Shown here piece by piece: positions 1-64,000 of a DNA stretch of 64,000 nt. The stretch lies in NCBI GenBank assembly GCA_025617375.2, contig JAMYGW020000005.1:1302001-1366000 (forward strand), read 5' to 3'. The position numbers and the translations under genes were made by a program. The notes beneath the pieces were generated by a model that was given only the letters and a program-made list of their open reading frames with translations, was not told where the DNA came from and did not search any database. The DNA is from Acarospora socialis (Eukaryota > Ascomycota > Lecanoromycetes > Acarosporales > Acarosporaceae). Numbering within the stretch: position 1 is the first letter of the stretch; every line of letters begins with the position of its first letter.

Positions 1-2470
1 ATTATTACAAAGATATTTAGATACTTGTGAAGTATCTCATGAATGTATGACTGAAAGATTGTTGATGCATTGATTAACTTAAAGAGTATCATTAAGTACT
101 TATACAGTTCATATTAAGTATAAAAGACTGTCTTTCATTTGTTATCTTTGCAGATGCAAATTCAGTAGTAAACATTCTTTATATCAATCTTTGTGAAGAT
201 CTTGATTTCATTTACTCAATTCATGATTTTCTCAATTAAGAGTAAAAAATAACAATTCTTCACAGTAACTGCATTGAGTTTGCAGTAATCAACACATAGT
301 TGCAGCTTATCATCAAACTTAAGTGCAAATAGCACTGATGTTCTCACAGAAGACTGTGAGAACTGAATAAAATCATTTTTTAAATTTTCATTCAGATATC
401 TTCAAAACTCTGTGAACTTCTTTTCTGAGAGATTATAGATAGAATTGAAGAGTAAAGTTCATTCATTAATTAAGTTAATAACATAATTCTGCTCACAGTG
501 CAGAGACAAGTTATTAACTTTGTTTTTTAAAAACATTTCTGCAAGATCACAGTACAGTTTTGAAATTTTTATTTGAGTTATATCACTCTGATTTTTCACA
601 TACTCTATGCAGACTTGATATATCTGACTTAAATCTTCAAACTTTAACTTCTTTCTGAAAACTTTGAGATCTAATTCATCATTATTCTCTGACTTTACAG
701 AGTCTTTTATATTTTCTTTTCAAATGAAAATTCACTGAAAATAACTTATTACTGAATTTCTTCAGATCAGTCAGATCACTTTAAGTATTATATTAGATTT
801 TATCTCTGCAGTGATAAGAGATTTGTGATGTTTACAAGTCTTCTTATTATTATTGTGAATGAAGATCTGTTCATGATACATATTATATGTAATCATCAAT
901 TATTGATTAATATCAACAGCATCTCTTGCAGAAAACAGAAATACTAAATTTAAAATTATAACTATATTTAGATGCAGAAAGTTGATATCATTTTTGCTGT
1001 TCATTATTGTTCATAGTTTCTGCTTCACAAGATATATTATAATTTATAGAGCTTTCTTCTTGAAAAGATTCAACTGAGAGAATTCATACATCTTATATAT
1101 GATTTCTTTCTTAAAAGACTCTGTCTTCACAGACTTTTTCTTTGTCTTTTCAATGATATTATTCTTCTTTGAGAATTATATACTCTGTGAAAGCTTCACA
1201 AGCTTTTTTTGTTTACAGCATCTATAAAAATCTTATTTTTCTTGATGCTTCAGCAATCTTTTGTGAGATGATCAATCTTGTTACAATTGAAGCACTTAAT
1301 AGATTGATTTCTATTATTCTGAGAAGCTTTTTTCTCAAATCTTGTTGTAGACTTATTGTTAATCTTTTAAAAAGACTTGAACTTCTTTTGATAGAATGAT
1401 GCTCTTTTTTGCTTACAAAAAAATAAATTGAACTGTAATTTCTTCACAAGAACTATCATGTTCTTTTTGATATTAGACAGTTCTGATTATTCACAAATTT
1501 TTTTGTGCATGAGTTTGTTCAGATCACAATAAAAGAGTATGATTTGAATTTTGTTCATCTTGTTTACTTTGCTTTTTATCTGAAATTGAAGTTCATTATA
1601 ACAATGAAGATATTTCTCATCTGACTTTTTATCTCTTTTACTTGCTCACAATCACTTTATTCAGATATTATGAGTTTGATTTGTTTTATCTTTTAACAAG
1701 TTCTTCAAGAATTTTTTCAAGAATTTTCATTCTTCTGTGAGCTCTTTCTCTTCATAATATGTCTTTTATTGATTCATAATGAAGTAGTGTAGATAATAAA
1801 TCATCTCTGAATACTGAGTCTTCTTTAATATGTTCTCTGTATCAATATTTATCTGATGACAAAAATTACAATAATAACTGTAAATACTGTTCTTATAGAG
1901 ATCTGCATCTGAGAATATCTTTATGAATTAAGTTCATATAACTTCACAATTTATCTCTAGATCTGCAGATTCAGAGTAATTATATTTAATTTGTGTGCAG
2001 AGTTGCAGATTTGTATGTTCTTGCTCTGCAAACTGAATTCTTAACTTTAATTTATAAATTGCAGCATTTTCTGAGAACTTTCTGAATTTTGATGTCTTCA
2101 TGAAAGTGTTTACTATCTCACAAAGAAATTCTTTGCTCTTTCACAAAGTGTATCTGATCTTGTGAACAACTTCTTCAGATTTGTGAACTTACTTGTTAAT
2201 CTTGTGAAATATGATTTGTGTTTCATGAACTTCAAGTTCATTTTTTTTTTCTTTTTCATCATCATTTGACACTCACAGTATAAAGTTCTCATCACTTTCA
2301 AGTTTATCAGTAATCAATTCATGAACATCTTCAGTGAAATCACTCACAAAGACTTCAAACTTCTTTAGATGCTCAGATTTCTCTTGCATTACAGAATTCT
2401 TTGATTTCACTTCTTTCACTTGCATGATTCTTTCTGCTCTCTGTGAGAATTGTTTTGATTTTGAAATCAT
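1..2470 (-). mobile_element. Relict Ty3/gypsy-type LTR retroelement, gag and partial pol, broken
   Basis: On the minus strand, 1294-1253 encodes a gag-type zinc knuckle with C-X2-C-X4-H-X4-C spacing. Further along the same strand, about 430-180, lies a stretch matching the start of a Ty3/gypsy reverse transcriptase domain, including a recognisable LCVDY and LNAVTVKN segment. The order, capsid-like frames at about 2470-1300, then zinc knuckle, then reverse transcriptase, is that of gag-pol. The element runs off the left edge of the window and no LTR was identified. It is heavily decayed with many breaks, has the same dinucleotide depletion as its surroundings, and is a fossil. The right limit is approximate. 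Confidence 0.75.
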
Positions 2471-3777
2471 TGTTGAATAACTGTTTTATGATAAATTGAA
2501 GCAACAATACTGTGAGACTGATCTTAACAGTTATGTGATAATGAACTTTAAGAGTTGAAATGCATAGATAGAATTGTTGCTAGTCTTTGCAAAAGAAAAA
2601 GTGTGCACTTTTATTTCTTTGTAAAGACTGACTTACTAAGCATACTAGCTACATAAGATCTTGCAAAAGAGCTCTAGCTCTCTGCAAATCAGAGTGAGCT
2701 TATAACAAATACTGTTTTCATGATTGTGACATTATTAATTTTCATTTTTCTGTCATCATTGATTTAAATGCTCTTTCTCTCAATTATACAACTTAAAATT
2801 CTCTCTTCAGACATGAAGAAGATGTTTAATAAGTTGCAAATCACTGTGTACTTTAAGCAACTTATGCTGTTGAAAGTCAAAGAACTTATGCAGACACAAC
2901 AGCTCTGAGTAATTGTATAATTTCTTTATCAGTATTTATCAACAGTCAAACTTTCAAACATCACACAATCATCACTCTTGCATGACAAAAGTTCTCATGA
3001 ACTTCTGATGATGAAAAGAAATTAAGAAAGTTTGAACTATATAGTGATTTGAATTTTAACATCATTGCAATTTGTACAAACTTTTTCTAACTTAAATTGT
3101 TTGATATTGTACAGAACAATGCTGTACATTTTTGTTGAATGATCATTTCATTGATGATCTGTTATCTTTCATACAAAGTGACATTTTTTCAAAAATCAAA
3201 TGTTCTTCAGTCATACAACATTCTCACAATTTCTTCTGTCTTACAGTTGCATAAAATATTAAGACAGATCTGAAACATATTGAGAACAAAGCAGTCATGA
3301 AGATTTTGAATGTCTTGACTCTATTGAGAGATTATTGCATTAAAACAAATTATATATATGAGTTGTGATTGATTGCTCTTGTAAAAAATGAGTCATATAA
3401 TTTGAAAGAGATCAAGACAAAGAAAATCAATAAAAATACAAAGATAAAGATCAAGAAAAAAGAACAGAAAAAGAAGTCTTTTTAAAGAATTAAATTGAAT
3501 ATTACTTAATTATTCAACTCATTTTGCATAAGTAGAATGATCATCAAATCAAACTAATTCTAACTCAACTCAACCTGATTCTGACTCAATTCACAAGTTA
3601 AATCAGAAATCTTGACTCATAAGTCAGATCAGAGTCAGTCTGATTGCTTTGATCTGATTTACAGATCAATTTGAATCAATTATGTGACACATACTTTGTG
3701 TACATTTGTCATATATGACTTATAAAATCTCATAGAGCATCATGTTCAGTATATGATATTTTATATGCTATGTAGAG
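2471..3777. other. AT-rich stretch without recognisable gene
   Basis: I see no gene here. Around 3410-3490 a lysine-rich coding-like stretch on the plus strand could be the tail of an old transposase or other element protein, but no diagnostic motif is visible. It may include the terminal repeat of the neighbouring retroelement, which I could not delimit. Confidence 0.5.
3541..3685. repeat. Quasi-palindromic repeat (copy 1)
   Basis: The stretch is built of repeated GACTCA and GATCTGA words in both orientations and forms an imperfect inverted repeat: about 3611-3640 against about 3648-3675. A related arrangement occurs at 15497-15590 and a weaker one near 9205-9250. These could be ends of a decayed DNA transposon or MITE-like element; no target-site duplication could be defined. 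Confidence 0.45.
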
Positions 3778-5990
3778 CACATTTCTAACAATTATTTCTA
3801 ACAATCAAACATGATAACATGATAAGTTGATAACTCTACTACTAGCTTAGACTATTTTATCATTTCACATCTTGCATCAATTCAAAAGATGTCAAACAAT
3901 CATAAAATTTCTGCACAAAAGTCATATTCTTTGTTTGAATAATAACTCACTTAATGTGTATAACACAGAAATTTATGTCTATCAATTGAATCAGAAGACT
4001 GATCATCAAGAAAACTTAATAGTAAAGTTTTATCTTCAAGATAAGTCATCAAAAAGATCTCAGCAGTCTTCTGTAAAGCTTATATGACATTTTTTTGTCA
4101 GTAAACATGATCAAGACATATTTAACTGTCATTTATACAGATTGTTCTGATCAATTGAGTGAAAAATTAGCTTGAAATCAACAGATCTGTGAACTTCTAA
4201 TAGTAACATATTTCTTGTAGAGCAGTCTCTGTGTGTAAGTGTGTTAGAACTGAGCATTAAAATATTAAAGTGATCATACTTACTACTTGACTTTGCATAT
4301 CTCTTTTGTCTAATCATTGTGTTCAAGTGAATTGAAAAAAATGAGAAGTCATCTTCTCAATTTGTACTGTGTAATGAAGAAGACTGAGAAATGCATATTA
4401 CTGCATTTCAGACAGCAAAACATATCAGTATTTCAGTCAACAGACAATTCATCTTCTGTTGCAATTCAAATATTATTTAATTTCTTGCAAATCTTCAGAC
4501 ACTATACTCTATTATTTTATGTTTCATAAACATTCTATATTCATCAAATATTGTGCAACAACTCATAAAATGTCAACAGAGAAGAAACATCAAATCAAGA
4601 AGATCAAATCAATATTTTTAACACATTTTTTTAACAAACTTCAAGTTAATTCTTCACTTTCAGAAAGAGAATGATGAGAATGACAACATTGCAAACTGAA
4701 TTTGAAAATGAAGAGAAAAAGAAAAACATGAAATTGATACACTCAAGAAATCTAATCAAGGAATAGAATCTGACTTCAATACATCTCATAAATCAGAAAA
4801 TAATTATTTAAAACACTGCAGTACAGAATCAGATCACATTTGATGCAAAAATTTGTTCTCTATGTTCAAACATTATGATTAAGCTCTCAGACACAATCAA
4901 AATGCAAAGTTTTATGTTTTTGAGAAGTTCAGAAAGAACAAAGAGTATATTAATGCTGATGAGAATATCAGAGTGCAGATGAAGACTGATGTCATTGAAG
5001 ATCTTAAGAAGTGACAATATTGAGTGAAATAAAGTAATATAATTTCATTATTTCATGCACAACATGCACTGATGAAGTTAGCTGCATAACTTGAGAAAGA
5101 AATTCAACATATTAAACATAAAATTCAACTCAAAGCAGAGCTCAAAGATCTGAAGAATGAGAAGAAAGATTTTGAGATTGTCACAATGAACAAAGACATC
5201 AAGTCAAAGAAGAAGATCTTATCTTCAGATATAAGTAGCAGAGCATTATAATAAAACAATATATTAAAACAACACATTAAAACTAATATATACTTATAGA
5301 TTCATTCACAGCTTGATGATCTGATGAATTGAAATCTTGATTTGATCATTTATTGATGAAAAAGAATTGAGTATCTAGTGAGTCAACAAAGTCTTGAGAT
5401 TGTGAATAACTTTAATTCTCAAGCTCATATGAAACAATTTTGACAGCAGATCATGAATTCAGAAAATATCAAAAACATAAATATTGAGTGAGTATTCTAA
5501 CAGAACATTCTAATAAGCATAAACACTTATTGTCTTGCTCAGCTATACTATTTCAGCTTTAGTTATCACTAAGAATCTGATTAAACAAAACTCTGATTAT
5601 GATCTTAAAACTGTAAAGAGTATTTAAATTTATTTATCAAAGAATGAAGTGAACAATGAAGTTCTAGACAGTGAAAAGAATAATAACTGAATTGTGAATT
5701 TAAACAAGAAAAAAAAGAAGAAGATTGAGCATTCAGATGATCTGTCTTTGTACTTGTTTGATGAAGATGATGATGAGAATTGTGAATTTGATGAAGATGA
5801 TGATGAGAGTTGTGAATTCAATAAAGATGATGATGAGAATCATGATGACAATGATGAAAAAAATAATGTTAATCAAGCTGATAAAAAAAATCAAGATTGT
5901 GTTACAGAGAATGATAAGAAACATATTAAGCTTAATGAACATTACAGATCAGTATTTTTCTCTGTAAGTTCAGTGAACTCTTTTTTTTAA
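3778..5990 (+). repeat. Diverged dispersed repeat, copy A
   Basis: Several blocks recur in the same order in copy B (about 6290-9181). About 3955-4100 matches 6365-6510 (both contain an ATAACACAGAAATT word); about 4190-4320 matches 6595-6720; about 5260-5510 matches 8180-8430 (both contain GAATTCAGAAAATATCA). The copies differ by many substitutions and length changes. They encode broken frames, some acidic and some lysine-rich, with no recognisable transposase, polymerase or capsid motif. The family is not identified. Confidence 0.5.
5761..5850 (+). repeat. Three 30-bp tandem units coding an acidic D/E repeat
   Basis: Units 5761-5790, 5791-5820 and 5821-5850 are near-identical, with period exactly 30 bp. 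On the plus strand they code an acidic decapeptide-like repeat of the form DEDDDE plus NCEF, inside a 98-residue frame (5694-5990, from a non-ATG codon). Period 30 keeps frame. It lies inside repeat copy A and is probably part of that element's decayed gene. Confidence 0.7.
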
Positions 5991-6289
5991 TATGTTATTC
6001 TAATACTTTGTGTATTTTTCAGCTGTTTAAAAGATCAAGAAAGCAGAAGTTGTTAATGTTAATTTCAATGAATTGAAAATGAAAAGATTAAATGCTGATA
6101 GACTCAGTCTGCTTATTAGTGTTTACAATTTCTTTAGATTTTCAAGATAAACTTATTACTTTGTTGTGATAAAAGCATACTATATAATATTTGATGCTGA
6201 TCTCAAAGTCATCTCTTATTTGCAAATTACAAGTTTGACTACATCACATATTTTAATCTAGTGTGTAAACTCAAGTGATGTAATGTCAT

Positions 6290-9181
6290 AAGACAAGAGT
6301 CACTTGTAAAATCACTCAATCAAGATCATATCTTTGACTTAAATCATAACACACTTGACATGAATAACACAGAAATTGATGTCTAGTAATCATTAGAATC
6401 TTGTATTGAAGAAGTTTCAAATAATCATACTATATCTTTCAAATATATCATCAAGAATTTCTTCACAGTCTTTTGCAACACTTATAAAACACTTGTCTGT
6501 CAACAAACATCTGAAATCTGTAACTTCTCATTGAAGAGACAAATTCACTGAGTAACTCTTGAGAAAAAAAGTTTTAATATCAACAAATTGACATTCTTCT
6601 AATATCATTGAATCTCTTTTAGAGTAGTCATTAATCAAGAGTGCATTAAATAAAACTGTTAGAATTGAAGAATATTATAAAGTAATACATACTGTCTGAC
6701 TTAGCACATCTTTTAATGATCATCTTTGCAGACTGTTGTGCTGATTGTTTTGATGACTGCTTTTTTTTTTGAGACATAGTTGATAAAGTGTTCACTAATT
6801 GTAGATTGAATGCAGTCTGAAAATTTGCTATTTGCAAATCTACAGTGATCTGAGTGTTTGTTATATTCAATGCAGTAAATTTATTCTTTGTGACTGTCTT
6901 GAACTTAAGTGCAGAATTGAACTTGAACTTGAACACAGACTTAAATTTAATGAGTATTTTCTTCTTCTTTCTCTTTAGCTTTCTAAATGTCATCATTCTA
7001 GATGTTGACTGTTAAAACTGTATATTAGATTCAAAACATTTTGAACTCATATTTGTTGCTTGATGTGTCAGTGTATTATAGTATTGTGATTTGTGATGTA
7101 GCAATGTTCTTGATGTGAAGTTGAGATCATGTTGTTTTGTTTAACATTTACATTAACACACTGAGTGAATTTGATCAAAACAAACAAATATTGTAGTCAA
7201 ACAACAGTACATACATGCATCTTTCACAATGATTCATCTTTTAAACAACAAACTCTTCAACAAATCAACATCTTTTCTCAGCACAACAAAAAACATCTAA
7301 TACAAGAACTTATGCATTAGAACAGAGCATTAGATTCAAGATGAGTAAGAAGAGAGTTAAGACAACTGAAACTGCAGATAAGTTAAGCAAAAAGTCATCA
7401 TTGCTTTTTACTTCTGTTAATAAATCAAAACATAATCAATCAATCACTGATCAGATTCTACAGCAGAAACATTTGATAAAGAAAAAACTTAGACTGAAGA
7501 AGTAACTGATATTATAATACTTTTTATACTCATAGTTTTTAACATGTTTTTCTAATGTTCTTCAACATGTTACTGACTGATATGTTGTATAGTCAGTTAA
7601 AGATTTTAATGCTGTAATAACAGCAATCAGAATCTTGCAGAAATGTAAAGATCAATTATTTACATTAAGAATGTCAGAATGAAACATTGAATTTGATGTA
7701 GAATCAGTGTGTAAAAAGAAGTAAAACTATTTTCAATACTTATGCACTGTTGCTGCATACATCTATTGAAAGAATCTTTCTTTTAGATCTCAAGCTATTG
7801 AACAAGCAAGAAGATATGATCACAACATTAAGCATCACAAAATACTGAAACTGAGAAGATTGACAGAATAACTTAAAGCAGATTAAAATAAATGTGAAAC
7901 ACTAAAAACAGATGCAGTAAAGACTCTAATAAAGTTCTGTTTCTGTAAAGAACAGAGTGATATGATAATTAGTTATTTAGTTAAATATTATTAACAGTTA
8001 ACAGCAAAATGACTTGAAGAACAGATGAATCACATTGAAAATGAAAACAAAGTACAACAGAAACTTACTGATGCACTTCATGTTAAAGAAGACTTAAAAA
8101 TTACAGAAAAAATAAAGACAGAGCAGATACAGAAGATTGATGTGTCTGAAGAGATAAATAGTTGATGATGTCTGTTAAAATTAAACATTAAAACTAACTG
8201 ATATATGTAGATTCATCTTCAGATTGATTAAGCTGCAGTATGAAATCTTAATCTTTTCATTTGATGCTGAAAGAAAATTGAGTTCATAACTGAACAACAA
8301 AATCTTGAACTAGCTGAGAATTCTGATTCTTAAGTAAGTATGTAAGAATTTTGACAGTAGATTGTGAATTCAGAAAATATCAGAAATATGAAAGTAAAGT
8401 AAGTAATTTAATGATATATTCTAACAACATAAAGTACTTATTACTACACATAACTATGTCATTTCTGTCATCACTATCTTTACTGTTCTTAAAGATGTCT
8501 GAACTGTAAATATAATAACTTTTAGCAGTATAGAGTAAGTCATGACTGAAAATGTAACAATTTGTTTGTCTGAAGATGAAAGTGAGAAGTTGTTCAGCAT
8601 TGAAGAATTGAATAACTTTATAATCAATAATATGAAAAAAGAGTCTCTGAGTGCTGCTGAGCTCTTTAATGATTCATCACTAAATTTTAAAGTTGAAAGT
8701 AATGAAAAGAACAATATCAGTGAGAAGAATGACACAGATAATGACTCAATGCAAGTAAGATGTTTTTCATTGCAAATGTGTTTTGATCATTTATTGATAT
8801 TGACAACAGAAAAAGAATGTGAAATGATTCTAATGTATAAATTTAACATATGTACATCTTAACTTACTGTTTTCATTCTGTCATAATATGATGCTTAGTG
8901 TTCTACAATGAGTCAATAGCATCAGCTAAGTGAGAAGACTATGTCAATAACAACATTACTGCTCTAATTATTGAACTTTCTTTTCTTCTTAAAGTGTAAA
9001 CTTGAGCAATACATTACTTACACAATGCTGCACTTCAGTACTGAGTTTTCATTCTACAAGATTCATCATGTATATTAATGAGAGAAATTTGAATGCATTG
9101 ATCAAGAATAAATTCAAAGATGACATGAGTTTAACATGAATTCATGATTACATCACATGCATTAGAAATAATTGTTAAAAT
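6290..9181 (+). repeat. Diverged dispersed repeat, copy B
   Basis: This is the second copy of the repeat described for 3778-5990, in the same orientation. It ends near a 23-bp terminal motif at 9159-9181 that recurs inverted at 12232-12254. A frame at 8542-8862 codes a moderately acidic peptide that resembles, by eye, the reverse-strand frame at 12672-12409 (both open with an S-D/E-D-E run and share an LLN/LNN segment). This suggests a third, inverted copy beyond 12254. Confidence 0.5.
9159..9181 (+). repeat. Left arm of 23-bp inverted repeat
   Basis: The sequence begins GCATTAGAAATAATTG and continues to 9181. Its reverse complement is found exactly at 12232-12254, and a diverged relative in that same reverse orientation lies at 3778-3800. 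A 23-bp perfect match in such a mutated block is notable. Confidence 0.7.
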
Positions 9182-12100
9182 TCTGCTCACAAACAAGATC
9201 ATTTTCTGACTCATAACTCATCAGAGTCATTATCTTTGTCTGATTCACTTCAAAAGTTATGTTGCATTGCTTCAAGTTCTTGAGATATTGTTGTTAATTC
9301 AATCAGACTGAGCAGCTGATCTCACAATATATTCAGTGTTAATGAGTATGTTTGAAGAAGAGCAGATCTTTATAATGATTTAAGAAATAATTGATTTGCA
9401 AATGCTGAAACAGTAGTGATAGAATTTGAAGTAGTGAATTGAGTAACATTTGTGACTGTTGTGATGACAGAAAGTTTGATGTTGATTGATTAAACAGTTG
9501 ATGATGACTGCATGATGATGACATTAATGTCTGTATTGAACAAATCATCATTCTTTAAGTCAAAGCTCATTTTAATGTCTTTTTCTAACACTTTATGCAT
9601 CTTCTTCTCATAAAAATTGCTCAAACACTCATCAGATGCATCATCATTATCTGAGATGATAATGATAAATAGACAATTTCTATTTTTTAACAGTTTGTCA
9701 GCTGATGACACTTTAAAATCAAAATTATGAGCAGTATCAATCTTAATGATTGTGTCTGAGTTAACTGCATACTCATATGAGTGAAAGTCATGATGCTTGA
9801 TAAGCATAATATGCTGAATTGTCTCAACATTGAGTTAATTTTGTCAGTAATGACATACATTGCAAATCATGTTGAAAAGACACTCAACACTCACTCTCAC
9901 AACAGATATAGCAAGTACATCTTTGACAAATTGAGTCATAACAAATTTAATCTTTTCTCATAATTTTCACTTATCTAAAATGTTAAGATCTTTCATAAAT
10001 GCAGTTTACAGTTATGTTGTGACTTTAGATGCAGTTGTTTTCAATATTTTCTCATTGAACTGCTGTTGTAGCTAAATAATAGCTTTAAGATTAAAATGTA
10101 CAGTCTTGACTGTCAGAACATTTGAATGTGCAGTTGATCAAATTTTAAGTTGTTGATAATATCTTTTGTAATATGATCTGAACTTACACTCATAGTATTT
10201 TTGATGTTCTGATTTTCATGCTGAATTCTTAATGTTGAAGTGCTGTTAGCAGCTGAGCATTAAATTAAAGCATTAGAAAGAAGCTACACATCTGATAAAT
10301 ACTGAGTTTGATGCTTGAATTCAAAACACTGTCAAGATTATATAATGTGTTTTGTTTATCAGTAATCTTGTTGTAATACTGAGAAAGCTTGTTCTTGACA
10401 TTTCTGATTGCATCACTTAATTGAGATGTGAATGATAATTTATAAATACTCACTTTCATTCACTGATCTTCAAGATGATCAAATAAGTCATTGTAGACAT
10501 ATTATGCTTTATTGATGATTGATTCAGCAGTAAAATCAAGTATATTAATTAAAGTCTTGAATGATTTTAGAAGCTTGACAATATATTTAATCTGTTTTCA
10601 TTTTTTATAAAAAATCTTCAGCATACTCATTGATTCACTTTGAGCAGAAGTTCATTCTTTAAGCTCATTTTTATATTCAAGTGTTCACATTAACATATCA
10701 TGAATTGAGTTTCAGTGTGTCTTGACATCTTAAATCATTTCAACAGCTTTGACAAAAGTCACATTTTATAATCATTTGAACTGCTTAAGTCTCTGAGAAA
10801 TACAATTGATGATAATAGCAAGTGTTTGAATCTGTGATAATTTGATTCAGCATATTAAATATTTTTGTTAAAATAGAATGTATCTTTTTCAGTGTGTTAT
10901 CAAACAATATAGAATTCACTGATATGATAGTGAGAATTGTAAAGTCAAAAGTTTCAGTGATTTTCTTGTTGAATATCTCTGCTTTGAGTTTCTCAAGCAG
11001 CTTGTTCATTGTTAATTGAATGATGTGTATTATACAATTCATCATGTTTTTCTGATAGTCTCAATTTACATCTTATTATTTCAGTAGTTTACTAAGATGT
11101 TTGTGAAGAGTCTGATTATTGTATGCATTGTTTGCTGTAACAGCAAAAAGTTTTGTCTTCAGCTTTCATGACTCAAGAACATTAATTACATAGTTAGTTA
11201 AATTTTCATCAGTATGTGCTTTTTCTAGTTCTTTGAAGTCAAGAAAAACTTCACAATAATTTCAGTTTTCATTGATGAAATAATCAGTAATTCTCATAAA
11301 AACAAGATTATTTGAACTGATTCAACAGTTCAAAGCTATGAAAACTTTAATCTGAGATTCAAGTTTTTCAAGAGTGAATATATGCACTTTCTCATATCAT
11401 TTCTTCAAAAGATTTTCAATCTTTGTGCAATCTAAAATCTTTGTATCTAAACAAAGCATCTTAATAAGTCTTTTGAAGTGAGAATGTTTTACTGATTAAA
11501 AAGATCAGTTGAGTACAAAAATGATTATAAGTAGTTGCTGCTTGAATGCTTCAGCTGTGAATGATGACATTTTTATAGAGACTATGACAGAGTTTTAGTG
11601 ACATGAGTATTAGAAATCAGTGTTAAAAAGATAAAGTAATTGACTGATCTATTTATCAAATGCTGAAACTAGATCATTTTATTGTTTATCTTGCAACTGT
11701 CACACACTTTGACATGTTTTACAATTTAGATGTCTTTTCATCAAATTAGTTTCTTCATTTGTCATAGTAAAATATATAATCAAAATCTCACATCTTTTGC
11801 AGAACATCTTAAGTTCTTCATTAATGACAGAGATAATCAATTCAAAGATGAATCATACTCTGAAGATTTGTACAGTGTTATTTCACAGAAGTAATTTCTT
11901 TTGATTGATTTCAGATAGATGCTTGACAGTTCAGCATGTTGTTTTTCATTAGTCTTGAAATTCTTCACTGACATCTAAGTCATAACATAAGAACTCTGCT
12001 TTTGAAGATTGAATCAGACATGTAAGTGAAGTTGTTGTACAAGAAAGTTGAGTGATACTGTTGTGTATGAAATTTCAGCTTTCATTGAGCTCATTGAGTT

Positions 12101-12231
12101 GCTGACTTAATTCAGTCTCTTCTTCATATAATATTAAGTTCTGTGAAGTCATAATTTCTTAAAATGTAAATAGAGATATCACAAAATGATTATTCAATCA
12201 GATTATCATATAATCTGATCAGATTGATAGC
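9182..12231. other. 3.05-kb segment between the inverted 23-bp repeats
   Basis: The segment is AT-rich, with short frames mainly on the minus strand (for example 10265-10459 and 10785-11045). These code asparagine/isoleucine-rich, probably helical peptides with no recognised domain. It may be the body of an element whose ends are the inverted repeats, or simply the spacer between two oppositely oriented repeat copies. Confidence 0.4.
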
Positions 12232-12254
12232 ATTTTAACAATTATTTCTAATGC
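12232..12254 (-). repeat. Right arm of 23-bp inverted repeat
   Basis: This is the exact reverse complement of 9159-9181. The sequence just beyond it (12255-12300) resembles 3801-3845, so the motif marks a recurrent boundary in this repeat family. Confidence 0.7.
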
Positions 12255-12408
12255 TACAAACATTAAATTAATCAAGTTGATTACAGTATTACTGATCAAT
12301 GAAATGTAACATTTTATTGAACTGACTCTTCAAGTCAATTATTAGTTCTCTTTTGCATGATCATCAATGTCAGTTTCTTTCATCTTCTCATTTTCACACT
12401 CTCTTTAA

Positions 12409-12672
12409 CTAAATTTTAATCTCAATCTTTTTGTTTGCTTTCTCATTCACATCATTGTTAACAACTTCATCTTTATTGAGATTATTTTTCTGATATTTAT
12501 TTTCACTGCTAAAACTTAAAATTGAAAAATACAATACTTTAATCTCAGAAGTATCTGTCAAAGACTTAACAAGAAGATTGTTCAATAAGATTGTACTGTC
12601 AAACTGCTCATCATCACTTAACTTTACATAAATCTGAGATTCTGCAACAACACTCTTTCTTTTTTTATTCAC
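12409..12672 (-). pseudogene. Relict acidic/lysine-rich frame of the repeat family
   Basis: This 87-codon frame opens with a basic stretch and then an acidic S-D-D-E segment. It resembles the plus-strand frame at 8542-8862. I do not recognise the protein. It is treated as a remnant of the dispersed repeat because it lies in the mutated block and has the same dinucleotide depletion. Confidence 0.35.
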
Positions 12673-15600
12673 TTATTTTACAGCAGATGACAGAACATAA
12701 CTATAAATATGTCAATTTTGTTGACACTGAGATCTGATGCATTAGAAAAATGTATTAAAATAATATGATATGTGTCTGATTCTTACTCATGCTCTTCATA
12801 CTCAATATGCTTAGAATTCTCAATCTGCAATCAAAATCTTCTCATTATCTTCTTTGAATTCTTATCTTCAACTATCTTCAAGAGCTTTTCTCTGCACAAA
12901 TTGATTATGTACTTTTGATGCTTAATAATTACTGTAAGATTATTAATTTATATCTTTTCAAATTTGCTTATAATGTCTTCAGATTCAATTTGCAACAATA
13001 TATTAATTTAAGTGAAGTAAGAATCAGCATTGAAACAACTTTGCTGAATTCTTCAATTATTCATTTAACATAGACTTTCTTGAACAGAATCACACAATCT
13101 TCTTTTTTTTGAACTTCAGCTTGTCTCTGCAATTGATGCACTTTAATTTTGATTTGATTGATGAGAAATTTCTCTATAAGCAGATCAGAACATGAGCATT
13201 AAAACTAACTGTTAGAATTCAGAAACATTTATTGAAAATGTTAAGATTATAGTGTTCAGCTTTCAATGCATTGATAGTATTATCTTTTAAGATTTTTTGC
13301 TGAGTCTTTGTTGTCAATTTTCAGTTCTTTGACACACACAATTTCTTCAAAGTTACATACTTTGCATTTTGATCTGCTGCATCTGCATATTCAATTTGTC
13401 TTGTTATAAAATCATTGAGTAATGTCTATTGTCACTCTCTGATCTGAGTTGTTGCAGAATTTGTATTATATTCAGATGATGTTTTACTTAAAGCAAAACT
13501 TAAATTCATCAATGAACAATCTTTTGTCTCAGTAATACAGCAATTTCTCAATCATTCTTCAATCAATGAGAAATCTTCAGCTTCAGAAAATGATGATGAT
13601 GTGAAGTCTTTTTTAACTCATTGTTGCTTCTTCTTTGTCAAGAATTTGAAACTGATGTACTTTCATTTTGTCTGTTTAAATTGACAGATCTTTGACAGTA
13701 AATTATGAGAGTTCTATGTTTCATTCATTAATATATTAATTGAGCTGACATTAGATTATTGTGTTAGAACACATCTTTGCATCATTCTCTCTTATATCAT
13801 TGTCATTCACATCACTTTTATAAGAAAACAACTCAGTTTAGCAGCTATCAGTATTTCAACATCAACTCAGTTCTAAAACAATGCATTAAAATATATATTT
13901 GCATCACTGTTCTTCTCAACATTATTGTTCTGATTATCTTTCTTTTCAATAGTATTTTTTTTAACATTATTTTCTTTATCATCATCTTTCTCAGAATCAT
14001 TCTCAACAACATCATTCAGAACAACAACAGTTTTTGTATTTAATTTCATTACAGTATTCTTGAGAGACAACTCAGATTATAACAATAATCAGTATATCAT
14101 TCTTTGAGTGTTAGAACAAAACATTAAAATATACAACTGTATTGCTTTCTGAATTGTCTACTTCATCAAGAAAATTATTGTGTTTTAATTGATCAGATAT
14201 GAAAATCTTGAAGTGTAGCTGTGTATCAAGCATCTTGATTCTTGTCAGCACTAAGATCATTGTTAAAATTAACTGTTAAATTACACACTACTTGCATGTC
14301 TGACTTCATGATGTTGTCACTGTTGATTGAGACTGATATGAATTGCAAAAGTGAAAAAATAATATGTAAAAGAAGCTGAGAGAAAAGAAATGAGTGATGA
14401 GATGAATGAACTGTTGTTGTTGTTTAATATTCACTGATCACATCTCAGATGTAAACATAACAGCATAATAAAGTAATCATAATCATACAATTACAATCAC
14501 AATCAAAACAGACAGTATTCTACAACATTGTCATCAACATTATATCTACAATCAGCTCTATGAGATTCTCATTTAACTCATTTTAAAGTAAGTGAGCAAT
14601 CACTTATTTTAATGTTCAGTTTTAACAATCATATAGTTTTGTGAGATGACACAGATAAAAATCACATTCAAATTTATTAAAACATTAAAAAAATCATCTA
14701 TCATCTCAGTTCAGAAGAAGTCAAAATAAGTTTAATATATTAAGAAATTTATCAAATACAACAATGAGATCAAAGCATACAATAAATGCAAGAAACAAAT
14801 CAAAATAAAGAAGAAAAAGTTTCAGAAGTCTTTTCTGATCAAATTAACTTCTGTTGTGAAGTCAGAAGATATGTTATAGTTTATTTTTAATTTAACACTC
14901 AAATTTAACACTTAAAATTCAGAGTGCATCATGTATGAGATTAAATGCTATTAAAAGTTCACAGCATCATTGATTTTCACACATTTTTTTCAAAAACTCA
15001 TCAAGAAAATTGAACAGAACTATGAACAGAACTATAAATGACAGCAAGATGCAGTTAATGCATTGTAAGAGACTGCTGAGATCTATATTGTTATGTTTTT
15101 TGAGAGTATGCAATCAAGATTCTGTATATTGAACAGTTCAAATCTCAGTTAATCTCAACTTTAGATATCAATTTGATCTGTATTCATGTCAATCACATTA
15201 CAATACAGACAAAGAATATGAAATTGATCAAGACATATATGATTAAGTGAAGTATCTTTGTTGAACAACACTCAGTTTTGCAACAGTGATGCTATTAGTA
15301 AATTTTCTGTAGCTAAATAATGAAGATTATGTGAACTCTTCTTCTAAGACTTTTTTTAATGTGTTTTTTTAATGTGTTTCTTTAACAATTATAATTGTAT
15401 GCACAACTATGACTAAGATGATGTAGAGAGTTAGTAATTAGTCAGTTAATGAGTATGAAACTAGTGCAGAGTCATCAAGAAAAACTTAAATTAACTTTGA
15501 TCTGACTTGCAGATCAGATTGAGTCAAAAATTTAAAACTGACTTGATCTGTGAGTCAGATCAGATCAAAGATTTTTGGTTTGATCTGACTTAATGATCAC

Positions 15601-16720
15601 TCTATGCATAAGTCATACAATTTTATTTTTAAAATTCTTTATTAATCTCTATATCAGAAAGATACATTATTCAAAGATTAATCAACAATTTTAAAAGACT
15701 TTACTGCTACAGAATTTGATGTTTTTTCAGATGATAGTTTGTTGATGCATTGTATGAGAATTGATAATCACAAAAAATAACTTGTATACTTATATTGAGA
15801 GATATATAGAATACTTGTGCTAAAAACATACACTGTTGTCATCATTGACTGTGCAGACTGATTAGTTGATTAAGTTAATTACAATCAACTTAATTTACTC
15901 ATATAATTCAGATTCTGATATTAGAACTAATTAAAACAATGAAAGTAGTTAAAATACTGTACTTCTTGACAGCTTGTTATCTTGATGTATTAATACATAT
16001 TTATTTTTTATTTAAAATATTTAATTAATGTTCAAGTTGTACAATCTGAACATATTTAAATCATTTACTTCTTTTGCTTCTTTTTCTTCTTCTTTTTTCT
16101 GATCTTGTTAGTCTTAATATTTACATTGTGATCACATCTGATCATGTGATTATATCAATGATAATTGTTGCAAATATTTTGAAAATTCTCTGATATAGAA
16201 ATACATTTTTATACATCATTAGTATTGTATGACTTGAATTTCAGAAAATAATACTTGAAATAAATCATTCTCTCTATTACATCTGACACATTTTTTTTTA
16301 TTTTCTTTCTCATTAAAAAAATGTCAATAGTGTGTAATGTTGTATATTACTGTAGATTGTATGAATCAGAACTGTATAATAATCACTTTAATATATAAAG
16401 TTCACTGCAGCATGCTGATTATGATGTGATTCTTTTCAATTATATTTTAATTTTCATCTCATCTTCTCACTTCTTCAGAATCTGTATCTGAACATTATTG
16501 AATTAAAATTCACTATCATATATTTTTGTACAATCAGTTTCTCAAATCAGTCTTTATATTAAAAAGTATCTATTCTGTCTTTCTGTGCTTGTGTTATATC
16601 ATTGATGACTGAGATGAAGATGATCATTGTTGTAATTGATGAGTTTGTTTGTACAATGATGAGAATGTTGATTATCTATTTATAGATCATGATTTCTCTA
16701 CTACAATCTATGACTATGTG
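12673..16720. other. AT-rich stretch, no gene recognised
   Basis: There are only short low-complexity frames on both strands, for example 13777-14043 (hydrophobic, isoleucine-rich) with 13873-14070 opposite it (asparagine/lysine/aspartate-rich). Words such as CATTAAAACTAACTG recur at several places (around 8190 and 13200), which again points to decayed copies of one repeat family. No tRNA, rRNA or gene is visible. Confidence 0.5.
15481..15600. repeat. Quasi-palindromic repeat (copy 2)
   Basis: The arm at about 15497-15519 (TTTGATCTGACTTGCAGATC) pairs imperfectly with about 15541-15568. A further copy of the word follows at 15578-15590. It is related to the structure at 3541-3685. The only GG dinucleotide noticed in this part of the block lies just beside it, at 15577. 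Confidence 0.5.
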
Positions 16721-17551
16721 TTGTTAATGGTGAATATTCATTAACACTTTGCAAAAATTTGAAAAAAATTTGATGTGTCAATAACCTCATTATTGTCCAC
16801 TGTATGCACTCCTGACTGATGGCCTTTTTGTAGCAGAGATCTCTCAGAAGTTGTGCATAAGAATGGTCAAGAGAAACTGACCAATCACAGTGCAGATACA
16901 ACCTGACACACCCACCCAGAGTGACTGAGGATTAAAAATGAGGTAGTGTTGAACTTGAAACAATCAGTTCAATTTCTATTGATCCTATCGAGTTGCTAGC
17001 TATCTGCAGAATCTGCAGGAAATCAAGGAAATAACAGGACTAGGGCCAAGGAATACTCACTAAGCAGCTGAGTGCAATTAATGCTCAACTTTGATAGTAT
17101 GTAGTCACATAAGTGGTTGTGGTTTTTCGTAATTCATGTTGGGTAATATATTTTGTATTTTTGAAAAATTGTAATATACTTTTGGAGATCTCCGTGTGCC
17201 AAGATTTTGCGGCTGAAATTTTTCAGACATTGATATTTATGAATCTCATACAAAACACACTGTTTCTGATAGCTGTCAGTGTGAGAATCAATTATACTCA
17301 GTTAGAACTATTACATCCTGAAGTTGCAGCTCAAAATCTACATGTGTGGTTGTGATTCTATGCTGGGAGGTCATATCTGGAAAAAAGTTGTGAGGGGCCT
17401 GCCCGCAAGATTTCCGCACGTATTAACGTATAGCACTGTATCTCGAACATATCGGAACTGAGCTGGCGGATCTATGTAGATACAACTACAGGATAGTTCT
17501 CAATGATCTCAATTGCGTGTTGAAATTCCTCTTCTTCCCTCTTTCCACATC
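16721..17551. other. Transition from AT-rich block to normal DNA; upstream region of the M20 gene
   Basis: GG and CC reappear from about 16729 and CG from about 16989, so the change happens within a few hundred bases. G+C rises gradually through 17400. Open frames here (16701-16901 minus, 17113-17355 plus) lack domains and typical codon use, and I do not call them genes. The last part must hold the promoter and 5' UTR of the peptidase gene that starts at 17552. Confidence 0.6.
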
Positions 17552-18806
17552 ATGAAGTTGCTTCCCGTTGCCTGCGCCGCTGCCCTACTCTCCGCCGCCC
17601 ACGCGAGCGTCCTACCGTCTCCCGTCAATGGGCAGCGACCACTCCAACATGACGAAGAAACAAACACCAAATCCTCGCCTTTACTCGACCTTCATCGCGA
17701 CCTCATCAAGATCGAATCCATCAGCGGCAACGAATATGCCGTTGGCCAATTCCTCCACGAATATTTATCATCCCACAACTTCACCGTCGAGCTCCAGACC
17801 GTCAGCCCCATCGGCGCCCAAATCCCCACAGCTTTCGGCCCGCTGACGACAAAGCATGAACGACACAACATCCTCGCCTACCGCGGCGAAAAGCGCAAGA
17901 CGCGCACCCTGCTGAGCAGCCACATGGACACGGTGCCGCCCTTCTACGACTACGACGTGAAACCGCACCACACGATCTGGGGGCGGGGCAGCGTTGATGA
18001 CAAGGGCTGCGTGGCGACGCAGATCATCGCGCTGCAGGAATTACTCGACAGTCAAGAGGTCGGGGACGGCGACGTGGGTTTGATGTTTGTTGTCGGCGAG
18101 GAGATTGGCGGTGATGGCATGGTGAAAGCCAACGACTTCGACCTCGAGTGGGAGACGGTCATATTTGGCGAGCCGACAGAATTGAAGCTCGCGTCGGGAC
18201 ATAAGGGAAATATCGGGTTTAATATTAAGGCGAAAGGCAAGGCGGCACATAGCGGATACCCGTGGTTGGGCGTGAACGCGAACTCGTTGCTCATTCCAGC
18301 ATTGGCTAAGTTGGATAATTTGGAGCTGCCGACGTCGAAGAAGTATGGGAACACGACGGTCAATATTGGGCGCATGGAGGGCGGTGTTGCGGGGAATGTT
18401 GTGGCGGAGACGGCGTCGGCGCAGATACAGATCCGGATTGCGGCTGGCTCGGCTGAGGACGTGAAGAAGATCGTGCTTGACGCTGTCAAGTCTGTGGACG
18501 AAGACTTGGAGGTGGAGTGGTTGAACAAAGGCTATGGGCCTGTGCCTATCGATACCGACGTCGATGGTCAGTCGATGAGACGCATTATGACCATTGTCAG
18601 TTGCTAATAACTCCGCAGGCTTTGGGGAGATCGTGGTGAACTACGGGACCGATATCCCTAATCTGAAGGGCGATCATAAGCGGTATTTGTATGGTCCCGG
18701 CAGCATCCTCGTCGCCCATTCCGATCACGAGGAGGTATCCGCCAGCGATTTGAAGAAGGCGGTGGAGGGGTACAAGACGTTGATCAGAGCATCACTCAAG
18801 AAATAG
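17552..18806 (+). CDS. Secreted M20 family zinc metallopeptidase (probable carboxypeptidase)
   Basis: Two exons, 17552-18566 and 18619-18806, are joined across a 52-nt intron (GTCAGT donor, CTAATAAC branch, CAG acceptor; phase 1) to give 400 residues. The first in-frame ATG is at 17552 and begins a signal peptide (MKLLPVACAAALLSAAHA). The M20 metal centre is visible: H124-x-D126, D149/D150 in GRGSVDDKG, the E183-E184 pair in GEEIGGDG, E207 in FGEPTE, and a late His in VAHSDHEE. The 200-310 region looks like the dimerisation domain. Related fungal proteins remove C-terminal residues from peptides or hydrolyse dipeptides outside the cell or in vacuoles; the substrate here is unknown. It is the first gene next to the AT-rich block and its own composition is normal. 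Confidence 0.9.
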
Positions 18807-18853
18807 ACTCACAATCGAGACACCAATACTACTTTAAGATCTCGGTCTCAACC

Positions 18854-19999
18854 TCAAGGTCCCGCAGTCCGCATAGAATTAGACGGATGCCGATCCAATG
18901 TCCCACTTCCTGTACTCATCGGACCACGAAACAACGCACTCTGACGAATCTCCTCGAAATCCCTCGCCCACCAAAAACCCTTCTCCCTCGCACCATTCCC
19001 GCTCTCTACCACTTGCTCGCACCGCCCAATATGCTCATTCTCCATCTCCCCAATCCACCTACACCGCACGCCCACCCTCTCCAACACCTCCCTCAACGCC
19101 TCCTGCCCGCTCTGCAACGGCTCATCCCTCACGCAGACCCCGACATCCACCAGCAACAAACACTCTAGATCCGTCACGCTATCGCCCACATACACCGTCC
19201 GCATCCTCCCTGCCTTTCCCTCTGCGCCACACTCAGCAATCAGCCGTCTCACAACCCTCCCCTTATCCCCCGCCGTCCAGATGCCCCCTTCCTCCTCCCC
19301 AAACCACCGACTCAGCATCCCACTACTCCCACCCTCGGCATCTAGCCCCTCAATCTCATTCGCCACGATCTCTATCTCTTTCACCAGCTCTGCCGCCCCA
19401 CTCTCGCCATCCACTCCCATCGCAGCAGCATGTAAAAGACACGCCCGAATGAACCGCGCACTCCAACCCACACTCACGACGCTCACCTTCCCATTGCCTT
19501 TCCCTATCCCTTTCTCTCTCCCGTCTACCGCGCCCTCTACCCTCTCCCCCCACTCCTCTTCACCTGTCCTCAGTACATCCCACACACACCCCACCCACCC
19601 CGCCCTCAACCGCACCTCTCCCCTCTCCACGCTCTCCCCCGCCGCAACATCCACATCCCACCCCTTCACACCCCTAAAAACACCCGCCCCCTCCACGCGC
19701 CGCACGCTCCTCTCCTCGACATCCCTCAGACTTTCCAGAAACGCCAGCTCGTCAGCCACGGTGCGGCGGTGGGGGGCCGGGGGAGCGTAGGTGGAGGTGT
19801 GGGAGGACAGGTCGGTGATGTAGGTTTTTGTGAGGGTGGAGAAGGGGGCTGGATGGGAGGGTTGATGAGCGGGAGGGGAGGAAGAGGGACGGTAGCCGAT
19901 GCGGGCGATGAGGGACAGGGTGTCGGTGAGGGTGAGGGTGCTGTCCCAGTCTAGGAGGAGGTGGGTTCGTGGGAACGGGAGGCGCGGGGAGGGGGGCAT
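18854..19999 (-). CDS. HAD-superfamily phosphatase-like protein
   Basis: This is a single-exon gene of 381 residues with ATG at 19999 in a good context (CCACCATG). HAD motif I is DWDST at residues 17-21 (nucleophile D17, acid/base D19). Motif IV, VYVGDSVTDLECLL, lies near residue 270, with a GDS...D pair that would bind magnesium. The region between is long and variable and probably includes a cap domain. It resembles fungal proteins of the phosphoserine-phosphatase-like HAD group, but the substrate cannot be read from the sequence. Many proline/serine-rich frames on the opposite strand are mirror images of this GC-rich gene. It runs towards the peptidase gene (tail to tail, 47 bp apart), so their 3' UTRs probably overlap. 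Confidence 0.8.
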   Translation of the reverse strand: MPPSPRLPFPRTHLLLDWDSTLTLTDTLSLIARIGYRPSSSPPAHQPSHPAPFSTLTKTYITDLSSHTSTYAPPAPHRRTVADELAFLESLRDVEERSVRRVEGAGVFRGVKGWDVDVAAGESVERGEVRLRAGWVGCVWDVLRTGEEEWGERVEGAVDGREKGIGKGNGKVSVVSVGWSARFIRACLLHAAAMGVDGESGAAELVKEIEIVANEIEGLDAEGGSSGMLSRWFGEEEGGIWTAGDKGRVVRRLIAECGAEGKAGRMRTVYVGDSVTDLECLLLVDVGVCVRDEPLQSGQEALREVLERVGVRCRWIGEMENEHIGRCEQVVESGNGAREKGFWWARDFEEIRQSALFRGPMSTGSGTLDRHPSNSMRTAGP

Positions 20000-20586
20000 G
20001 GTGGTATGGAGGTGGTGCGGTGAGTATGCCGTGGGTTTTAAAGGGAAGGGTTGGTGGGACGGAAAAAGGAGGTGAGCGAGAGAGAGAGTTCAGGATTGTT
20101 TAGTGAGAGAGGCCGAGCGGGTCGATAGATGCTTGTACATCCTGACTTTCTCGAGCTACCTTACCTTGCAGACTGTGGAGATTCTATGGCGGTGAAACAG
20201 CTGCAGGACAGCGGGTATCTGGTCAAAGTCTACCGGAAAGGCAACATCTCTCCTTGAGGGGCCGTGTGGAGCGTTTGTCTACGAATCGAAACATTTCTGG
20301 GTTCGAGCCCAACTCGGTCAATGATTGATTATATTCCTGGATTCCTTTTTGCCTTTGGTGATGTTCATCCTTTTTTCACATTATCAGTCAAAGAATCTAT
20401 AGGCACTGCCCCGCTCATGACACAGTAGTGACATACATATACCGAAGGCCCCCAAAACATCAACGAGATCTAGCCAGGCGGTAAATACTCCAAGATATCT
20501 AGATCTCCTCTCAAGCACCGAAACCGTCCTCATGCACCGCGGCTAACCCGACATACCCGACCCCTCCTTCCCACATCTTCCTACCC
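20000..20586. other. Intergenic: HAD gene promoter and kinase 3' region
   Basis: No gene is seen. A GGTTCGAGCCC word at 20300-20310 resembles a tRNA B-box, but no cloverleaf could be drawn (see rejected items). The part near 20000-20100 is purine-rich and is the likely promoter of the HAD gene. Confidence 0.5.
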
Positions 20587-23176
20587 TTAACGCGTATAGT
20601 CCACAAACCCAGCCCTCCCGCCCTCACTACCTTCAAAGATTGTCTCCTCAATAACAGTCTCCCCCCACGCCGTCCTCTCGCCTGCAACAACAGGACTGAA
20701 GACTTCGACCTCCTCGATCTCATCCTCGTCTTCCTCCTCGATGATCTCGCCACTGGTTCGCCCGACCACGCTGGCGCTGCGGCTCCCACCGACGCTGCTG
20801 TCGCGGCCTCGAGCACTGCTGCTGCTGACATTGGGGTTGTTGCTGTTCGGTTGAAGACCGTGACCGTGTCCGGTGAGGAAAGCGCTGCCGGACGAGATGC
20901 TGGTGTTGGTGACGTTGAGCATGGGGCCTTTGAAAGGGGAACGTTTACGCTTGGCGAAGACAAGGCCGGTGGGAGGGTTGAAAGTTGCGGATTCGTTGTA
21001 GGTGGATGAGGGCAGTTGACGGACGACGCGAATGTTGGAGGGGAAGGCGGATGTGGTGGGTGTTGCGGGAAGGACTTTGACGGAAGTGTGCGGGGAGCGG
21101 GAAACTTTGTTTATATTTGTGGATGTGGAGGTCGTAATGGAATTTGAGGAGGTGGAGGAGGCTTTGGAGTGAGTGTGGACGTGGTGGATGCTGCGGATGG
21201 AGGAAACGGAGGAAGAAGTCGATTTGCGGCCACGAAGACCGGTAGACGGCCGGCGGTAGGAGGAGTGCGGAGTCAAGGGTGCCGGGGAGAGTGAGTCCCG
21301 ATGATGATGACGAATTGGAACACGTGGGCGTGGTGAGTGTTGGAGAGGAGGAGAGTGAGGGCCGGGTGGCACCGTTATACCGGGCGGTTTGATGGTCGAG
21401 ACTCCTGACGGCCGTCGAGTGTCGACAGGACTTCTCTCGGGCACAGGCTTCAGAGTTGAAGCTGTACTTCGGGAGGCCGGTGATTTCGCTCGTTTGGCAG
21501 ATTCCATGAACCAATGCTTGATTGACGCTAATTGATTAATGATTGGGTGTTGATGCCGACGCGGCGGTCTTCGCTTGTTGAAGGCATTCGGTGACAACAG
21601 GTCTGGATTCGGCGAAACCAGTTGTAGGGTGCTGCCACGGGATCGTCTTCTCTCTTTTGGTGGCGGTGGAGGTCGGTTTCTTGACGAGCTTGCTGACCGT
21701 ATCGAGTCTTTTTCGATCGGTGGCGGAGGTGTTGCTGATCTAGGAGAGCTCACGGCAGTACCCTCTGGTAACTGAGGTAGATCCGGAACTACCAAGTGGG
21801 CTGGGCTTGTGTTAGACAGAAGCCGTTCTGATCGGTCACACAATGTCTTACGCGTTGAGATACTTCGTCTCTCCCTCCTACCCCTACTCCGTGGTGGGTC
21901 CCCAATCTCCGGAACCCGACCTTCTTCATTAACCTCCACTAGCATGGGCGCTATTCTCTCAAGCCGCGTGCTGGCAGCGCTTAGTCGACGGAGGTTTTTG
22001 CCCTCCGCCTCCTTCTCTCTCCGTTTCCGTTCCCTCCGCTTCTCCTTTCGCTCTTCTTTTTCGATCAGCAAAGCCCACCAGCCAGCCAAGGAATCACATC
22101 TCTGGGCAATGACGTTTTCTATCACTTTGTCGATATTCACGCCAGCACTACGCATTCGCTCCAGAGTGTCCTTCTCGAGCCTAGTGTTGAACGGGGTTGG
22201 CTGCGTAAGGTTCAGAATGGCTTGCTGCTGGGGCGCGTGTTCAGCCAGGAACGGATGTGCCAAAATATCAGCCAGCGTGGGTCTAATTAAGGGTCGTTTC
22301 GAGAGCAGTAATTGAATGAGGCCCTTTGCATCGTCCGGAATCTGACTGGGATACCTTGGTTCACACGTGAGGATCTTGATCTTGGTTGATGTATCGTCAT
22401 CATCGTCAAATGGTAGCTCTCCGGCCAACAGAGCGTACAGGATAATGCCTAAGCTCCAAACATCGACCTTCTCGCCAGCGTACTTCTCCCCCTTAAGCAT
22501 CTCCGGTGCGCTGTAACATACTGTTCCACAAAACGTCTGCAAATAACTAGCCTTGCCTTCATACTCGCGGGTGAAACCAAAGTCGCAGAGTTTGACGTTT
22601 TCATTCTTGTCAAGGAGTATGTTTTCGAGCTTCAGGTCCCTATGCACGCATGACATGTCGTGGACATACGCAACAGCTCCCACAAGCTGCGCAAATATCT
22701 TCCGGACCTTGTTTGCCGGTATAGGCCCATTGCTGAGTAGGTAGTTGTATAGCTCATCGCCTATAGCCTGATATTCAGTATATAACCATTCGCCGCGCCA
22801 AGAGCTTAGCTACCTGGACAGTATTCCAAGACTAGCCACACCAGTTTCTCCGTTATAATCACCTCGTATAATCGTGCGATATGCGGATGGACGAACTGTC
22901 GATGATGATGGATTTCCCGCGCGAGATTGGAGTCGTCTTTGTTGGCCGACTTCAGTACGACCTGACGCAGGTATTGTTATTCCATTTGTAGCTGAACTGA
23001 GCACTTTCAATGTACCTTTGAGCCGTTGGTAAGCTTATGTGTTGCCAGATAGACCTTCCCAAAGGAGCCCTTGCCAATCAGCCTTCCCAGAGAGTAGTTG
23101 CCAACAGTCCGCAGATCTTTAGACGAGAATTCTCTGCACAAAGGTAAGCACCGATCAGGGTGTGTCACTGCTGCAT
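20587..23176 (-). CDS. CAMKL-type serine/threonine protein kinase (5' end uncertain)
   Basis: The firm exons are 23016-23133, 22814-22961 and 20587-22760, with introns 22962-23015 and 22761-22813. The kinase domain is complete: glycine loop IGKGSFGKVY, lysine in VVLKSANK, HRDLKLEN, DFGFTRE and APEML. A long, low-complexity, serine/proline-rich tail of about 500 residues ends in an acidic segment. The sequence around EFSSKDLRTVGNYSLG resembles a conserved Pezizomycotina kinase of the AMPK/KIN group; I do not assign a symbol. No ATG lies in frame upstream of the first firm exon. The best fit is an 8-nt first exon (23169-23176, ATGCAGCA) and a 35-nt intron, giving 815 residues. An ATG at 23205-23203 with other splicing is an alternative. 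Confidence 0.85.
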
Positions 23177-23656
23177 CGATGGATTCGCTCACTCCAGCAG
23201 CTCATGGTAAGAAGCGGCAAGCTATGTAAGGCACGACAGTCAGCTGGTGTTGGTCTAGTCTTCCGCAAACACTGCCAGACCACAAATTGGCATATGAAGC
23301 ATGCCGGTTTTGCTGACCTTTGCCTTGTGGACCTGCGAATCTGACCGAGTCCTAGCAGGCGGCATGTATTGAGAAGCTTGGATTCTAATCCGCATTCAAT
23401 TGCACGATACAACGAGCAAAGGCCGGCAGAGGCGAATACAGAGAGGAGAAGCACAGAGGTTATTGGTTGCCGGATTCTTAGAGATAGCATTGAATATATG
23501 GCACATATTATTAATAGCTTCTCCGATTATGAAGGTGTTTACTGGTGATGTAGGATTCGATGTGGCTGTTCTGCGCGGGTTGAGCCGCATGTTCGTTGGC
23601 AAATCTATATTCCAGCCTGACTATATGAGTGTTCAAACAGTTACACGGTTCTGAGT
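23177..23656. other. Intergenic: kinase upstream region and CDC43 3' flank
   Basis: Short frames on both strands show no domain. The missing start exon of the kinase may lie here, for example around the ATG at 23205. Confidence 0.4.
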
Positions 23657-25311
23657 TCACGCTATGATCACTCCATTATAATCATAGTTACGGTCCTCTA
23701 ATGATCTCTCCTCCTGAGCTGCGTCTCCATTAAAGCGTATTCCGAAATCCACGGAACTTGTGCTGGCCTCCTGTGATTTGATCCACCAGGGCAAGGTCTC
23801 CAGATGCTCCCTAGCACGGATACTGATGCAGAATGTTGGGTCTACACTCAGCAGGCCCGGCTCTTTCATGGTCGCTAAGGCAGCAAGACCAAAATAAGAA
23901 TGCAGCAGATCTGAACTGTCCGAGTGAGATACGAGTGCGACAGCCGTTCGGCCAAGACGTACCTGGCGGTTCTCCCGGCAGTTTACCAAAACCCCCAACA
24001 ATATGCTGAGTCTTCTCTAGAAGATATCTTCGGTTGCCATTGAAGTCCATAAGATGGACTTTGTTTAATATCTAGAGCACTCCGTCAACACGAAAACCAT
24101 CAAGCAGTGGACTGATATGCGCTTACTGCTAGGGAGCCTCCTACCCACCACGAGTAACAGGTGTCTGCAACTTTGTTACAACGGCCATTGAAACCAGCCC
24201 ACTGCAACTCCTGCGAATCAGGAACCGCCAGAGCATCCGGATGCCTATCCGTTGCCGAAACAGGGACCGCACCGAGGACATGAAAGAACCTGTGTGCTGA
24301 GACGGAAGCAACCGGATGATCTCCGAGGCTATAGTATGCGTCTTCCTCTAGGCGAGTCGTCTGCCGGGACACCAACCAGTGCAGCGTCATACTCAGTGAG
24401 CTTAGACCTCTAGTCGATGTCGTTGCTGATGTGGCCGCAGAAGGGGCAATGCTTTCCACTTCTACCGACGCGGTAGATAACCTGTCGAGAAACGACAAAG
24501 CGCCGATCGCGCAGTATGTGAATCCAGCTGCACCCCGATATGAGTCCAGCACGGCTAGGCCATAGAACAAGCGACTAGGTGCGTACCGTGCGCTTCGTGG
24601 TAAGGCTGTTCTGAGACGCCCCCATCATACGCCTAAGCGCGATTTTGGTCAAAGTGTTCTATGACTATGCACATTGTCCGGCTCTGAATCATTTGGGAAG
24701 CATACCTCTGACGCCCTGATATACCGCACCATCCCTTCGACATTAATGTCCTTGATATCTTGGTCTGTGGCTACACCTCTTCCCCTCAGAACTCGTCTCA
24801 CTCCAGCGGCACAGTTGCAGAACCTCATATCCCTTCCACCCTCGATCACCGCACCTTCGCCCAGTGTCTCTCCAAAGCTCCCGTCTGCTCTCTGTAGCTT
24901 CGGTAGCCATTCTAAGCATTTCCTCCTATTGACCCTACTCAGGTCATCACCCAGTATTACCAGCGCCGCAAGCGCAAAGTAGGTAGCTGGCAGATTTGCC
25001 GGATCCCAGTGCGCATTCTCTTCTGACCGTGAGCCGCCGAGATCTGTTCCTGTAAACCCACGGAAACCGCCGTCGGGCTGCTGACATTTATAGATCCAAT
25101 CGACGTAATCGGCCCGCTCAGCCGCTGTGGTATTGCTGTGGAGGGCACCAAGCAGATCTAATGCAGAGACGATGAAGAAAGCCAGAACGACGCGGTTGGA
25201 GTCGCTGGATGTGTAATGGACGCCGGGAAGATAGGTCTTCAAGCACCGTAGCCAGTATTTGACATGGCGTTCCTTGTTAAGGACGGATTTGTCCACTTGG
25301 GGGCCTGCCAT
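23657..25311 (-). CDS. CDC43: Geranylgeranyltransferase type I beta subunit
   Basis: Five exons, 24706-25311, 24587-24632, 24127-24527, 23963-24071 and 23657-23910, join in phase to 471 residues. The enzyme attaches geranylgeranyl to CaaX proteins such as Rho GTPases, as a heterodimer with the alpha subunit shared with farnesyltransferase. Prenyltransferase beta repeats are visible: CQQPDGGFRGF, RADGSFGE and YDGGVSEQPYHEAH across exons 1-2. Zinc ligands fit the family: D and C in VADTCYSWW (exon 3) and H in LLHSYFGLAAL (exon 5). Yeast Cdc43 is shorter (about 376 residues); the extra length here sits around residues 225-290 of exon 3. Start ATG is at 25311. It is divergent from ILM1 with a 310-bp spacer. 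Confidence 0.9.
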
Positions 25312-25621
25312 GATCCATGCGTTCTGTGTGGAGAAACTGGAAGACTATCCCGCCTCCTGCGCCGACTCCCCTTTCTACCGTTCGAACGTGTGAAGGATGA
25401 AGGTCATGAGCGATTTATCATTATCCATCTGAAAAACGCAGTGACTAGCTGTGAACAAAGGGTCCCGCACGCCGTCAGCGGGGATCGACAGGGATCAGCT
25501 GTCCGCCGGAGCGAACCGTGCACGGAACGGAAAAACCCCCAGCCCGGCACCCCGATGCCCAAAAGCCCTACTTCGTACATACAACTTCAAACCTCACCCC
25601 CAAACCCCCCAGCCGCCAACC
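25312..25621. promoter_or_regulatory. Bidirectional promoter region CDC43 / ILM1
   Basis: This 310-bp spacer separates two divergent start codons, so both promoters must lie within it. A C/A-rich pyrimidine strand runs up to the ILM1 start. No specific factor site is claimed. Confidence 0.5.
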
Positions 25622-26337
25622 ATGGCCCTCCTGACCTCAACAACCATAATCCGTACCCTCTCCCTCTTCCACCTAACCCTCGCCTACCTCTTCCTCACCT
25701 CCCCCACCACAATCGCCGACCAGAACCTTGTCTTTATCCTCGGCGAAGCTATGGGTCTCGTTCGTCCCCCCCCCCCCCCCTCTCCCCTTGCCCATCACGA
25801 ACCCCCTCGTCTCCCTTTCCACCTCGTCGCTCACTTCACCCAAACTAATCTGTTCATGGAGCGAGCAGCCACACGCGCCCTCCCTCCGCAACCCCACCCC
25901 CTCCACCGCCCTCCTCTCCGCCATCCTCGCCCTCTCCGCCCTCTCGGACCTCACCGCCGTCTCGCTGCCCGCCGAGCATGCGTCGTACTACTGGGGCGCG
26001 CAGGCGCCGGTGCGGCTGCTGTTTTACTTCGGCGTGTTGGGGTACACGTATTTGTTCAAGCCGGGGGGGTTCATGTCTGGGAAGGGGGATGGGCGTGGGT
26101 GGGGGCAGGAGTTGAAGAATAGCGTGGTGTTCACGTGGGCGTTTTTGGAGATGATGTGTTGGTTTTGGGTGAGTGGTCTTGCTGGTTTTCGGAAGTGGTC
26201 TTCCTGGCTCTGGGGGAGTATCGGGGATGCTGATGTGGAGGTCGGGGGTGTAGGTTTATGTGACGTTGAGGGATGAGAGGAGGGAGGCGGCGGTGAGGGT
26301 GGTGGAGAGGAGGAAGGCGGAGGAGGATATGCTTTGA
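25622..26337 (+). CDS. ILM1: ILM1 family membrane protein
   Basis: Three exons, 25622-25759, 25869-26168 and 26254-26337, give 173 residues. The N-terminus has two hydrophobic stretches around TLSLFHLTLAYLFL and NLVFILGEAMGL. The middle has ILALSALSDLTAV and RLLFYFGVLGYTYLF, and the C-terminus is basic after FLEMMCWFWVYVTLRDERR. This order matches the fungal Ilm1 family (yeast: increased loss of mitochondrial DNA; ER membrane). Intron 1 (109 nt) contains a run of 15 C at 25766-25780 and uses a GTTCGT donor. A continuous frame through that intron exists only by chance, so a gene finder could easily misread this locus. The molecular role of the family is poorly known. Confidence 0.85.
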
Positions 26338-26718
26338 TGGGAGGGGTGGCTATTGGTTATTCTGGCGTTGGATTGATCTTACGCGTATGAAGCTTGTCAT
26401 TTCAGCAAGGTCGATATCGTTTTGCCATTGAGATATCGAATAGGCATTGTGAGGGGGACTGGCCCGTTAAGAAAGAGCTTAGTAGGCTTGTTGGCGTTTA
26501 GAGATAGAGCCGGTTATGGAATCTAGACAGTAGGAGCCCATGCAAGCAACAGAACTAGCCAAGACGTTCCAGCTCGGCGCAGCTTGACGTACACGAACCT
26601 GTAGAAGAGCATAACACCACTGCAGAACATGGCACCATTCGTAAAGCAGCAGCACCAACAATCCCAGGGACACTCGTGCAGTGCTTACAATGCGCACGTA
26701 CCGCCAGGACTGACCACC
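26338..26718. other. Intergenic between convergent ILM1 and YABBY-like genes
   Basis: This is a 381-bp tail-to-tail spacer. No gene or RNA is recognised; it should hold both polyadenylation regions. Confidence 0.5.
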
Positions 26719-27344
26719 TCACTTCGCGGCTGTCTTGGGTAGAGGAGGGCCGGCGTAGTTCGGAGACTTCGGATTGGAGGGGTCCGTCTTCCACTGGATG
26801 CAAGATACAGGTGAGCTCAACTACCACAAGGACATCGTTTGAACACAGAAGGGAAGACCGAGAGTGGGGTGAACCCACCACTTCACCCATCTTAGCCATC
26901 ATCTCCTTCGCCAGAAGCTCGGGATGCTCCTCTTTGACACGCGCATAGTTGGCTTTGACTGGAAACCGCAATGGTTGGCGTGGTCAGCAGGCTCAGAATC
27001 GACTCAAGGGTTGAGAGGTAGCGGGAGAGCGTTGCTTGAACGTACAGAAGATGTTATACGGTGTTGGGTTCTTCTTGACACCGTCAGCCTTCTTGGTGGT
27101 TTTCTTGACTTTCGCGTCTGATTCAGCTGTCGGAGCGGATTTCTTGGATGCCTTTTTAGATTGGGTTGGCTTTGTAGCTGCTAGAATGCGCGGCCAAGAG
27201 TCAACGAGATCTCCTAGTAAAGTGGGCTGTGGAGGTGGTGGTATGGTATATGAATACTAGTTGAGCGTCTCGGAGGCCATAAAGCCATCATAGACTCTGC
27301 GAACACTCACCTTTAGAGGCTGCTGCAGTTTTGGTGCCTGCCAT
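26719..27344 (-). CDS. Small YABBY/HMG-box-like DNA-binding protein
   Basis: Four exons, 27311-27344, 27046-27180, 26879-26958 and 26719-26793, give 107 residues. The N-terminal half is lysine/alanine/threonine-rich, like a histone tail. The C-terminal half reads NPTPYNIFF, then KANYARVKEEHPELLAKEMM, then MGEVWKTDPSNPKSPNYAGP. This is the helical HMG-like part found in plant YABBY proteins and in a small fungal family. A nuclear, chromatin-associated role is inferred; no target is known. Every exon junction keeps frame, and the stop follows PLPKTAAK. The gene is easy to miss because no exon exceeds 135 nt. Confidence 0.8.
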
Positions 27345-27746
27345 AACGGAGGTAGATTGTGATGGTAGGTCTAAGCGCCCTTGATCAGCTTAATAGTTTG
27401 GAGAAGAGGTCAATATATGCGTCAAAAAGTATGCTTCGACCCTTGCGAAGTGATTCTTACCTATGCTTGGGTTGCAATAACGAGATGCTTGGAGGTTGCG
27501 CTTGAAGATGGAGTGTTTGTAAAATGAAGATGATGTTGTGGTGCGCCGGGGTAGATAAGGTGGGAGCCCTGAGCGGGTACGGTAGCCGATCCTCATTTGC
27601 CATGCTTTGCACCACATGTCATGAGCAGATAGCCACCCTCTCTTCAACACTACCAATGTACCATTCTACAAAAAGCGAGAAATCAGGTTGACGATATAAT
27701 AGAATACTTCTGAAACGTTGTACACAACGTGGGAGGTTGTAGCCAC
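27345..27746. other. Intergenic: promoter of the YABBY-like gene, 3' flank of MDM20
   Basis: 402 bp. No gene is seen. A short minus-strand frame (27390-27656) has no recognisable domain. Confidence 0.45.
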
Positions 27747-30700
27747 TTAAGACAGCCCTATCTTGACTTGCAGTAATCCGTCCAAGGCATCTTGCCAGCT
27801 CTCAGTCAGATCTAGACTGTATCTTTCAGTCCACTGCCTGTCAATCAACTCCGACAATTGTTTCTTGATAGGATCCGTCTCTCCTTCCTCTGGCCCACGA
27901 AGAGTCTCAAATAATTGACCAGTCGCACTGCTCTTTGACAGACTGTTCTTCATATTCAAGACATCGGCGCGAATGAACTGGTATACTTTATCCGTAGACA
28001 TGCGCAAGCTCAGGACCTCTTCCTTGGACAGAAACTGCTTAAGCTTTTTGTTGTTTGCAACGAAAGTATCCAAGAATGTCAGGACACCTTTGCACGCTTC
28101 GAGTGTACTGAAAGCACCATGCAAGTATGGCCCATGAGGAACGATTACCTCCCGGCTTAGGCATGCAAAGTCATCATCGACTGTCTTTCTCGCTTCGGTA
28201 CATCTCTGTAACAAGGCTTTGAGAGACTGGTTGAGGTCGTCCAATGCCTGGCTAAGAGGTACCCGAGGTAAAGAGTCAGCGTCGACCAGAGTAAGACAGC
28301 ACTGGTTTATATGACCAAAGACGGCACATGCAGCGAGCTCATCATCCGTCATCTCGTCGACGAGTTGCATAATATCCGACTGGCGAGGGATTCTCTCAGT
28401 ATAATCATCACTTGGAGTAAGCTCGTTGCTCAGACAGGCAAAAAGCCTATCGATAAAGAGCTGTGCACCAACCCAGCGTGCCTGCAGAAGTCGTTAGCTT
28501 AGCACGGAAGTCAACCATTGAGCTTCCTACTTGTGGCTTCGGTCCGAAGTGAAGGTAGCTTTCAAAACGCGGCTGGCTACAAGCCTCATAGTTTGGGAAG
28601 ACTCCGTAGTCGCGGCGATCATGCATATGATGAGGGGAGGGGACTGCGCAGAATCGTGAGTTGGTAAGCGTGTAGTTCTAGCCATAAAGAATTCAGTTAG
28701 GGAGTGCTGGTCACCTAGTAGGTCAAGATAATTTCCGTCATTGTCGGCGCGAGCAAACCGTTTCATCCGCCGCCGCTCAAGGACCCACATGACCTTGCAT
28801 AAACTCCGCTTCATTGTATCCTCGATGTCCAGAACACCGAGCAGCATGCTGTAACGTCCTTTCTCCAAGAACAGACGCTTCCCAACCGCGGCCTGCCTGG
28901 CAGACGATCTATAAGACTCGAGAGCTGCTTCCACGGCGCTAATCGGATCCTTGTCTTTCCTTTCCGTGCTTGGGCCGAAGTCCACATATGCCGGATGTGG
29001 GTGTATAGTCGCGAACCGTGTGAGGAGAACGTGTGACAACGTCTCGTGTTGCAGGTTCTTGACGGCTAATCTCTTATATGTTTTCATGGCTAATGAGCCG
29101 GCACCAAGCATGACATAGACACGGACCAGGGTCAATAAAGCTTGATAATTATGCTTCGATCGTGCCAGAAGAAATTCCAGAAGTTGGGCGCTGAGAAGCA
29201 GATACCGCTTGTCCACAAACTCTGAAAGACGTACTAGGCCCATGGCAGCCAAAATACATGCGTCGTCCCCAGGTTTGTTATCGGAGTAGACCCGGTCATT
29301 GCCCAAGTAATTAGAAACCTTGTAAAGGCGAATGCAGTTGCACACAAAGGCTTCAAATATACTTTGTGACCGTGACTTCGAAACCCTCAATGTGTAATCC
29401 GTTTTCAGGGCATTGATCTCCGATGCCAACCATGACACTCTCCCACCCTAAAAACGGTATCAGCAGTGTCATTTCCCCCAATTCTTGGTGCACTCTACCT
29501 CCGACTCATCATCCATAGAAGCCTTGCTCTTCGCGTGCGCTGCCAAATGCAGGCATAACTTCTCCTGCTCCTTGTCACTAAGGTACTCCACATATGGCCC
29601 TAGGTCATCGTAGCATATCGGCTTGCTGCAGTTTTGCTCGAAGTACCGTTGGCAGGCTGACAGCAATCTCTGTGACATGGAGGGTTCTCTTCTAGAAGAC
29701 TGCGCTAGAAACTTCAGAAGAGCCAGCTGAGAATTTCGTGAACTATGCTCTTGTTTGACGTAGGCGGAGAGTACTTCCTCCGTTGCTTGCAAGTTCCTGG
29801 GATTGAGATTTGTCAGTTTGAGTGAGTATCACGAAGCCATTGGAGAGAGACCGACGCCGCCGTAGCAATTTCCTGGCTTGAGACGACCAATCCCATCCAC
29901 AACCTCCAATCGTCACCTTGAGAAGCAAGTGCATCTAAGCTAGCCTCGGTAATATCTTTGTTTTTTCGAGGTTGAGCATTTTCGAGCAATGTCCGGCAGT
30001 AGTTCCACTCTTCCTGCCACATCCCTGCCTCTTCCAACAAATCCAGCTTCTCTCGTACAAGGCTCCAATTGCTCTTCCCGACAGTTGATAATATGCCTAG
30101 ATTCGGACTGTCCAGAATTGCCAGAGCTTCTCTTACGTAGCCCTGGTGCTTGTAAATCGCCAAGAGCAGTAGAAGCTCCTCCAAGGTTTGTATTGCTCTA
30201 GCAGGACTGAGGAGCTCGTTCTGTGCAACAATGTTGGCATATATCATCATTCTTCGGTGGATCTCACCGACGAACCCGGTCAGCTGGCACCTCGGAAGCA
30301 GCCTTGGTTATCATCTTGAATGCCAATGGTCCAAACAGCTTTCGATCCATCTCCGAAGCTTTCGATGACGTACTGCCTAGATGGTTCGCAAGTATGGCCC
30401 AGAAGTAGAAATGCCGTTTCTTTGGGAAGTTCTTTTGTAGCGTCATAGCTGCCTGCAAGTTGTTTGCACATCAACTGAAGCCGCAATGGGTGCGCAAGTG
30501 AAGAGGAAATCAGAATGCATACCGATTGCGCCTGTTTCCATTCTCCAGCATTGAAGTTCACCATCATCCAGTTCTCTTGCAGTTCCACATCATGAGGCCT
30601 GGCCCGTGCAGCGTTCATCCACAGCTTGACGATCAACAAATCTTCAGCTCCTGCAGCTCTCAGACATTTTTCCAGCATGGACAATGCGCTCGGGTCGGTG

Positions 30701-30994
30701 ACGGGAGATGTCCTCTCGCAGAGGGCTCGGGACTCCGTAGCACCTTGAGCCTTGCGACCGCCCTCAGGGCTGCTCAAGAGAATATAGGCTTTCCATGCCT
30801 ACAAGCTTGATGAGTACATAACATTCATTCCAGCGTAACGGGGCATACCGCTAGCTAACCAAGAGATAGTCGTTCTTTTCTCCTTTCTTGATTCTCTTGT
30901 CGCAGAGCTGCACGGCTTGTTTGAAGTTCCGACTGTCCAAGGCATCCTGGATCTGCTTGTCCCTGCGCTCATTGACAGCGACTGCAGACATCAT
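27747..30994 (-). CDS. MDM20: NatB N-terminal acetyltransferase auxiliary subunit
   Basis: Eight exons, 30860-30994, 30523-30798, 30276-30452, 29856-30220, 29499-29796, 28715-29447, 28531-28643 and 27747-28481, join in phase to 943 residues. Introns are 49-71 nt. The protein is the ribosome-docking, TPR-type scaffold of NatB, which acetylates nascent proteins starting Met-Asp/Glu/Asn/Gln. Family features seen: N-terminal RRDKQIQDALDSRNFKQAVQ, the helical repeats around LLSPARAIQTLEELLLLLAI, the NKPGDDACILAAMGLVRL segment, and RDYGVFPNYEA near 710. Intron 3 uses a GTTCGT donor and intron 4 a GTCGGT donor; those two junctions are the least certain. Start is at the first of two tandem ATG codons (30994). 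Confidence 0.88.
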
Positions 30995-31483
30995 GACTCC
31001 TTGTTGCACCCCCTCTGCCAAACTTGGTATATCTTGCTGATGCCTTGTGTCGTCGTTGCATGTTCAGACTGTCAAATGAGAGTTTGATCTCCAGCACGGA
31101 TTAACGTTCATCGGTAAAAGCGGCCTCCGAACGGGTCAAACAAGCGAGACAATCTGATTGGAGATTTATAAATCAGGTACCCTAGCGTAATCGGAACCAT
31201 GTACCCAAGACAAAGAAAGCAAAAGTTCATCCGAACAACACTGTTGCACAATCATGTATGTTTATCTGCAAGTTCCCGTTCCTTCATGTGCCCTGCAGTT
31301 GCTGATTCTGAACACCTCAGAGGGCACCTTTGATCACCCCTCAGTGCTTGTAGAGTAGACCTAACAAAGTGTATATGCCCGTATCATTATCGCTTATCGC
31401 CATCCTGCCCTTCTCTGCCAACCCATATAATACAGTCCATCAAAGACGTATCTACACTGGAAACCATATTCTCGAAGCCTCAT
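30995..31483. other. Intergenic: MDM20 promoter and COX23 3' flank
   Basis: 489 bp. No gene or RNA is recognised. Confidence 0.45.
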
Positions 31484-32007
31484 CTACCCCAACAGACCCT
31501 GTTTGCGCTTGGCTTCTTTACGTTCCGTGATCTAGAAGCAATTAGCTGCATGTCCAGGCCAACGACTCCCTGTCCTGGGAGACCGAAAGACTTGCCCATT
31601 GTTTCTTGCAATCTCGATATGCCCTATCGAAGACATGAGTATCGGCTATGTGGATATTCTCTAAATGCTAAACTTCAAGGAATGGGAAGCTAGTGACTCT
31701 TCGCATGTTGGGAACCTTGAGGAGGGGAGGACAGCTCGGTTTCGACTCACTGGAAGTAATCCGAGCACATGTCCCTATCCCCTCCATTGCGATGTAAGCA
31801 TTTCAGGCTACGGTTTGCCGCTTCCTGGCACGGATCAAAGTATTCGCTATACCTCTTGCTGCCCAAGACGTCAGAACTGTGGGGTATTGCCAACATGCAG
31901 GAAATTTGTGCTGGACTGCGCAGTTCTCGTTAGCACGGGCCGGTCACTCACCCGCTGAACGTCGATTCCGCCTTCGTCCACTCCGACGGCGACTCCTCCG
32001 CAGCCAT
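31484..32007 (-). CDS. COX23: Twin CX9C protein, cytochrome c oxidase assembly factor Cox23
   Basis: Four small exons, 31952-32007, 31751-31858, 31596-31623 and 31484-31531, join to 79 residues. Two CX9C motifs are present, [11 protein letters not shown] and CSDYFQAYRDC, preceded by KRYSEYFDP. This is the Cox23/CHCHD7 pattern: a CHCH protein oxidised by Mia40 in the mitochondrial intermembrane space and needed for copper delivery to cytochrome oxidase. The last intron (31532-31595) has a GC donor (TGG|GCAAGT) and TAG acceptor, the known GC-AG class, and it is the only junction there that keeps frame. The tail is basic ([15 protein letters not shown]). Upstream in-frame codons lack an ATG of good context, so 32007 is taken as start. 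Confidence 0.85.
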
Positions 32008-33516
32008 TGTAATAGTTGACGTTGAATGAGAGCCTGGCTTGTGATGCGGCTCAAGTTGATGCCGCTTGCGCTCGGTCTCTAGGGCGATCCCAATCGAGTA
32101 AGGCACATGTCTTGGCCTGTCGCTACCCGTCGGGCAGTTATCGATAAGGAATAAGGTGGAAGCAACGGAGATTGATAGATTAAGTGTGGGGTAGGTAGAG
32201 TACTCCGTATGCAAGTTGTCACATGCAGTAGGTACCTTAGGTAGAACGGTAGGTACTCGTACCTACTAAGATATCGGCCATGAGGAACATCAATAGGTTA
32301 TAGCTACCTTAGCTCATTGATAGAAGCTGCATGCTTTTCGATTGCCTTACCCCAGTACTTCGCACATGAGCCGTGGGATGCACATCTGTTTACTGACTGA
32401 TGAGGTTCGGAGAGTATCCCCTCAGTTCCGTGGAATGAGTATAGAGTTCATTGGTGCAATCAAAGATAGATAAATGGGAGCAATGCACGTATGCATGGGC
32501 GCCCTTGCCTGGGCTTTTGTGTAATGGCTGGGGACAGCGCATATGATCCCGAGATTAAGGTTGGAACTGCAGTCTCATGATTGTTGTCGAACGCGAAGTT
32601 TAGTTGATGCTACCGTAAGTAGGAAGTGCAGAGCGTGGTGCTACTGGCGTAAATTTGTGCCTGGAGATGGTGGACAGTGGTTGTGTAGGTTGATAATGAC
32701 ACAAAGCAGCAGTTGAAATGAGATCCAAATCTGGTTATAGAATCCTGATGAACTCGCTGCCGTGAGACTCAACGTGAAAGTTCCGCGCGTATCGCACAGT
32801 AGTCCTCCACACCTTATCCCAGGTCCTCCGCGCTTGGAATACTACGTGTCCCCACATTGGCTCCGCAGTACCTGCTGTAGCCGATAATCTCCGCCAAAAG
32901 GAGAATCTTGACTCTGAGAAGAATAGCAGCTCTGAATAAGACCAGTATTTAGTTGCTGCTGCTACATGCACGCTCACATGTATAACCGATGAGGTCCCAA
33001 GGATGGAAGTTGGTGATGCATCAACCCTGGCAGCATTTCACAACAGAAAACCGTGAACGTGACAAAACGCATTTGCAGTTACTCGAAAGCTGAGTGTGCG
33101 AGAATCTTGGCTATCCAAAGACAGCAACATTTTCCATTCATTGTGACCATGATGAAGGATTCCTCCACACCGATCAAGAGTATATTTTCCCAATGTTCTA
33201 GAGCCTGAATCAGCGTGATGAACGCTTCGTATTCTACAAGCTTTCGACCGTGACATCTTGGGTCCGGTACGCGATAAGATAACACCACCCAAGCTTCGGT
33301 GCACACCGTAAGGTCCATCCACACTCCTCCATTGGGAGCCGGAAAGTGAACCAGTTGACTGCAATACCCAATGGTGTGGAGGAGGTTATGACAAGGGATG
33401 ATAGTCGAGATTGCGAAGCTTGGGCCGGAGCCGGAAGGAATTCCTAGTTGATCTTTTGGAGACCACAATGCCTAACGATTACGTCGAGTCGTCAAGAATA
33501 GGTCGGCACAGGTGGA
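32008..33516. other. 1.5-kb intergenic, COX23 promoter side and 5' flank of the oxygenase gene
   Basis: Near 32180-32275 the words TAGGTAC, ACCTTAGGTA and GTACCTAC repeat in both orientations, a small promoter-type repeat cluster about 200 bp upstream of COX23. Open frames (32735-32977 and 33079-33468, both minus) have no domain I can support. Nothing else is recognised. Confidence 0.45.
32180..32275. repeat. Clustered TAGGTAC-type short repeats
   Basis: At least four copies of AGGTA/TACCT words lie in direct and inverted orientation in under 100 bp, upstream of COX23. Similar clusters are common in ascomycete intergenic DNA; a regulatory role is only a guess. Confidence 0.4.
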
Positions 33517-33903
33517 ATGATGTCCCAAGCGCCATCAATATGGTGTGGAATTTGCTTTCAGATGCGTACTTATTCGTCCCACTTCCCACCAAAGTGCAGC
33601 GCTGCCGACCAGCTACTTTGCGTGCTCCACATTGCTCTATGCTCACAAGTTTCTCGAATTAAAGAGTCCTGTCAGCGATTGCTTGACGCGAGTAAGAGCA
33701 AGTACATACCTCCTCCGAAGATCTTTGTACCTTCCTCGCCTCTTCCCAATCGATCCCAGCGAACTTACAGCACCGCTCGGAGTGCTTGTCCCCCGCTCTG
33801 CAGCACCCTTTCAACATTCGGCGGAGGTTCTTCATCAGTAGGATATAGAGACCCATTTCACAGACCATTAGCAACCGCATCAGTCTCAACGTCATCAAAG
33901 GCG

Positions 33904-35086
33904 ATGCGGCCCAGCTTCGAACCAATCATCCAGGGGGGGATCTCATCGGAGACATGTAACGTTGCCTTTGACCCCGAGAAGCATCTTGCATTCATTACCC
34001 CATCAAAGGTCTACACAATGAAAGACCTCGATTTGGACGATATTGGGGTCTCTCCAATTGCTGTTTCAGAACCGTTTCCTTTATTCTCTCCAGAGGCTAT
34101 TCAACATATGAGGGCAGAAGTCTTGAGCGATCGAGTATGGGATAATTGTCAGTATTCCAGCAATCTTGCCCAATGTCAGTTGAGGGGCTTCGCTCCAGAG
34201 TACGTCCTCCCCGTATCTGCATAACCTCCGATCGCTTCGAGCTCAGAGGTTCAACAGATATGCTCCGTTTGTGTACGACACCTGGAAGCACCCCGAGACT
34301 CTCGCAATAATCTCGAAAATTGCTGGCATTGATCTGGTCACTGAGATGGACTTCGAAATCGGTCATGTCAACATCTCCGTGAAGTCGGAAAAGCGAACGG
34401 CGGAGGAGCTCGCAGCTTTTGCAGAGAAGACCTCCAGGGATGCGGACGAGGGCGTGTCAGGTTGTCCATGGGAGGACGACAAGCCAATAGTCGACTGGCA
34501 CAGAGACAGCTATCCTTTCGTGTGCGTGACGATGCTAAGCGACTGTACCAATATGATTGGGGGCGAGACGGCGTTGAAAACAGGAACCGGTGAGATACTG
34601 AAAGTCCGTGGTCCGCAAATGGTGAATTACACTTTGTTGCCGCATGGGGGGACGAGAGCCTCTGTTGACCCATCGTGCCAGGGCTGTGCTGTGGTTTTGC
34701 AAGGCCGTTATATCGAACACCAGGCGTTGCGAGCTCTCGGGGCTACGGAGAGGATTACGATGGTGACCTCCTTCCGCCCTCGCTGCCCCGCACTACCGGA
34801 TGACACTGTCCTGACCACGGTGCGTCCAATCTCGGACCTGTCGGAGCTGTACTTCCAGTTCAGCGAGTATCGCCTCGATATCTTAGAAGAACGCATCCGC
34901 ACTCAACTCAAGGACCTGCGAGAGAAGAAACGTGCTGGAAAGAAGCTAAACACCAGTGCGCTGAAGAAATTCTTGAAAGAGCAGGAAGGTTTCCTCGCCC
35001 ATATGAACAAGGAGATGGTTGAGGACAACAAGGTGGAGAAGGGAAATATAGATCAACATAAAGGCAAGCCTCCAATGATTGCGTAA
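33904..35086 (+). CDS. 2-oxoglutarate/Fe(II) oxygenase-like protein
   Basis: Exons 33904-34199 and 34249-35086 (49-nt intron, phase 2) give 377 residues. The jelly-roll iron site is readable: H183-x-D185 in DWHRDSYPF, a distal H256 in YIEHQAL and R275 in SFRPR, which would bind 2-oxoglutarate. The order and spacing fit a fungal Fe2OG dioxygenase domain protein. The C-terminal 80 residues form a charged, probably coiled helix (LEERIRTQLKDLREKKRAGK). The substrate is unknown. The frame is open upstream to an ATG at 33517, which would add 129 poorly conserved-looking residues. I prefer 33904 (MRPSFEPI), but an upstream exon is possible. Confidence 0.75.
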
Positions 35087-36854
35087 GCTTGTTCACTGCC
35101 ACGAGAACGAGGCTTGTGGGTTGCTGGAACTTGGACTGATGGAGAAGAATTTGGTCCTACCGTACTGAGGTAGAGTTAGTCGTATTCGACGTTGGATTTC
35201 AAAATGCACTATCTTTTGCGGATGACCAGCATCACTTAGGAGAGCTGAAGAGCACGCAAGGTTTTGTTGAGTACTCATCGACTTCGGAGCTGGGCGTACT
35301 CGATAGTTGTTCATACTATAGCTTCTGTGTCAATTATCATCTTTAGTTTCATATCCGTTCACACATGTAGTCCAGCTTTTCGTGCCGAAAGTAGGCATAC
35401 ATGCCCTGATAGCCGCCTATCGCAGCTTGACTAGTTGAAGTCACCATAGCTCCGGATCTACTCCAATGAATAGTACACATAACGGATATGGCTCGTGTCT
35501 TCACGCATTGCATCTAAGCGCTGCAAAGCCCATCGAAACAAGCCCAGAGCTCTGCTTCGTACTATCACACTACCGTGGCTCGCTTTCCCGGTGATGATGG
35601 GTCTGGTGCTTTTGGCATTCCTGGGTGATTGGTAGTTGGTGCGTTGGCTTGATTGTTGGTGAAAAAGTCAGATGGGACGTTCTCCGAACATCGGTCACAA
35701 CCTGATGAGATGAGATGGTGTTTATAGAGAAGTGTTGATAAGCTAATTGCAGTCCGACAAGTCAACTGTGCTGAAGTGTTGCTCCTAACCACGTCTCATC
35801 AGGTCTCAACTCGAGACGCTTTTTATTTCTGGATCCATCCCATTAAAGAGCACAATGTCCTCGAGTAACCCCAGGACTTGAGAACAATGGTTTCTTTCGG
35901 GTGTCGTAGACGGAGGGTAGTGAGATGCTGACTGTGCGCACCGCCATCCAAGAGCATACTGTATTTCGGACCACTTGAGGAACCTCAAATATGCGTACGA
36001 GCTTTGAAGCAATAAGATGGTACCGAGTACGAGGAGGAGTCTGCTATGCTGACCGGAACCTGTGGCCTTGTGAATGCCGCATACTGTCCCAGTGCAAGGG
36101 GTTCATTTGAAGCACTCACCGCTACTAGGTTACAACAACGGGCTTGGTTTTGATGTATAATGGTAGTGTAAATTGAGAGGAGGCAGTGACCAAGCCCCTT
36201 CCATCACAAGAGAGAGTTGATGGTTGCTTCTTTCGGTTGTTTGTAGAGCAGCACCTTGGCTTTCGACTCTCGGAAAAGGAGCTAGTGTCAACATCCCAAG
36301 ACCCCACGCCAACTCGTCCAATACCAGTGTCAGTACATCTAGAGTAACTTACGCATCTGCATGACTGTCTAGCTTGACGTCGACGTTTGGCATTAAATAT
36401 TGTACTCACTCTAAGTGATGTGTTACTGTACGACATACCGCCGCAATCACCACCAACTGAAACCAGTACGAACGGAGTCGTCAGTTTGAATCGACGCGTC
36501 TTAAGCTCTCATACAATCCGCCTATCGCTTGTTTCTTGCAAGGTTTCCAGAGTCTTTGGGAGACACAGCTTACAAGGCTGCACTATTCATTCAGACGCAA
36601 GTCCATTCAGGCGCAAGTCTGCCTCTTATTCACCTCCAACACGCCCTCAACAGACACACACGCCTACTCCATCACTGTTCACAACCTACTACAAGGCTGC
36701 ACGAACAACGACGGCCCATAAGAGTTATCCCGTCACACCTCTCAATCAAGCTCGATTCTATATCAGATCGCCAACAAAAGATACACAGTGAGACCGACAG
36801 TTGTTGAGGAAGTCAGCGTTCCGAATAGGAGAAGGGACTGGTAGGGTCAACAGC
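35087..36854. other. 1.8-kb intergenic between the oxygenase and RING genes
   Basis: No frame longer than 134 codons is seen, and none has a domain, splice partners or coding-type composition. It must include the RING gene promoter. Short repeated CTCGAGTT and similar words were seen but nothing structured. Confidence 0.45.
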
Positions 36855-39593
36855 ATGCCAGAACCGGCGAGCAGGAACAGGTATCCTGGCATCAAGCATA
36901 AAACGAAGACACATCATCCAAAGCAGGAAACCCCACTCAGGTCGACTTCAGCTCGCATGGATTTAACAGTCACTCGAGATCTTCTCAAAACACTCGAGTC
37001 AAGTCTCGATGAACTTCGGTCACTGGTGACATGTCGAATCTGCTTACGACTTCTTTACGAACCCTACACCATAGCCTGTGGGCATACATTCTGCTATGGA
37101 TGCTTAAGCCAGTGGTTCGTGAGCAATAAGGCAAGGAAAACATGCCCGGATTGTCGACACCGTGTCACTCAACAACCAGCTCCTGCTTATATGGTGAGTA
37201 GCTCTGAGCCAACGTGGATAAGCGCTGATAGCTCTGGACAGGTGCGAGAGATGACACAGGTATTCATAAGTCGAGTGGAACTCCTGCCTGGCGGGGAGAC
37301 TACGGGCGATCACAAAAAGTGGCAAAGGGAGGAGATGGAGCTTGTGGAACGTGACAAAAACAATGCTGACCGTATCGTTGGTGGCCTTTTCCGAGGCAGC
37401 TTTAAATCTCCCTTTCTGAGCCGCCGAGCGATCAGAGACGACGAAGACGGAGTAGAGAGATGTCCTCGGTGTATGTGGGAACTGGAGGACGGCCTCTGTA
37501 TTAGATGTCATGTCGGTCTCGATAGTGATGGGATGATGGCGGAGGACTTCAGCGACCTGGACGACCGGCTGTCTGCGTCTACTTTTGATGGAACCGACGA
37601 GGAAATGGACCTCGAGATCGACATGGAAGAGCGAGATGCAGACATTGACCCAGATTTATGGACCCAAGATGACAGTGATATATCTCTTGATGGTGACGGA
37701 AGGCCTATTCACACTGTACGCCAATTTCCGGAAGGCGGTTGGGGAATTGAGCGAAGAGGTGCACGGAATGCGGGAGGACATGCACGGGCTGCAGGAGTTC
37801 CTCGCATGGGTGAGGCCGTTGACTGGGTGCACGGTGGACAACGCTGGTCCTCCGATGGCCCTCTTTCTGACACTGATGACGAGGAAGAAGAAGCTGAGCA
37901 AGATGATGAAGCTGGGTCTATGGACGAATTCGTAGTCGATGACGACGAAACCGCTGCATCAAGATCGCAAAGAAGCCCTGGCAGTGAACCGTCGACAGTT
38001 TCGCATATAGCATACGAAGGTCGAGCTGGGCAGCTCAATAGTATAGATTCAAATCGATCAAGTCATGAGCCCACCGCACAGCAGTGGGGTGAAGAGGACT
38101 CTGACGAAGGAGGGGGGGTGTCGAATGGGAGGCGTAGGATGCGTTCTGGAAGAAGTCAGCCCCACCGACGAAATGTCATTCAACATGTGCCAGGTGGCTT
38201 CCCTATCCCGAACACCTCGGACAACGAAACGGATTCTGATGAAGCGACAGATACGCTACTACAAGCAGGCTGGGCGCAACTTGATCAGGACGAACACGAG
38301 GGGAGTCATCATGGGTCCGATATCATAAGTGGACGCGCCGGTGTTTCCAGCACCATCGATATGAGCAGAACAGCTGCAGGTGGTGATATGAGACATGCTG
38401 CACCAACTCCACGCAATGCACACAGACATAGATCACATATTCTAGGCACGAGACTGGGGCGCCTTCATAGAGGCGAGTCAGCTAGTGTGCGTAGCAGTCA
38501 TACACCACAACCATCATCTGGACGTTCCCGACAACTACCGGAGTCTACTCCTTCAAATGCAGATTTCATTCGGAGAGCAACTGCGCCTCATACAAGGCGA
38601 AGGCGTGAACCTAGAGTTGCCTCTGCAAGCGTTGACACAACCGATGTAAGCAATATGCTATCGGAGGAGGATTCGTTTTCAGACCGCGATCTGTCATATT
38701 TGGAACAATTTTCTCCTCTAGCTTCAAGCTCGAACGCGTCCGCCGCGACGTCTAGGGCTTCGTCTAGGGATCCGTCTGGCACCAGGGTGCATCACTGGCA
38801 ACAACATCCCTCTGAGGGTTCCGAATCCACTGGATATGAGACCCCATCCGGTAACTCGCCACACCTTGGTCATCGGGCTTCGAGCGAGACTGCAACAGCC
38901 ACGGTAGGTGGTAGTTCATCTGTGGTCAGTTCTGCCACAGCTTTACGACCACCGAGGACACGCATGGGGCCCCAGTCACCAATATACATTAATTCAAGTC
39001 CAGTCAAGTCCGACGCCATACCATCCTCAGCCGATCAGGCATCCGCAAGCCAGCAGTCTGAATCCCCTGTTTCAAACCACAACATTCATCGACGACGCCA
39101 AATAAGCCCAAGAGCAGACTTGATCCCTCACCGGAACCTCCAGGGCAGACCACGCGGCCAGATGCCCGCAACGAACCTCCGCGCCTTCAACGCTCGACTC
39201 GAACTCCAAAACCGGCTCTCACGACCCAACATTCGAGGAGGCGGTGGTTTCCTCACTGGAGGATCACCCTCCCGGTACGCGCGTCAACCCACGCAGTCAC
39301 CGGAAGAACGCGAGCGCGAGCAGGCCGCGGCCGAGAAAGCCGCCGAAAAAGCCGCGCGGCGAAGGGCCAAGGACTTGTGGCGGCAGCAGCAGCAGCAGCA
39401 GCACAACCCCTTCCTGTCCGCCCAGTCACGTCTGTCGCGAGCCAGTCGGCTCCTCAACGAAGCGGCCGATCGGTATTCGGATCTGCAGGCGCAGCCGGGG
39501 CCGTCCAACCGGGTGGAGAACTTCAATCCTCGCGACGCGGAGGCGCTTTGGGAGGTTGAGGAGGCTGGCAATAGAGATGATGAGATGTGGTGA
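36855..39593 (+). CDS. RING-finger protein, probable E3 ubiquitin ligase
   Basis: Exons 36855-37193 and 37242-39593 give 896 residues. A C3HC4 RING lies at about residues 60-100 (C60-x2-C63, C75-x-H77-x2-C80-x2-C83, C97-x2-C100). It is followed by a conserved-looking VREMTQVFISRVELLPGGET segment, a zinc-ribbon-like CPRCMWELEDGLCIRC, and a long acidic and serine-rich disordered region. The end is a helical E/A/R segment with a short poly-Q (CAG run near 39384-39402). E3 activity is inferred from the RING; the target is unknown. The 48-nt intron is a multiple of three with no stop in frame (see findings). A second ATG at 36957, starting MDLTVTRDLLKTLESS, may be the true start. Confidence 0.82.
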   Translation: MPEPASRNRYPGIKHKTKTHHPKQETPLRSTSARMDLTVTRDLLKTLESSLDELRSLVTCRICLRLLYEPYTIACGHTFCYGCLSQWFVSNKARKTCPDCRHRVTQQPAPAYMVSSSEPTWISADSSGQVREMTQVFISRVELLPGGETTGDHKKWQREEMELVERDKNNADRIVGGLFRGSFKSPFLSRRAIRDDEDGVERCPRCMWELEDGLCIRCHVGLDSDGMMAEDFSDLDDRLSASTFDGTDEEMDLEIDMEERDADIDPDLWTQDDSDISLDGDGRPIHTVRQFPEGGWGIERRGARNAGGHARAAGVPRMGEAVDWVHGGQRWSSDGPLSDTDDEEEEAEQDDEAGSMDEFVVDDDETAASRSQRSPGSEPSTVSHIAYEGRAGQLNSIDSNRSSHEPTAQQWGEEDSDEGGGVSNGRRRMRSGRSQPHRRNVIQHVPGGFPIPNTSDNETDSDEATDTLLQAGWAQLDQDEHEGSHHGSDIISGRAGVSSTIDMSRTAAGGDMRHAAPTPRNAHRHRSHILGTRLGRLHRGESASVRSSHTPQPSSGRSRQLPESTPSNADFIRRATAPHTRRRREPRVASASVDTTDVSNMLSEEDSFSDRDLSYLEQFSPLASSSNASAATSRASSRDPSGTRVHHWQQHPSEGSESTGYETPSGNSPHLGHRASSETATATVGGSSSVVSSATALRPPRTRMGPQSPIYINSSPVKSDAIPSSADQASASQQSESPVSNHNIHRRRQISPRADLIPHRNLQGRPRGQMPATNLRAFNARLELQNRLSRPNIRGGGGFLTGGSPSRYARQPTQSPEEREREQAAAEKAAEKAARRRAKDLWRQQQQQQHNPFLSAQSRLSRASRLLNEAADRYSDLQAQPGPSNRVENFNPRDAEALWEVEEAGNRDDEMW

Positions 39594-39998
39594 TTGGGTG
39601 TGTTCGTTTCTTCGGGGTCGTGCTTCTGCTAAGTGAGGCTTGAGATGGATGGAAAGTGGCCGGCGCTTGCTTTGCTGAGCATTTACTCTACGTGGTTTGC
39701 TAAGAGAGGCAAAACCGGCTGTCATGCCGAGGCTCTGGAATTATCCATCTGGTGGGCTGCGTGTAGCTTCTGTCGCATAGCTTGGAGAGATCGTTCCATA
39801 GACATCTAAGACTCTCGCACAGCTAACCTTCTGTGAATTTAAAAAGGGCTTAGAGAGAGAAAGAGGGCTAGTGACTTGATTTAATTATTCGACGATGCTT
39901 CAATGCCCTTTGGCCACACCTTTAATGCCCATGATTCTATACACATTGCAGCTGCAGCTCATCAGCCTCAGCCACACCATCTTCCTTGTAGAACAATG
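39594..39998. other. Intergenic between convergent RING and RRP9 genes
   Basis: 405 bp, tail to tail. No gene is seen; both polyadenylation regions are expected here. Confidence 0.45.
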
Positions 39999-41836
39999 TC
40001 AACGCTGCACCGAATGCCGACTACCCTGTGTCTCTTCCCCATCCCCTTGAGCCTCTACACTCGCCGTAGGCGGAGCCCTCCCGACTTCGAACACGACGGC
40101 GCCGTTCTTACCCTTCATCTTCTTCCAGCGGCCCAATCTATGCTCAGTCCCGACGGCCGCAACAATACAGATACCGTCTTTGCCACGCTCGCCTCGGTCG
40201 AAGACAGACAGGTCGTTGATCACTCCTCGGACGACAGCTTGCTCCGCCGAGCCTGCTTCAGCGGCCTGCATTAGTGGACTTTCTCTGGCCTCATGCTCGC
40301 CATTCGTATGATGACCGTTGACCCCATTAGCTACCGGTGCAGGATCGCGAGGCACGCCTACCGCTCCCAGCGCCTCGATCCTCCTCTTATCCTCGCTGAC
40401 TTTCCACGCTCGGACGTGCCCGTCCCAGCTGCCGCTTAGGATGACATCGCTGTACGGTATTGTCGCGAGCGCCGTGATCCACCTCGGCTGCGGCGGGCTC
40501 GGCACGACGGGGTCTGGGTTCTGGTCCGCGGATGCCTCGTCAGGCCTCAGGGGCGGATCGAGCCCATGTGCCAACGGGACGGTGAAGATGGGCTTCTTCT
40601 TGTGCAATGTCCACAACGACACCGAGCCGTTGTCGCTGCCGGTGACGAACATTTCCTCGTCGATCATAGCGACGCGGTCGATGCTCCCCTCCGCGTATGT
40701 CGGGGTGGTTGGGTTCTTGGATTTCTTTTCGCCGCCACCACCCCGGAAGACGAGCTGGGTTTCTTCGACGACCTTCCATAATCGTGCGGTTCGGTCTCGG
40801 GCACCGACACTGATGCACCGTTCTTGAGCTAGGGCAGCTACGTCGACAACTTCGTCCTGGTGCCCGAATAGTGTCTCGACGTAGGCGAGTTCGTCGAGAC
40901 TCCAAGTTTTGATGGTGCGGTCTTTGGCGCTAGAGTAGAGCTGGTTGGTGCCGCGACGGAATGCCAGGCCTGTGACGGCATCTCGATGCTGTGTGAATAC
41001 TCGTAGTGGAGTCAGGTCAGTGGCGGCCCAGACAATCATTCGTCGGTCTCTGCCTCCTGTAACGACGAATTTGCCGTCAGCGGACGCAGCAACAGTGAGT
41101 ATCTGATCGACGTGGCCTTGATACGCGTTATCATGGACTTTGTTCTTGTTGCCCTTTGCATAGGCCACTTGTCTAGGTCGTTTTCTGCTTTGAAGTTTCT
41201 TGGTCGGCTTGCCCTGTGTTGATATTGGGGTGCAGAGCTCCCACTTTATGAGAGTCATATCTTTCGATACGGTGTATACGAACGGAGGACATGTTGCGAT
41301 TGCGGTAGTGGTAAGTGTGTCGGCGCGAAACTGAGTGGGGGAGGCATGCTGCAAAGAAAGCTCTGAAGCTATGCGCCGGTATAGACGTCCTTTCGTCTCC
41401 GCCTGTCCAGTTTGTAAGTCATAGTAGTGTCAACATGTAATGCGTTACTCCCACATACAACGTCCTCCTTCAGCCTCTCGGCGATAAGATCCCTGTCAAT
41501 ATCTGCTGCATCAAACCCAACCTCGTCCACCTCTTCTCTTAAATTGTCTAGATATCGCTCTGCGAGTCGTAACCTTCGCTCCGCCGCTGTCTCGTCCTCA
41601 TGTTCTGTGCCTGAGCTTTCACCATCTTCTTCAGCATCAATTGCTCCTGACGGGCCATCATCGTCGTCCGACTCGCTGCCCGATATCGACTCGTCCCGCA
41701 CTGGTCTGCTAGGGACCACTTTTTGCGGTTTTGTTGATTTAGGATTTGTATTCCTCCTTTTCGATGCTGGCACAGTGACGCCTTCGCTACGCTTCCGCTT
41801 GCGCTGAGACGCTGGTAGAGTGAAGAACGACGACAT
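39999..41836 (-). CDS. RRP9: U3 snoRNP WD40 protein Rrp9 (U3-55K)
   Basis: Exons 41459-41836 and 39999-41402 (56-nt intron, phase 0) give 593 residues. The protein binds the U3 snoRNA box B/C motif in the small-subunit processome and helps early 18S rRNA processing in the nucleolus. The N-terminus is basic then acidic (residues 1-85), typical of Rrp9, with AAERRLRLAERYLDNLREEV before the intron. WD repeats follow, for example GHVDQILTVAASADGKFVVTG, HRDAVTGLAFRRGTNQLYS, GHQDEVVDVAAL and SGSWDGHVRAWKV. Human RRP9 is about 475 residues and yeast 573, so the length fits. It is divergent from PRE1 with a 222-bp gap. Confidence 0.92.
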
Positions 41837-42058
41837 CTTATGTTAACCAGGACAGACCGCAAGGTCTGTATTATCGAGCCGTTATCATAGTGCTGCCGTG
41901 TGTTTTGTGAATCCAAAATTTGTGCCGGGGGGGTGCTCTGCCACGGGCTACGCTAGTCTGACCGCCGGAGCTCTCCGTTTGGCCAGGCATTGTAGCTCTA
42001 CGCGTTTAACTGCAAGGCAGCTTCATATCAGTGAGCGCATTTTCAACAGCTTAGCAAC
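41837..42058. promoter_or_regulatory. Bidirectional promoter RRP9 / PRE1
   Basis: Only 222 bp separate the divergent start codons of a ribosome-assembly gene and a proteasome gene, so they must share regulatory DNA. A G-rich run (GGGGGGG near 41926) lies in it. No defined factor site is claimed. Confidence 0.5.
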
Positions 42059-42918
42059 ATGTGCGTACAACCCTCTAGGTCCCGAAGTTGATACATGCTA
42101 AAGCTCCTCCAGGGAGGTACTACTCGGAATAACTGGCAAAGATTTCACCATCGTAGCGGCCTCAAAGGCTGCTATGAGGGGTGCCACCATCCTGAAAGCT
42201 TCCGACGACAAGACCAGGCAACTTAACAAGCATACTTTAATGGCATTTTCTGGAGAGGCTGGGGATACAGGTATATAGAGCCTGCAAGTTCAGGCCGTTC
42301 CAGTTGATCAACCTTGCATCTAGTACAATTTGCCGAATATATTCAAGCCAATATCCAGCTCTATTCGATGCGAAACGACACGGATCTTGGTCCTTCGGCG
42401 GTCGCCAACTTCGTGCGGGGAGAACTAGCAAAGAGCTTAAGATCAAGGAAACCATATACCGTTAATCTGCTGCTGGGTGGGATCGATCCGATAACTGGGA
42501 AGCCAAGTCTGTATTGGCTGGATTATTTGGCAGCTCTAGCGCCATTACCATATGCCGCACATGGCTACGCACAGTATGTACAGTCTCGGTCTTGACCTTG
42601 AGACCAGTTTGAGTGGCGTTCAGCTGCTTTATCTCCAGCAGCTGACTGGGTTGAATAGATACTACTGCCTTTCTATCCTCGACAAACATCACCATCCAGA
42701 CATAAACTACGAAGAAGGACTTAAGATCTTGCGGATGTGTACGGATGAGCTGAAGAGAAGACTGCCTATCGACTTCAAAGGGGTCAGTTAGGCCCTAGAT
42801 CGACAATTGCAGGTAGCAGAAGTACTAACGCCATTGACAGATGCTCGTCAAGGTCATTGACAAGGAAGGGATTCGGGAAATTGATTTTGATGATAGCAAG
42901 CCTGTCCCAAGCGCATAG
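42059..42918 (+). CDS. PRE1: 20S proteasome beta-4 subunit (PSMB2 type)
   Basis: Five exons, 42059-42060, 42113-42270, 42324-42573, 42659-42782 and 42841-42918, give 203 residues. The mature sequence starts [12 protein letters not shown], followed by [14 protein letters not shown] and [20 protein letters not shown], diagnostic of the non-catalytic beta-4 ring subunit. It has no propeptide or catalytic Thr1, as normal for this subunit. The first exon holds only AT: the start codon is split by a 52-nt intron (donor GTGCGT, branch GCTAA, acceptor CCAG) whose next base G completes ATG. Without this intron the frame has a TAA upstream of GAGGTA and no ATG. Every other junction is in phase, and CA|GTATGT fixes the exon 3 end. 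Confidence 0.9.
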
Positions 42919-43198
42919 CCTGGCGTTCGTGGGTTTCTGTTGTCTAGATTGGTCCACGGTGCAAGTGTAGAATAGCTCTAATGATGATTTCCTTTCCTGA
43001 AGATTGGTCTCACATATCGTAAAACGTATCTATACAACATTCAAGTAGTCCGTTCCTAAGTTTAGATGGTCGACTAGCCACATATTTGTGGACGCATTTG
43101 AGATCCTTCGACAGCGGGCTTCGCGAAGAGTTCTTCTGGGAACGAGTACACCTTGAGAATTGATTTCCAACTACAAACACGCCCATCTGCACATTGAT
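42919..43198. promoter_or_regulatory. PRE1 3' flank and SAD1 promoter
   Basis: This is a 280-bp tandem spacer. It must contain termination of PRE1 and initiation of SAD1. No motif is singled out. Confidence 0.35.
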
Positions 43199-45017
43199 AT
43201 GGCAAAGCGACAAGCGGAGGAGTCTCTAGAAGAGATTGATGAATATAACTCTCCAGCCTCAAAAAAAGCGCGTGTCGAGAACGGGCCACACAGCCCGGGG
43301 CATACGAACGGCATTACTCCAGACTCAAATGCGCCGTTCAAGGGCGTTATACAAGAGATCAATGAGCGCAACGGCATTAACATCTTAGACGCGGCCGAGC
43401 AAGAAGAAGAGGAGTTAGAAGAGGCAACGGAACCGCCCGCATCACCAGACAACGATGAAGACAGATCCGCGCTTTCAGCACCGTCACGGCAGAACGCACC
43501 TCTGGAAGGCTACACCGACCTATACCTTGACACTATAAACCGATCCGTCCTCGACTTTGACTTTGAAAAGCTCTGCTCTGTCACACTGTCGAACATCAAC
43601 GTCTACGCCTGCTTGGTGTGCGGCAGATACTACCAAGGTCGGGGCCCGAAGTCGCATGCCTACTTCCATGCGCTGGAGGTCGGACATCATGTTTACGTTA
43701 ACATGCAGACGAAGAAGGTATATGTCTTACCGGAGGGGTATGAGGTCAAAAGCAAGAGCTTAGAAGATATCAAGTTTGTTGTGGATCCGAGGCTGTCGAA
43801 GGACGAGGTGGGGAAGCTGGACAGCGAGGTGCGGGATGGTTGGGATCTGGCAGGGAAGAAATACAGACCTGGTGAGCACAATACGAGGTGCACCATGCTT
43901 CATCATAAGCTGATGTGTAAGGGCAGGCTTTGTCGGCATGAACAATATCAAAGACAACGACTACTTCAACGTCATAGTTCAAGCCCTGGCACACGTCCAG
44001 CCATTACGGAATTACTTCATGCTGGAAGACTTGTCACAGAAGCCCGAGCTCGTGCAACGCTTCTCCGTCCTGATCCGCAAGATATGGAACCCAAGAGCAT
44101 TCAAATCGCACGTCTCGCCCCACGAGTTACTCCAGCAAATCTCCCTCCAATCAAGCAAGCGCTTTACTCTCCTACAACAGTCCGATCCGGTCGACTTCTT
44201 GAGCTGGTTTCTCAACAACCTCCACCTGGCGCTAGGGGGCAGCAAGAAAAAGCCAGGCAGCAGTATCGTCCAGAAAGTCTTCCAAGGCAAACTCAAAGTC
44301 GAAAGCCAGCAAATCACCGCGAAAGCCGACGCTGGGGACAGGCTGCGATTCGAAGAAGCGGCCGAAGTGACTACGGATATAAACAGATACATGATGTTGA
44401 CTCTCGACCTCCCCGCCGCGCCCCTTTTCCAAGACGAAATAGACAAGAACATCATCCCTCAAGTACGTTCTGCCGATCCATCCCACACCACATCCCTTAC
44501 CACTTCTCACTAACCACACCCCATCTCCCAGGTGCCCCTAACCTCCATCCTCTCCAAATACGATGGCCTCAGAGCCCAAGAGCACCTCAACACCCGCAAG
44601 CGCTACCGCCTGCTGCACCCGCTACCCCCCTACCTCCTCCTGCACATCAAGCGCTTCTCCAGGAACAAGTTCGTGTCCGAGCGCAACCCGACCATCGTCA
44701 CCTTCCCCGTCCGCTCGCTCGACATGTCGCCCTACGTCGAGCCCAACCCGGCCCTGCACGGGTCCGGCGACCCGATCTGGTACGATCTCGTGGCCAACGT
44801 CACGCACGAGGCCATCCGCAGCAGGGTCGACAGCGTCGAGGGCGAGGCGGAGAGGAAGGTGTGGAGGGTGCAGGTGCGGGATCGCAGTCGCGAGGAGTGG
44901 TTGGAGGTGCAGGATCTGTTTGTCGAGAGGGTCGCGACGGAGACGCTGTTTACGAAGGAGAGCTATTTGCAGGTTTGGGAGCGGAGGAGGGAGGGGAAGG
45001 GGAAGCGAAAGGCTTGA
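43199..45017 (+). CDS. SAD1: U4/U6.U5 tri-snRNP factor Sad1 / USP39, ubiquitin-hydrolase-like, inactive
   Basis: Exons 43199-43871, 43927-44462 and 44532-45017 give 564 residues. After an acidic N-terminus a ZnF-UBP domain is seen at about 105-200 (CSVTLSNINVYACLVCGRYY, KSHAYFHALEVGHHVYVNM). The USP fold starts at residue 225 with GFVGMNNIKDNDYFNVIVQ. The catalytic-cysteine position of active USPs is Asp here (the D of KDND), as is known for Sad1/USP39, so no deubiquitinase activity is expected. The C-terminal YLLLHIKRFSRNKF and WYDLVANVTHEA segments match the family. The protein is needed for stable tri-snRNP assembly in pre-mRNA splicing. Introns are 55 and 69 nt. Other long frames across exon 3 are shadows of GC-rich sequence. 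Confidence 0.92.
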
Positions 45018-45249
45018 TCAAAGGCACTTCAACTTGTACAGTTTCTTGTTTATGTCGTGGTTAGGGATTCGTGTGTACAGATAAAAACTTGGTATCTAAC
45101 TGCCGCTCTTGAAACAAACACTCAGTATCCCGGCTGTTGACCGCCTAAGCGATTGCTCGATCTGGCTCTACACGATGCATGGCGCCTCGCCAAGACTTCT
45201 TTAGGATGGTGTAACAAATACTGTTCACGTTATCTTAGCTGCTGATATC

Positions 45250-47493
45250 TCACAATCTCCCCCAATCAAACCACCTCCTCCCAACCCAGAAGCAAGTCGT
45301 CGCACCAACCTGCCAAACTCCATATCCCACAGCCGCCTCAACAGCAGAGCACAGCATCATTTTCGCCGCATAATCCCCCACAACCCGCCATCCGGCGCTT
45401 CGTAGCCCAAAACCAAACCAGGCGTCTGCCGGATAAATCGCCTTTGTTAGCCCCAGTGCGCTCGTTCGTGCGGAAGATGACGGTCCAGCGGCAGCAAGGA
45501 AGCTCAGCGCCACCGCGCGCGCGAGATGCGCTTGGAGCGGAAGACACAGTAGCTCGGAGAAAAATTGTGCTAAGTGGCTCGCCAGCATGTCGGCCATGTA
45601 TCCCGAGAGAAGGGTGACGCGGTGCTTTTGTTCTTGTGAGTCAACCTGTTGCGCTTCGTGGCGCTGGTATTGGGGCCGTGATTCATTCTGCGTAGTGGTC
45701 TGGCCAGCCGGGAGGGCTTCTGCGGACGAGGCGCTGGCGAAGACGGGGCGGCCGCGCAGCTGGACGTTGGGCGGTCGGCCAGAGATCTCGACTTCCATCG
45801 TTACTGTATCCGTGTCGCGGCGATGGTTGGATACGCGGACGGGAGCCGAGTTGGCAATAGGGTCGGGGTCGGGAGTGAGTCCTTCTGAGGATGAAGAGAT
45901 CAGGTCGTGCTCGGCCGACGGTGGGGAAGGGTCGTCTACGTTGCTAGCGCTAATGGTACGGTCATGATCCTCAGAAGGAGCTGGAGAAGCAAGGGGCCTC
46001 TCCTGATCTTCTGCGTTTCGAGGCTGATCTTCAACTTGACCCTCGTCATTTGCCGCCGGTGACTCGTTGGCCTCTTGCGCAACAGTGGGCTGTAACTCAG
46101 AATCGACGAGTTCTCCAGTGCTTTCATCACCGCTAAGCCCGAACAATTCCAGTAACCGATGACCCATATGGCGGAAGTCCGGTATGAGGGTTGATGTGAA
46201 TCCCGTAGTCTGCTGATTGTTTCTAGATGATTCGAGGCCGGGAATGGTTTCGTGATCGTGTTTATCGAGTTGTGCTGCCTGTACAGAGTAGTTATCTGGG
46301 TTGTCGGGCTTTGGCAAGGTAGTCCGAAAATAGTTGAACAGAGTCTGCTCTGTTCTGTAGCTGCAAGTATTGTATACCCAGAGCAGAAATGCTGGCGAGT
46401 TGATGGCCGAAGACGCGAACGCCAACACCGATGTAGCGCTAAAACTTGTCGAGAAGAGTGGGAATTGTAAGAGAGAGTGACGTGAATACGGTACCAGCGA
46501 CCTTGGGTGAGGGAAGAGCGTTCTGGCTGGGACGAGGTCCAGTACTTGTAGTATCGTGAAGATTTGCCATGGTGACTCCAATAAGAAACGTCCGATTTCA
46601 ACTCTACACGTTGGTTGTCAGGAAGCAGCTTCACCAACTTGGTATAGAATAAGGTTAACTGACAAGCCTTTGATACATGGAGATAAGAACTTCTCAGTTT
46701 GACTCGGTAAGAGACGGAAGGATAATCGAAGGGAGTAATAGTATAAGAATTCGCAGCCAGTACCCAAAAGGAGACGAGCCATGGACGCTGGGCACCCGGC
46801 AAAGAGAAATTTGATGAGACCGAAAGTCTTGCGTTCGGCTTCAAGAATATGAGTCAAGGGGAAACCCGAATAGAAGGAGAATGTCTAAAGCGAATCATAT
46901 TAGCCAGCCTGAATCGACGATAGGAAGCAGACGGGATATGCTTACTTGAAGGCGAAGTTTCAGAGACAGTATCCACCATAAACTAAAGAACATAATACCA
47001 TGGCTGACTGCACCCAACAGTAGGCCTGCCTCGTTCTCCTTCCTGACCGACTCGATCCTCTCCTTCTCGTACTTGGAGGCTTTACCTAAAGTGAGTAAAG
47101 TGTCTATTGAGCTATCATCCTCACGGATACCAACACAGAAGCCAACGGTAGAGAGGACGTCATTCTGTGCTCTTCGAGAAGTACGTGCAATTCCTCGGGA
47201 CTCAGGATTGATGGGATAGCCTCTCCGGTTGTAACGTTGCTGAATACCATGGGAGTCCACGCTTGCTGTAGAACCTTGGTGGATCTGACCCTCCGAAGCT
47301 GGGATAGAGTCCTCTTCAGGTAATTCCCAGGCAGAGCGTCCCTGCGATTATGTGTTAGACTAAGTTTCCGACACACTTGTAGGCTGTCATCGGTGACTGC
47401 TAGTAGAATCTTCGTAGCCTGCATCTCTAGACCCGAAAATGCGTTTGACTCATGTATAATGTGTAACTTATACTGCTCCATGCTTGTAGTCAT
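45250..47493 (-). CDS. Predicted membrane protein of unknown function, fungal-specific
   Basis: Exons 47377-47493, 46946-47341, 46664-46884 and 45250-46603 join in phase to 695 residues. I do not recognise a named family, but the pieces resemble an uncharacterised Pezizomycotina protein. Seen in order: GLEMQATKILLAVTDDSLQ; a polar stretch with QQRYNRRGYPINPESR; a hydrophobic segment (GIMFFSLWWILSL); more hydrophobic segments in exons 3-4 (SMARLLLGTGCEFLYYY, VLAFASSAINSPAFLLWVY); a disordered acidic middle; and C-terminal hydrophobic helices ending in CFWVGRRWFDWGRL. Intron 1 would be only 35 nt (CAA|GTGTGT to CGCAG), short for the group, so that junction is doubtful. Introns 2 and 3 (61 and 60 nt) are normal. 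Start is MTTSMEQ at 47493 or MEQ at 47481. Confidence 0.7.
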
Positions 47494-48085
47494 GGAGCCA
47501 AAGACGGTGCCTCCTGCGCAGGTTGCCAGAGGAGGGTATAAAAACCCTAGAAAGGAAGCCGTGGGAGAACACGCCTCCACGCACAATCTTGTGAAGCAGG
47601 CACTATTCCACTACAATACAGATCGATCCGGTGATAAGAAATGACCACATGTTGTGATGGTACAAGCAATTTGTCTGTGAGAAGCATGCAACTTACGAGT
47701 GTCAGCCGCGTCATATACGCTTGTCTCCCCATTTTGTGTTCTCACTTGTGCATCTTGAAAGCACACTAAGGTAAGAGGTTGTATGGTTGAATCTGGCCCA
47801 TTGTCACAGCTCTTTGCTTGTAAAAAAGACAAATAGAAATCTTGAAGCAGGTTAATTTTAAAGGTTCATGTATTCAGTTCATACAAGCACATTAAAACAA
47901 AGGGTCATGCAGCCTTATCGTCTTAGCGGCAGAAGCTAGTAGCCAAATGCAAGTCAGAATAAGCGAGAAGAGTATATTTCTCGTTCAGGTATCTGAGAAA
48001 ATACCCTACTCTGTTGCAGATCCAGGTTCTTGAAGAGCACGCTTTTCGAACAATCGCGTATTGCACCGGGTCAACGAGTTCAAAC
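47494..48085. promoter_or_regulatory. Bidirectional region: unknown membrane gene / UTP13
   Basis: This is a 592-bp divergent spacer. Short frames inside it (47611-47832 minus, 47393-47644 plus) lack domains. It must carry both promoters. Confidence 0.4.
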
Positions 48086-50982
48086 ATGGGTTCCCGATCA
48101 TATGTCAAGACCACATTTGAGCCTAGGCGCACAATCCAACCAATCTACACTGGCGGAAGCGTTGCCCTCGACCGAGCCGGTCAATTACTGGTTACATGCC
48201 TTGGAGAGGAGGCTGTGCTTACGGAACTTACTACTGGAAGACACCTGACAAGGATTGAGGGAGTATGCGAGATCTGTAGTGTCTGATGCTGTCAGAAACC
48301 TACTGACCGGGAATCCTAGGATGGCGAGATCATTACTACATTATCCTGTACAGAAAGCCAATGCGATCTTTCTCTGTCCATGTGCTAAGCAAGACTACAG
48401 TGACTCCTTCCGCAACACATCTCGTAATATGCTCTCGGTCATTGTCAATGCGAATATATTCCTTGAAATCAGATACCGGTTTCAATCATGTACCGTCCAT
48501 CATATGCGAGCTTCTTAAAACACTCAAGCCACATACATCTCCGGTTGTCACATCAGTGATTGATCCAAGTGGTACACTGCTAGCTACTGGAGGTTCCGAT
48601 GGCGTCGTCAAGGTCTGGGACATCAGAGGGGGCTATCTTACACACACTTTCCATGGACATAGCGGGGTTGTCTCTGCGTTACATTTTTTCGAAACAGCAG
48701 CAGTCGGCAGAGACCAAAGAGATGGAGTGTCTCGCAGGAATAGAAACAAAGGTCGCCGAAAGAGCAAGGGCCAGCAAGACGAAGAGCTGGATGATGTAGA
48801 CGAGACAAGCGTTGCCACAAGCACAGTCTTCATGTTGGCTTCGGGAGGGGAAGATGGGAAGATTCGTATCTGGGATCTTCGCAAGCGCAAATCGGCCGCT
48901 TTGTTGGACTCACATGTGTCGGTAGTACGTGGTTTAGACTTTTCGTCTCAAGAAAACGTGCTCGTCTCGGGCAGTAGGGACAAGACAGTCATATTGTGGG
49001 ATGCGCGGACGTGGAAAGTAAGAAAGGTCATTCCTATCCTCGAAAGAGTGGAGTGTATTGGTATTGTTGAAGGAGGCACTCTCATATACATTGGAGGAGA
49101 AAGTGGCAAAGTTCGTATATGGGAGACGGAAAGTGGAAGGGAAGTCACTCAAGAGCAAGTCGCCGGTGGTGAAGGGGAGAGCATCGTCAACATGTTGAAA
49201 CCATCTGATCTACCGATCCTCATGTCCGTACATGCAGACCAAACCCTGTTATTACAGTCTCTGTTACCATTGCAAGAGCTTCCAGCTGGTAGTACCGTTG
49301 AGCCTTTGCCCATTCTCCGTCGAATCTCAGGATTCTTTGATGAGGTCATCGACATGGCATATGTGACCCCAAACAAGTCACTACTTGCTCTTGCTACTAA
49401 CACTGAGGATATCCGTCTTATTTCGGTAGTAGCCTCGTCTCCCCATTCCCCAGATGCAACTTCAAATACTCCCTCACCTGAAGGTCAATACTTTGGCGCG
49501 GACGTCGCATTGCTCACAGGTCATGAAGATATCATTATCTGCCTTGATGTGGACTGGTCTGGTTGCTGGCTTGCCACCGGTGCGAAGGATAATACAGCTC
49601 GACTTTGGCGCATCGACCAGAGTTCCTCATCATATACTTGTTTCGCGACTCTCAAAGGCCATGCCGAGTCTCTAGGTGCAATTTCTCTGCCGCGTACGGC
49701 ACCACCAGCTGGATCGGTCGCATATACAAAGCCTCTAGACCATCCGCCACCCTTCCTTCTCACAGGCTCACAAGACAAAACCATCAAACGATGGAACACA
49801 AACAACGTGTCTGCCGCTCAAACTGAACAGAAGCCGACGCGGGCAGTATACACGCGCAAGGCTCACGATAATGATATCAACGCTATCGACGTCAACCACA
49901 ACTCCACTCTATTTGCTACAGCATCACAGGATCGAACAGTAAAGATATGGTCTGTCGAAGAAGGAGAAGTACAAGGCGTGCTGCGTGGACATCGACGCGG
50001 CGTATGGTCCGTGAAGTTCGCTCCTAAAGACTCACCTACCATCATGGGCGAGAGCGGTCCAGCCAGCGGTAGCAGAGGCATCGTTTTGACAGGTAGCGGA
50101 GACAAGACAGCGAAGCTGTGGAGTCTGACCGATTACAGTTGCCTGCGTACATTCGAGGGACATACTAACAGCATACTGAAGGTCGTATGGCTTAACCCGC
50201 TCGCCTTGGAAGGTCGCGACAAGCGTGGCGTCCAGCTAGCAACCGCTGGCGGAGACGGTCTCGTCAAGGTCTGGGACGCCAACAGTGCCGAAATCGAATG
50301 CACACTCGACAACCACGAGGACCGCGTGTGGGCTCTCGCGGTCGATAACACGACCAACACCCTCGTCTCCGGCGGCGGCGACGGCACCATCACTTTCTGG
50401 GCCGACACAACGTCCACCACCATCGCCGCCTCTGCCGCAGCTTCGACCGCACGCGTAGAGCAAGAGCAGCAACTCCAGAACTTCATCCACGCCAAATCCT
50501 ACCGGTCCGCGATCGTGCTTGCGCTGCAACTCAATCATCCGGGCCGTCTGCTAGGCCTCTTCACCTCGGTGGTTAATACCAATCCGCCCGAAAGCGGGTC
50601 GTTGAGCGGACTGGTGGCGGTTGACGAAGTTCTGGCGAGCTTGGGCGAAGAGCAGCTCTTCACTCTCCTGCTACGAATACGAGACTGGAATACGAACGCC
50701 CGCACAGCGCCGGTGGCCCAACGGATACTGTGGACGCTGGTCAAGAGCTATCCCGCAACGAGATTTACAGGACTTCGGAATGCAAGAGGTCGTGGCGGTC
50801 TCAAAGGAGGCAGTTTGAAAGAGGTTTTGGACGGACTCAAAGCTTATACGGAAAGGCATTATAAGCGGATGGAGGATTTGGTGAATGAGAGTTATCTTAT
50901 CGAGTATACGCTAAGGGAGATGGATGAGAATGCCTTCGTGAATGGCGACGGGTCTGCTGCAAGGATGGAAATTTCAGTATGA
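48086..50982 (+). CDS. UTP13: U3 snoRNP / UTP-B WD40 protein Utp13
   Basis: Exons 48086-48262, 48320-48347 (28 nt) and 48401-50982 give 928 residues. Tandem WD40 repeats form two propellers: GTLLATGGSDGVVKVWDIRG, ASGGEDGKIRIWDLRK, LVSGSRDKTVILWDARTWK, LATGAKDNTARLWRI, FATASQDRTVKIWSVEEG and LTGSGDKTAKLWSLTDYSC. A C-terminal Utp13 domain follows (FIHAKSYRSAIVLALQLNHP through the end). The protein is part of UTP-B in the small-subunit processome (yeast Utp13, human TBL3), acting on 35S pre-rRNA in the nucleolus. A lysine/arginine-rich insertion lies near residue 200. Exon 2 is a microexon; the T|GTACAG donor after TTATCC is the only phase-consistent choice and restores TTLSLTPSATHL. Confidence 0.92.
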
Positions 50983-51386
50983 TACGATGAGAAGTTGCAA
51001 CACCGAACGTACGTCTCTACGGGGAAGAACACGGATTCACGGGGCATGAAAACATTCCCCGATTGTGAATACCTTGCATGGTCGTGCTGAACTTGCCGTT
51101 TCTTGGACTCGTATAGTTCTTCTTGAATGCAGGCAATCGAGGATGCACTGCTATACCACCGTTGTCGGCATCCTATGTCTAGAGGACACATCCCCATCTA
51201 AAGATCCTTACAGCGTCTACATGTGGCTTGACCACGGTGACGGATCAGCCACCTCTCACTACAAGAATCGATCTGAGACCAATCTACGATATCCTCGTCG
51301 GCGGGCCTTATGTCATATTGTCCGATTGCTCGTCGAAGCCATAAGATTGTCTCTGGGATGTCGTTGATACCGCTGACTGAATGTCA
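50983..51386. other. 3' flank of UTP13
   Basis: 404 bp after the UTP13 stop. Only short frames are visible. Nothing is recognised. Confidence 0.4.
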
Positions 51387-51884
51387 TCAGTTTATATTAA
51401 GTATAATGGGACGCGGATCCCTTCTCAGTGTTATCTCTCGCGGACTCTCGTAAACAATTGTGAGCGCTTCTGGCTCGGAGCCAGTGGTTTGTGGCCATTC
51501 GTGTTCGAATAGTGGATTGGTGGTGTCAGGGTAACCTTTACGGCATGGGCTGGGCGGAGAGGTCAAACAATGGCTCATCTTCCTTAAGACAATGGTGTTA
51601 TTGAGAGGTTCTGTGGCCGGTATAGGTTCCTTCGAGTTGGTGCTAATAGCATCACGGAATACATCAGGTCTTCCTTCGGAAGGCGCACGGACAGCAGAAT
51701 GAGACTGGCTGCCGCTGTGGTGGAAGGTATGGAAGGGTTTGTTTGGTTCGAGTTCGATGAGTTGCGGGGTTGAAAAGCAGAAGTCTGCCGTGGTCTTACG
51801 GACGGGTTTCATGGACCATAGCGATATGAATAGCGAATGCTTTTCAACCAAGTTCCTCTGGTTGAACGTCCTCTCTGTTCTCAT
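51387..51884 (-). CDS. Hypothetical protein, 165 residues (doubtful)
   Basis: This is a single open frame from ATG at 51884 to TGA at 51387. Composition is balanced, with several proline/serine/threonine/glutamate stretches and no membrane segment, signal or domain that I recognise. It lies between the tail-to-tail ends of UTP13 and SPP2, where no other gene is seen. It could be a real small gene, an exon of a longer gene, or chance. Confidence 0.3.
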   Translation of the reverse strand: MRTERTFNQRNLVEKHSLFISLWSMKPVRKTTADFCFSTPQLIELEPNKPFHTFHHSGSQSHSAVRAPSEGRPDVFRDAISTNSKEPIPATEPLNNTIVLRKMSHCLTSPPSPCRKGYPDTTNPLFEHEWPQTTGSEPEALTIVYESPREITLRRDPRPIILNIN

Positions 51885-52051
51885 AGGCCGAAGCTCCAGG
51901 CAAGCAATAAGTAGGCTTATAACGCGCTCAAACCAAGAGCTGCTGCCATCGCGGGGGTGTCATCGAAGCAATGTCCAATCAAGGTGATGGATATACATCC
52001 CCACTTCTTTCGCCGCAAGCTTCTCTGACAACCAAAGCTCTGCAAAATGGT

Positions 52052-53526
52052 TCAGTACACTTCTTGCCTGCTCCTTCGGCTCGTATGATCATAACGTTCT
52101 CTATCCCGGCGACTGTGCCTGGACGAGCTGGAATCGTAGGAATCGTCATCTCGACCGCGTCGCCTGTGCTCCGGATCTCTAGAGTCGTAGTCATCATTGC
52201 GTCGATGCCGCCTTTCCGGTGATTGACTTCGGGGCCGCCGTGAAGAACTCGATCTGCTACTTTCGTAATCTCGGTCCTTGTCAACCCGTCGTTTATCGCG
52301 CTCCCGCTGTGGCTCACGTTCTCGATCACGATCTCTGCTCGATGTCAGTGATCTGCCCTTGTACCAATGCCTGTACTCAACACTTGCCTGTACCGCTCCG
52401 GGCTCCCAGCAGACTTCTTCTCTCGATCAACCATTAAATTCCTATTCCTCCTCATCCTCCAATCCTCTTCCTCCTCCCTCTTCTGCTCCTCCTTCTTCGC
52501 CTTCAACTCCTCCTCCGTCACCATCTCGCCCGTCTTAGAGTTCCTCAACAAGACCGGATTATAGCTCTTCTCCAACTTCCTCCTCCCCTTCGCCGCCCGG
52601 CCCCAGGCTCCGATCTCGTCGCCTACACCCCCTGGAACCTCCTTGGCGCCAATACCCAGAAGCGCCGGCCGCCGCTCCAGGATCCGCGGCTTGCTGACCT
52701 GATCCTTTCGTTTGCCCACCACCTCGCCTTCCTTCCAGCCCATGCCCCTTAGAAGCGCGGCGCCGAATTCCTCGACCGGCACCGCGGCATAGTCTTCTAG
52801 CGAAGCTGAGTCCGGTCGTGAGGCCACGTCGGATCTGAAGGCATCGTCTTCGCTGATCCCCGTGCCCGCTCGCCCATCCCAGATGCCGTCCTCCTCGTCT
52901 TTTCGCGCCTCCACGACGGCGGGGAGGACCATGGTCGACTTCTTACTGCCGCCTTCGCCTAGCAGCGCTTCGAGCGCGAGCTCGTCTTCCGTCTTCTGCT
53001 CGGCCGGTTCTTCGACGGCCACGACCTGCACCCGCGCAGCACCCTCCATCTGCACGTCGCCATTCCCATGCTCCACACCCTTGCCATCCGCTGCCATGGT
53101 AGTCTTCACGAAACTCAAGCCGTAAGCCTGAACGTCCCCGTTGATGACCTCCTGAGCTCCATCTTGCTTCGCTTCTCTCGCAGCCCTCGCTTCCGCCGGC
53201 AAAAGATCCCTTCCCCTCCCCTTCTTCCGCCGACTCTCCTCCCTCCAGTCGCGATTCTTCTGCACCGCTATCACCAGCTCCTTTTTCCGCCCCTCCCCAT
53301 CCTTCGCGCCGAAAACGGAGATCGCGCCCCCGGCAGAGCTATCGAATGCGGAGACCAGTTCGGATCGTGAGTTGTTGTGGTGGTGGGGATCATCGTGTTG
53401 ATCGTCGTCGGAGTCGTGAAGCGACGTGTGAAAGGGCCGTGGTATTGGTGTTCTGGATGATGTGAGGGGCTTGGTGTGAGATGGGCGTGAGGTTGTGGAT
53501 TTGGGTTTTGGGCCGCTGAGGGACAT
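52052..53526 (-). CDS. SPP2: Pre-mRNA-splicing factor Spp2 (G-patch, GPKOW-like)
   Basis: Exons 52388-53526 and 52052-52334 give 473 residues when started at MSLSGPKPK (53526). Seen in order: serine/histidine/aspartate-rich N-terminus; AFDSSAGGAISVFG; KNRDWREESRRKKGR; a G-patch-like core VEEFGAALLRGMGWKEGEVV followed by RPALLGIGA; and a C-terminal R/D/S-rich tail (RDRDRERE through SRHSRRDRERYDH). Spp2 binds and activates the DEAH helicase Prp2 before the first step of splicing. The last intron is best read as GC-AG (AG|GCAAGT to GAGCAG, 52335-52387); a GT donor inside the same stretch (A|GTACAG to CAGAG) is also in phase. The frame is open upstream into a bZIP exon (see next feature). Confidence 0.82.
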
Positions 53527-53938
53527 GGAGAAGGAACTGGGTGGCGGTTGGGCGTGCTGTTGGTTCGCAGAGTCCCCTCCATCGGAAGAGCCGGGAGAAG
53601 GATAATCGAGCTTCGCGTGCGACTGTTCAGGTGAGGTCGAGGCTGAAGCAGCTCTACGTTCGAGGTCCTCGAGCCGTTCCTTGAGCTTCTTTCCTGTCAA
53701 GTCTTCAGCGAAAGAACCCCTCGAGGCACTTCAGAGATTTGAGGGAAGACGCACGATAGTTGCGCTGAGTTATCCTGTTTGAAACTTTTCTTCTCTCAGC
53801 TGCGTCCAATATCTTTGTGTAGTCTTCTTTTGGGTTTGCACTCGTGCTGAAGGCACTACTAGTGCTATGAGCAGCGGAATCTCTAGGTGTCGATGAAGGT
53901 AAGGGACTGTATGATTGGGCATGACTTTGTTGCTGCAT
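53527..53938 (-). CDS. bZIP transcription-factor segment, continuous in frame with SPP2
   Basis: Exon 53755-53938 starts at ATG 53938 and, across a 61-nt intron (C|GTGCGT to GACAG, 53694-53754), joins 53693 downwards. The product reads ILDAAERRKVSNRITQRNYR, then KKLKERLEDLERRAASASTS, then PEQSHAKLDYPSPG. This is a basic region with the N-x2-[AT]-Q-x2-[YF]-R pattern and a short zipper, as in fungal AP-1-like factors with an SASPEQ-type tail. No stop separates it from SPP2: 55 open codons lead from the splice site to the SPP2 methionine at 53526, so the whole would be 590 residues. It could be a separate bZIP gene whose own end is lost or lies in an unspliced form, or a true fusion. Confidence 0.7.
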
Positions 53939-54410
53939 CTTTTCGGGTGTGTTGATGGACAGCTTCCTAGCACAAGCAAGGTCTGAAGAGTAGCCTGGTC
54001 TAATAAGTCGAAGTGGGATTTTATATGTGAGCAGGTCACCGCAGTCTTTTGATCTAAGGATGGGATGTTGGATATGGTGGTTTGATTCTGAGGCGGGGAT
54101 AAGCAAAGTGCTGAATGTCTGACATCGAAGCGGAAAGAAATGATGGAGCGCCACAGTGTGGCTGAAACTGCGAAGCTAAGCCCAAGGCTGAAAAGATCAC
54201 GTTTCGTTATTCACGATCGTCCATGCGTACGTCTTGATCGACTGGACTTAAGAACCCTATGAGTACCGGATTGTAGAATTCTGGTTCTGTGATATGTACA
54301 ATAACGTTTACAAGTTCCTGCGCTGCCCGATGCTGGTGCAGCGGAAACCGAAACGACGCAATGAAGTAGTTATATTTACAAAGGATTCGGAAACTGCCCC
54401 ATATCAAAGC
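53939..54410. other. Intergenic: upstream of bZIP/SPP2, 3' flank of VID21
   Basis: 472 bp. The bZIP reading frame is open upstream to about 54154, but without a better ATG. No other feature is seen. Confidence 0.4.
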
Positions 54411-57400
54411 TTAACCGTTGCCAGCCATCTGAGCCTGCGGTGGCCTCGGACTCTGGCCTTGCGCGCCTTGCCCACTCCCACTCCTCTGTGTCTGAGGCGT
54501 GGCACTCCTGCTGGGTGGTCTTATTCCATTCATTCCTGCGGCGCCGCCTCGGCTCTGTTGATTGGCCTGCTGTTGTCTCATGAATTGAGCGTAGGCTTGA
54601 GCGTTGTGCACGGCGCCAGCGACGCCAGTCATCATAGGTTGCTGTTGCATTGGGGTTGGTAAGTTGCCGTTGCTATTGGCGGCACCACCGGCAGCAGCGC
54701 TCATGGCAGCTTGCGACATTTCATATTGCTTCAAGGAGTCGGTGGTCATCTTTTTGAGCTGCTCCTGGCTCAACTGAGGATGTCTGGCTTTGATCTGGTT
54801 GGAGATAGTGTTGATTGCAGGCACAAAACCATTTGACAGCGGCTGCGGTTGGGTTATGTGTGATGATCGTGGAGAGGCGGACGGACCAGGGGCGGAAGAG
54901 GATATTCCATTTGTAGACGGGCTGATCATTCCGTTGGGGGCTTGGAGGGCTGCAAGTAAGGCGGGACTGCTCGCGGGCACGCCATTCAAGCCACCCATAG
55001 TGGGGGAGGATGAGGGACCTGCTGGACCGGGTTGGTGCTGTTGATGTTGTTGACGCTGCTGAAGGAACCGTTGTTGCTCTTGTTGTAATCGATTGGCCTC
55101 AAGCAGAACTCTCATGTTCTCAGGGCCCATCTGTGGCGCGGGCGCTCGCTGCTGGCCCGGCATGTTCGGCTGCATCTGAGCTGGAGGCATACCCTTGATC
55201 CCCAAAGGAGTAGGTCCAGATAAATGCCCGTTTTGCTGGGCGCTCATCGGTATAGCTTGGAGAGGTGGGTGTTGCCGAGGTTGGTTCGGCATTCCAGGTT
55301 GGAAAACACCGTTCGGAAGTGCGGCACCAGCATGAGGCCCGGCAACGTTTGCTGTTCCAGGCATACCAATGCGTCCAGCTTGATTCGCTCCGTTGGAGAC
55401 ATGGTGTTGCTGACTTGATTGCTGAGCGGCAGCTCGTTGTGCCAGTGCAGCCTGGATCACGTCATTAGTAACCCGCGGGAGCACGAGGTTTTATGACTGT
55501 ACCCTCTGTTGTGCCAGCACCTGCTGACGGTAGAACTCGGCCTTCTCTTGCATCTTGCATTCCCGTTCGTACTTTAGGCGACTAAAGTCTTGCGGCGTAT
55601 GGACAGGAGCTCGTGGCTGGGTAGCCTCGTTGGTTTTTCTCTGCGCCGCGATTCCAGCAGCTAAACGCTGTTAGTCAAATAACCCTGAGATGCTAGAAGG
55701 GACGAACACAGATTGGGAAGCGAATAGACGCTGCCGCCGCCCCTGCCTCAGGCTTATGGGTAAACTTACCGTGTTGCTGTTTCTGGACCGCGCTCTCCCT
55801 TTTCTTCGCTAGCTTCCTCATCGCGTCGATCAATGCCAGATACTTGTTGCTCTTCCTTCGCTCAACCCTGATAGGTTGCGCGCTTCTTCTCCTCATAGGT
55901 GGTTGCCCTGGGTTGTTACCCTGCTGTTGTTGCGCAGCTTGCTGTTGGGCGTGCAAAGTTCTCTGAGCTGCATCCAGCCTCGCGTGATACGCCCGGAAGT
56001 ATTGAGTCTTAGACATGTCTGCTGGAAGTCCTTCCAATCCAACCCAGCGTTCAAAACATTCCCAAGGCGTGCGACGTTCCGCACCGGAGAAGAATAGTGA
56101 CGGTGAGGACAAACAGCTTGATATAAGTGACCAGTTATACGAGTACTCCTTCACAAGCTTCCGAAGCTCGTCGTCTTCATTCCAGGTCCATTGTGACGAT
56201 TGGCGACACTCAAAGAAGCTCTGCGAGGGCATGCTATATTCTGAAGGGGGTCTGAATGCATGCCCGGCATGAATTCTGTCTCGAATATGCTTATTCTCGG
56301 GGTTGAATAGTGCAACGTCTTTTTCTTCGGCAGGGAGATCGTATGATCTTGATTTGCGAGCTTCAGAACTCTGAACGGTCGAGTCTACCAGAGAAATTGA
56401 AGTGTCCACGGTAGGCCTCTCGTCCTCCGCCTCATACTCGTACCTGCTTCTCTTGCGAGGTGGTTCTTGTGGTGTTGAAACTATCCTACCAAATGTGAAT
56501 TTTGAAATTGGCAGGCATGGAGTCTTCCAGGATGCATCGGGAGATATCACGGAAGTGGGAAGCTCTGAATCTGGCGCGTGTCTGCTAGGTTCATACAGCG
56601 GGAGCTCTGAGAGAATCTTGTCAGTTGCAGGCGTCTTTTTCAGTCCAAAAGTTAAATCATCAGGCGCTAGGGAGAATATTGCGGCAGGAGGGGCAATGTT
56701 AAAGTACTGGTGCTGGCGATCTTCATAGTCCACTCCGTCGGACAAAGAGTCAACCTCTGCAGACGACACCAAGTCTGGGGTGGGTTCAAAGTCTGGAACG
56801 TCTGATGCCTCAACTTGTGTTGTATCCCCGTCCACCGTTGCTGGAGCATTGCGGACAGGGTCTGACTGAGCTTGCCCAATAAGTGGCTTCCTCTTGACTT
56901 GCAGCAGAACTCGATCTTCCTGTTTGCTAGCTGCCCATTCAGCGCACCAATCTGCAAGGTTCTTTGCCGCTGCGATCTTCCATTTCCTCTCTTCTCTAAA
57001 ATCGGTCCGCATCCACTTCGCTTGGCCGAGCAAAACATCCCAATGTGTCGTAGGTCTGAGAGGTTCTGTGGAGCGCTCTATTTGTCGTAATGACCATCGG
57101 TTAGAGAATTGCAATTGGTATATTCGCTTGAGTATGCGGCAATCCTGCTGCTCATGAAAATCGACATAGTGGTTGGATGTTGTGAGCGTCTTATGAGCGG
57201 AAGCAAGGAGTGTATTTATGGGCTGAGTACGTGGTTGAGAGGATGCCTGGGCGACGAAAAGAGTATATAAGTAGTCCTTGTCTGCGTAGGAAGCATTTTG
57301 GATGCGATGATCATTCGGTTGCGAGATATCGGAGGTCGATGGCTTGAGTGAAAACGGAAACTTTGTGAAGACCACCGTTGAAAGCTTGCTCCGCTCCTTC

Positions 57401-59539
57401 TCTCTCTCTTTTCGTTGCCACAATCGGACTTTGGAAGTTAACGCTGGAGGAAATTGTATGTCACAATCGAAGTTTGAAGCTTCAGCTCTTGAAGCTTCAT
57501 CGACCGGATCGGCTAATTTCCCATCGTTCGTCACAGATCGATCACCTTGAGCGACACTAGGTCGTGGAGTCTCGCCCAGAATCTCGGACACTGACTTGTG
57601 CCTGATAGCACCAGAAGACACTCGAGTAGTCATCCTCTCGGGTGGCGATTGAGTTGCTGGTGTGGTCAGCGCTGGCTTCCTCGAAACTGTGGTGGCCAAA
57701 AGATCATTCGGACTCGCGGTAGTTTGCATAACACTCTCCCGTTCAAGCCTTGCTAGAGCCATCGGCTTTTCTTCTAGTCCTGCAGTACTCTTTTCTGAAC
57801 CCAAATCAGGATGCTCATGTCCGCCACCTGTAACATCCGTATCGATATGTATATTTGGTTTGCGGTTTGACAGGAGCTTACTCAGAGGTTCTTCATTTAC
57901 ATTCCTATCTGACTCCACACCCATATCCTGAGGAGGCCAAGCTGTCATGTTCGAGACATCTGTTTTACCGAATGTTACCGAATGGCCCTTGAACCGTGGC
58001 CCAAAGCTTTCTTCGTCCTCCGGAGTTGGGACGCCGACAACTTCATCATCCTCGTCGTCCATTGTGTCTTGGACCACTTCCTCGGCGTGTGTTGTCAGTT
58101 CGGCCGACTCTCCTACACTAAATGACCCAACTTCGGCACTTATGGAAGCTTGCGCTCTTCCGTCCAAGGCAACATCTGACGACTGCCTGGATAGCGCTTC
58201 CTCAAGTCGTAGTTGCGCGTCCGGAGTGGAGGGATCCGTTCCAAGAGCGTTCAGGCGTGCAATGTCCATTTGCGACCTTAAGAGACTATCATGTTCACCT
58301 TCAGTAACCCTCTCAGGGTTATCATTTCTGTGATTAGACTCGGCCCTTTCCCCATAACCGGGTTTTACATCAGATTGAACGTCGTCTCCAGGACTCGTGT
58401 CTGACGACGCCCCATTAGGACCTGGTGTCGCCGTAGAGTAAGGACCAACAGTTGAAGATGGTGATGATCCCGGGTCTGTCATCAAAGGTAGCCCTGCAGA
58501 TGGCGGATGCTTCTCATCCTCCCTCTTGTATTTTCGCATTGCGTTCTCATCACTTTGAGCTACTTCCCTGAGATGTCTTTCTTGTACTTTTCTCGGCGGC
58601 AGGTGCACAGTCGAGGCGCGGGGAGATCCAAGCTCAGCCTCCGACAATGTAGCTGACGGCTCCGAGAGAAACCTAGTGTCTTCGGACGATACGAGGCTCG
58701 CCCTTTTGGGGTCAATCCCTTGGATCTCTGGACGAATATCTCGAGATGGAAGATCTTGTGATTCGCCTTGTGATTGATGTGGGCTATCCGCAGCTACCGG
58801 AGCGAGTGCTACATGATCGATAGTGGCGTCGACGATTGCATCCAGCGAAGATGTTACAGCATCCCGAGATTCCGTTTGTGACGCTTTCGAAATCTGTACG
58901 CTTGTATCTTCCGGACTTGCATCCACAAGATTGCCTCGGGTTGACCGACAATTGTTGCCTTCGATGCCATTGTGCCCTATTGACAGACCAGGTTCCGGCG
59001 CATTCGATTCTGTCAAAGATCTTATTGAGCCACTCAGTGCATCACCATCCGGTCTTAGAATGTCTGATTGTCGCGATAGTGCTGAAGCGTCTGTAAGAAA
59101 GCTCTCGAGTTGTGGTGGTTCTGTCACTGGGACTGGCCGCGGCGGAAGGGTAGCCTCGTCGAAATAGTTGCATCTAAATAATCAATAGATGCTCGATTAT
59201 AGTTTGGAGGTAAATGCTCTGAATTTTGGCACGATATAAGCTTACTTTGTAATGTCATTAGCTTGTAAGAATGCACAATGATCGTTGGTAAATGATTTGC
59301 CCGCCCTGAAGCTGTTGTGTTGTGGTAGAGGCTCGGCATCGGATATGCTCACGGTCGCAAAGTAGAGCTCACTGAGTTTCCGCTTTCGCGATGCTATGCA
59401 ACTGCTATCGTTCAGAAAAATTACAATCAGCGATTTGCTATTGTCGCAAGGTCTTCACGAGCAGCTTGATATGAATTTTGAGCGATCAAACTCACGCAAG
59501 CTCATCGCGTTTGGTCCGCAAGATGGCCTCGCGGAACAT
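54411..59539 (-). CDS. VID21: NuA4 acetyltransferase scaffold Vid21 / Eaf1
   Basis: Five exons, 59496-59539, 59246-59404, 55770-59173, 55503-55660 and 54411-55451, give 1601 residues. The N-terminus MFREAILRTKRDELA then RKRKLSELYFATV is the conserved Eaf1 start. The long middle is disordered and acidic. An HSA domain lies near 775-825 (THWDVLLGQAKWMRTDFREE, RKWKIAAAKNLADWC) and a SANT/Myb-like domain near 1063-1120 (WTWNEDDELRKLV ... WECFERWVGLEG). The C-terminal 400 residues are glutamine/proline/glycine-rich. In NuA4 this protein is the platform that holds the Tra1, Esa1 and actin/Arp4 modules for histone H4 and H2A acetylation. Introns are 91, 72, 109 and 51 nt, all in phase. It is divergent from MAK11. 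Confidence 0.92.
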
Positions 59540-59953
59540 CGAGCCTTAAATCGACGACTCAACATCCAAATGCCACGCCAAAAGCGAGGACAATAGCTAT
59601 TACGGGGTCATCAAACACGAATAAATCGCGGACTTTGGATAAATATGATGGCGTTGAGGTGTTATGGCGATTCAAACCATTGGCAGTGGAGGGATGAGGT
59701 TTGATTTGACTAAGGCTCATCCGTACTGTAACTGAGTTCCTTTCTCCCATCATAAGTTACCCATACCTTAAACTCCCTTCCTTACATGTACTTTTACAGT
59801 ACGAGATGGCCTGCCCGCTACTTTGATGACGCGATACCCCTTTCGGAACTTAGCTTTTGATGATAAGGTTGAATAGAGTATCGTTTCGAGATTTTAAAGG
59901 ATATTCCGAATTTTTGAGCCAGGTAACTAGTTCTACTATTCTACTTATACACA
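59540..59953. promoter_or_regulatory. Bidirectional promoter VID21 / MAK11
   Basis: This is a 414-bp spacer between two divergent start codons, AT-richer than the genes. No specific site is claimed. Confidence 0.5.
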
Positions 59954-61579
59954 ATGGGGAAGAGGAAGAGGAGGAACGATGAAGAGACTGGCCACATGAG
60001 CAATGGAGTCTCCAAGAAGCCGGCCTTAAGTTCTACGTCGATCAAGGATCTCTCATCAAGGACCGCGGAGGCTATCACTGTCCAAATAATCGCTGGTTCA
60101 TATGAAAGAACGTTGCATGGCATTACAGCAACACTATCTTCCGCAGCATTGGAAGGTCCCGCCGGGAGCCCAAATGTTAGCTTTGCAGACACATTCCTTT
60201 TCAACGCGCATTCCTCTGCTATTCGGTGTCTTGCCCTATCACCTCCATCAACCTCTGAAAACCCTTCACAGCCTGCAAAGGTCATACTTGCTAGCGGGGG
60301 CACAGACGAACGCATCAATCTTTACCATCTATCAGCTTCGCCTCCTGCTCGAACTAATCATCCTGCCAAACCGACACTCGCAGCTGGCACCATCAATGAA
60401 AACCCACGCAATCGCGAACTAGGCGCTTTATTACATCATTCCTCGAGTATCAGTGCATTGTACTTTCCCTCTAGGTCAAAGCTTCTGTCAGCTTCGGAAG
60501 ACAACACCGTAGCGGTTGTGCGCACGCGTGACTGGACAGTGCTCTCGACTATCAAAGCACCTATTCCCAAAGCTCTTGGACGGCCGAGTGGTGATACAGC
60601 GCCTCCCGGTGCCTCACCGGCTGGCGTGAATGACTTCGCGGTACATCCGAGCATGAAGCTCATGGTCAGCGTGGGGAAAGGAGAAAAGTGCATGCGGTTG
60701 TGGAACCTTGTTACAGGGAAGAAGGCGGGCGTGCTCAACTTCGGGAGAGAAATACTCCAAGGGGTAGGCGAGGGTAGGTGGGTGAATGGGGAAGGTAGGA
60801 AGGTGGGGTGGGACAGCAAAGGGGAAGAGTTCGCTGTAGGATTTGAAAGAGGTGTGGTGGTATTTGGCATGGTACAATGCTCTGTATGCTCATGATCATT
60901 GTCGAAGTTTGCTAAGCTTGTCTCAAAGGATTCCAAGCCCAAATGTCGAGTACTGCCTCAACCATCAACAAAGATCCATCAGGTGCGATATGTGAAACTA
61001 GCACCAGGGGACGACCGCGACCTGGCGGATATCCTAGTTATATCTACCGAAGATGGCCGACTAATCTTTTATTCTACGACCAATACCGCGGACTCGGAAC
61101 TTGAGAGTAAAACTACCGAACTGTCAATACCTAACTGTCCACCCTTGGGTCAGTTAGGTGGCAAAACAGCTGGTCTCTCTGGTCGCATCAAAGATTTCGA
61201 AGTCCTTGATCTACCGAGCTTAGGGAGCTCGTGTGGCATGTCCTTGATTGTATCAGGAAGCAGCGATGGATCCATAAGATTATGGACGGTGGCCCAGGAG
61301 GATTTCAGGTCAAGATCAAGCAGTCCTGGTACGCTTCCGAAAGAGAACACTGAGAAGTCGCCAGAGGCAAAGCGCAATGGATCAGCTACAAACAGGGATA
61401 GTCTTCCGGTCACTCTCGAGGTTGGAAAGTTGATCGGGACATATGAAACGGGTAATAGGATTACTTGCTTGAAAGCCTTCGTGATGTCAGGTGCTCCGGA
61501 AGAGTCTTCTACGGAGGTAGAAGTGAGCGGTGATCGTGAATCCGGTGATGAGAGCAGCGACGAGAGTGGGAGTAATTAA
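59954..61579 (+). CDS. MAK11: 60S ribosome assembly WD40 protein Mak11 (PAK1IP1-like)
   Basis: Exons 59954-60871 and 60929-61579 (57-nt intron, GCTAAG branch, phase 0) give 522 residues. The start MGKRKRR is a basic nuclear/nucleolar-type signal. WD-type repeats include HSSAIRCLALSPPSTSENPS, KVILASGGTDERINLYHLS, HHSSSISALYFPSRSKLLSA, GVNDFAVHPSMKLMVSVGKG and MSLIVSGSSDGSIRLWTV. GKGEKCMRLWNLVTGKKAG is characteristic of the Mak11/PAK1IP1 family. Mak11 works with Rlp24 in early pre-60S particles. The C-terminal acidic tail (ESGDESSDESGSN) is extended relative to yeast (468 residues). Confidence 0.9.
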
Positions 61580-62346
61580 TAAGTTAGACATGTCGAAAAG
61601 GTATTATACTTGGACATCGAGAGCTGGTTGTTGTCTCGCGTTTTTAGCGTTTGCTGCATTGTGCTGGAGTTCAAAAGCTTTAATGACACCACGCCTCTGC
61701 ATAAATTTATATTCAGTCATGTCAATTCTTCGAAAGACTATCTACATAATTCTGATGTTCGCTTTTCGGCTGCCTGACCATGGGTAGAATTTGGAAGGCC
61801 AAAAGCATAGACAGTGTGATTCAATTTCATTATTTACGAGAATGCATAACCCCACAACTGTATTTGAAGCATACCAATACCTATAGTTGCATATGGAGAT
61901 CCACAAACTTCATGGATGACACAGACAGAATTTGTATGGAAATATCAGAATTCAAGGATCAAATTAGTCATTTTAGTATATGCAACTTTCAACCCGCGGT
62001 GTCATGACCCTGTATAGCAGTCAAGAATGCCCAAGACGTCTAGGGCTGTGATTCGAAACAATAGTAACGCCAAGCACTAGCCACATGATGACTCATCTTC
62101 AGCCATGCCACCAAAATTGAGTCCAGAGCATGGTGGATTATTTGTCGCGCGAACAATTACATAGTTTCTATTGTCTTTCAGTCTTGTGAAGATACTCAAT
62201 CAGGAAATAGCAGCGCGAGTACTGAACCACGGTGTCTAGGTTTTACCAGGATACAGTGCCCCTACCTAAGGTCCTACAACTCCGAATCTATACAAAGATC
62301 CAACGCAGCAAGCAGTCGTCTGGCGCAAAGGAGGACCACCGCAATC
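61580..62346. other. Intergenic: MAK11 3' flank and GCD11 promoter
   Basis: 767 bp. It is AT-richer around 61620-61980, with only short frames and no tRNA or other RNA gene seen. The last 150 bp should hold the GCD11 promoter and 5' UTR. Confidence 0.45.
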
Positions 62347-64000
62347 ATGGCTAGTAATGGCGACTTTTCCGATGACGACTCTTTACCCGGATCGCCAGGT
62401 TTCGAAGCCGCAAATGGTCACGAGAACGACGATATCGAAGAAGAGCCACTCGACAAGCCAAAGTCCGCACTCAAGAAAACCTCTCGACCAGAACCAACAC
62501 CTGTCATAGCCCGACCAGAATTACCAGAACAACCGGACCCAGAAACTCTAGATGTGTCAGTGCTCACACCACTGTCGCCAGAGATCATCGCACGGCAAGC
62601 GACCATCAATATTGGTACGATAGGGCACGTGGCACATGGGAAGTCCACAGTGGTGAAGGCAATATCGGGAGTTCAGACTGTCAGATTTAAGAACGAGCTC
62701 GAAAGAAATATCACAATCAAGCTGGGTTACGCAAATGCGAAGATCTACAAGTGTGATAACGAGGAATGCCCTAGACCGGGTTGTTATAGGAGCTTCAAGA
62801 GTGAGAAGGAGGTGGACCCACCATGCGAGAGAGAGGGGTGTGGGGGGCGTTATCGCCTCTTAAGACATGTATCGTAAGTCTTGCCAATCTACCAACAATG
62901 AGGTCGACAGAGCTGTGCTGATCTGAATCCCATATCAGATTTGTCGACTGCCCAGGTCACGACATTCTCATGAGTACCATGCTGTCAGGTGCGGCCGTCA
63001 TGGATGCAGCGCTACTCCTTATTGCCGGCAACGAAACATGTCCACAGCCTCAAACTTCCGAGCATCTGGCAGCCATAGAGATTATGAAGCTCAACCACAT
63101 CATCATACTGCAAAACAAAGTCGACCTGATGCGTGAAGAAGGCGCCGAGCAACACTACCAATCGATACTGAAGTTCATCCGAGGCACCGTTGCAGACGGC
63201 TCCCCTATCATCCCCATCTCCGCTCAGCTGAAATACAACATCGACGCCATCAACGAATACCTCGTCACCAAAATCCCCGTCCCGATTCGCGACTTCGGCG
63301 CCGCCCCGCACATGATCGTCATCCGCTCCTTCGACGTCAACAAACCCGGCGCCGAAATCGAAGACCTGAAAGGCGGCGTCGCAGGCGGCAGCATCCTGAC
63401 CGGCGTCCTGAAGCTCGGCGACGAGATCGAAATCCGGCCCGGTCTCGTCACGAAAGACGAACAGGGTAAGATCAAATGTCGGCCCATCTTCAGCCGAGTC
63501 GTCACCCTTTTCGCCGAACACAACGACCTCAAATTCGCCGTGCCCGGCGGCTTGATCGGTGTCGGCACCCGCGTCGACCCGACCCTCTGCCGCGCCGACC
63601 GACTCGTCGGTTTCGTGCTCGGCCTGCGCGGCCGTCTCCCGGCCATCTACACCGAGCTTGAAGTCAACTACTTCCTCCTCCGCCGCCTGCTCGGGGTCAA
63701 GACGGCGGACGGCAAGCAAGCGAAGGTCGCCAAACTGGCCAAGAACGAGGTCCTCATGGTGAACATCGGCTCGACGGCGACGGGGGCGAAGGTCATGAAC
63801 GTCAAGGCCGACGCGGCGAAGCTGAGCTTAACGAGTCCGGCGTGTACGGAGATTGGGGAGAAGATTGCGCTGAGCAGGAGGATCGATAAGCATTGGCGGT
63901 TGATCGGGTGGGCGAATATCGTTGCGTATGTTTCTCTCCCTCCGCTTCGTACACGTTTGGAACTAGCTTATTGACTTTAACCCATAGTGGCAATACGTTG
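62347..64000 (+). CDS. GCD11: Translation initiation factor eIF2 gamma (partial, cut by window end)
   Basis: Exons 62347-62873, 62939-63925 and 63988-64000 (continuing beyond the window) give 509 residues so far. GTPase motifs: G1 GHVAHGKST at 93-101, G3 DCPGH at 179-183 and G4 NKVD. A zinc-binding-type [12 protein letters not shown]...CEREGCGG insertion lies between G1 and G3, as in eIF2-gamma. Domain II/III follow ([40 protein letters not shown]). The protein delivers Met-tRNAi to the 40S subunit as the core of eIF2. The third exon resumes AGNTL after WANIV, matching the family. The C-terminal end lies outside the window. Confidence 0.95.

Follow-up and report, generated by a model that had tools for sequence, protein, structure and literature searches.

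Loss of CpC, CpG and GpG from the left part of the window

What process could remove essentially every CG, CC and GG from a long stretch of fungal DNA and leave CA and CT common? The question is raised by the left part of the window, the window being the whole 64,000-nucleotide stretch of Acarospora socialis DNA that we analyzed. Positions 1-16728 form a core block (GC about 28%) that has been purged on both strands, with 0 CG, 1 CC and 2 GG remaining. Dinucleotide counts over positions 1-16700 (27.7% GC) found no CG against 319.6 expected, one CC against 324.8 expected and two GG against 314.6 expected. This near-total loss had been noted in the original prediction, which also placed its isolated CC and GG exceptions within 1 bp; these (CC at 3574, GG at 4760 and GG at 15577) are the only ones in the block. 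Shuffling the mononucleotides of the block 200 times never brought the counts below 286 for CG and 573 for CC plus GG. Of the 167 100-bp windows in the block 164 lacked any CG, CC or GG, as did none of the 464 flank windows. No run of C/G longer than 2 occurred in the block, with GC making up 331 of the 334 runs of that length, and the GpC dinucleotide was at a normal level (331 vs. 319.6 expected). The block continues beyond position 1 of the window and is therefore at least 16.7 kb long.

Dinucleotides that are the likely products of C-to-T change were enriched in positions 1-16700 (observed/expected ratios of 1.58 for CA, 1.54 for TG, 1.38 for TC and 1.43 for GA), and CT and AG stood at 1.20 and 1.22, in keeping with the claim that CA/TG and CT/AG had stayed common; TA was at 0.62. 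RIP indices, which had been proposed as a check, came to 0.67 for TA/AT and 1.62 for (CA+TG)/(AC+GT), the opposite direction from classical RIP, and CpA was not depleted in the way that CpC and CpG were.

The edge of the block and its flank

CC/GG reappears at 16729, directly past the block end at 16728, and CG at 16989. The block and the flank are separated by a shoulder (16729-17400; GC about 37%) in which CpG was lost and CpC/GpG was kept, with observed/expected ratios of 0.174 for CG and 0.87 for CC+GG; the lowest CpG ratio among 460 sliding 670-bp windows covering 17401-64000 was 0.607. Summed over three sub-windows, the shoulder had 4 CG vs. 22.8 expected and 41 CC+GG vs. 47.5 expected. 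A RIP-like pattern of the CpG type (CpG lost, other CpN kept) was thus seen in the shoulder only, as CpC was equally lost from the core. Beyond it, positions 17500-64000 had 52.1% GC and observed/expected ratios of 0.91 (CG), 0.94 (CC) and 0.92 (GG), so that the proposed comparison of the block with 17.5-64 kb set values near zero against nearly normal ones. The flank contains an intact-looking, unmutated open reading frame for an M20 peptidase (17513-18607, plus strand; Pfam M20_dimer E=6e-22, Peptidase_M20 E=4.8e-15), and positions 17561-18000 inside it had a GC fraction of 0.593 and 46 CG vs. 35.7 expected. No DNA methylase domain was found in the 10 flank open reading frames scanned.

The composition of the block, so unlike that of its flank, could be taken to mean an artifact or foreign AT-rich DNA, such as a misassembly, reads from bisulfite treatment or an insert of organelle type, an explanation we consider barely credible. 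Bisulfite conversion is excluded because C, in CA and CT, still accounts for 14% of bases; homopolymer compression is excluded by the abundance of AA and TT; the block passes into a graded shoulder and then a normal gene; and it contains recognizable relics of nuclear genes.

Repeat relics inside the block

The block is dead repeat-derived DNA, in which we recognize duplicated histone-like genes and a gypsy element alongside further internal repeats. When stops were read through, positions 27-437 (minus strand) gave a Ty3/gypsy reverse transcriptase relic (phmmer, Ty3 reverse transcriptase 4ol8, E=2e-15; Ty3 Gag-Pol 7q5b, E=1.1e-14), which provides a Ty3-type reverse transcriptase for the gypsy substrate; the frame had no Pfam match to the RVT family at E<=0.05, and the read-through translation had no match in IMG/VR. 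A CCHC zinc-knuckle-like stretch at 1253-1300 (minus strand) is probably the gag of the same element, as its position adjoins the reverse transcriptase, the match itself being weak (Pfam zf-CCHC, E=0.03, 14.9 bits, curated cut-off 20.8). LTRs and an integrase were not seen in this element, which is truncated by the window edge.

Three histone relics were identified. Relic A (3882-4305, minus strand) is CENP-A-like and a repeat of the other two, with CENP-A chimeras as its best PDB matches (E=7.2e-08). Relic B (6286-6714, minus strand), a repeat of A, is also CENP-A-like (best PDB match CENP-A 6muo, E=8.6e-06) and reached E=0.036 against Pfam Histone, under the cut-off. Relic C (14836-15259, plus strand) is H3-like, with both a Pfam Histone match (E=2.7e-10; 41 bits, cut-off 26.4) and a PDB match to H3.3 (4h9s, E=2.3e-09). 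A further internal repeat has copies at 4724-5622 and 7647-8537 that are 60% identical over 923 aligned columns; a slightly wider alignment of them held 139 transitions and 208 transversions. Identity among the internal repeat copies within the window was 60-72%, the copies being hundreds of substitutions apart with transversions outnumbering transitions.

These features came from a Pfam scan of six frames of positions 1-17000, in 12 pieces, and from the searches cited; a PDB search of 2701-16700 in the three plus-strand frames was empty at E 0.05 in two frames and returned histones only in the third. No tRNA or Rfam families were found in the window. We also noted a frame of 261 codons that is open except for TGA (9 TGA, 0 TAA/TAG), where 0.027 such runs are expected from the block composition; we count this in favor of the mechanism proposed below. 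A self-comparison of translated frames gave many weak matches, which we took as composition effects except for the 4724-5622/7647-8537 pair and the histone repeats.

Context of the putative mutation

We simulated candidate rules on flank sequence and compared the results with the block composition, writing CpS for C followed by C or G. Marking all CpS produced a GC fraction of 0.271 (0.277 observed) and an L1 dinucleotide distance of 0.090 from the block, the closest of the simulated compositions, which agrees with the proposal of C-to-T change at C before C or G run to completion on both strands. A CpG-only rule (0.391 at best), a CpC-only rule (0.347) and random AT drift, modeled as dilution to the same GC (0.211), were all rejected. 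With freer ancestors the trinucleotide distance of the CpS rule was 0.083, while the two halves of the block differ from each other by 0.078. Rules based on the preceding base did worse, both for C preceded by C plus CpG (0.207 at best) and for both Cs of CC plus CpG (0.126), indicating that the base 3' of C matters. This bears on another cytidine deaminase, for example one acting on the second C of CC, as the agent. CC is gone from the block, and loss of CC occurs in some deaminase signatures; we nevertheless find such an enzyme very improbable given that CG was lost as completely as CC, that the preceding-C rule fits worse than CpS, and that enrichment of TC/GA exceeds that of CT/AG.

Classical CpA-type RIP with other changes on top of it is the wrong model, and we regard it as next to impossible here. 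RIP usually targets fungal repeat relics and some CpA was lost, as the codons described below show, but CpA was not the preferred target: CA and TG are enriched and TA is low, both indices run the wrong way, and simulated CpA conversion lay at an L1 distance of 0.655 vs. 0.090 for CpS. Fits with at least 45% CpA loss were clearly worse (0.233 vs. 0.099), the best composition fits having 0-30% loss of CpA/CpT. Depending on double-hit assumptions, an ancestor GC of about 36-56% is compatible, so composition leaves the ancestor unfixed. We dropped an earlier view that the good fit of marking all targets at once was a sign of methylation followed by deamination, because sequential models fit equally once either the ancestor GC or a degree of CpA/CpT loss is allowed to vary.

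Codons in the relics gave a second line of evidence. Across 195 positions aligned to Ty3 reverse transcriptase and H3, 37 of 131 mismatches were CpS-reachable, compared to 13.9 by shuffling. Reference proline had become TTT in all three histone cases, relics A and B both carry TGA at the position aligned to the W of the CENP-A "WQ", and by scripted counts reference arginine was retained at 2 of 21 positions and reference glutamine codons in the histone relics were kept in 7 of 13 cases and TAA/TAG in 5 of 13. A strict test found 17 changes explicable only by CpS (6.6 expected), 15 only by CpW (5.3 expected) and 4 only by CpA (0.5 expected); R-to-K, a replacement that is favored by ordinary protein divergence too, accounts for five of the 15 CpW-only changes, and the shuffling null ignores this. 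Since the CpW-only excess equals the CpS-only excess, the codon test supports general C-to-T decay and does not by itself separate contexts, and the CpS preference rests on composition. The glutamine codons, the strict CpA excess and the 0-30% loss fits together mean that CpA and CpT did not escape entirely; the original prediction that they were holds for the counts and is too strong as history, and "hit much less" is the weaker wording that we adopt.

Proposed mechanism and comparison with known systems

We put the probability at roughly 70% that this is a repeat-derived fungal block hypermutated by a RIP-like process, in which every C before C or G was changed to T on both strands and CpA/CpT were hit less. 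That C:G-to-T:A change acted on both strands we infer from the joint loss of CC and GG, the enriched products and the codons rather than from alignment, as no unmutated copy of the block repeats was found. The data suggest a RIP-like mutator with a letter preference nearly opposite to that of textbook RIP. Such a mutator would have gone on turning C before C or G into T, on both strands, until no target remained, and would have struck CpA and CpT at a clearly lower rate. The most likely machinery would be a fungal RID/Masc1- or DIM-2/Masc2-type DNA methyltransferase with a CpS target preference, after which the marked cytosines may have been deaminated in a process that was repeated or very recent; the enzyme and the point in the life cycle at which it would act are, like the C-to-T change, inferred.

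The time course is constrained by the survivors. With three CpS in 16.7 kb, and with about half of A:T-to-G:C transitions creating one, only ~6 such changes would have survived among the 12,077 A/T sites of the block since the last purge; yet hundreds of substitutions separate the repeat copies, so the purge came after their divergence or was ongoing during it. RIP in Neurospora crassa needs 80% identity, as stated in the portion of PMC3017866 consulted, and duplications of about 400 bp or more at 80% identity or more are the usual targets of RIP of the Neurospora type. The block does contain a gypsy element and internal repeats, but the internal repeat copies in the window, at 60-72%, fall below this level, and the RIP-like reading has to invoke either further copies or a process independent of homology.

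RIP of the N. crassa type depends on a RID (or DIM-2) methyltransferase and operates ahead of meiosis in the sexual cycle. Like N. crassa RIP, the block shows C:G-to-T:A change on both strands in repeat-derived AT-rich DNA, with stops inside reading frames and a sharp border with genes. The context order given for N. crassa in the available part of PMC5496416 is CpA>CpT>CpG>CpC, nearly the reverse of the block, where CpC/CpG loss is complete and CpA/CpT loss minor. As excerpted, RIP-like mutation in Uncinocarpus reesii prefers CG rather than CA (PMC4165359), and in Tuber melanosporum and Microbotryum violaceum CpG is targeted with or without CpA (PMC4352252); these share with the block the loss of CpG in repeats, and the excerpts report no CpC loss, which in the block is as full as that of CpG. 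In Trichoderma reesei, experimental crosses as excerpted from PMC5496416 show CpG to be a major target, as here, but CpA is used about equally and CpC least, unlike the complete CpC loss of the block. CpC as a main RIP target was unreported in the excerpts of the RIP literature compared, a set to which the broad survey of Clutterbuck 2011 did not belong.

The most serious competitor, which we nonetheless think unlikely, involves no active RIP: heterochromatin long and densely methylated at CpG and CpC would have lost its sites slowly by spontaneous deamination of 5-methylcytosine. The model for it is the CpG decay of vertebrates, which explains CpG loss with TG/CA gain, as in the shoulder, but not a block that lost CpC too with no residue left. 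The shoulder beside the core does resemble a spreading CpG mark, and internal repeats too diverged to trigger each other favor a chromatin-based process. The completeness of the loss (0 of ~320 CG and 3 of ~640 CC+GG left) speaks against slow decay, from which more in-progress sites would be expected, as does the probable survival of only ~6 A:T-to-G:C changes. For fungal CpG signatures an origin in methylation of CpG and its deamination has been proposed (PMC4352252, in part); dense CpC methylation was absent from the excerpts of the fungal RIP and methylation literature compared.

Within the RIP-like hypermutation that we prefer, a narrower version, somewhat short of an even chance, is a mirror image of Neurospora RIP that takes CpC/CpG always and CpA/CpT rarely, possibly in two tiers, one acting on CpC and CpG in the core, the other spreading and confined to CpG, which would leave the shoulder in the upstream region of the neighboring gene. 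If so, the target choice of RID/DIM-2/Masc enzymes would be invertible between fungi, and indices based on CpA would overlook such genomes. A survey of 1,239 fungi describes, in the part available, a CpA preference common to RIP-like defenses (PMC12543289). A genome that had lost its CpS completely would depart from this rule and offer a natural experiment on DNA methyltransferase target choice, and setting its RID/DIM-2 genes beside their counterparts in CpA-type fungi would allow a direct test of what determines RIP context. By the RIP-positive thresholds quoted from PMC7882544 (TpA/ApT above 1.15; (CpA+TpG)/(ApC+GpT) at most 0.75), the block, at 0.67 and 1.62, is scored as unaffected by RIP.

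Loss of CpG, CpC and GpG

When we counted dinucleotides in the C+G-poor block that runs off the left edge of the window, positions 1-16700 held no CG, one CC and two GG, where base composition predicts 320, 325 and 315, respectively; the only CC/GG left are at 3574, 4760 and 15577. The dinucleotide GC was unaffected (331 versus 320 expected) and CA, TG, TC and GA were over-represented 1.4- to 1.6-fold, bearing out the original prediction of a near-total loss of CG, CC and GG with CA kept. Shuffling the block (n=200) gave minima of 286 for CG and 573 for CC+GG, and 164 of its 167 100-bp windows lacked all three dinucleotides, versus 0 of 464 in the flank (17500-64000), where dinucleotide counts were normal. 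The loss is real and far from chance.

This purged core ends on the right at 16728. In the adjoining shoulder (16729-17400) CC/GG was near normal (observed/expected 0.87) and CpG observed/expected was 0.17, below all 460 same-size sliding windows of the flank (minimum 0.61); CpG was normal again from ~17401 (8 CG versus 7.3 expected in 17401-17560). Two zones can thus be told apart, the core lacking both CpC and CpG and the shoulder lacking CpG but not CpC; this pattern is a single case, one block edge lying within the window. The shoulder sits between the core and the first intact gene, an M20 peptidase whose ORF begins at 17513, shortly after CpG recovery, and possibly represents a CpG mark spreading into the upstream region of that gene.

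Content of the block and flank

Genes of the flank are eukaryotic (Utp13, a protein kinase, and RING and UBP zinc-finger proteins among them), with a family assigned to 8 of 10 ORFs scanned; uninterrupted ORFs of 873, 930 and 1144 aa occur in the window. The host is probably a filamentous ascomycete. The block contains a reverse-transcriptase relic (27-437, minus strand) matching yeast Ty3 RT (E=2e-15), with a weak zinc knuckle upstream of it (Pfam E=0.03, under the Pfam cut-off), and three histone-fold relics that are mutual repeats. Relics A (3882-4305, minus strand; E=7.2e-08) and B (6286-6714, minus strand; E=8.6e-06) had CENP-A or CENP-A chimeras as best matches, and relic C (14836-15259, plus strand) matched H3 (Pfam E=2.7e-10; PDB E=2.3e-09). 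All three are diverged, mutated members of the H3 family, A and B being nearest by sequence to the centromeric histone CENP-A; by eye, loop 1 is longer in A and B, TGA stands in both at the Trp position of CENP-A, and the copies may have an intron position in common. Multiple copies of CENP-A-like genes are unexpected, and the relics may be part of a mobile or amplified element. A further repeat pair, X (4724-5622 and 7647-8537, by mutual alignment; 4529-6241 with 7434-9212 in a wider translated match), adjoins relics A and B, suggesting that a histone-like gene and X were duplicated together as one unit. In one plus-strand frame a tandem array at 5757-5840 (30-bp unit, 2.8 copies, 90% matches) translates, as read by eye, into an acidic repeat.

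Sequence context of the changes

We simulated simple mutation rules on the flank and compared each result with the block by dinucleotide distance. Conversion of CpS (C followed by C or G) to TpS, with all targets marked at once, gave a GC of 0.271 (0.277 observed) and a distance of 0.090, the smallest among the rules tried; CpG alone gave 0.391, CpC alone 0.347, and random dilution to the block's GC 0.211. The CpA rule fitted very poorly (0.655), and a rule on the base preceding C also fitted more poorly than CpS. Sequential CpS conversion from a 52% GC ancestor was poorer (0.282), but fitted equally well with a lower-GC ancestor or with partial CpA and CpT loss. When the flank served as the ancestor, 15-30% of CpA and 30% of CpT were lost in the best sequential fits and none to 15% in the best marked ones; CpA loss of at least 45% was clearly worse (0.233 versus 0.099).

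Against Ty3 RT and H3, the relics differed at 131 of 195 aligned positions, with 37 mismatches explainable by CpS changes (13.9 in shuffles) and 50 by any C-to-T (18.2 in shuffles). Under a stricter test, requiring the context of the changed C to fall inside the codon, CpS-only changes numbered 17 (null 6.6), CpA without CpS 4 (null 0.5), and changes only at CpW (C followed by A or T) 15 (null 5.3), 5 of these being R-to-K, which protein divergence favours anyway. The codon comparison supports C-to-T decay as the probable process, a CpS preference not being shown by this test itself. In the histone relics, arginine was retained at 2 of 21 reference positions, proline was TTT in 3 of 3, a change that would also require a CpT hit, and glutamine kept CAA/CAG in 7 of 13 and read TAA/TAG in 5 of 13. 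CpA and CpT, predicted to be spared, were therefore hit, though at a rate well below that of CpS, where change was complete.

Relation to RIP and timing

The order of preference is CpA>CpT>CpG>CpC in N. crassa (PMC5496416), CpA and CpG are used about equally with CpC last in T. reesei (PMC5496416), and CG is described as preferred over CA in U. reesii (PMC4165359). A ten-genome comparison gives CpA, CpT and CpG signatures (PMC4352252), a survey of 1,239 fungi describes CpA preference as common to RIP-like defences (PMC12543289), RIPCAL includes CpC among possible classes (PMC2621366), and CpC-to-TpT double mutations are noted in Monilinia alongside classical CpA RIP (PMC8959702). In the part of the RIP literature covered, we found no report of CpC and CpG as principal targets. 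The process in the block acts like RIP, in a location typical of RIP, but the block fails the usual RIP context test; it is probably a RIP-like variant of differing context and not Neurospora-type RIP. Slow decay of methylated cytosine, instead of active RIP, is the alternative.

About half of A:T-to-G:C transitions would create a new CpG, CpC or GpG, so the three CC/GG sites in the block imply ~6 surviving changes in 12,077 A/T sites, and hence a purge that is recent or continuing. Repeat copies in the block are ~60-72% identical, and transversions exceed transitions between them (transitions/transversions 139/208, 70/105 and 57/101 in three comparisons), which argues that their divergence is not mainly due to RIP. 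The purge therefore came after, or ran alongside, large divergence of the copies. RIP in N. crassa requires 80% identity over 400 bp, according to PMC3017866; the copies fall under this, which would imply either closer copies elsewhere or a process able to act on already silent chromatin.
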